Source: an uncultured Burkholderiales bacterium (GTDB lineage Bacteria > Pseudomonadota > Gammaproteobacteria > Burkholderiales > Burkholderiaceae_C). From it: a DNA stretch of 42,912 nt. The number at the start of each line of letters is the position of its first letter. Positions within the stretch are counted from its first letter, which is position 1. The stretch lies in the NCBI GenBank assembly GCA_903831655.1, contig CAIKYO010000156.1, positions 1 through 42,912 of the forward strand. Direction: 5' to 3'. The position numbers and the translations under genes were made by a program. The notes under the pieces were generated by a model. The model made no database searches and was not told the DNA's origin. It was given only the letters and a program-made list of their open reading frames with translations. Positions 1 through 42,912 of the stretch are shown one piece after another.

Positions 1-2
1 AT

Positions 3-518
3 GAAATTTATCAAGCAGCAAAAATTGCTCGTGAGATTGGTTGTGATTATTTTGAGATTAAGCCGATGTATGATGTTAATCATTTTGCAATCATTCAACC
101 AAAAGAGATAACAAAAATTATCGATGAACAAATCGAAAAAACAAAGGATCTCGAAACTAAGAGCTTTAAAATTCTGGAGGCTTCTAAGCTTTCTGCATCA
201 ATGTATGCTTAATCAAATGCAGAGCCGAAAAGCTACAAAAGATGTGCAGTTAACCAATTAAGAACCTTGATTACACCTTCAGGGGTATATACCTGTCCAT
301 ATTTTCGTGGACAAGAAAGTAAGAGAATCGGGGATATAAATTCGCAATCATTCGTTGAAATATGGCTTGGTGAGCAAAGAAAAAAAACATTAAGCCTTCT
401 GGACCCATCGCGAGATTGTACTATGCACTGTATTCGGCATGAATCTAATATGGCAATTGAAAAATGGCTTAGTGGAGGCTTTCCGTTGCCTGTTGATGAT
501 TACGATTTGTTCATTTAA
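3..518 (+). pseudogene. Radical SAM/SPASM domain protein, C-terminal part, interrupted by an in-frame TAA at 210..212
   Basis: Reading frame 3 gives EIYQAAKIAREIGCDYFEIKPMYDVNHF...KILEASKLSASMYA*SNAEPKSYKRCAVNQLRTLITPSGVYTCPYFRG...CTMHCIRHESN. It is continuous in one frame on both sides of the TAA. The C-terminal Cys pattern resembles SPASM. The 5' end lies outside the window. Confidence 0.7.
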
Positions 519-526
519 ATTTGAAT

Positions 527-1705
527 ATGGAAAAGTCAATTTTAATTTTAGGAGGTAGCCACAGTGAAATTCCACTCATAAAAGCTGCCAAAGCACTTGG
601 TCTTAGTATTTCGACCACTGGAAATAGACCTGAGCAAATTGGACATCTTTTTTCTGATAAATACTTCCACGGAGACTTCTCTAACTTTGATGAAATGTTA
701 AGTGTTGCAAAAAGAAGTAAATGCGACTTTATCTGTGCTGGGGCAAATGATTATTCCTATCTGAGTGCTTGTTATGTTGCTGAAAAATTAAATTTATCTG
801 GCTTTGATTCCTTGGAAACTGCCTTTGCAATCCACCATAAACACCTTTTCAAGCCCATAGCTTCTAATTTAGGTTTGCCAACTACAAATTTTAGAGTAGT
901 AGATATAAGCAAACATTTGGAGTTAGATAACTTGCAGTTGAACTTACCGTTAATGGTAAAACCGGTAGATCTGACTGGGGGAAAGGGAATTGTAAAGGTT
1001 AATCAACCAACAGAGTTAAAACCAGCGTTAATTGCAATCAGAGATGTTTCAAAAGAAAAATTTGCAATTGTTGAAGAATATTTTGAAGGAAGTCTTCACA
1101 GTTACTCAACCATAATAGTAGATGGTCGAGTGGTATTTCAATATGCAGACAATGAGTATTGTTACCCAAATCCATATCTTGTCAGCGCTTCTACTAGTTT
1201 GGCTTCAGTGCCTATCGATGTCTTACAAGATCTTCAATTTCAAACCGAAAAATTTGCAAAATTCTTGAAATTAAAAAATGGCGTTTTACATTGTCAATTT
1301 TTATATGGAAACGGTGATTACAAAATACTTGAGTTCACAAGACGTTGTTCAGGTGATTTATACAGTTCAGTGGTGCAAGCTGTTACAGGTTTAAACCATC
1401 CGCAACAGTTTATACGGCAGTCGATGGGTATTGAATTTAATTTAAATAGAGATCAAGTAATTTCACATTTTGTAAGTAGACACTGTATTTTTTCAGACAA
1501 TGCAGGTATTTACCACGGTTTAGAGATTGCTAAAGAATTAGAAAATAATCTTATTTTACAAATTGAGTCTTTTGCTAGTGGATATCATATAAATCAACCC
1601 CATAAGGAGAAGATGGGAGTCGTAATTTTGAAGTTTGCAAGTCATTCAGAAATGTTAGAAAAGGTAAGTTGTACTTTCAACTTCGTGAAATGTCTAGTTC
1701 AGTAA
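527..1705 (+). CDS. ATP-grasp domain protein (carbamoyl-phosphate synthase/biotin carboxylase-like ligase)
   Basis: N-terminal preATP-grasp ILILGGSHSEIPLIKAAKALG; VKPVDLTGGKGIVKV loop; VEEYFEG; ILEFTRRCSGD. ORF listed from TTG 521; first ATG at 527. Confidence 0.75.
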   Translation: MEKSILILGGSHSEIPLIKAAKALGLSISTTGNRPEQIGHLFSDKYFHGDFSNFDEMLSVAKRSKCDFICAGANDYSYLSACYVAEKLNLSGFDSLETAFAIHHKHLFKPIASNLGLPTTNFRVVDISKHLELDNLQLNLPLMVKPVDLTGGKGIVKVNQPTELKPALIAIRDVSKEKFAIVEEYFEGSLHSYSTIIVDGRVVFQYADNEYCYPNPYLVSASTSLASVPIDVLQDLQFQTEKFAKFLKLKNGVLHCQFLYGNGDYKILEFTRRCSGDLYSSVVQAVTGLNHPQQFIRQSMGIEFNLNRDQVISHFVSRHCIFSDNAGIYHGLEIAKELENNLILQIESFASGYHINQPHKEKMGVVILKFASHSEMLEKVSCTFNFVKCLVQ

Positions 1706-1737
1706 TTGCAATTAGCGAATTTAAAAAGAGTTGAAAA

Positions 1738-2514
1738 ATGAAAATTATTGATGCAGATCTAAAGCTTATATATCAAATTCTTTCTACTATTTATAAAGAT
1801 TTTGATATTTCTCCTGTTGTGGCTGAGTTGGGAGTATTGAAGGGTGAAAATGCATTAGCAATTTATGAATTTTTAAGTCCCAAAATGATGTATTTAATCG
1901 ATTCATGGTCTTGTGATGCCACATTAGAATATGAGTCTATTAACAGTCATCGTGGTTGGGTCGATGAGCCAGATAAGTATGCTTTTTACTACGGCGGGTC
2001 TTTAAAGTCTCAACTAACTTTCGATCGACTTTATGAGGAAGCTTGTGCAAATTTTATTAACTTCAATAATGTTGAAATAATAAAAATGCAAACTTTAGAA
2101 GCAATTAGAGAATTGCAAAAAAAGAAAGTTACAAATTTTCAATTGATTTATGTAGATGCAAATCATTCCTATGAAAAAGTTTTAGATGATTTGATGTTTT
2201 ATAAACCACTTCTTGATCCAGAATACGGATGTTTTCAATTAAATGATTGTTGCCATTCGAAGGCTGGAGTTAATCAAAATTTAGGAGTTTTAGAGGCGGC
2301 TTTAAAATTCTGCAAGATTGCAGATTTTGTGCCGTTGGTTGCAGTTAATCGCGATTTTACTGACATATTATTCGCGCATAAGAGCTCATTAATGATTGAT
2401 TATGTAGATAAGATATTTAACAATAATGACCTATCATTTGTTGAGGTCCCTGATCAATTTTTGGGTAGTTTAACAGTTAGAGTTGGTGTTAGGCCAAATA
2501 TTAGCTTTATCTAG
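1738..2514 (+). CDS. Class I SAM-dependent methyltransferase (Methyltransf_24-like)
   Basis: VAELGVLKGENALAIYEFL (motif I-like), MMYLIDSW, LIYVDANHSYEKVLDDL. Confidence 0.65.
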   Translation: MKIIDADLKLIYQILSTIYKDFDISPVVAELGVLKGENALAIYEFLSPKMMYLIDSWSCDATLEYESINSHRGWVDEPDKYAFYYGGSLKSQLTFDRLYEEACANFINFNNVEIIKMQTLEAIRELQKKKVTNFQLIYVDANHSYEKVLDDLMFYKPLLDPEYGCFQLNDCCHSKAGVNQNLGVLEAALKFCKIADFVPLVAVNRDFTDILFAHKSSLMIDYVDKIFNNNDLSFVEVPDQFLGSLTVRVGVRPNISFI

Positions 2515-2579
2515 ACTTCAGTTGAAATGAATAAATATATATTTTCAAACCAACAATCTATAAATATTAAAAATTAAAT

Positions 2580-3890
2580 ATGTCAGAGCAATTTGTATTG
2601 GACAATCCTTCTTATCTTGACTTTTTTAACTTATGGACAGATGCGGTTAACAAAGAAAACTTTGAATTAGCTGCGAACTTAGATGCTCTTTTTTACCAGG
2701 AATTTGTCCGTAAAAATGAGAGTATGGCTATGTGGGATAAATGGCAAAAAATAACTTTTGATAGAAGAAAAAAAATTACTAATTTTTTCAAAAAAAATAT
2801 TCCTAGTGTTTCTCATTCTAAGAACTCTGAAACTAAAAATGTAGCAATTGTTTATGATCAATTTAGCGGCTTAGCTCATGAGACTCAATTTGCTCGAAGC
2901 TTGAAATTCTTGAAAAAGAATTCTGATATCAAATTTAATTTATTTATTGTTTATGCTTTCGGCCCGGAAAATCATATTGCTGCTCATCATGTTCATGATG
3001 TTGAACTTAATAATATTTTCTTTTTAAAGTCAGAATCAACAATGGATGTTGGTCGAAATTTGGCTGAAATTTCTAAATTGTATGGATTTGATGTGATCAT
3101 TTATGGATCAACATTTGAATTAGCTTTTTGGTCATCACTTACTTGTAATCATATAAATCAAAAGTATTTGATAATGAAGTATTACCCAAATATATGTGGC
3201 CGTTTTTCAAGTTTTGCTGGAGGTAGAGAGGATAACAACAATAGCATCATCAAGAATAATTTTGAATATTTGCAACTTTCTATTCTTGATCTAGATTTAA
3301 ATTTGCGAAATGATACAAGTTACCCAGAAAAGCACAGATTAGCAAAAAATTTCGGATCAATTTCAAGAATACAAAAGACAATTAGTCCCTCCTATCAGGA
3401 ATTTGTTTTGAGAATTCTTGCTTGTAACGACTCTTTGAATTACATCTATACCGGTAATGCAAATGAGTTGGAATTAATTGACTCCAGGATTCTTAACCAC
3501 AAAAGAAGCAATTTCTTGGGTTGGATCGATCCCTTATATGCAATAGATGAGTTTTCCATCTATGTTGATCCGTTCCCATGGGGTGGTGGTGAAATGACCC
3601 TTTTGGCATTAGCTAATGGCATCCCTTATTTAACTCTGTCTACTATTGAAAATAAAGCTATTGGAATCTATCGATTTTTGAAGTACTTGCTTCTAACTCA
3701 AGCGAACAATCATAATTTTGATATTTTGAATACGATTTTTTGTTCTTCTATAAGTGATTTGGAGAGTAAATTAAATAGTTTGTGTCATTCTTTTTCTGAC
3801 AGGGTAGAGCTGGGAATAAATTGGCAGGTTGTTCTAGAAAATTACAGACCTCATGATCTCAAATCTTGGCAAGAATTTTTAGTTTATTAA
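2580..3890 (+). CDS. Glycosyltransferase-like protein (OGT/SPINDLY C-terminal-like)
   Basis: 436 aa ORF; C-terminal FLGWIDPLYAIDEFSIYVDPFPWGGGEMTLLALANGIPYLTL resembles the nucleotide-sugar-binding half of GT-B enzymes. Confidence 0.5.
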   Translation: MSEQFVLDNPSYLDFFNLWTDAVNKENFELAANLDALFYQEFVRKNESMAMWDKWQKITFDRRKKITNFFKKNIPSVSHSKNSETKNVAIVYDQFSGLAHETQFARSLKFLKKNSDIKFNLFIVYAFGPENHIAAHHVHDVELNNIFFLKSESTMDVGRNLAEISKLYGFDVIIYGSTFELAFWSSLTCNHINQKYLIMKYYPNICGRFSSFAGGREDNNNSIIKNNFEYLQLSILDLDLNLRNDTSYPEKHRLAKNFGSISRIQKTISPSYQEFVLRILACNDSLNYIYTGNANELELIDSRILNHKRSNFLGWIDPLYAIDEFSIYVDPFPWGGGEMTLLALANGIPYLTLSTIENKAIGIYRFLKYLLLTQANNHNFDILNTIFCSSISDLESKLNSLCHSFSDRVELGINWQVVLENYRPHDLKSWQEFLVY

Positions 3891-3964
3891 TTGCTTATTT
3901 GAATTTAATAATTTTTATTTTGCTATTTATATTCTATTTTCAATAAATGAAAGTTTGTTATTAT

Positions 3965-4939
3965 TTAAGTAGAGATGTCCATGATCTCAAAATCGTCGAA
4001 AGACACGTACTGTTCTAAATAGATAGAAGCAGATGATTGTCCTATTACCAAATAGTATTGAAATCCTAAAAAAGCGAGCTCGACATTGTGATCGACCTCA
4101 TCTGGAAATTCAATTTCGTGGAATTGCTTTCCCAAGTTGCTCAAAGATTGAATAAAGGATTTGAAGGATTCTGAGGCTTCTATCCAAAGCAAGTCTTGCG
4201 GATGCACTTTTATTACTAGTTTCCTTGAGCGTTGTGCGCATTTTGATTTTTGAATGAGGTGGATCAAATTGGCTTCAATTTCTTTGATATGTCCTGGGTG
4301 TGATCTCAACAGTTGAAACAAGGGTGAGAGAGCCACCAAGATGGTCTCGGGAAAGTGTATTTTTCGTTCCGTTGGGGTATCAATCTTGAACCTTTTAACA
4401 TTGGGGAAGCCCTTGAAAGCATTTGAAGACAAAGAATATGCCCCTCTGTATTTGGGGTGTTCACAATCGTAAAAGAAGTTGTTGATCTCATTCAAACTCA
4501 AAACATCTTCCTCGTGTATGCCCAGTGGGGCTAAGTGATTATCTTCTTTTAATAGTTCCAAGAGTGCATTACAGTCGATCTCTTTTTGACTTTGAAATTC
4601 AAAGGTTTTGTTGCTGGAGTACTGACCCTCTTCAACGTAAGAGTAGCAAGAAATTTTGCGGCTGATTTTGATCAACTTACCCAGCAAATAGCCTGTGTGG
4701 GGCAAGAACAAGTGAAAGAGTTGCTTCTGGAGGGGATTAATGGAGAGGAGGGTTTTTAAAAACGTAACGGTTCTCTCGATGTTCCAAACCCCATCGTCCA
4801 TGACGCTGATTGCGCCTTCCACCTTTATCCCTCTGGCTGTAATTTGTTGACTGGGTATGTTTGTATTTTGCTGCGCTATGAGTTTATTGAGCGTGTAAGT
4901 GATGGGGTTGTGAGAATAATAAATACGCAGCTCGTCCAT
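3965..4939 (-). CDS. Hypothetical protein, possible GT52/polysialyltransferase-like glycosyltransferase
   Basis: 324 aa ORF with YSYVEEGQYSSNKTF, KLVIKVHPQDLLW and VIGQSSASIYLEQY, reminiscent of sialyl/polysialyltransferase-like GT-B folds. Confidence 0.35.
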   Translation of the reverse strand: MDELRIYYSHNPITYTLNKLIAQQNTNIPSQQITARGIKVEGAISVMDDGVWNIERTVTFLKTLLSINPLQKQLFHLFLPHTGYLLGKLIKISRKISCYSYVEEGQYSSNKTFEFQSQKEIDCNALLELLKEDNHLAPLGIHEEDVLSLNEINNFFYDCEHPKYRGAYSLSSNAFKGFPNVKRFKIDTPTERKIHFPETILVALSPLFQLLRSHPGHIKEIEANLIHLIQKSKCAQRSRKLVIKVHPQDLLWIEASESFKSFIQSLSNLGKQFHEIEFPDEVDHNVELAFLGFQYYLVIGQSSASIYLEQYVSFDDFEIMDIST

Positions 4940-5097
4940 GTTGAACTCAGTCGATTACAAAAGCGTAATCTTATGCATGCATTGTTAACGGCAGATAAAG
5001 TTAAGTGGCGCGGTTCGCTCATTTTTTGAACTTTACCTTTGAAAACGAAGGACGCGTCAAGATTCCCTCGTCGAGCTAAGCCCCAATTCAGATTGTT

Positions 5098-6081
5098 TTA
5101 ATTGGAGCGAATTAAAAGTTGTGAAGCCAACTCAGTTAAAGCTTCTTTGTACTGTGAATTTGGAAGGGGTTCCAAGACTTGAATGGCGAGCTTGGCTTGT
5201 TCATGGGCCACGGCCTTGGTGGCTTGCATAGCCCCCGTGTTCACAATGATGTTCAAGATGGGAGTGATGTCTGGCGCATCACCCAACTCAATGGCCGATT
5301 TGATGACTTGCTTGTCGTGTTCGTTGCACCTTTGCATGGCAAAAATGAGTGGGAGCGTTGTTTTGCCTTCTCGCAAATCATCCCCCAAATTTTTGCCCAG
5401 CAAATCACTCTCTCCCTCGTAATCCAAGGCATCGTCGATGACTTGAAAAGCGGTCCCCAAGGCCAGTCCGTATTGAGCACAGGCTTGGATCAGTTTCTCA
5501 TCGCACCCTTTCACAATGGCTGGGAGCTTGGCACTGGCTTCAAAGAGCTTGGCGGTCTTTGATTGAATGACATCTAAATAGCCTTCGATGGATAGGTCTG
5601 CATCATGCAAATTCATGAGCTGTTGCACTTCACCCTCAGCGATGACGTTGGTGGCGTTGGCCAGCACGCGCATGATTTCCATGTTGTTGCAGTCCACCAT
5701 CATTTGAAATGCGCGGGAATATAAAAAGTCTCCCACCAGCACGCTTGCAGGATTTCCAAAGGAGACATTTGCAGTGGGGCGGCCCCTTCTGAGAGTGGAG
5801 TCATCCACCACGTCATCGTGGAGCAATGTGGCGGTGTGGATGAATTCAACCACAGCCGCCAACTCAAAGCGGTCTTCGCCCGTGTGGGCAATGGCACCTG
5901 ACATCAACAGCAGCAAGGTAGGACGCACCCGTTTGCCACCGGCGGAGATGATGTATTTGGCGACTTCACCCACAAGCGGCACATCAGAGGAGAGCCGAGC
6001 AGAGATCACGCGGTCCATTTGCTCCAAATCTGAGGCCACCAAAGTGGCATAAAGGGGCTGGGAGATTTGATCGTTGGACAA
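5098..6081 (-). CDS. ispB: Polyprenyl (octaprenyl) diphosphate synthase
   Basis: GGKRVRPTLLLL, LLHDDVVDDSTLRRGRPT and FQVIDDALDYEG motifs; adjacent and divergent to rplU-rpmA, as commonly seen. Confidence 0.93.
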   Translation of the reverse strand: MSNDQISQPLYATLVASDLEQMDRVISARLSSDVPLVGEVAKYIISAGGKRVRPTLLLLMSGAIAHTGEDRFELAAVVEFIHTATLLHDDVVDDSTLRRGRPTANVSFGNPASVLVGDFLYSRAFQMMVDCNNMEIMRVLANATNVIAEGEVQQLMNLHDADLSIEGYLDVIQSKTAKLFEASAKLPAIVKGCDEKLIQACAQYGLALGTAFQVIDDALDYEGESDLLGKNLGDDLREGKTTLPLIFAMQRCNEHDKQVIKSAIELGDAPDITPILNIIVNTGAMQATKAVAHEQAKLAIQVLEPLPNSQYKEALTELASQLLIRSN

Positions 6082-6390
6082 GGCGTTTTTAGTTTAGGTG
6101 AAATTGAAAGACATTATAAGTGCACCCCTCGAGGTCATTTTTTGAAATGAAATGGCCCCTTGCACGAGCGCAATTGAACGCAATTGAACTCAGTGAGCCC
6201 TTGGTTTCGAAAATCCCTTGCCGTCCAGGGGGGGCGAAACCCCTATCCTTGCATGGTGTCGTGAAAGGCACATTTGAGACACATTTCAAATTTGAGTACA
6301 TTTTAATAACCCTAAAGTATTCAAAATATCCCTCTAAATGCTGCATTTGTGTGTTGCTCATCGTTAAAGATGGCGGGTTTTGGCTTGAAA

Positions 6391-6399
6391 TGCTATAAT
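6391..6399 (+). promoter_or_regulatory. Extended -10 promoter (TGCTATAAT) upstream of rplU-rpmA
   Basis: TGnTATAAT at 6391..6399, 65 bp upstream of the rplU ATG; no convincing -35. Confidence 0.5.
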
Positions 6400-6463
6400 T
6401 TTTGGCTCAGTGGAAATTCGTCCTCTGAGTTCAAAGATTACTATCGTATTCGAAGAGGTTCAT

Positions 6464-6775
6464 ATGTACGCGGTCATAAAAACCGGGGGCAAACAGTATC
6501 GTGTTGCTTCTGGCGAAAAAATTAAAGTAGAACAGATTGCTGCGGACGTTGGCCAAGAGATTGTGATTGACCATGTGTTGGCTGTCGGAGACGGCGCCTC
6601 ACTTAAGGTTGGTACCCCCTTGGTGTCCGGCGCAACTGTGAAAGCCACTGTCGTGGCTCACGGTAAACACGACAAAGTTCGCATTTTCAAAATGCGCCGT
6701 CGCAAGCACTATCAAAAACGCCAAGGACATCGCCAGCAATTCACAGAATTGCAAATCGGTGCCATCCAGGCTTAA
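6464..6775 (+). CDS. rplU: 50S ribosomal protein L21
   Basis: [24 protein letters not shown]...[23 protein letters not shown]; start corrected to ATG 6464. Confidence 0.97.
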
Positions 6776-6793
6776 TTTCAAGGAGCAGATGAA

Positions 6794-7051
6794 ATGGCAC
6801 AGAAAAAAGGCGGCGGCTCAACGCGAAACGGAAGAGACTCCAAGCCAAAGATGTTGGGTGTTAAAGCCTTCGGTGGCGAGCTCATCACTGCGGGTGCAAT
6901 CATTGTGCGTCAACGTGGAACCAAGTTCCACCCCGGCGTGAATGTTGGCATTGGCAAGGATCACACTTTGTTTGCTCTGGTTGACGGACACGTTAACTTC
7001 ACCACCAAAGGTGCTTTGAGCAAACACACCGTTAATGTGAGCCCTGTTTAA
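6794..7051 (+). CDS. rpmA: 50S ribosomal protein L27
   Basis: [29 protein letters not shown]...[27 protein letters not shown]. Confidence 0.97.
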
Positions 7052-7073
7052 TCAACAGTGCTTGCTTGACTCG

Positions 7074-7102
7074 ATTAAAGCCCCGCTGGTCGGGGCTTTA
7101 AT
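7074..7102 (+). terminator. Intrinsic terminator downstream of rpmA
   Basis: Perfect 12-bp stem ATTAAAGCCCCG-CTGGT-CGGGGCTTTAAT followed by CTTTATGG. Confidence 0.85.
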
Positions 7103-7199
7103 CTTTATGGCTCTGAGTGCCAGAGGTTTTTTTTCAATAAAACTTGACTGATCACTTAGAGTAACATGGCCCTTATGGGCCTACAAGGATCGCTTTTGA

Positions 7200-8318
<1,119 letters not shown>

Positions 8319-8342
8319 TTTTCTCATTTCACGCGTTCATTG

Positions 8343-9551
8343 ATGTCCTCCACCACTGTTTCATTCCCCAAGCTTTGCCTCATTCATGACGAAGCCTCCC
8401 TTGCACGTGCACACTCTGTGTTGCTTGAGGCCAGGCGCATCGTGATCAAAGTGGGTTCGAGCTTGGTGACCAACGAGGGTCGCGGTTTGGATGAGGGCGC
8501 CATAGGTGAGTGGTGCCGGCAAATGGCGATCCTCATCAAAGGTGAGGGCACGGGTCCTGCGAGAGAGCTCATCATGGTATCAAGCGGCGCCATTGCCGAG
8601 GGTATGAAAAGACTGGGTTGGAGCACTCGACCCAAAGCCATTCATGAGCTTCAAGCCGCAGCGGCAGTGGGGCAAATGGGACTTGCTCAAATTTATGAGA
8701 CCAAGCTCAAAGAGAATAATTTGGTGAGTGCTCAAGTGCTTTTGACCCATGCCGATTTAGCCGATCGCGAGCGTTACCTCAACGCCAAATCTACACTCTT
8801 GACGCTTTTAAAGCATGGCGTTTTGCCCGTCATCAATGAAAACGACACGGTTGTCAACGACGAAATCAAATTCGGCGACAACGACACCTTGGGTGCGTTG
8901 GTGGCCAATTTGGTCGAAGCTGATGCGCTCATCATCTTGACCGATCAAAAAGGACTTTTCTCAGCCGATCCCAGAAGCAACCCCCAAGCCCAGTTCATTG
9001 AGCTGGCCAGTTCCATGGATCCGACTTTGGAGAGCATGGCTGGAGGAGCGGGTTCGAGCATTGGCAAGGGCGGGATGATCACCAAAGTGCTGGCAGCCAA
9101 GAGAGCTGCGGGCTCAGGTGCCTCCACTGTGATCGCTTGGGGACGTGAGCCCAATGCGCTTTTGAGATTGGCCAAAGGGGAGTCCTTGGGCACTTTGCTT
9201 TGGGCGAGCACTTTGAAGCAACAAGCCAGAAAGCAATGGATGGCGGACCATTTGCAACTCAAAGGTGCATTGGTCCTTGATGCGGGAGCGCATGAGAAGG
9301 TGTTTGCTCAAGGCACGAGCCTCTTGCCCATTGGCATGATCTTGGTGGAAGGTGACTTCAACCGAGGTGAGGTGGTGAGCATCAAAGGTCCTGATGGACA
9401 AGAGTTTGCCCGGGGCTTGGCCAACTACTCAAGCGCTGAGGCCAGGTTGTTGTGCGGCAAACCCTCTCAGGAGTTTGAGCGCCTTTTGGGTTATACGGGT
9501 GAGCCGGAGATGGTGCACCGGGATAACTTGGTGATCACCAAAGCTCACTGA
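8343..9551 (+). CDS. proB: Glutamate 5-kinase (AAK kinase + PUA domain)
   Basis: [49 protein letters not shown]-terminal PUA region; downstream of obgE. ORF listed from TTG 8340; ATG at 8343. Confidence 0.94.
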
Positions 9552-9621
9552 AACGCCCTGAAATGCACTGAAAGACTTTGAAACGGGTATGTGCCTAGCT
9601 CAGCTGAGGCGCACCGAGTCC

Positions 9622-10287
9622 TTACTCGAACGATGCGTCAGGGGGCAATTCCAAATGCAATGGTTTTTGGTAAGGCGATCTCATCCCCTTGATCGATAAA
9701 TCGGGCGTGGATGCCTCTGATTTTGGAGCTTGGCGGACAGAGCCCGCGTAGTCTGAGCCTCCTTTGGAGACCTCTCTGGAGGGGCGGGGCTTTAACAACC
9801 TTGGGTTGAACTCCACCTTGGGCAGATATTTTTGCAACTCCGACAAAGCCAGTTCATAGACTCCTCGTTTGAATTCAACCACCACATCCAAGGGGACCCA
9901 GTAGTCGTTCCACTTCCAAGCATCAAACTCAGGATGGTTGGTCGCTCGCAAATTCAAGTGCCAGTCTTGCACGACCAATTGAAGCAAAAACCAAATTTGT
10001 TTTTGCCCTTTGTAATGGCCTCGCGCATCTTTGCGGATGTATCGGTCAGGCACCTCATAGCGCAACCAGTCCCGGGTTCTGGCGAGAATGCGGATGTGCT
10101 CTGGCAGCAGGCCCACCTCTTCGTGCAATTCTCGCAACATGGCTTGCTCGGGGTTCTCTCCCCGATCAATGCCGCCTTGGGGAAACTGCCAGCTGTGGCT
10201 GCGGATTCGTTTGCCCCAAAAAACCTGATTCTGATGGTTCACCAAGATGATGCCAACATTGGGCCTAAAGCCGTCTCTGTCCAGCAT
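9622..10287 (-). CDS. rppH: RNA pyrophosphohydrolase (Nudix)
   Basis: [44 protein letters not shown]; Nudix box REXXEEXG ([10 protein letters not shown]); start set to ATG 10287. Confidence 0.93.
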
Positions 10288-10435
10288 AATCAACTCTCAA
10301 TTTTTTCAACTGAGTTCATTATGCACAGTCCTTTTGATTCATCAAGGGGATTTATGCGAATTGGTTCAATAAATTAACGATAATCTTCATTTCGCAAAGT
10401 CAATTTGTTACTCCCAACTTCGGAATCTCCCCAAT

Positions 10436-12181
10436 ATGAAAGCCTCGCAATTTTTTGTCTCTACTTTAAAAGAGGCGCCAGCTGACGCAGAAATCGAATC
10501 TCACAAGCTCATGATCCGCGCTGGAATGATCAAAAAACTAGGTGCTGGTGTCTACAACTACATGCCCATGGGGCTTAAAGTCATCAAAAAAATAGAGGCC
10601 ATCGTGCGCGAGGAGATGAACCGCTCGGGTGCAATCGAGCTCAGCATGCCGCTTGTGCAGCCCGCTGAGCTTTGGCAGGAAACGGGTCGTTTTGAAAAAA
10701 TGGGGCCTGAACTCCTTCGCATCAAAGATCGCCATGGGCGTGACTTCGTCATTCAGCCCACCAGCGAAGAGGTGGTCACCGACATTGCTCGCCAAGAGCT
10801 CAAGAGTTACAAGCAACTGCCCAAGAATTTTTACCAAATTCAAACCAAATTCAGAGACGAGAGACGCCCCCGCTTTGGCCTCATGAGGGGGCGTGAATTT
10901 GTGATGAAGGATGCCTACAGTTTTGACAAAGACATTGAGGCGGCCAAAGCCAGTTATGCCGTGATGGCGCAAACCTATCGCCGAATCTTCGATCGCTTTG
11001 GACTCCAGTACCGAGCCGTTGCAGCTGATAGTGGCGCCATCGGTGGTGATTTGAGCGAAGAGTTCCAAGTGATCGCGGCCACCGGTGAGGACGCCATCGT
11101 CTTTTGCGCTCAAAGTGAGTACGCGGCCAACATGGAGAAAGCCCACGCACTCGCCCCCTCGGCAAGCAAGGCTGCTCCCAAAGAGGACAAAGCTCAAGTG
11201 GCAACACCGGGGCTCACCACTTGTGAGGAGGTTGCGAAGTTTTTAAAGTTGGACCTCAAGCGGATGGTCAAGTCTTTGGTTTGGGTGTGTGAGCACTTTG
11301 AGGAAGGCAAACTCACCCAAACGCAGTTGGTGTTGGTGCTCATCAGGGGAGACCACGAGCTCAATGAAATCAAGTTGGCCAAATGCCCATTGTTGGGTGG
11401 CGAATTGAGGCTGGCGAGTTCAGCCGAGATTGAGCAAGCCTTTGGCTGTGTGCCAGGCTATTTGGGGCCTGTGGGCGCGCCCAAGGACACTTTGGTGTTG
11501 GTGGACTCGGAGGTGGCCATCATGAGCGACTGGGCTTGTGGTGCCAACTCAGAAGGTTATCACCTGACGGGGGTCAATTGGGAGCGTGACTTGAGCCTGG
11601 ATGTAAGCCACGTCTTTGATTTGAGAAACGTGGTGGCGGGAGACTTGTCTCCCGATGGCAAAGGCAACTTGAGCATTGAGCGTGGCATTGAGGTGGGCCA
11701 TATTTTCTACCTCGGTACCAAGTACTCCGCTGCCATGGGGGCCACTTTTTTAGACGAAAACGGCAAACCAAAGCCCTTTGAAATGGGTTGCTATGGGATC
11801 GGAATCACGCGATTGCCAGCGGCTGCCATTGAGCAAAACCACGACGAGCGAGGCATCATTTGGCCTGACTCTATTGCACCTTTTGTGTTGGTGATTTGTC
11901 CCATTGGCATGGACCGAAGCGAAGAGGTCAAACAAGAGGCCACCCGTATATACGAGGCTGCGCAAGAGATGGGTTGGGATGTCATGCTTGACGACAGGGG
12001 CGAGCGCCCTGGGGTGATGTTTGCCGACTGGGAGCTGATTGGTGTCCCGCACCGGGTTGTGATTTCAGATCGGGGGCTGAAAGCCTCTCAAGTGGAGTAC
12101 CAGCACAGACGCGACAAGGAAGCGACGAACGTGGCGGTATCCGATCTCATGGCCCATTTGAAATCAAAAATCAAAGCCTGA
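10436..12181 (+). CDS. proS: Prolyl-tRNA synthetase with INS editing domain
   Basis: [49 protein letters not shown]; class II motifs; central editing insertion. Confidence 0.97.
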
Positions 12182-12190
12182 GCCTTTGTT

Positions 12191-12212
12191 GATGCTCCCA
12201 ACTGGGAGCATC
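12191..12212. terminator. Stem-loop between convergent proS and grxD
   Basis: GATGCTCCC-AACT-GGGAGCATC perfect 9-bp stem; weak T tract (GTTCTTGG). Confidence 0.6.
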
Positions 12213-12223
12213 GTTCTTGGCTC

Positions 12224-12547
12224 TCAGTTGGTGCCAGCAATCAACTGGGTGAGCTCACCCGACTCAAACATCTCCATCATGATGTCCGATCCGCCCACAA
12301 ACTCTCCTTTGACGTAGAGCTGAGGGATGGTGGACCAGTTGCTGTACTCTTTGATGCCCTGTCTGATCTCGGGCTCCTCAAGTACATTGATGGTTTTGAG
12401 TTTTTTCAGGTCCAGTCCAGATGCTTTGAGCACTTGAATGGCGCGGCCTGAAAAGCCACATTGAGGAAAGCTTGCGTTTCCTTTCATGAAAAGCAACACG
12501 TCATTGGTTTTAACCAACTCGTCGATTTGTTGATGAACGGCATCCAT
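12224..12547 (-). CDS. grxD: Monothiol glutaredoxin (Grx4 family)
   Basis: MDAVHQQIDELVKTNDVLLFMKGNASFPQCGFSGRAIQVL...WSTIPQLYVKGEFVGGSDIM; start corrected to ATG 12547. Active site PQCGFS (CGFS type). Confidence 0.93.
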   Translation of the reverse strand: MDAVHQQIDELVKTNDVLLFMKGNASFPQCGFSGRAIQVLKASGLDLKKLKTINVLEEPEIRQGIKEYSNWSTIPQLYVKGEFVGGSDIMMEMFESGELTQLIAGTN

Positions 12548-12633
12548 GGGTAGAGCTCCTGAATTAAAAAAGCATTCAACCAAGGTTGAACGATGTGCAC
12601 TGGGCCAAGTTCTTCATTGGCACTTTGAGTTGA

Positions 12634-13503
12634 TTATTTCATGCTTTTGAGACGTCCACCCGTGCACCTGGGCAAGCCCGCGAGGTCAAAACGGGTTTGG
12701 ATGAGCTCAAAGCCCGCTGTTTCTAGCATTTTGGATACCCTCGGCGCTTGCTCAAAGCCGTGTTCGATGAGCAACCACCCTCTGGAGTGCAAGTGTTGAG
12801 GGCTGTTGTCAACGATGGCTTGGATGTCGGCCAAACCCTCATCCAAGCTCACCAAAGCGCTTTGGGGCTCGTGTTGCAAATGTGCTAAATGGGGGTCATT
12901 GGGTTCGATGTAGGGTGGGTTAGAGACCACAACATCGAAGAGGTCACCCTCTAAAGGTTCGAACCAAGAGCCCTGCCTGAAGTCGATTTCGAGTCCCAGT
13001 GCGCGGGCGTTGTTTTGAGCCACTTCAAGTGCATCTTGGCTTTGATCAACCGCGGTCACTCTGGCTTCTTGGAAGTTGGCTTTGATGGCCAAGGCGATGG
13101 CACCACTGCCGCAGCCCAAATCCAACACGCGTGGAGGGTGCTCTTGAGACTCACGGCTTGGGTTCAAAACATCCAGCGCCCATTCCACCAAGGTCTCCGT
13201 ATCCGCTCGGGGGTCTAGGACCCGTTGATCAACGGCCAGGGTCAAGCCAAAAAACTCTTTTTGACCCGTGATGTAGGCCAAGGGTTCGTGCGCCAAGCGC
13301 CTACCAACGAAGGTTTTGAAACTGTGGTGAGTATCTGGTGCCAAGGGGTCTGCTCCGTGCAGGTAAAGCCAAGAGCGATCGACCAAGGGTCTGGCCAAAG
13401 CGTGCAGCATCAAAAGTTGAGCTTCGAGTCGGCTCACGCCGCTGGCCTGCGCCCAAGAGAGTGCTTGCTCAATGCGGGTCTCGTTGGGTGCGTTCAGCCC
13501 CAT
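12634..13503 (-). CDS. prmC: Peptide chain release factor N5-glutamine methyltransferase
   Basis: VLDLGCGSGAIALAIK, NPPY motif (VVSNPPYIEPNDPHL), adjacent to prfA. Confidence 0.95.
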   Translation of the reverse strand: MGLNAPNETRIEQALSWAQASGVSRLEAQLLMLHALARPLVDRSWLYLHGADPLAPDTHHSFKTFVGRRLAHEPLAYITGQKEFFGLTLAVDQRVLDPRADTETLVEWALDVLNPSRESQEHPPRVLDLGCGSGAIALAIKANFQEARVTAVDQSQDALEVAQNNARALGLEIDFRQGSWFEPLEGDLFDVVVSNPPYIEPNDPHLAHLQHEPQSALVSLDEGLADIQAIVDNSPQHLHSRGWLLIEHGFEQAPRVSKMLETAGFELIQTRFDLAGLPRCTGGRLKSMK

Positions 13504-13530
13504 TGGGTGAACCTCTTGGGAGTCGCTGCA

Positions 13531-14664
13531 TCAAGCGCCATGGGTCAAGCCTCCCACCTCAAGGGCTTCGAGTTGTTCACTTTCCTGGGCGTGTTGTAGA
13601 CCCAAGAGCACCTCTGCTAAGTCTCCCTCCATGATTTGGGACAGTTTGTAGAGCGTCAAGTTGATGCGGTGATCGGTCAGTCTGCCTTGGGGGAAGTTGT
13701 AGGTTCGAATTCGGTCTGATCGGTCCCCGCTTCCAATGAGTCCTTTGCGGGTGGCGGCCTCTTTCATGGAGCGCTCTAAGCGGTCCTTTTCTTGGATGCG
13801 GGCCACCAGCACTTGCATCGCTTTGGCTTTGTTGCGGTGTTGTGATCGGTCGTCTTGGCATTCGGCAACGATTCCTGTTGGGATGTGGGTGATGCGCACC
13901 GCAGAGTCTGTTTTGTTGATGTGTTGACCCCCTGCGCCCGAAGCTCTGTAGGTGTCGATGCGAAGATCGGCGGGGTTGATTTGCACGCTTGCATGCTCAT
14001 CGGGCTCGGGCATCACGGCGACCGTGCAAGCGCTGGTGTGGATTCTCCCCTGGGACTCGGTGGTGGGCACCCGCTGCACGCGGTGTCCACCCGACTCGAA
14101 TTTCAAGGCACCATAGACACGAGGGCCTTCAATGCGCAAGACCACCTCTTTGAAGCCACCCAACTCGCTCTCGGACTCGCTGATGAGTTCACACTTCCAA
14201 CCCACTTTTTCTGCGTAACGCATGTACATTCTGAGCAAGTCCCCTGCAAAGAGGGCTGACTCATCCCCTCCTGTACCCGCCCTGATTTCGAGAAAGGCGT
14301 TTCTCTCGTCATCGGGATCTTTGGGCAGGAGCAGGCGTTGCAATTCGGCCTCCAGTTGCTCGAGCTCTCGCTCTAGACTTTGGAGTTCCTCTTTCGCCAT
14401 CTCCGCCATTTCCGCCATTTCCGCCATCTCCGAGTCTTCTTGATTCAACTCTTCGAGCATTTTTTGAGCAGACTGCGCCTCCACTTGACAGGCTTGGTAC
14501 CGCAACCAGCGAGAGGCGATGACAGCCACATCGGCGTGCTCTCGGGACAAGACCAAAAATTGTTTCATGTCTTGCATGATGTCCTCTTTGGACAACAAAA
14601 AGTCAAGCTCCTCCAAACGCTGTGCGAAGCGCTCGAGTTGAGCGTGCATAAAGGGTTTCATCAT
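13531..14664 (-). CDS. prfA: Peptide chain release factor 1
   Basis: [57 protein letters not shown] (GGQ), [29 protein letters not shown]. Confidence 0.97.
14395..14431. repeat. 9-bp tandem microsatellite (CGCCATYTC/TCC-type) inside prfA
   Basis: CGCCATCTC CGCCATTTC CGCCATTTC CGCCATCTC CG; encodes [12 protein letters not shown] in RF1. Confidence 0.9.
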
Positions 14665-14780
14665 AGATAGGATCAGTTCTTGGACATCAAATTAGAGGAG
14701 TGGGGTGGTGTTTGAGATACACACCAGAGGCATTGGGTGCAAAGGCACAGAGGCCAAGCACCTGGTCTTGGGTAGAGAAG

Positions 14781-16046
14781 CTAACGCGATTGGGCGTCGC
14801 GTAAAAAGAATTGTTCTACCGCTTCTTTGGCTCTTTCGCGAGCGTTGGGGTCACTGGCGTTCAATTGCGCCATGGCGCCGTGAAGCATTTTTTGGGTCAA
14901 TCCTTTGGCCAATGCCTCAAGGGCTTGATCCACCGACTCGCCTTTGGCAAGGAGTTTTTTCACACGTTGCAATTCGTTTGCACGCCAAAGCTCAGCTTGG
15001 GAGTTCAATTGTTGAATCAGAGGGACGAAATTCCTTTGGTCCATCCATTTCAAAAAGCTTTGAACCCCGGCGTCGATGATGACTTCGGCATCGGCAACTG
15101 CGGCTTGTCGAGAGGCTTGAGCGGTTTGCACAAGACCTGACAAGTCATCAACGGTGTAGAGGTAGACATCGCTCAAAGACTTGACTTCGGGTTCGATGTC
15201 TCTGGGTACTGCCAAGTCAACCATGAACATGGGGCGATTGCGACGTTTCTTCAAAGCACGCTCTACTGCGCCCAAGCCAATGAGGGGGAGGGTAGAGGCG
15301 GTACAACTCACCACGACATCGAACTCATGGAGTCGATCGGGCAAATCGGACAGTCTCATCGACTCTGCCCCGAAGTGACTTGCCAACAATTCGCCTCGCT
15401 CCAAGGTTCGGTTGGCAATGGCCATGTGAAGGGGCTTTTTGGCATTGAAGTGGGTGGCGCTGAGTTCGATCATCTCACCCGCACCCACAAAGAGAACTTT
15501 GACTTGGCTTAAATCTTCAAAAATTTGACCCGCCAGTCTCACCGCTGCTGCAGCCATGCTGATCGAGTGGGATCCGATCTCTGTGGAACTGCGCACCTCT
15601 TTTGCAACGGAAAAGGATCTTTGAAAGAGTTGATTGAGTGTGGTGCCCAGCACCCCCACCTCAGAGGCGACTCGAACCGCGTCCTTCATTTGACCCAAGA
15701 TTTGAGGCTCCCCCAAAACCATGGAATCCAAGCCACTGGCCACTCGGAAAGCGTGGCGGGCAGCGTGTTCGTCTTGAAGGCTGTAGGTGTGGGTTTTGAG
15801 GTCCTCAGCGCTCACTCCACCCGACTGAGCGAGCCACTGAAAGGTTTCTTGCATCGCCAAGTGCTCGGCTGCGCAATAAATCTCGGTGCGATTGCAAGTC
15901 GACAAAAGTGCAACCTCGCCTTGGGGTTGCATGGTCGCTTTGAGGCCAGAGAGCACGGGGGGGATGCTCTCCAAGGCGAAGGCGAACTTGCCCCTCAGAT
16001 CGAGGGGTGCGGTGTTGTGATTGAGGCCCAAAGCCCAGACTGCCAT
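14781..16046 (-). CDS. hemA: Glutamyl-tRNA reductase
   Basis: MAVWALGLNHNTAPLDLRGKFAF, LLSTCNRTEIYCAAE, GLDSMVLGEPQILGQMKDA; start corrected to ATG 16046. Confidence 0.95.
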   Translation of the reverse strand: MAVWALGLNHNTAPLDLRGKFAFALESIPPVLSGLKATMQPQGEVALLSTCNRTEIYCAAEHLAMQETFQWLAQSGGVSAEDLKTHTYSLQDEHAARHAFRVASGLDSMVLGEPQILGQMKDAVRVASEVGVLGTTLNQLFQRSFSVAKEVRSSTEIGSHSISMAAAAVRLAGQIFEDLSQVKVLFVGAGEMIELSATHFNAKKPLHMAIANRTLERGELLASHFGAESMRLSDLPDRLHEFDVVVSCTASTLPLIGLGAVERALKKRRNRPMFMVDLAVPRDIEPEVKSLSDVYLYTVDDLSGLVQTAQASRQAAVADAEVIIDAGVQSFLKWMDQRNFVPLIQQLNSQAELWRANELQRVKKLLAKGESVDQALEALAKGLTQKMLHGAMAQLNASDPNARERAKEAVEQFFLRDAQSR

Positions 16047-16072
16047 AATCCCCTGATTATAAAATTCATCCC

Positions 16073-16354
16073 ATGTCTTGGACAAGCCTATTCATTCATC
16101 TCCTTAATTATTTCCTGCCCGTTGTTTTCATGACGGCTTGCATGGTGGTTTGGCGCCTGTACCGCGCACCCAGGGGCCGTTTTTGGGGTACTGGCTTGTA
16201 TGGGTTGTCTTTGCTGGTGATGGGGGCAGGACTTGATGTAGCGGTGCTTTGGTGCACGGGCCAAGAAGGCTCCTTGCTGGGCTACTCAGTGGTGTGCCTT
16301 GGGATGGCCACAGTTCATTGGCTTTGGACCCTTTCCATGGGACAAAAGCGGTAG
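16073..16354 (+). CDS. Small hypothetical membrane protein (3 predicted hydrophobic segments)
   Basis: 93 aa ORF divergent from hemA; hydrophobic segments LLNYFLPVVFMTACMVVW, GLYGLSLLVMGAGLDVAVLW, LLGYSVVCLGMATVHWLW. Confidence 0.55.
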   Translation: MSWTSLFIHLLNYFLPVVFMTACMVVWRLYRAPRGRFWGTGLYGLSLLVMGAGLDVAVLWCTGQEGSLLGYSVVCLGMATVHWLWTLSMGQKR

Positions 16355-16527
16355 ATCGGCTCATGAACGGCACTCAAAGATGGGCTAAAAATGGACTTTT
16401 GACCGCCTTTTGAGCTCAACACTTCCAAAGTCCATCATTCACTTACCCCGCCCAAGGTTAGTCTCCCTAGGTTAATATAAGGGTTCTCTCTAATTTGAGT
16501 CCCCAGGGATGAGAAAGTCAATTGCCC

Positions 16528-19500
16528 ATGAATGCCCCAATAGCGCACAACTTGCTTTTAAACGCAACAGCTGAAAGCCCCAGGCTGCGTGAGATTCCTT
16601 ACAACTACACGTCCTTTTCTGATCAAGAAATCGTCACACGTGTCTTGGGTCAAGGGGCTTGGGGCTTGCTGGAGAAGTTGCGCCAAGAAAGAAGAACGGG
16701 CAGATCGGCCAAGATGCTCTACGAGGTTTTGGGTGACATTTGGGTGGTGCAGCGCAACCCCTATTTGCAAGACGATTTGCTTGACAACAGCGGCAGAAGA
16801 AAATTATTGGTTGAAGCGCTCTTTCATCGCATTCACGAAATCGAACTGAGAAGAACACCCAGCATTGACCAAGACCGCGATTTGGTGGTGGGCGAGTTGC
16901 TCCAAGCGGCGAGACGTGCCATTGATGCCTTTAGGATTCAGTTTGACACCGTTGAGGCCTTGAGACGCAAAACCCTCAAAACACTTAAAAAATACACACA
17001 AACGGACAACATCAAATTCGATGCCCTCTCGCGTGTATCCCACGTGACTGATGCCACCGACTGGAGGGTTGAGTATCCGTTTTTGGTGCTAACGCCCGAC
17101 AGCGAGCGGGAGATGGCGGGTTTGGTCAAAGCTTGTATTGAACTTGAGCTCACCATCATCCCAAGAGGCGGCGGCACGGGATACACAGGAGGCGCTATTC
17201 CACTCACCTGGAGAAGTGTGGTTATCAATACCGAAAAGCTCGAGCACTTGTCCTCCATTGAGCACTTGGTTTTACCAGGCCTCTCAGAGCCCGTGCCCAC
17301 TTTGTACAGTGAAGCTGGGGTTGTGACGCAACGCGTGACCGATGCCGCTGAGGAGGCAGGTTTTGTGTTTGCCGTGGACCCAACCTCAGCTGAGGCGTCT
17401 TGCATTGGAGGCAACATTGCCGTCAATGCGGGCGGCAAAAAGGCGGTGCTGTGGGGAACTGCACTTGATAACTTGGCCAGTTGGAGAATGGTGACGCCGG
17501 ATGCAAAGTGGCTAGAGGTGACACGCATTGGGCACAACCTTGGAAAAATCCACGACCAAGCCTTGGTGGTCTTTGAGTTGGCTTACTTTGAAGCCGATGG
17601 GGTGACCCCCATACGAGTCGAGCGTCTTGAAATTCCGGGACAAAAGTTCAGAAAAGAGGGCTTGGGCAAGGACGTGACCGACAAGTTCTTGAGTGGTTTA
17701 CCAGGCGTGCAAAAAGAGGGTTGTGATGGTTTGATCACCAGTGCCAGGTGGGTGTTGCACAAAATGCCCTCTCACACCAGAACCGTTTGCATGGAGTTCT
17801 TTGGCAACGCCAAGGACGCGGTACCCAGCATTGTGGAGATCAAAGATTTCATGTTTGCTGAGCAAAAGCGCTCTGGCGTTTTGCTAGCGGGCTTGGAGCA
17901 CTTGGATGACCGTTATTTGAGAGCCGTGGGTTATGCCACCAAGAGCAAGCGTGGTGGTTTGCCCAAGATGGTGCTCTTGGCCGATATTGCTGGCAACGAT
18001 CCCGATCAAGTTGCCCGCGTCACCTCAGAGGTGGTGCGCATTGCCAACTCACGAAGTGGCGAGGGTTTTGTGGCTGTGAGTGCAGAGGCGAGAAAGAAAT
18101 TTTGGTTGGATCGCAAAAAGACAGCCGCCATTTCGCGTCACACCAACGCTTTCAAAATCAACGAAGACGTGGTGATTCCTCTGCCCAGAATGGCTGAGTA
18201 CACCGACGGCATTGAAAAAATCAACATCAAACTCTCGCTTCAAAACAAGATTGCGTTGTGCGACGCCTTGGCTGAATTTTTTGATGGGGGCCATTTGCCC
18301 CTCGCACAATCCAAGGAACAGTCGGAGGCGGTCTCAGATGAGATGATCCACGAGCGAGCCAGTGAAGCTTTGAGCGTGATCCATGAGGTGAGGGGGCTTT
18401 GGCAAGGGTGGTTAAAGGACTTGGATGCATTGTTCCCACATCTCCAAGACCACAGTTTGAGAGCCAGCTGGAAGACCCAAATTAGGGAGCGGTTGCAAAA
18501 CATTTTTACTGGGGACGTCTTCAAGCCCGTCTTGGATGAGTGCAACGCGATCCATAAAAAAGTGCTCAAAGGCCGGGTTTGGGTGGCCCTTCACATGCAC
18601 GCTGGAGACGGCAATGTGCACACCAACATCCCTGTCAACAGTGACGATTACGACATGCTGCAAACGGCCCACAAGGCGGTGGCTGACATCATGGCTTTGG
18701 CTCGTCATTTGGACGGCGTGATCTCAGGTGAGCACGGCATCGGCATCACAAAGCTTGAGTTCTTGACCGCGGAGGAGATTAGGCCCTTTGCTGAGTACAA
18801 GAAACGGGTCGACCCCATGGGTCACTTCAACAAGGGCAAGTTGCTCCCACCCGATGCAAGTGACAAGGACTTGAGGCATGCGGATTTGACGCACGCCTAC
18901 ACCCCAAGTTTTGGTTTGATGGGTCATGAATCCTTGATCATGCAGCAATCAGACATTGGAGCCATTGCCGATAGCGTCAAGGACTGTTTGCGCTGCGGCA
19001 AATGCAAGCCCGTTTGCGCTACTCACGTGCCCAGAGCCAATTTGCTCTACAGCCCACGCAACAAAATTTTGGCCACCTCTTTGTTGGTAGAGGCCTTTCT
19101 CTATGAGGAGCAAACCAGACGGGGGATCTCCATCAAGCACTGGCAAGAATTTGAGGATGTGGCCGATCACTGCACGGTTTGTCACAAATGTTTATCCCCT
19201 TGTCCGGTGAAGATTGATTTTGGAGAAGTCTCCATGAACATGAGGAATTTGCTCAGAAAAATGGGGCAAAAGTCTTTCAGACCTGGAAACGCGATGGCCA
19301 TGTTCATGTTGAATGCCACCAATCCGGAGACCATTAAGCTTGCGCGAACGGCCATGGTGAGTGTTGGCATGAACGTGCAACGATTGGCCCATGACGTCCT
19401 CTCCAAGTGGGCTCATAAGCAAACCAAGGCGCCCCCAGCGAGCCTGGGAACACCCAAGCTCAAAGAGCAAATCATTCACTTTGTGAATAAGAAAATGCCG

Positions 19501-20400
19501 GGCAATTTGCCCAAGAAAACGGCGCGTGCTTTGCTCGATATCGAGGACTCCAATTACGTGCCCATCATCAGGAACCCCTCTGGCACGAGTGCGGACTCGG
19601 AGGCGGTGTTTTATTTTCCTGGATGCGGCTCAGAACGACTCTTCTCTCAGGTGGGTTTGGCAACACAAGCCATGCTTTGGCATGCGGGTGTTCAAACCGT
19701 TCTACCACCTGGCTATTTGTGCTGTGGATACCCCCAAAAGGGTAGTGGGCAGTTTGAAAAAGCTGAGAAGATCATCACCGATAACCGCGTGCTCTTTCAC
19801 AGAGTGGCCAACACCTTGAATTATTTAGACATCAAAACGGTGGTGGTGAGTTGCGGCACTTGTTACGATCAACTCCAGACCTATCAGTTTGACAAAATCT
19901 TTCCAGGGTGCCGCATCATCGACATCCACGAGTTTTTGTTGGAAAAGGGCATCGTCTTGAATGCCGACCAAGCTGGTGCGTATCTCTACCACGACCCATG
20001 TCATACACCCATGAAGCTTCAAGATCCGATGAAAACTGTGAAAGCCTTGGTGGGCTCTCAGGTTTTGAAATCAGATCGATGCTGTGGTGAATCTGGAACC
20101 TTGGGGGTCACGCGTCCCGATGTGTCTACACAAATCAGGTTTAGAAAAGAGGAAGAACTCCTCCAAGGCGAAAAAGACTTGAGGGCGATGTCTGGCGAGA
20201 GCAAGGGAGCCGTAAAAGTGCTCACCAGTTGTCCCAGCTGTTTGCAAGGTTTGTCACGCTTTGAAGGCGACTTGCAAAACGGCTTGCTTGAAGCCGATTA
20301 CATCGTTGTTGAAATGGCCAATCAAATTTTGGGCAAAGACTGGTTGCCCCAATACGTTGAGCAAGCCAACTCCGGAGGCATTGAGCGAGTGTTGGTTTAA
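16528..20400 (+). CDS. FAD-binding oxidase fused to FeS/CCG-domain oxidoreductase (DUF3683-type, D-lactate/glycolate-dehydrogenase-like)
   Basis: FAD-binding [26 protein letters not shown]; ferredoxin motifs [11 protein letters not shown] and [15 protein letters not shown] motifs [45 protein letters not shown] listed from TTG 16522. Confidence 0.9.
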
Positions 20401-20439
20401 GCCCAAAACTCGAACACCCAATGTAGCTCTTTAAATACC

Positions 20440-20862
20440 ATGACCGAATCTAAAAAAAACCTTCCCCATCCAACCGATTTGGTGGTTCACCAAAGTACGC
20501 GGCAGTTGGAGATCACCTTCTCGGATGCCTCTACTTTTAAGATTCCCTTTGAACTGATGAGGGTCTACAGCCCCTCTGCAGAAGTCCAAGGTCATGGCCC
20601 TGGTCAAGAGGTACTCCAAACGGGTAAGCGAGAGGTGGGCGTCCTTAATTTGGAGCCAGTGGGCAACTACGGCGTGAAGCCCGTGTTCAGTGATGGGCAC
20701 GATTCTGGAATATTCACCTGGGAGTACCTCTATCACTTGGGCTCCCATGAGGATCAATTGTGGGCTGAGTATCTAGAAAAACTACTTCAAGCCGGTGTTC
20801 AAAGGGATGACCCGATGGATAGCGCTATGACAGGGGGCGCTTGTTCAACACACGTTCACTGA
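20440..20862 (+). CDS. DUF971 / gamma-butyrobetaine hydroxylase N-terminal-like protein
   Basis: STRQLEITFSDASTFKIPFELMRVYSPSAEVQGHG...VGNYGVKPVFSDGHDSGIFTWEYLYHLG. Confidence 0.88.
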   Translation: MTESKKNLPHPTDLVVHQSTRQLEITFSDASTFKIPFELMRVYSPSAEVQGHGPGQEVLQTGKREVGVLNLEPVGNYGVKPVFSDGHDSGIFTWEYLYHLGSHEDQLWAEYLEKLLQAGVQRDDPMDSAMTGGACSTHVH

Positions 20863-20965
20863 AGCGAAATGGTTCTCGCTCAAGGGATCCATTCTTGAAT
20901 CTTTGGTGCTAGCCTTTGAGTATTTTTAGAGTTTGGCTTTCGAGAAAATTCAGATCCTTTGTTGA

Positions 20966-21499
20966 TTAAGGTTTTGCCCACCGCCTGATTCTTGCGCGCA
21001 ATCTCCTTTTGTCTTCTTCTCCAATTGGCATGATGGGTATCTTCTCAAGCGCCTCCTCCGGCAAGAGATATCCATAACTTAAAAGTGCTGAACAAAATTC
21101 ACGATCTTTTTCCCTTCCAGCGGCAGCTTTAGATAAAAAGAGGTCGAGTATGTCTAAACAGTATCCGACGCGGTCGTTGGTTCTTATATTCTGTACCCTA
21201 TGAACTCGACTCATCCAGTCCCTAGGTAAAGGGGCTGTATCGGGCCCGACCCCTTGCGCATAGTAACCATGCGTTTCATGAAACCATGAACCCTATCCGA
21301 TTGAACCATCGATTTTGTCAGCCAAATCAGGTGATTGAAGCGGGTAAATGTCCGCCTCCATCGATACTGTAAAGATTCTTTCGGGGTTGGGTACAGCCCC
21401 AAGCAAGGACTGACTTCCGATAATGACAAATTCATACTGACCTGTGACTTCAGCGCTTGCTCTGATAATATGTTCTAGTTCTTCGCGTGTCATGCGCAT
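20966..21499 (-). pseudogene. DUF6036-like nucleotidyltransferase interrupted by an in-frame TAG at 21295..21293
   Basis: Same-frame translation across the two listed ORFs: MRMTREELEHIIRASAEVTGQYEFVIIGSQSLLGAVPNPERIFTVSMEADIYPLQSPDLADKIDGSIG*GSWFHETHGYYAQGVGPDTAPLPRDWMSRVHRVQNIR...AAGREKDREFCSALLSYGYL. 21499 and 21214 differ by 285 nt (95 codons). Confidence 0.75.
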
Positions 21500-21511
21500 G
21501 CCTCTTGAGAC

Positions 21512-22192
21512 TCAAAGAGGCTTCATGCCATTTGATTCATTGCTAAGAATTACGCCTCGTTTAAGGCTACTTACTTGACTTAATATTTCTTGACGCTTTT
21601 TGTCCGGAAGTATGGTTACCAAAGGGGAGCTTTGTCTGAGTTGTTGAGCCCTTCGGGTTTGACTCAGCACCTTTCTCCATGAATGGTCTTTCAAAATTTT
21701 GTCCCACTCAATCCATAACTTTGCGCTGCGTTCATCTCCACGTTCAAGCCAATTCCTCAATGTTTTTTGAGCTTGCAAGAGCAATGAGGGATTGCCCTTG
21801 ACCAATTCAACGGCAACTTCATGTAAAGCTAAACTTTGGAGGTCTTGGAGCTTGTGCCCTGAACTGTCAGCTAAAACCTTGATTTGTACAACGGGTATGG
21901 GTTCAAGTGACTTTGTTCTAAGGGTGCCTTTGGTGGGGGGGTGCATGATCTCACCAGCCAAAAGCGCCAGTTCAGCGCTTATGCCTAAAACTGACATGAC
22001 TCGAATGTAAGCGCCAATAGAGGGTGAAGGTTCACCAGCCTCTACTGATCTCAGTGTATTGCGGGTTAGTTTTGCTCGCCGGGCCACTTCCACCGTTCCC
22101 AATCCTTGCGCTTTGCGCAAACTCTTAAGCCTGTTACCCAGTTGTAATAACAGTTGTCGTTCTAAAAGAGGGTGGATTGAAGAATCATTCAT
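21512..22192 (-). CDS. XRE-family helix-turn-helix regulator with C-terminal extension (putative antitoxin-like partner)
   Basis: LGNRLKSLRKAQGLGTVEVARRAKLTRNTLRSVEAGEPSPSIGAYIRVMSVLGI is a classical XRE HTH; 12 bp separate its stop from the nucleotidyltransferase start. Confidence 0.8.
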   Translation of the reverse strand: MNDSSIHPLLERQLLLQLGNRLKSLRKAQGLGTVEVARRAKLTRNTLRSVEAGEPSPSIGAYIRVMSVLGISAELALLAGEIMHPPTKGTLRTKSLEPIPVVQIKVLADSSGHKLQDLQSLALHEVAVELVKGNPSLLLQAQKTLRNWLERGDERSAKLWIEWDKILKDHSWRKVLSQTRRAQQLRQSSPLVTILPDKKRQEILSQVSSLKRGVILSNESNGMKPL

Positions 22193-22193
22193 G

Positions 22194-22242
22194 TGATCAA
22201 TATTTTAACCAAAAAACAAATATTTGGTTAAAATATTGATCA
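22194..22242. promoter_or_regulatory. Perfect inverted repeat, candidate XRE operator
   Basis: TGATCAATATTTTAACCAAA (22194..22213) - 9 nt - TTTGGTTAAAATATTGATCA (22223..22242), directly abutting the XRE start codon. Confidence 0.7.
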
Positions 22243-22538
22243 ATAATTTTGAATCAATTGTATGAATTTGGAAACTCAAATGCTTCATGACTTGCTGACA
22301 ACCACCCAGGGTAAAGAGTAGATGAGAAGCCAGTAAAGTGGCCTTAATTGCATCTCTTCAATGACTTCCCCTTCATAGACCTAAAACACATTTTGTGTTG
22401 TCGAGTCGTTGTAATTGGGCCAAATCAATTCCAATCGGAAAAGGGTAGAGTCATTGATTGAGCATTTAATTTGGATCAATTGAAAGATTCAAATTGAATG
22501 GTACCCTGTCAACTACCATCATGATGAGCGAATAAACC

Positions 22539-24011
22539 ATGGCTTCACACAAAAAATTTACAAAAGAAGACTTGGCACTTTTGTCCACTCAAGTTTTGCT
22601 TGAAAGAGGACTCAATCCAAACATTTCCAAAGAAGCACTTGAGCAATTGGAGAGCATCGGACAAGCGGCCATGGAGACGGGCCCAGGCATTCAAGATCTC
22701 CGAGATCTGCTTTGGTGCAGCATCGACAACGACGATTCTATGGATTTGGATCAGTTAACGGTCGCCATTCCTGGACAAGATCGAAGCATGAGGCTATTGG
22801 TGGCCGTGGCCGATGTGGACGCCCTTGTGAAAAAAGGGTCGCCATTGGACATTCATGCTCAATTCAACACCACCTCTGTCTATACCTCGGCTCGCATTTT
22901 TCCCATGTTGCCGGAAAAGCTCTCCACCAACCTCACCTCTTTGAACCCAGGTGTGGATCGCATGGCCATTGTGTGCGACATGAGCTTTGGCGAAGACGGT
23001 GAACTAAGGGGCTCCGATATTTACCGCGCCTGTGTTCACAACCAATGCAAATTGGCGTACGACGCCGTCTCAGACTGGTTGATCTCAAAAGGGCCGCTCC
23101 CAAGTGCTGCCAAGCACGTGCACGGGATGGATGAGCAACTCAGGATTCAAGACCGCTTGGCGCAAAAGTTACGAGCCAAACGATATGCCAACGGCTCGTT
23201 GGAGTTTGAGAGTTTTCAGCCCATTGCACAGTTCGATCAAGAACAAATCACAGGGCTGACGCTGCAACCCCATAACCGAGCTCGTCAATTGATTGAGGAG
23301 TTCATGATCGAGGCCAACGGTTGCATGTCGCGCTTTTTAGCTGAGCACACCAGGTCTTCTCTCAGGCGTGTGGTGCGATCTCCTGAGAAATGGATGCGCA
23401 TTGTTGAGGTGGCCTCCCACTACGGTGTGACGCTGCCTATGCAAGCAGACTCCAAAGCGCTTGAGCTTTTTTTGGCACATCAGCACAAGGTCGATCCGTT
23501 GAGATTTCCCGATCTCTCCTTGGTGATCGTGAAATTGATGGGCCGAGGTGAATACGTGGTGGAGCAAAATGCAAAGCATCCCATTGGTCACTTTGGTCTC
23601 GCGGTGAGGGACTACACGCATTCAACCGCCCCCAACCGCCGCTATCCAGACATCATTACCTTAAGGCAAGTCAAGGCCATCTTGGGGGGGGAGCCTTCCC
23701 CCTACAGCCACGCTGAGCTTGAGAGCTTGGCGCTTCATTGCACCCAGCAAGAGGATGCAGCTCAAAAAGCCGAGAGACAGATGCGCAAGTCCGATGCCGC
23801 TTTGCTTTTGGGCTCCCGATTGGGTCAGTACTTTGATGCGCTCGTGACAGGTCTCAACGTCAAGGGCTCTTGGGTTCGAGTCATTGAGCCTCCCGCTGAA
23901 GGACGTTTGATTGGCGTGCTCCCAGCGCTTAGGGTGGGTCAAAAAGTAAGGGTGAAACTCACCAGCACCGATGTATTGAAGGGCTTCATTGACTTTGCGC
24001 TCACGCGCTAG
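22539..24011 (+). CDS. RNB-domain ribonuclease (RNase II/R family, short form)
   Basis: DLLWCSIDNDDSMDLDQLTVA (catalytic Asp cluster), LPEKLSTNLTSLNPGVDRMAIVCDM, EEFMIEANGCMSRFL, APNRRYPDIITLRQV. Confidence 0.9.
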   Translation: MASHKKFTKEDLALLSTQVLLERGLNPNISKEALEQLESIGQAAMETGPGIQDLRDLLWCSIDNDDSMDLDQLTVAIPGQDRSMRLLVAVADVDALVKKGSPLDIHAQFNTTSVYTSARIFPMLPEKLSTNLTSLNPGVDRMAIVCDMSFGEDGELRGSDIYRACVHNQCKLAYDAVSDWLISKGPLPSAAKHVHGMDEQLRIQDRLAQKLRAKRYANGSLEFESFQPIAQFDQEQITGLTLQPHNRARQLIEEFMIEANGCMSRFLAEHTRSSLRRVVRSPEKWMRIVEVASHYGVTLPMQADSKALELFLAHQHKVDPLRFPDLSLVIVKLMGRGEYVVEQNAKHPIGHFGLAVRDYTHSTAPNRRYPDIITLRQVKAILGGEPSPYSHAELESLALHCTQQEDAAQKAERQMRKSDAALLLGSRLGQYFDALVTGLNVKGSWVRVIEPPAEGRLIGVLPALRVGQKVRVKLTSTDVLKGFIDFALTR

Positions 24012-24136
24012 GGTGATCCAGGTTTGTGTGAAGTTCAGACCCCGGGGTCTTTGAATTTAGTGGAATTCCCAACGCCAAATCACCGAATTGTTGAGCCCAA
24101 CTCAAGCCCCTCTCAAAAAACCATTAACATGAAGTC

Positions 24137-24868
24137 ATGAGTAAAACACACTTTGGTTTTCAAGAGGTTGATGAGTCAGAAAAGCAAGCCCGCGTGCGGT
24201 CGGTTTTTGATTCAGTGGCCTCCAACTACGATGTCATGAACGACTTGATGTCCGTTGGCTTGCACCGCTTGTGGAAGCGCTACACGGTGCTGGTCGCTGA
24301 CCTCTCTTTGGGCATGCGGGTGCTCGATATCGCGGGTGGTACCGGGGACTTGGGGCTGGCTTTTTCTAAAAAAGTGGGCTCGACGGGCATGGTCGTTCAC
24401 ACCGACATCAACGAAGAGATGCTCAAAACCGGTAGAGACCGATTGGTTGACTTGAATGTGGTGCTCCCCACTTTGGTGTGTGACGCAGAAAAACTCCCCT
24501 TCAAAGATGCCTCTTTTGACCGAGTGAGCGTGGCCTTTGGTCTTAGAAACATGACGCACAAAGAGATTGCTTTGAAGGAGATGTGTCGGGTCTTAAAGCC
24601 GGGCGGCAAACTCCTCATTTTGGAGTTCTCCAAGGTGGCTGCACCCTTGCAAAAGGCCTACGACTGGTACTCATTTAACGTGCTCCCCAAGCTTGGAAAG
24701 TTCATTGCCAAGGACGAGGACAGTTACCGTTATTTGGCCGAGTCAATTCGCATGCATCCTGACCAAGACACGCTCAAACAAATGGTCAAGGAGGCTGGGT
24801 TTGGGCACGTCGATGTTCACAATTTAAGCGCTGGTGTTGTTGCACTTCACGTAGGGATCAAATGCTGA
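24137..24868 (+). CDS. ubiE: Ubiquinone/menaquinone biosynthesis C-methyltransferase
   Basis: [78 protein letters not shown]. Confidence 0.95.
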
Positions 24869-25800
24869 GAGCCTACACATCAAGAGGTTGGAGCTTCTTT
24901 TTTGCAGGATTTGGCTTGATCTCCAGCACCTGGGCCCAAGCCTTGGAAGCCCAAACGCCAGATGCATTCAACTGGTTTGCCTTTCTGATCATTTCAGGGG
25001 TCGTGATTGCCTTTTTTGCGGGCTTTTGGTTTCGTCGTCACAGAGCCAAACAACTCTCATCGGGTTACGCCAAACAAGCCATGACGGTGACTTGGAGCAA
25101 GTCTGACTCCAGCTCTTTGCCCCAATACAACCCCAAAAACGTAGGCAACGATGCATCGGCCAGGCCTTGGGAGGGCGCAAGCTTTGAGTTGCGTTCAAGC
25201 TCCCCTGAGGGCTCAGTTCCTGAGCCCAGCAATTACTCAAGATTTGACAGCCATTTGGTCAAGCCTTTGCAAGTCAAGATGCCCAATTTTGTGCCTCACC
25301 TGAGCAGCTCAGAGGGTCAAATGCCCGTTGACCCCTCAGCTCTTCACAACAAGACCTTTGCCAACACCCCGTGGGTAAGAGCTCATGGGGCGCCAAACAT
25401 TGACCGAGCTCAATTTTTGGTCATGGCGAAATCACATTTCCTCTCACTACAAGAGGCCTGGGATCACCACGATTTAAGCCGTGTCCATGAGTTTTTAAGC
25501 GAAGAGATGTTTACCCAAGTTCAGTTGCAAGTTCAAGCGTTGGGTCAAGCTCAGCCCAATGCAATGACGAGCTCAGAGGTCCTTTGGCTTGAAGCCCAGT
25601 GGATGGGCTTGGATACCCGGGAGGACGATCTCTTGGCCAATGTGGAGCTGTCTGGCATGGTGAGAGAGGGCTTGAATGCGAGTCCCACGCCATTCAGGGA
25701 GATTTGGACTTGGAAGCTCTTGAGTGCTTCCGGTGAGACCCCTCAAGACACGGGACTGGGGCGATGGGTGGTGTGTGGCTTGGAGGCCCTGCAGTCCTAG
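24862..25800 (+). CDS. Tim44-like domain protein with N-terminal TM segments
   Basis: Overlaps the ubiE stop; hydrophobic N-terminus; C-terminal [44 protein letters not shown] typical of Tim44-like. Confidence 0.8.
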
Positions 25801-25921
25801 AGGTGAGTGAACTGCGCAAATGGGTTCTTTGGTAGCCAGTTCCTTTGGGAACCCCTTGGTCTCACGTATGATGTGGGTTTAGCAACCCAAAGGGGGTTGA
25901 TCAACCAGAGGGTTCAAAACC

Positions 25922-26524
25922 ATGTTGGATTGGATTTACCAAGGACTCGTTCGCATCGAGCGCGAATTCACAAAAATCGAACCACCCAGTTGGCTCGTGC
26001 GCGAGGGCTTGTCTCGCGCGGTTTTGTTCATCAATCACGTGCTCTTGCAAGAACCCGAAGCCATGGCTCGCATCAAGCGCCAAAAGGGTAAAACCATTCA
26101 TTTGAGTTGGGCCAAGTTGGAGTGGCGTCTTGTCTTGACGCCCGCGGGCTTGGTGGAGTCCCTTTGGACTCCTCAAGATTCAGTAGCGCATTCAGAGGTT
26201 TTAACTAAAGCGGCAGACTTGCGCATCGTTTGCTTGGACGACTCCATGGTGTCCATTTTGAACACATGGAGATTGGGTGAAAAACCACCCCTTCGCATTG
26301 AAGGCGATGTTCAGTTGGCGGCCGAAGTCAATTGGCTTCTCTCCAATGTCAACTGGGACTATGAGGAAGATCTCTCCAAGGTGATTGGAGATGTCAACGC
26401 TTACCACGTGGCGCGCACGATCAAAGCGATTCAAAACGCTTTGGGTCAATTTGCGCAAAAGGCACGGGCTTGGACGGGGGGCTCAAAAGAGCGCCATCAC
26501 CCAGAGCATGGGGTGGGTGTTTGA
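25922..26524 (+). CDS. ubiJ: Ubiquinone biosynthesis accessory factor with SCP2-like domain
   Basis: Position between ubiE/Tim44 and ubi[48 protein letters not shown]. Confidence 0.85.
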
Positions 26525-28086
26525 TGAGCCGTTTTTACCGGGGTTTCTTTATTTTTTGGATCGTCTGGGAGCATGGCCTGGATGATTTGGTGCTCTCCAA
26601 CGTTCGCCAACCTTGGCTTCAATCGATTGGACGATTTTTAAGATTCAGACGCGATCTCTCTAGTCCCAGAGGCGTCAGACTCAGAGAGGCCTTGGAGAGA
26701 CTGGGTCCTATTTTTGTGAAATTTGGTCAAGTGCTCTCCACCAGGAGAGATCTCTTGCCTCAAGACATTGCACTGGAATTGGCCAAACTCCAAGACCGAG
26801 TGCCGCCCTTTGCCTCCGAGGTGGCTGTCGCCACCATAGAGCGTGCATTTGGTAAACCGGTAGGGGAGATTTTTTCTCACTTCGAGCATGAGCCCGTTGC
26901 AAGCGCATCCATTGCACAAGTTCATTTTGCAAGAATGAAAAACAAAGAGGGCCAAGATGTTGAGGTCGCCGTTAAGGTGATTCGACCCAACATGAAGCAG
27001 GTGATTGAAAAAGACCTCGCTTTGATGAGAACCATGGCCAAGTGGCTTGAGCGTTTGAGTCAAGACGGCAGACGCTTAAAGCCCATCGAGGTGGTGGCGG
27101 AGTTTGATAAATACCTCCACGATGAGCTCGACTTGGTGCGAGAGGCGGCCAATGCCGCTCAACTCAGGCGCAACATGCAAGGTCTCAATTTGGTACTGAT
27201 TCCAGAGATGTATTGGGACTATTGTCACCAAGAGGTGATTGTGATGGAGCGCATGAATGGTGTGCCCATCAGTCAGGTCGAGCAGCTCAAGAGTGCGGGC
27301 GTGGACATCAAAAAGTTGGCCCGCGACGGAGTCACACTCTTTTTTACACAGGTCTTTCGCGATGGCTTTTTTCACGCCGACATGCACCCTGGAAACATTC
27401 AAGTGAGTCTGGAGCCGGAGAGCTTTGGGCGTTATGTCTCACTTGACTTTGGCATTGTGGGCACACTCACCGAGTTTGATAAAGAGTACTTGGCTCAAAA
27501 CTTCACCGCTTTTTTTAGGCGTGATTACAAACGGGTGGCCGAACTTCATGTGGAGTCCGGCTGGGTTCCTCCCAAGACTCGCATTGACGAGTTGGAAGGT
27601 GCCATTAGAACTGTGTGTGAGCCGTATTTCGATCGCCCTTTGAAGGAGATTTCACTGGGCATGGTGCTCATGAGGCTCTTTCAAACGTCCAGAAGGTTTG
27701 ATGTTGAAATTCAGCCTCAGTTGGTCCTCCTTCAAAAAACACTCCTCAACATCGAGGGCTTGGGCCGAGAGCTCGACCCCGATTTGGATTTGTGGAGCAC
27801 GGCCAAGCCATTCCTTGAAAAATGGATGATTGATCAAATGGGTCCCAAAAAACTCTGGGAACAATTGAAGTCTGAGGCCCCACGCTACGCCAAGCTCATA
27901 CCGGAGTTGCCCCGCTTGGTGCACGACTATTTGCACGTGCCCCGCTCTGCGGGCCTAAACGAAGAGGTGCTCAAACTGCTTCAAGAAAGTCGCCAAACCC
28001 AGCGTACCCTCATGCGCATCATTTGGATTGGATTTGGTTTTGTGCTTGGTTTGGTGGTGATGCAGTGGATCACTCAAGTCGGTTGA
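26524..28086 (+). CDS. ubiB: Ubiquinone biosynthesis regulatory protein kinase-like UbiB
   Basis: [40 protein letters not shown] (KxGQ), [21 protein letters not shown]; start corrected to ATG 26524 overlapping the ubiJ stop. Confidence 0.95.
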
Positions 28087-28132
28087 TGCAACCAAGCCTT
28101 TGAGGCTTGAATTCATAAAAAAAGGAATTGAG

Positions 28133-29593
28133 ATGTTGTTGGGTTTGGTCTTTGCTTATTTGCTCGTCACCATTGCCATTGGATTGGTTGCAGCAAAAAG
28201 AGTCAAGAATTCTTCTGACTATGCCATTGCAGGGCGCAATTTGCCCATCGCCATGATCATCACCACCACCTTTGCCACTTGGTTTGGCTCCGAGACGGTG
28301 CTGGGCATCCCTGCCAAATTCGTCAATTCGGGACTCAATGGCGTGGTGGAGGATCCCTTTGGTGCAGGCATTTGTTTGATACTGGTGGGTTTGTTCTTTG
28401 CTGGCAAGCTCTACAAAATGACCCTGCTCACCATTGCCGACTATTACCGTGAGAGATTTGGTAAACACGTGGAAGTGGTTTGCACAGTGATCATCATGAT
28501 CAGTTACTTGGGCTGGGTCTCGGCCCAAGTGAGTGCTTTGGGTCTGGTCTTCAACGTGCTGAGCGATGGAGGGATTTCAATCTCCCTAGGCATGTGCATT
28601 GGCGTGGTGTCGATTTTGGCCTACACACTCTTTGGGGGGATGTGGTCAGTTGCCATCACAGACTTCATGCAAATGATCATCTTGGTGGTGGGTTTGGCGA
28701 CCCTGGCGGTGTTCTCGGCCCACCAAGCCGGCGGATTTGAGCCTGTCCTCCATTTGGCTGTCAGCAAGAATATGTTTCACTTTTGGCCAGATGCCAATGC
28801 GCACGATGTGATGTTCTTCATCGCTTCTGCGCTCACGATCATGCTGGGCTCTATACCCCAGCAAGACGTCTTCCAGCGCGTGATGTCGGCCAACAATGTG
28901 AGCTCGGCCACACGTGGCCCTGTCATTGGAGGCGTGTTCTACATGCTCTTCGCTTTTGTGCCCATGTTTTTGGTGGTGAGTGCGATGATCATCATGCCCG
29001 AGGAGGCCATCAAGCTGATCACCGAAGACCCTCAGCGCGTGTTGCCCACACTGGTGATGGACAAGATGCCATTTGCCATGCAAGTGGTGTTTTTTGGAGC
29101 GCTGCTCTCGGCCATCAAGTCCACCGCCTCTGCCACCCTTTTGGCGCCGAGTGTCACTTTTACGGAGAACATTTGGCGCCAGTTTCACCCCCACATGAGC
29201 GATCGCCAAGAGCTCAAAGCCATGCGTTTGACGGTCTTGTGCTTCAGTGCCGTGGTGCTCCTTTATGCCATTTCCATGCAGGGCACGAGCATTTATGAGA
29301 TGGTCTCTGGCGCTTACCAAGTGCCACTTGTGGGCGCTTTCGTTCCCTTGGCAGCGGGTCTTTATTGGAAAAGGGCCACCACGCAAGGGGCCGTGCTTTC
29401 GATCTCACTGGGCCTACTCACCTGGTTGGTGCTCTTGGCCACGCCCTTGGGAGAGGACTTCCCGCCTCAATTGGCGGGCCTCTTGGCCTCCATGGTGGGC
29501 ATGCTCTTGGGCTCCTTGGGCCCGCAGATCATGAAGAACACCCAAAGCTCGCACCGTTACCACCCGGGTATGGAGCCCAAAGAGGGTAGATAA
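28133..29593 (+). CDS. Sodium:solute symporter family protein
   Basis: VFAYLLVTIAIGLVAAKRVKNSSDYAIAGRNLPI...FATWFGSETVLGIPA; multiple TM helices; RBS AAAGGA before ATG 28133. Confidence 0.88.
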   Translation: MLLGLVFAYLLVTIAIGLVAAKRVKNSSDYAIAGRNLPIAMIITTTFATWFGSETVLGIPAKFVNSGLNGVVEDPFGAGICLILVGLFFAGKLYKMTLLTIADYYRERFGKHVEVVCTVIIMISYLGWVSAQVSALGLVFNVLSDGGISISLGMCIGVVSILAYTLFGGMWSVAITDFMQMIILVVGLATLAVFSAHQAGGFEPVLHLAVSKNMFHFWPDANAHDVMFFIASALTIMLGSIPQQDVFQRVMSANNVSSATRGPVIGGVFYMLFAFVPMFLVVSAMIIMPEEAIKLITEDPQRVLPTLVMDKMPFAMQVVFFGALLSAIKSTASATLLAPSVTFTENIWRQFHPHMSDRQELKAMRLTVLCFSAVVLLYAISMQGTSIYEMVSGAYQVPLVGAFVPLAAGLYWKRATTQGAVLSISLGLLTWLVLLATPLGEDFPPQLAGLLASMVGMLLGSLGPQIMKNTQSSHRYHPGMEPKEGR

Positions 29594-29676
29594 ATTTGCT
29601 TACGACCGCTAGGGTCATTGTGCTCCCAAACGCTTGGAGGACGGGGCTTGGAGTGGCCAAATAGGGGCTGTGGCAC

Positions 29677-29682
29677 TATAAT
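29677..29682 (+). promoter_or_regulatory. Candidate -10 (TATAAT) upstream of the fmdB-like gene
   Basis: TATAAT 29 bp upstream of ATG 29711; no strong -35. Confidence 0.35.
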
Positions 29683-29710
29683 TGTTGATTTTCCGTGATC
29701 AATCATTTCC

Positions 29711-30118
29711 ATGCCAATTTATGCCTATAAATGCTCATCTTGTGGTCATGCCAAGGATGTGCTCCAAAAGCTCTCTGACGCGCCTTTGAGCGTGTGTCCC
29801 GAGTGTGGTCTCGAGACGTTTAGCAAACAAGTCACCGCTGCTGGTTTTCAGCTCAAAGGTTCGGGCTGGTACGTCACCGATTTCAAAGACGGTGGCGCTA
29901 AAAAGTCTGACGGCTCTGCTGTTGCGCCCGCCAAAACCGCTCCCGATGTTCAGTCAAGCAGCCAAAGCGCTGAGAGCACGGCAACCCCAAGCGCAAGCAC
30001 GGCTTCAGATTCCGCTTCGAGTGGCACTTCAAGCACTTCGACCAGCACACCCACTTCCACAAGCGCTCCTGCGTCCACCAGCACCAGCAGTGCTCAGGGC
30101 TCGGGTAGTGCTTCTTGA
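29711..30118 (+). CDS. FmdB-family zinc ribbon protein with Ser/Thr/Ala/Pro low-complexity tail
   Basis: MPIYAYKCSSCGHAKDVLQKLSDAPLSVCPECG...FQLKGSGWYVTDF; tail SSTSTSTPTSTSAPASTSTSSAQGSGSAS. Confidence 0.92.
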   Translation: MPIYAYKCSSCGHAKDVLQKLSDAPLSVCPECGLETFSKQVTAAGFQLKGSGWYVTDFKDGGAKKSDGSAVAPAKTAPDVQSSSQSAESTATPSASTASDSASSGTSSTSTSTPTSTSAPASTSTSSAQGSGSAS

Positions 30119-30195
30119 TGGGCTCCTTGGAGCCTTGAGCAATCGAAGACACGCCTTTTAACTTCCCCCTTAGCCCAACCCATTTAAAGCCGTCC

Positions 30196-30834
30196 ATGCA
30201 CATCAAAAAATATTTACTTGCTGGCCTGTTGGTTTGGTTGCCTTTGGTGATCACCCTTTGGGTCTTGTGGTGGTTGGTGGGTTTGTTCGATGGCGTGTTT
30301 GCCTCCGTTCTCTCGGGGCTCGGGAGTTTGATGACCGATCAACAAGAAAGCGATGTGCAATTCCTGCGCGAGGTGCATGGTCTGGGCGTCGTGTTGGTCT
30401 TTAGTGTGTTGCTCTTGACGGGTGCTTTGGCCTCCAATGTGGTGGGGCGTTGGTGGGTGTGGCAATTTGATGCGTTGTTCACCCGCATTCCGTTTTTCAA
30501 ATCGATTTACAACAGCGTTAAAAAGGTGTCCAACACCTTGTTCTCCAGCAACGGAAACGCATTTCGAAAAGTCGTCTTGGTCCAGTATCCCTTGGCTGGC
30601 ACGTGGACCATCGGGTTTCAAACTGGAACTCCCTCCGGAGAGGTGGAGAGCTTGCTTGGCAGTGACTTGATCAATGTCTACATTCCAACCACACCCAACC
30701 CCACGAGTGGTTTTTTCTTGATGGTCCCCAAAAGCGAGACCAAAGAGATCGACATGAGCGTGGACCAAGCGCTCACCTATGTGCTCTCCATGGGTGCTGT
30801 GGCGCCAGAGAACGAGACAACACCTGGCGTTTAA
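30196..30834 (+). CDS. DUF502 family membrane protein
   Basis: MHIKKYLLAGLLVWLPLVITLWVLWWLVGLFDGV...TRIPFFKSIYNSVKKVSNTLFSSNGNAFRKVVLVQYP. Confidence 0.92.
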   Translation: MHIKKYLLAGLLVWLPLVITLWVLWWLVGLFDGVFASVLSGLGSLMTDQQESDVQFLREVHGLGVVLVFSVLLLTGALASNVVGRWWVWQFDALFTRIPFFKSIYNSVKKVSNTLFSSNGNAFRKVVLVQYPLAGTWTIGFQTGTPSGEVESLLGSDLINVYIPTTPNPTSGFFLMVPKSETKEIDMSVDQALTYVLSMGAVAPENETTPGV

Positions 30835-30893
30835 ACCCTCCACTCAGCCCTTAAAATCATTTCAATTACATATCAGCTAGAAAGAATTTCACA

Positions 30894-32693
30894 ATGACGA
30901 TGCGAACACATTACTGTGGTTTGGTGACCGAGGCCTTGGTGGGTCAAACGGTTTCTTTGTGTGGATGGGTCAACCGACGTCGCGATCACGGAGGTGTGAT
31001 TTTTGTGGACTTGAGAGACCGTGCGGGCAACGTTCAAGTGGTGTGTCACCCCGATAATGCAGCGCTTTTTAAAATTGCTGAAGATTTGAGAAATGAGTTT
31101 TGCATTCAAATCAAAGGTGTTGTGTTGGCCAGACCTGAGGGCTCAGCCAATGAGAACTTAAAGAGTGGTCAAGTCGAGGTTCATGCAAGCGAGCTCATCG
31201 TCTTGAACCCCTCTGTGACACCTCCCTTCTTGTTGGACGATGACCATCTCTCTGAGACCACTCGGTTGACACACAGGGTTCTCGATCTCAGACGCCCCTA
31301 CATGCAAAACAACCTCATGCTTCGCTACAAGGTGGCCATGGCAGTGAGAAAGTTCTTGGACGAACACGGTTTCATTGACATTGAAACCCCCATGCTCACC
31401 AAGAGCACACCCGAAGGGGCTCGCGACTATTTGGTTCCCAGCCGCGTGCACGACGGTCAGTTCTTCGCACTCCCTCAGTCCCCACAGCTCTTTAAGCAGT
31501 TGTTGATGGTGGCTGGATTTGATCGCTACTACCAAATCACCAAATGTTTCAGAGATGAAGATTTGAGAGCCGATCGTCAACCTGAATTCACTCAAATTGA
31601 TATTGAAACGTCCTTCTTGGGCGAACAAGACATCAGGGACATGTTCCAAGAGATGATTGTTCACGTGTTCAAAGAAACGCTCAACATTGAATTGGGACAA
31701 TTCCCTGTGATGGCCTATTCAGAGGCCATGCATCGCTACGGCTCAGACAAGCCAGATTTGCGAATCAAACTTGAATTCACCGAGCTCACCGATGTCATGC
31801 ACGATGTTGATTTCAAGGTCTTCTCACAACCTGCGACCACACAGGGTGGACGCGTGGTGGCGTTGTGTATTCCTCAAGGCGGCTCCATGAGCCGCGGGGA
31901 CATTGATGGTTACACCGAGTTTGTGAAGATCTACGGCGCCAAGGGTTTGGCTTGGATCAAGGTCAATGATGTGACCTTGGGACGCGAGGGGCTTCAGTCT
32001 CCGATCGTGAAAAACCTTCACGATGCAAGCATCGCTGAAATCTTAAAGCGCACCCAAGCCAAAAACGGCGATTTGATTTTCTTTGGAGCCGACAAAGCCA
32101 AGGTGGTCAACGACTCGATCGGTGCTTTGCGCCTCAAAATTGGTCTGTCCGCATTTGCCAAAGAGCATGGACTCTTTGAAAACCGCTGGGCTCCGATGTG
32201 GGTGGTTGACTTCCCCATGTTTGAGTTTGACGAAGAGGCCGATCGCTGGAATGCCGTGCACCACCCCTTCACGGCCCCCAAAGACGGACACGAAGACTGG
32301 ATGGCCACCGATCCCGGTCGATGCATTGCCAAGGGTTACGACATGGTGTTGAACGGTTGGGAAATCGGCGGTGGCTCGGTCAGGATCCACCGCGCCGATG
32401 TGCAACAAAAGGTCTTTGATGCGTTGAAGATCACCCCCGAAGAGGCTCAATTGAAGTTTGGCTTCCTCTTGGATGCGCTCCAATATGGTGCCCCTCCACA
32501 TGGTGGTTTGGCTTTCGGTCTGGACCGAATTGTGACCCTCATGACGGGCGCTGATTCGATCCGAGACGTGATCGCTTTCCCTAAGACACAGCGCGCTCAA
32601 TGTTTGCTCACCCAAGCGCCCTCCGGTGTGGACGAAAAGCAATTGCGCGAACTCCATATCAGATTGAGAACGCCAGCAGCAACTGTTGCTTAA
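30894..32693 (+). CDS. aspS: Aspartyl-tRNA synthetase
   Basis: [77 protein letters not shown]. Confidence 0.97.
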
Positions 32694-32696
32694 TCA

Positions 32697-32724
32697 ATGA
32701 GATAGTGAGTACTCACTATCTCAT
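32697..32724. repeat. Perfect 28-nt palindrome ATGAGATAGTGAGTACTCACTATCTCAT
   Basis: Self-reverse-complementary with no spacer, 3 bp after the aspS stop. Confidence 0.9.
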
Positions 32725-32732
32725 GAAATACT

Positions 32733-32766
32733 GCCTGGTTGAAGAAATTCATCCAGGCCTTTTTTC
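32733..32766 (+). terminator. Intrinsic terminator of aspS
   Basis: GCCTGGTTGAA-GAAA-TTCATCCAGGC (one mismatch) followed by CTTTTTTC. Confidence 0.8.
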
Positions 32767-33222
32767 TTACAGCACCTCAAAGACTTGGTAGGTGGGACCA
32801 ATGGGGTCTCGGTGACCTGTGGCAACGGCCAACATTTTGTTGAGGAAAGCGTACTGAGGCGCTGCGGTTTCAAATTTAGGGGCCATGCGGAAGTAGTAGC
32901 TCCCAGGCTCAACGCTCTCGCCCTTGGCCAGTTTGTCCATGACTTCTGGTGGGCCGTGGCGCATGCCCTCATAGGACATGTAAATCAGTGAGTGGTCATC
33001 GCACTCCAAGGTGAGGCGCACGTTGAGGGTGAGCACGCCATCGTTTCGTACCAAAAGCCAGTCGCCAGCGGGGGAGGCTTGTACGTGTCCCCTCATGCGA
33101 TCACCCTGAAAGCTTCCGCCTTTGATGGGAGAGATCCGCCTTTGACCATAGGGGGTGTGACCGATTTCGATGATGGGTTCCACAAAGAGTTTGAGCTCAA
33201 AGAGGTGTTTCAATTCAATCAT
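32767..33222 (-). CDS. DUF3237 domain-containing protein
   Basis: MIELKHLFELKLFVEPIIEIGHTPYGQRRISPIKGGSFQGDRMRGHVQASPAGDWLLVRNDGVLTLNVRLTLECDD...YFRMAPKFETAAPQYAFLNKMLAVATGHRDPIGPTYQVFEV; start set to ATG 33222. Confidence 0.85.
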   Translation of the reverse strand: MIELKHLFELKLFVEPIIEIGHTPYGQRRISPIKGGSFQGDRMRGHVQASPAGDWLLVRNDGVLTLNVRLTLECDDHSLIYMSYEGMRHGPPEVMDKLAKGESVEPGSYYFRMAPKFETAAPQYAFLNKMLAVATGHRDPIGPTYQVFEVL

Positions 33223-33395
33223 GTTGGACCTTTCTAAAAGGGGGGGGCAGTTGACATCACAAAGTTCGATTGTGCTCCATTTGGAGTTAAGATTTGACCC
33301 ATGTAGTGCTTGGAGTTGGTGGGCCACCTGTGGTCTGGAATTTCAAGTATCCAGTTTGACCCATTGGGTTATCCATTTGTTTTCTCTTTTCAAAT

Positions 33396-34307
33396 ATGAA
33401 CCACACGACATCCACCGTGGGCTTGACAGACGAGTCCAACCGAGAAGCCATTCCATTGAGTGCAAACCCACTGGGCTTAGAGGGCATTGAATTCATTGAA
33501 TACGCAACCTCAAAACCCCAGGCATTGGGACAGGTCTTGGAGTTGATGGGTTTTAGACCGATCGCAAGACATCGTTCAAGAGAGGTCATGCTGTACCGCC
33601 AAGGGAGCATGAACATCATTGTCAATGCGCATGACTCGGGTCTGGCGCACAGCGTGGCGCCCACTGAAAAACCCGTGATCGCTGCGGTCGCGTTGAGGGT
33701 CAGAGATGCCCAGCAGGCTTATAAGCGCACCTTGTCCTTGGGCGCGTGGGCGGTTCCCACACATGTCGAAGTCATGGAGCTCAACATCCCAGCCATTCAC
33801 GGTGTGGGCACGAGCCGCATCTATTTTGTGGACCGTGTTCACGATTTCTCCATCTACGATGTGGACTTTGTACCCATCCCAACCGTGGACTCTAAGCCTG
33901 AGGCATTGGCAGGTTTCCATTTCTTTGGCATTGTGCAGTACATCGGCAACGACCGAATGGAGGACTGGATTGAGTTCTACAGCGAACTGTTTGGCTTCAA
34001 GGCCTTGGAGAGTTCGGAGCACTTTGGCATATTGACCAAGGGTCGCATTTTAAAGAGCGCTTGCAACACCTTTGGGCTTCAGTTGATTGAGCCAGAGCCT
34101 GGCGTCTTGGCCGTTGATGAGGACGAGAGGCTGCAGCGCATCGCGTTTGGCACAAGCGATGTGCTGGCCGCCATGAAGTTACTGCAAGGCAGAGGCGTTG
34201 AATTTGTGACCCACGCGGGTCAGGCCCCTAGCGAGAAGGGCGCATTGACGCGCTCTTGGTTGGGAGGTTTGAATTTTGAGTTGGTCTTGGATGGGCGCGC
34301 ATCATGA
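33396..34307 (+). CDS. 4-hydroxyphenylpyruvate dioxygenase-like VOC-fold protein (QuiC C-terminal-domain-like)
   Basis: Two VOC-like repeats: GIEFIEYATSKPQALGQVLELMGF... and FHFFGIVQYIGNDRMEDWIEFYSELFGF...LQRIAFGTSDVLAAM...LNFELVLDG. Confidence 0.75.
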   Translation: MNHTTSTVGLTDESNREAIPLSANPLGLEGIEFIEYATSKPQALGQVLELMGFRPIARHRSREVMLYRQGSMNIIVNAHDSGLAHSVAPTEKPVIAAVALRVRDAQQAYKRTLSLGAWAVPTHVEVMELNIPAIHGVGTSRIYFVDRVHDFSIYDVDFVPIPTVDSKPEALAGFHFFGIVQYIGNDRMEDWIEFYSELFGFKALESSEHFGILTKGRILKSACNTFGLQLIEPEPGVLAVDEDERLQRIAFGTSDVLAAMKLLQGRGVEFVTHAGQAPSEKGALTRSWLGGLNFELVLDGRAS

Positions 34308-35212
34308 TGCAAACCTCCGGAACATTGAACGACTTTGGCATGGATACCATCTCCATGGCGGGGTCTTTGGATTCAAAACTAGAGGCCATCAAAGGCGCTG
34401 GATTTGGCCAAGTGATGCTCTCAGCTCGAGATGTTGTGGGTCATCCAGGTGGGGTCGAGGCGGCGGTCGAGTTGGTGCGCAGCAGTGGCCTTAGAGTGAC
34501 CGGCTTTCAAGTGCTCAGGGACTTTGAGGGTCTATCTGGACATTTGCACGACTACAAAATTGACATTGCCAAGGCCATGCTCGAGATGTGCCACGCACTG
34601 GGCTCCAAAGTGCTCCTCGTGTGTTCCTCGACCTCTGTGCACGCCTCTCAAGATCCCCAGCATTTGGCGCGAGACTTGAGGAAATTGGCCATGTTGGCCG
34701 TTCCTTTGGGCATCAAAGTGGCCTACGAGGGATTGTCTTGGGGGCGCACGATCAATGAGTACAACACGGCTTGGGAGATTGTCCAACTGGCCGATACCCC
34801 GAACTTGGGGGTTGGCTTGGATTCATTTCACATGTTCGCAGCCAAGACCAGCCTTGAGGATTTGGAGCTCATCGACCCAGAGAAAATTTTCTTGGTTCAA
34901 TTGGCCGACTTCATGTGGCAAGAGATTCGCTCCATTGAGGAGCGCATCACTACGGCCAGGCATTTTCGAGTCTTCCCTGGGGAGGGGGTGCACAGCCAAG
35001 ATTTGGCAGACTTGGTGAGGCGCCTTTATCAAATGGGTTACCGAGGTGATTACAGCTTTGAGGTTTTTAACGATGACTACCAACAGTTGCCCTTGCCCAT
35101 GGTGGCGGCGCGCGCTTGGAAGTCCGCTCAGTGGTTGGGTGAGGATGTGATGCGTCGCTCGGTGCCGCTTCGCAACCAGATTCGTCTCAAAAGAGCTCAA
35201 GGTTTTATTTGA
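34304..35212 (+). CDS. Sugar phosphate isomerase/epimerase family TIM barrel; possible 3-dehydroshikimate dehydratase
   Basis: DTISMAGSLDSKLEAIKGAGFGQVMLSARDVVGHPGG...VAYEGLSWGRTINEYNTAWEIVQLADTPNLGVGLDSFHMFA...FPGEGVHSQDLADLVRRLYQMGYRGDYSFEVFNDDY. Overlaps the VOC gene by 4 bp (ATGA). Confidence 0.75.
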   Translation: MMQTSGTLNDFGMDTISMAGSLDSKLEAIKGAGFGQVMLSARDVVGHPGGVEAAVELVRSSGLRVTGFQVLRDFEGLSGHLHDYKIDIAKAMLEMCHALGSKVLLVCSSTSVHASQDPQHLARDLRKLAMLAVPLGIKVAYEGLSWGRTINEYNTAWEIVQLADTPNLGVGLDSFHMFAAKTSLEDLELIDPEKIFLVQLADFMWQEIRSIEERITTARHFRVFPGEGVHSQDLADLVRRLYQMGYRGDYSFEVFNDDYQQLPLPMVAARAWKSAQWLGEDVMRRSVPLRNQIRLKRAQGFI

Positions 35213-35694
35213 ATTCAGGCGCATCGCATTCCAACACCACGCCAAGGGGTGTGAGGCCTTGGAAAATCCCTCTGTCCGTTTTGGTGGTGATCCACACCAG
35301 TGATCTTCGTGTGCTGCTCATCAAAAGAAGTGACATGCTGACTTGGCAAAGCGTCACAGGCTCCAAAGACCATTTGGATGAGAGTTGGGCGCAAACCGCT
35401 CAACGCGAGGTGCTCGAGGAGACGGGTATTGATGCGCTGTCCCTAGGCCTTCAGTTGGTGGACCGGGGTGTGGAGAGCACCTACCCCATTCACACGGCCT
35501 ACCGAGCGCGCTACGCCCCCGAGGTGACCCACAACACGGAGCGGCTCTTCACCTTGGAGATTCCTCCCGAGACCCCCATAGAGCTCAATCCCACAGAGCA
35601 CCTTGAATTTCAATGGGTGACGCAAGACCGTGCCAGTCAAATGGTTTTTTCAGCCACCAACGCCCAAGCGATCAGGGATTTGGGCACATTTTGA
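35209..35694 (+). CDS. nudB: Dihydroneopterin triphosphate diphosphatase (Nudix)
   Basis: SVLVVIHTSDLRVLLIKRSDMLTWQSVTGSKDHLDESWAQTAQREVLEETGID; downstream of the aspS region and upstream of folE; TTG start overlaps the preceding stop. Confidence 0.85.
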   Translation: MNSGASHSNTTPRGVRPWKIPLSVLVVIHTSDLRVLLIKRSDMLTWQSVTGSKDHLDESWAQTAQREVLEETGIDALSLGLQLVDRGVESTYPIHTAYRARYAPEVTHNTERLFTLEIPPETPIELNPTEHLEFQWVTQDRASQMVFSATNAQAIRDLGTF

Positions 35695-35788
35695 ATCGAA
35701 AAAGCGCGTTCGTGCACGATTATGGTTCAACTGTTAACATTGGTGCCCGAAACGCCCTTTGGCGCACATTCCTTTATAAGGCTCACCC

Positions 35789-36496
35789 ATGACAGCCCAA
35801 ACCACTTCTGAGCACGAAGGTGCTCCCTTATCGACAGTGATTCGTTCGCGCATCAAAGCTGCAAAAAAACGTTTTCATGCCAACGACAACATTGCCGACT
35901 TCATCCACGAAGGTGAGATGGAGAAACTGCTCCTCGAGGTGAGCGAGAAGATGCAAGGCGTGCTCGATAGTTTGATCATTGACACCGCTAGCGATCACAA
36001 CACCGCGGAGACAGCCAAGCGTGTGGCCAAGATGTATTTGCAAGAGGTCTTCAAAGGCCGCTACGTTCAGGCGCCACCTATCACCGAGTTCCCCAACGCA
36101 GAGCATTTGAACGAGCTGATGATCGTGGGCCCCATCACGGTTAGGAGCGCTTGTAGCCATCACTTTTGTCCCATCATGGGTCAAGTTTGGATTGGCGTTT
36201 TGCCCAATGAGCACACCAACGTGATTGGTTTGTCCAAGTACGCCAGACTGGCCGAGTGGGTCATGGGTCGCCCCCAGATTCAAGAAGAGGCGGTGGTGCA
36301 GTTGGCAGACTTGATTCAAACCAAAACACAGCCCGATGGATTGGCTTTGGTGATGGAGGCCTCTCACTTTTGCATGGGCTGGAGAGGGGTCAAAGACTCG
36401 GAGAGTCGAATGATCAATTCAGTCATGAGGGGTGCCTTTTTGAAGGACCCCAATTTGCGCAGAGAGTTTTTGTCGCTTCTACCTAAGAAAGATTGA
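35789..36496 (+). CDS. folE: GTP cyclohydrolase I
   Basis: DTASDHNTAETAKRVAKMYLQEVFKGRY...VRSACSHHFCPIMGQVWIGVLPNE..VIGLSKYARLAEW...ASHFCMGWRGVKD. Confidence 0.95.
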   Translation: MTAQTTSEHEGAPLSTVIRSRIKAAKKRFHANDNIADFIHEGEMEKLLLEVSEKMQGVLDSLIIDTASDHNTAETAKRVAKMYLQEVFKGRYVQAPPITEFPNAEHLNELMIVGPITVRSACSHHFCPIMGQVWIGVLPNEHTNVIGLSKYARLAEWVMGRPQIQEEAVVQLADLIQTKTQPDGLALVMEASHFCMGWRGVKDSESRMINSVMRGAFLKDPNLRREFLSLLPKKD

Positions 36497-36501
36497 TCAC
36501 C

Positions 36502-36927
36502 ATGTTAGTTCGTCTCTTGTATGTCAGTAAAGCCGTCAACGATGACGCCAACTCCCACACCGAGGCCATTTTGGCCTCCTCTCGCTCACACAATGTCTCC
36601 AACGGCATCACAGGGATTCTTTGCTACGGTGGTGGCATCTTTTTGCAAGTCATTGAAGGCGGTCGAGCCCAAGTCAATGAACTCTACAACTCCTTGGTTC
36701 AAGACAAGCGTCACAAAGAAGTGGTGCTCTTGCACTACGAAGAAATCACGCAAAGACGGTTCAGCGGTTGGACCATGGGTCAAGTCAATTTGGCCAAGCT
36801 CAATGCGTCCATTGTGTTGAAGTATTCTGAGAAGCCCGAACTCGATCCTTACGGTGTCTCAGGCGCCATGTCCTTGGCTCTTCTTGAAGAGTTGATGGCC
36901 ACGGCCTCCATCATGGGTCGCACCTAA
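36502..36927 (+). CDS. BLUF-domain blue-light photoreceptor (FAD)
   Basis: MLVRLLYVSKA (Tyr), HNVSNGITGILCYGGGIFLQVIEG (Asn, Gln), RRFSGWTMG (Trp/Met): canonical BLUF signature residues. Confidence 0.9.
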   Translation: MLVRLLYVSKAVNDDANSHTEAILASSRSHNVSNGITGILCYGGGIFLQVIEGGRAQVNELYNSLVQDKRHKEVVLLHYEEITQRRFSGWTMGQVNLAKLNASIVLKYSEKPELDPYGVSGAMSLALLEELMATASIMGRT

Positions 36928-36988
36928 AGCTTGAAACACTTTGTTGCGTCTTTGAAGCATTGAGCCCCTTTTGTCAAAGGCCAATTCC

Positions 36989-37828
36989 ATGACGGCGCTC
37001 CAAGAGACAACCCGACTGTTGGGGTGTGACTTCACGAGTCGACCCACCCGCAAAAAACCCATTGTGCTCGCTCTCGGGTGCTTGGTGGGTGATGTGGTGA
37101 GTTTGCAAAGCTTGGAGCGCTTTGAGACGGACAACAGTTTCCTCATAGCCCTTGACGCCATCCCCTCTTGGGTGGGCGGCTTTGATCTCCCCTTTGGACT
37201 CCCTAGAGAGTTGGTGCACACACTGGGCTGGCCTGAAGATTGGCTCTCTTGCATGCTGCATTTTTGCGCGCTCTCCAGAGAGGATATTCGCCTTCAATTC
37301 AAAGCCTTTTGCGATGCGAGGCCTGCGGGTCAAAAGTTTGCTCACCGCCAAACCGATGTGCCCGCTCAATCGAGCCCCTCGATGAAGTGGGTCAATCCGC
37401 CTGTTGCCTACATGATGCATGCTGGGGTCTCACTCCTCTTGAAGGCTCGCGTGACATTGGCAGGACTCCACCCAGGAGACCCCTCTCGCGTGGCACTGGA
37501 GGCTTACCCAGGTTTTTTCGCCAAAAGTATTTTGGGTGGCAAGAGCTACAAAAGCGATGATGTCAAGAAACAAACCCCTGAGCGACTCATTGCCAGAAAA
37601 GACATCCTGCATGCTTTGGAGTTGGGCAACAATCCTTTGAATTTGCGCCTCAAGCTCAGCCATGCTCTCAGAGAGGCTTTGATTGAGGACGGTAGCGGAG
37701 ATGCTTTGGATGCGGTCATCTGTTGTGTTCAAGCAGGCTGGGCCCAAAAGCAGCACTTGAATGGACACGCGCTGTACGGCTTGCCCAAGGGGTTCGATCC
37801 CTTGGAGGGATGGATTGTGAGCGTTTGA
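36989..37828 (+). CDS. DUF429 family protein
   Basis: LLGCDFTSRPTRKKPIVLALG...FLIALDAIPSWVGGFDLPFGLPRELV...ALEAYPGFFAKSILGGKSYKSDD...GDALDAVICCVQAGW. ORF listed from 36971; internal ATG 36989 seems a better start. Confidence 0.8.
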   Translation: MTALQETTRLLGCDFTSRPTRKKPIVLALGCLVGDVVSLQSLERFETDNSFLIALDAIPSWVGGFDLPFGLPRELVHTLGWPEDWLSCMLHFCALSREDIRLQFKAFCDARPAGQKFAHRQTDVPAQSSPSMKWVNPPVAYMMHAGVSLLLKARVTLAGLHPGDPSRVALEAYPGFFAKSILGGKSYKSDDVKKQTPERLIARKDILHALELGNNPLNLRLKLSHALREALIEDGSGDALDAVICCVQAGWAQKQHLNGHALYGLPKGFDPLEGWIVSV

Positions 37829-37833
37829 GCCCA

Positions 37834-37915
37834 AAGAAAAAAAAGACTTGCGAGGGTGAGAGAAGAAAAAGAGAGACGTGAAGGGCGAAAGGGAAGAAAG
37901 GGAAGAAAGGGACAA
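37834..37915 (+). repeat. Polypurine GA-rich tract with 9-bp GGGAAGAAA units
   Basis: AAAGAAAAAAAAGACTTGCGAGGGTGAGAGAAGAAAAAGAGAGACGTGAAGGGCGAAAGGGAAGAAAGGGAAGAAAGGGACAAG. Confidence 0.8.
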
Positions 37916-37979
37916 GCTATGATGCAAACTCAGCCCCAAGGTCTTTGAGGCACAGCAAATACAAGTCACTTCACGTCAC

Positions 37980-39842
37980 GTGAAAGTAGGGAGTCGGGTG
38001 AGCACTTCAACGCAAGGCGCTTGGTTCAACCAAAGCATATCTAAGAAACTTGAACAAGGCATCAAGGCGCACACGTCTGGGCAATGGAGCCAGGCTGAAA
38101 TCATTTACAGCAAGATCTTGTGCTTCAATCCCGCGCACTTCAATGCCTTGCAGTTGTTGGGAGCCTTGGCTGCGCAGCGGCAAGATTTTCCACTGGCCCA
38201 GTGCTTTTTGGAGCGGGCCGTGATGGTCTACGCGAAAGATGCGACAACGCATTACAACTTGGGCACTGTCCTCCAAAGTTTGGGGCGAGTGGAGGATGCC
38301 ATTTGCAGTTTCGATCAGGCCATTCATTTGTCTCCCAAGATGCAACTCGCTCACAGCAACCGTGCCGCTTGTTTGCAGGACCTAAAAAGGTGGTCAGAGT
38401 CTCTCTACAGCTACAACCAAGCCATTGAGTGCGACCCCACCTTGTTGAGTGCCTATTCCAATCGTGGTTTGGTGCTCATGGAGTTGGGTGCACACGAGGA
38501 CGCACTGCAGAGCTTGAATCAAGCGCTTGGGCTCGCACCTGCGGATGCTGAGGTTGAGAACAATTTGGGACTGCTCTACAAGCGGCAGCATCAATTGGAT
38601 CAGGCTTTGATTCATTACCACAATGCCATTTCGAAAAACCAAGCGTACGTGCAAGCACACAGCAACTTGGGCAACGTGTATCAAAAGTTAAATCGATTGG
38701 ATCAGGCTGTGGCTTGTCACGAGCGTGCGATTGTCCTTGATCCTCAGTACTTTCAAGCGCATTGCAACTTGGGCACCGTGCATCAACAGCGCTCGGATTT
38801 GGAGCAAGCCTTGTTGAGCTACGAGCGCGCCATTGAGTTGAACCCCTTACATGGGGAGGCTCACGCCAACAAGTCGCTCTTGCTCTTGCTCATGGGGCGT
38901 TTGCAAGAGGGTTTTAAGGAGTATGAGTGGAGATGGCTCAGTGAGGAAAACATCAGAACCCAAGCTCAAAGGACCTTTGACAAGCCGCTTTGGTTGGGTC
39001 AAGCCTCGCTTGAGGGGCAGTGCGTGTTGATTCACTCAGAGCAAGGTTTGGGTGACACCTTGCAGTTTTGTAGATACGTGGAGTGGGTTGCACAGATGGG
39101 TGCGAAGGTGGTTTTTGAGGTTCAAAAACCGCTTCTTGCACTGATGAAGTCATTAAGAGGGGTGCACCACCTCGTGGCCTTGGGGGATCCTTTGCCGCCT
39201 TTTGACTGGCATTGCCCGCTGCTCAGTTTGCCCCATGCACTTGGAACTGAGTTGCAATCCATCCCCTGGAACGGTCCTTATTTACAAGCAGATGCAAAAA
39301 AGACTGCACTTTGGCAAAATCGTTTGGGATCTCGCCAAAGACCACGCGTGGGCTTGGTTTGGTCGGGAGGCTTTAGGCCCAATCAGCCTGAGACCTGGGC
39401 TGTGAACGCGAGGCGAAACATGAGCTTGCAAGAGATGCTGGTCATTGTGCAGCCCAAGTTAGAGTTTTATTCTTTACAAAAGGGTGAGCCTGCACAGTCA
39501 GAATTGAAGAAGGCGAGTGCCCAGGGCAGCTTGTCTAAAAGCATCATCGATTGTGTGGATGAGCTCCAAGATTTCTCAGACACGGCTGCTTTGATCTCGC
39601 AACTCGATTTGATCATCTCTGTGGACACCTCCACAGCGCACTTGGCAGCTGCCATGGGCAAAGAGGTTTGGCTCTTGAACCGCTTTGACACGTGTTGGCG
39701 CTGGTTGCTCGACAGAGATGATAGCCCTTGGTACCCGAGCTTGAGGTTGTTTCGACAAAGCGAAGCGGGGGATTGGAGCCGTGTGATGGACCAAGTGAGG
39801 CTCAACTTGGAGCACAAGTGGTCCATGGAACAAAAAAATTAG
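37980..39842 (+). CDS. TPR-repeat protein with glycosyltransferase (GT-B/heptosyltransferase-like) C-terminal domain
   Basis: Consecutive TPRs (HYNLGTVLQSLGRVEDAICSFDQAIHLSP, AHSNLGNVYQKLNRLDQAVACHERAIVLDP...), then LIHSEQGLGDTLQFCRYVEW and LISVDTSTAHLAAAMGKEVWLL. Confidence 0.87.
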   Translation: MKVGSRVSTSTQGAWFNQSISKKLEQGIKAHTSGQWSQAEIIYSKILCFNPAHFNALQLLGALAAQRQDFPLAQCFLERAVMVYAKDATTHYNLGTVLQSLGRVEDAICSFDQAIHLSPKMQLAHSNRAACLQDLKRWSESLYSYNQAIECDPTLLSAYSNRGLVLMELGAHEDALQSLNQALGLAPADAEVENNLGLLYKRQHQLDQALIHYHNAISKNQAYVQAHSNLGNVYQKLNRLDQAVACHERAIVLDPQYFQAHCNLGTVHQQRSDLEQALLSYERAIELNPLHGEAHANKSLLLLLMGRLQEGFKEYEWRWLSEENIRTQAQRTFDKPLWLGQASLEGQCVLIHSEQGLGDTLQFCRYVEWVAQMGAKVVFEVQKPLLALMKSLRGVHHLVALGDPLPPFDWHCPLLSLPHALGTELQSIPWNGPYLQADAKKTALWQNRLGSRQRPRVGLVWSGGFRPNQPETWAVNARRNMSLQEMLVIVQPKLEFYSLQKGEPAQSELKKASAQGSLSKSIIDCVDELQDFSDTAALISQLDLIISVDTSTAHLAAAMGKEVWLLNRFDTCWRWLLDRDDSPWYPSLRLFRQSEAGDWSRVMDQVRLNLEHKWSMEQKN

Positions 39843-39857
39843 CAAAGGGTTTTAGCG

Positions 39858-41915
39858 ATGAATTTCAAGTTTGGATTGGTGCACGCTTTGAGCGCGCTGT
39901 GCTTAGGTTTTTTGATGGCACCGCTTGCCCACTCTCAAGCTCTCCAAGCCTATGACCATTTGTCGGGTCTGGATTTAAAGGGACGGGACTCCCAAGTTCG
40001 CGCCCAAGATGATTTGTTCATGTTCATGAACGGTCAGTGGATCCAAGACACGGTCATTCCCAAGGATAAATCCAGTTACGGGGCTTTTGTAGAACTCGCA
40101 GATTTGACCGATCAACGCCTCAAGGGTTTGATTCAAGGACTCAACGACTCCCGTCGGGTCTTGAGTGCAGATGAAAAAAAGGTTGCCTTTTTTTATGAGG
40201 CCTTCATCAATACCGACAAAATCGATGCCTTGGGTTTGACGCCCATTCAAGGTCTGTTGAATCAGATTGATGCGATCAAAGATCGCCATGAATTGGCGCA
40301 TTTCTTGGGGTCTTATCAACACCACTTTAATGTACCCATTCGCATGTGGGTGGGGCCTGATGACAAGGAGCCCACGGTGAACCGAGTTCAGATGACCCAA
40401 GGCGGATTGGGTTTGCCGGACCGAGACTATTACTTAAATCTGGATGAGCCCCGATTTCAAAAGGCACGCGAGAGTTATCTGATTTATCTCACGCAATTGG
40501 CTCGCTTGAGTCATGTCAGTGGGTTGCAAGAGCCCTCGGTGACGGTGGCACAGGTGATGGATCTAGAGACTCGATTGGCCAACGTGCATTGGAGTCAAGT
40601 CGAGATGCGAGATGCACAAAAGAGCTACAACCCGATGACCCTCAAGGCTTTAGAGGCGCTTGCCACAGACTTTGATTGGCAAGCCTACATGAGGGGTGCT
40701 CAACTCTCGCGAGTCGATCGTCTGATTGTGGGTCAACCCAGCAGTGTGCGTGAGACCGCCAAACTCTTGGCGCGTGAGCCCCTTGAAGTGTGGAGGGCCT
40801 ATCTGGTGCTTCACGCCCTCTCGGACTCCGCTCAGCTCCTGCCCCAAGCCTTCAGGGATGCGCATTTTGCCCTCTACGGTCAAGCCTTGAGTGGCGCTCA
40901 GGTGCCCAAACCCAGGTGGCAATTGGGCATCGCCCAAGTCAATGAGGCGTTGGGCGAGGCGGTGGGCAAGTTGTATGTGAAACAGTATTTCCCACCAGAG
41001 TACAAGACTGAAATGACCGATTTGGTCAATCACCTCTTGCTTGCCTACCAAGACTCCATCAAGACATTGCCATGGATGGGAGAGGTGACGAAGAAAAAAG
41101 CCCTTGAAAAGCTCTCCAAATACAGCGTCAAAATTGGCTACCCCAGTCGATTTAGAGATTACAAAGCGCTCTCGGTCGGGCCCAATCGGGCGTGGCTCAA
41201 TACCTTTTATGCAGAAGACTTTGAGTGGTCTCGCTTGGTCAAGCGCGAGGGCAAACCGGTTGACCGAAGTGAGTGGGGCATGACACCTCAAACGGTGAAC
41301 GCCTATTACAACCCCAGTCAAAATGAAATTGTATTTCCTGCGGCCATTTTGCAGCCTCCTTTTTTCAACCCCAAGGCCGATGCCGCTGTCAATTACGGTG
41401 CCATTGGGTCTGTCATTGGACACGAGATCAGCCATGGCTTTGATGACCAGGGTAGTCAATTCGATGGAGATGGAAAACTTGTGAATTGGTGGACAGAAGC
41501 GGACCGGGCATCCTTTGACTCGACCACTCAACAATTGATTCAACAGTTTGATGCCTATGAGCCCTTGCCCGGTGTCCACGTCCAAGGGGCTTTGACGCTG
41601 GGGGAGAACATTGCAGATTTATCTGGACTTCAAATTGCATTCAAAGCCTATGTGAAATCTTTGAATGGCAATACGGCACCTGAGATCGATGGGTTCACGG
41701 GTGAGCAAAGATTTTTCTTGGGGTTTGCTCAAGTGTGGCGAGAGAAGGTGAGAGAGGAGTCCACCATGAGGCGCCTGACGGCCGATCCCCACTCACCCGA
41801 TATGTTCAGGGCCAATGGAACAGTGGTCAATGCAGATGCATTTCACAAAGCCTTTAACACCCAACCCGGTGACAAGATGTACAAAGCACCCGAGGCGCGC
41901 ATCCGACTTTGGTAA
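39858..41915 (+). CDS. M13 family (neprilysin/PepO-like) zinc metallopeptidase
   Basis: VIGHEISHGFDDQGSQFDGDGKLVNWWT (HExxH), GENIADLSGLQIAFKAY, FRANGTVVNADAFHKAFNTQPGDKMY; N-terminal signal peptide-like segment. Confidence 0.95.
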   Translation: MNFKFGLVHALSALCLGFLMAPLAHSQALQAYDHLSGLDLKGRDSQVRAQDDLFMFMNGQWIQDTVIPKDKSSYGAFVELADLTDQRLKGLIQGLNDSRRVLSADEKKVAFFYEAFINTDKIDALGLTPIQGLLNQIDAIKDRHELAHFLGSYQHHFNVPIRMWVGPDDKEPTVNRVQMTQGGLGLPDRDYYLNLDEPRFQKARESYLIYLTQLARLSHVSGLQEPSVTVAQVMDLETRLANVHWSQVEMRDAQKSYNPMTLKALEALATDFDWQAYMRGAQLSRVDRLIVGQPSSVRETAKLLAREPLEVWRAYLVLHALSDSAQLLPQAFRDAHFALYGQALSGAQVPKPRWQLGIAQVNEALGEAVGKLYVKQYFPPEYKTEMTDLVNHLLLAYQDSIKTLPWMGEVTKKKALEKLSKYSVKIGYPSRFRDYKALSVGPNRAWLNTFYAEDFEWSRLVKREGKPVDRSEWGMTPQTVNAYYNPSQNEIVFPAAILQPPFFNPKADAAVNYGAIGSVIGHEISHGFDDQGSQFDGDGKLVNWWTEADRASFDSTTQQLIQQFDAYEPLPGVHVQGALTLGENIADLSGLQIAFKAYVKSLNGNTAPEIDGFTGEQRFFLGFAQVWREKVREESTMRRLTADPHSPDMFRANGTVVNADAFHKAFNTQPGDKMYKAPEARIRLW

Positions 41916-41941
41916 AACGCTTGGCAGTCTTTGTGTCTACG

Positions 41942-42910
41942 CTAAGCGGAGTTGCGTCTTGAGCTGGCCCAGATGTTGAGCAAAAGACCCAGCAAGATGA
42001 GGCCAGCGGAAGCGACCTTCCAAGTGGGCATACTCTCGCTTAAAAGGATTGCCGAGGCACTCATCCCAAACACGGGGACCAGCAGTGTCACGGGAGCAAT
42101 GCGACTGAGTGGGTGCTTAGACAAGAGCCAAGCCCAGGCTGCATAACCAAAGAGCGTGTTACCCCAAGCTTGCCACAAGAGAGAGGCCCAAACGCTCCAA
42201 TCCGCTTGGGTGAGCTCTTGCATGATTTGCGGTAACCCCTCAAAGTAGAGTGACAACGCAAACAGCAAGGGTGAGGAGAGTGCACTCGACCAAACCACAT
42301 ACTGCAAAAAGTCATTGGCCCCCGATCGCTTGCTGGCCATGTTGCCCATGGCCCAACACATTGCTGCGGTGAGCACCAACCCCAAGCCAAAGAGAGTGGT
42401 CTCGGCGTCCACATTGAAGGCAATGCCGCCCAGGCCCGATGCGCAAATCAAGAGCGCAAGAATTTGAACTCGGTTGAGTCTTTCTTTCTCAAGCAAGATC
42501 GACAAAGCGATGCTAAAGAACACTTGGGTTTGAATGACCAAGGAGGCCATGCCAGGAGATATGGCATGTTCAATGGCGTAGTACAAGAGGCCAAATTGTC
42601 CAACTCCAATGCACAGTCCATAGGTCAGCAAATTGAGAAAGGAGACCTTGGGTCTGGGGATGAAAAAAGCAGCAGGCACAAACGCCAAGCCAAATCTCAG
42701 TGAGCCCAGGAGCATGGGAGAGATGGTGTTCAGTGCGTACTTGATCACCACAAAATTCGTTCCCCAAACAAAGACCACAGCAAATGCGATCAATGCGTGT
42801 GTCAGCGGTATGGGCGGTGTGAGGGTGTTGGTTTTCAACAAAAGATGGATTTTTTGAACGACCTGAGATGGTGTTTCAGATTTAAAGAGTTTTGCTCGGT
42901 GACGCATCAC
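41942..42910 (-). CDS. EamA/DMT-family transporter
   Basis: VFVWGTNFVVIKYALNTISPMLLGSLRFGLAFVPAAFF, ~10 hydrophobic segments. The 5' end lies at the window edge, so the start is uncertain. Confidence 0.88.
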   Translation of the reverse strand: MMRHRAKLFKSETPSQVVQKIHLLLKTNTLTPPIPLTHALIAFAVVFVWGTNFVVIKYALNTISPMLLGSLRFGLAFVPAAFFIPRPKVSFLNLLTYGLCIGVGQFGLLYYAIEHAISPGMASLVIQTQVFFSIALSILLEKERLNRVQILALLICASGLGGIAFNVDAETTLFGLGLVLTAAMCWAMGNMASKRSGANDFLQYVVWSSALSSPLLFALSLYFEGLPQIMQELTQADWSVWASLLWQAWGNTLFGYAAWAWLLSKHPLSRIAPVTLLVPVFGMSASAILLSESMPTWKVASAGLILLGLLLNIWASSRRNSA

Positions 42911-42912
42911 AG

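Follow-up and report, generated by a model that had tools for sequence, protein, structure and literature searches.

A perfect inverted repeat at the start codon of an XRE–DUF6036 gene pair is a probable autoregulatory operator

An XRE–DUF6036 gene pair is located between DUF971 and ubiE

The stretch of DNA analysed here (referred to as the window) comprises 42,912 nucleotides from an uncultured Burkholderiales bacterium (contig CAIKYO010000156.1). Its region 20862-24137 holds an XRE–DUF6036 gene pair and a gene for an RNB-domain protein, positioned between DUF971 and ubiE, so that DUF6036, DUF971, RNB and ubiE are the neighbours of the XRE gene. The latter (21512-22192, minus strand) encodes an antitoxin-like XRE-family regulator of 226 aa, in which an HTH_31 domain (residues 17-75) is followed by a C-terminal domain carrying an RQSSP motif. 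This conserved C-terminal domain also occurs in HTH-less partners of other DUF6036 proteins, and is a putative toxin-binding domain. Behind the XRE gene lies the toxin-like ORF of a DUF6036 nucleotidyltransferase (20966-21493, minus strand), which contains one in-frame TAG (21293-21295) and had been missed in the original prediction.

In all 11 other same-genus loci examined, DUF971 and ubiE were adjacent. In the window, XRE–DUF6036 and RNB lie between them, and the operon is therefore accessory. Close relatives of the RNB gene occurred in some same-genus genomes only, and elsewhere. Within the family, 43 of 401 genomes, among them the source genome of the window, carried a full-length ortholog, as did plasmids of Cupriavidus, Hydrogenophaga, Comamonas and Polaromonas. 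A phage origin was rejected, as the antitoxin matched none of 50,697 phage records and a scan of viral contigs with the toxin alignment found none.

The assignment of the toxin-like ORF was based on its relatives. Three intact ones matched PF19502 with scores of 36.8-39 (gathering cut-off 23.6), and the window ORF, including its TAG, matched the alignment of the intact relatives at E 2.8e-62; its two pieces searched singly gave no Pfam match. The TAG sits where the relatives read a residue, and intact DUF6036 relatives are present in many genomes; the stop is either genuine or an assembly error. Given this in-frame stop, the regulator may now act alone in this assembly.

The two ORFs are adjacent and co-directional, with a 4-nt overlap in most orthologs and an 18-nt gap in the window. 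Among 48 loci with an intact regulator, the toxin was truncated or undetected in 19, where an undetected toxin may also be one that is too divergent. The reverse case, in which the regulator is disrupted while the toxin may be functional, occurred at one locus at most. Loss or decay of the toxin while the regulator is kept would be expected for a toxin–antitoxin pair, suggesting that XRE–DUF6036 is toxin–antitoxin-like, with DUF6036 as the putative toxin. At seven loci (L065, L066, L075, L089, L099, L101 and L104), orthologous regulators with an operator-like upstream sequence had no detectable DUF6036 gene behind them; these regulators are either solitary antitoxins or have different partners. 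No solved structure was found by sequence for the DUF6036 toxin family. DUF6036 was not mentioned in the literature searched, which covered only a minor part of the subscription literature, and within these bounds the pair seems undescribed.

The repeat consists of two palindromes that are conserved upstream of orthologous genes

The region directly upstream of the XRE gene forms an inverted repeat, TGATCAATATTTTAACCAAA-9-TTTGGTTAAAATATTGATCA, at 22194-22242 (no strand assigned). In agreement with the original prediction, its arms (22194-22213 and 22223-22242) of 20 nt each are 100% complementary across a 9-nt spacer, and only base 22193 lies between the repeat and the start codon of the XRE gene, which begins at 22192 on the minus strand. 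It is the longest perfect inverted repeat of the whole window when loops of up to 20 nt are considered. The longest arms reached 13 bp in order-1 random windows of the same dinucleotide make-up (n=100) and 12 bp when the local 600 bp were randomised (n=1000), compared to the 20 bp observed; the repeat is therefore no chance feature. No terminator was found.

The original prediction had overlooked the composition of the arms, each of which is an imperfect palindrome made up of two half-sites. In all, 51 upstream regions from Burkholderiales were compared, the 50 distinct ones of which were aligned on the ATG. About 50 orthologous genes (41-63% identity), both chromosomal and plasmid-borne, were preceded by the same element, with its register unchanged. 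The most conserved positions were those of four half-sites and of the -10 box, and conservation fell off beyond position -53. The conserved unit thus consists of four half-sites (consensus TTGGTCA; type TTGRTYA) that form two 20-bp palindromes, with the ortholog consensus TTGGTCA-N6-TGACCAA for the distal and TTGGTTA-N6-TGACCAA-ATG for the proximal one.

According to the ortholog alignment, the distal palindrome of the window, TTGATCA-ATATTT-TAACCAA, occupies 22224-22243 on the minus strand (half-site 1, 22237-22243; half-site 2, 22224-22230), and the start-codon-proximal palindrome, TTGGTTA-AAATAT-TGATCAC, occupies 22193-22212 on the same strand (half-site 3, 22206-22212; half-site 4, 22193-22199) and abuts the ATG. 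Their centres are 31 bp apart in the window. Of 49 orthologs, 35 had this same spacing and 9 had one of 30 bp, which corresponds to about three helical turns.

Either arm of the large repeat corresponds in essence to one of these 20-bp palindromes, and the large perfect repeat arises because the proximal and distal sites are exact reverse complements in the window. Perfect arms were unique to this genome, and 8-17 of the 20 positions were paired in the other orthologs. As template switching homogenises imperfect inverted repeats (PMC8604942), the perfect arms may perhaps, as a conjecture, have originated by template-switch homogenisation of two already similar sites. Among the orthologs, pairing across the arms amounted to 76% at half-site positions versus 52% at the bases between them. 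The latter value compares to 40% in cross-species shuffles, which makes a weak constraint outside the half-sites possible.

Further copies were searched for in the genome, as the original prediction had proposed. The exact core pattern was present once, and a looser pattern occurred at five places versus one for the reversed control. All but one of the other looser matches were inspected, and none of these displayed the two-site arrangement at a gene start. A dispersed repeat or a regulon was rejected on these grounds.

The predicted promoter lies within the repeat and ends close to the start codon

The best promoter match falls within the repeat (22202-22231, minus strand). It is of the sigma-70 type, with a -35 box TTAACC (22231-22226), an 18-nt spacer and a -10 box TAAAAT (22207-22202), as supported by prediction and conserved position. 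Both boxes are overlaid by the repeat, in line with the overlap between element and promoter that had been claimed originally. From the end of the predicted -10 box to the ATG there are 9 nt in the window and in 36 of the 47 orthologs with a scorable -10 box, and 6-8 nt in the remainder. Transcription would therefore start at the ATG or at most about 3 nt before it, and the XRE mRNA is predicted to be leaderless or near-leaderless, the 9-nt gap leaving room for a leader of about 3 nt at most. The leaderless mRNA hinted at in the original prediction thus appears likely, given the position of the -10 box relative to the ATG. With the predicted promoter within the repeat and the start at the ATG, the operator would cover the -35 box, the -10 box and the start, resulting in a promoter so compact that the operator runs to the start codon.

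With an mRNA that is leaderless or nearly so, no ribosome-binding site would fit between operator and start. Indeed, no Shine-Dalgarno-like 4-mer was present there, as had been noted originally, and a Shine-Dalgarno sequence preceded the XRE start in 1 of 49 orthologs. However, such a 4-mer was present at only 3 of 20 gene starts checked as controls in the window; its absence is therefore weak evidence and was dropped as proof of leaderlessness. It appears that many genes of this genome have weak ribosome-binding motifs or none.

The original prediction had alternatively proposed a hairpin that sequesters the translation start, i.e., a transcribed 20-bp stem in front of the ATG which would occlude the start codon or otherwise control translation. 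The transcript strand folds stably (-27.3 kcal/mol, z -6.4), and the slightly elevated pairing between the half-sites relative to the cross-species shuffles would also fit an RNA structure. However, the sole promoter match found on the minus strand lies within the repeat, and the predicted start at or beside the ATG would leave the stem out of the mRNA; in addition, the stem is perfect in this genome only. A hairpin or riboregulator was therefore rejected and is considered very improbable.

The original prediction also held that the symmetry would affect any divergent promoter. The perfect symmetry creates an equal, mirror-image promoter-like match (TTAACC, 18 nt, TAAAAT; 22205-22234, plus strand) directed toward the RNB gene, the start of which is located about 300 bp downstream. 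Under a bidirectional arrangement, which would add to the autoregulatory model, the XRE protein would also control RNB. However, the mirror -10 box and the spacer bases required for it were not conserved among the orthologs. Moreover, the annotation of the plasmid orthologs shows no RNB gene next to the operon, and RNB was found elsewhere in same-genus genomes. The plus-strand match is thus probably incidental, and a bidirectional operator-promoter appears unlikely.

Half-site sequence covaries with the recognition helix of the XRE protein

To identify the protein that reads the element, the central dinucleotide of each half-site, taken separately, was compared to 172 variable columns of the XRE protein. 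Residue 45, which is located in the recognition helix of the HTH (N45 in the window, codon 22058-22060), ranked first of the 172 columns for all four half-sites. T43 and R48, likewise in the recognition helix, were within the top eight columns for every half-site. N45 was associated with TTGGTCA, T45 with TTGTCCA/TTGTTCA-like sequences and M45 with TTGTCTA. When the HTH was left out of the tree, three of five residue changes and three of six operator changes fell on the same branches, a coincidence reached by about 1% of random draws. Shared ancestry inflates the covariation z-scores, and the column ranking and this modest same-branch test control for kinship.

The covariation with the recognition helix, together with the position of the element, indicates that the XRE protein is the likely reader of the operator. 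Hairpin formation would not predict half-sites that track HTH residues. From the sequence alone, reading by a second, e.g., global, regulator with the XRE protein serving as antitoxin only would be compatible as well. However, XRE residues 43, 45 and 48 co-vary with the half-sites, the element travels with the XRE gene, and among the loci checked no other such site pair preceded a start codon in the genome, rendering a second reader highly unlikely. Reading by the XRE protein itself is further in accordance with an autoregulatory operator, the role suggested in the original prediction, which is now strongly supported by the same-register recurrence before about 50 orthologs, the overlap with the -35 and -10 boxes and the half-site covariation. 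These orthologs also provide pairs of protein and DNA variants from which the choice of half-sites by XRE recognition helices could be learned.

Proposed mechanism and relation to known systems

Taken as a comparative result, the repeat very probably serves an XRE–DUF6036 operon of the toxin–antitoxin type as its autoregulatory operator. Each of the two 20-bp palindromes would be occupied by one XRE dimer, either alone or in complex with the toxin, and as the palindrome centres are about three helical turns apart, both dimers could reside on one side of the helix. The distal palindrome would cover the -35 box, and the proximal one the -10 box, the transcription start and the bases up to the ATG. 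The occupied operator would then exclude RNA polymerase and repress the operon, which would be expressed when free regulator is scarce. The distal site may also serve for activation, as is the case for some C proteins. The half-sites, their spacing, the promoter overlap and the covariation between HTH and half-sites are supported by comparison; we infer direct binding, repression, the leaderless start, co-repression by the toxin and the way in which the arms became perfect. The striking palindrome thereby yields a testable operator model for a widespread and apparently unstudied XRE–nucleotidyltransferase pair. The broader reading, in which XRE–DUF6036 would constitute an undescribed toxin–antitoxin family with a leaderless promoter wholly inside a four-half-site operator and with residue 45 setting the half-site across orthologs (N, T and M classes), is favoured with some reservation.

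Several described systems share elements of this model. C.Csp231I, a controller (C) protein of a restriction-modification system, is likewise a small XRE-type regulator, and two inverted repeats (OL and OR) are embedded in its own promoter, from which a leaderless transcript originates (PMC4824078). Unlike the C proteins, the regulator identified here has a DUF6036 nucleotidyltransferase as partner, a different operator sequence and an extra C-terminal domain. No restriction-modification genes were present among the window neighbours, and no such pair was annotated beside the annotated plasmid orthologs; membership in the C-protein family was rejected due to the missing endonuclease and methyltransferase genes.

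In the Xre–RES system of Pseudomonas putida, an XRE antitoxin has a C-terminal toxin-binding domain, and repression by the complex is exerted at an inverted repeat, a further binding site having been suggested (PMC12204516). In that system, however, the toxin is RES and the C-terminal domain is DUF2384, whereas the XRE–DUF6036 locus has two full palindromes that are three turns apart and end at the ATG. AbiE/Rv2827c-type systems possess a nucleotidyltransferase-type toxin and a two-domain antitoxin that autorepresses through promoter inverted repeats (PMC7319586). The likeness extends to the nucleotidyltransferase-type partner and to the autorepression through promoter inverted repeats presumed for the window, but AbiEi antitoxins and DUF1814 toxins belong to other families. 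AbiE type IV membership was rejected, as Pfam and NCBIfam assign XRE HTH and DUF6036 rather than AbiEi/DUF1814. PaaR2–PaaA2–ParE2 of E. coli O157:H7 has a toxin–antitoxin regulator with a lambda cI-like leaderless mRNA and with palindromes that overlap its promoter (PMC8630535), but is a prophage system of three genes and includes a divergent partner regulator, no counterpart of which was found at the window locus.

C.AhdI and C.BclI were detectable relatives of the window XRE protein within the HTH. The N-terminal part varies among DUF6036 partners: at three loci (L009, L010 and L011) the partners have the RQSSP C-terminal domain without an XRE HTH, and two of them carry a different N-terminal segment, AAERMRxYRAR. 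This suggests that DNA-binding domains may have been swapped among the partners of DUF6036 proteins.
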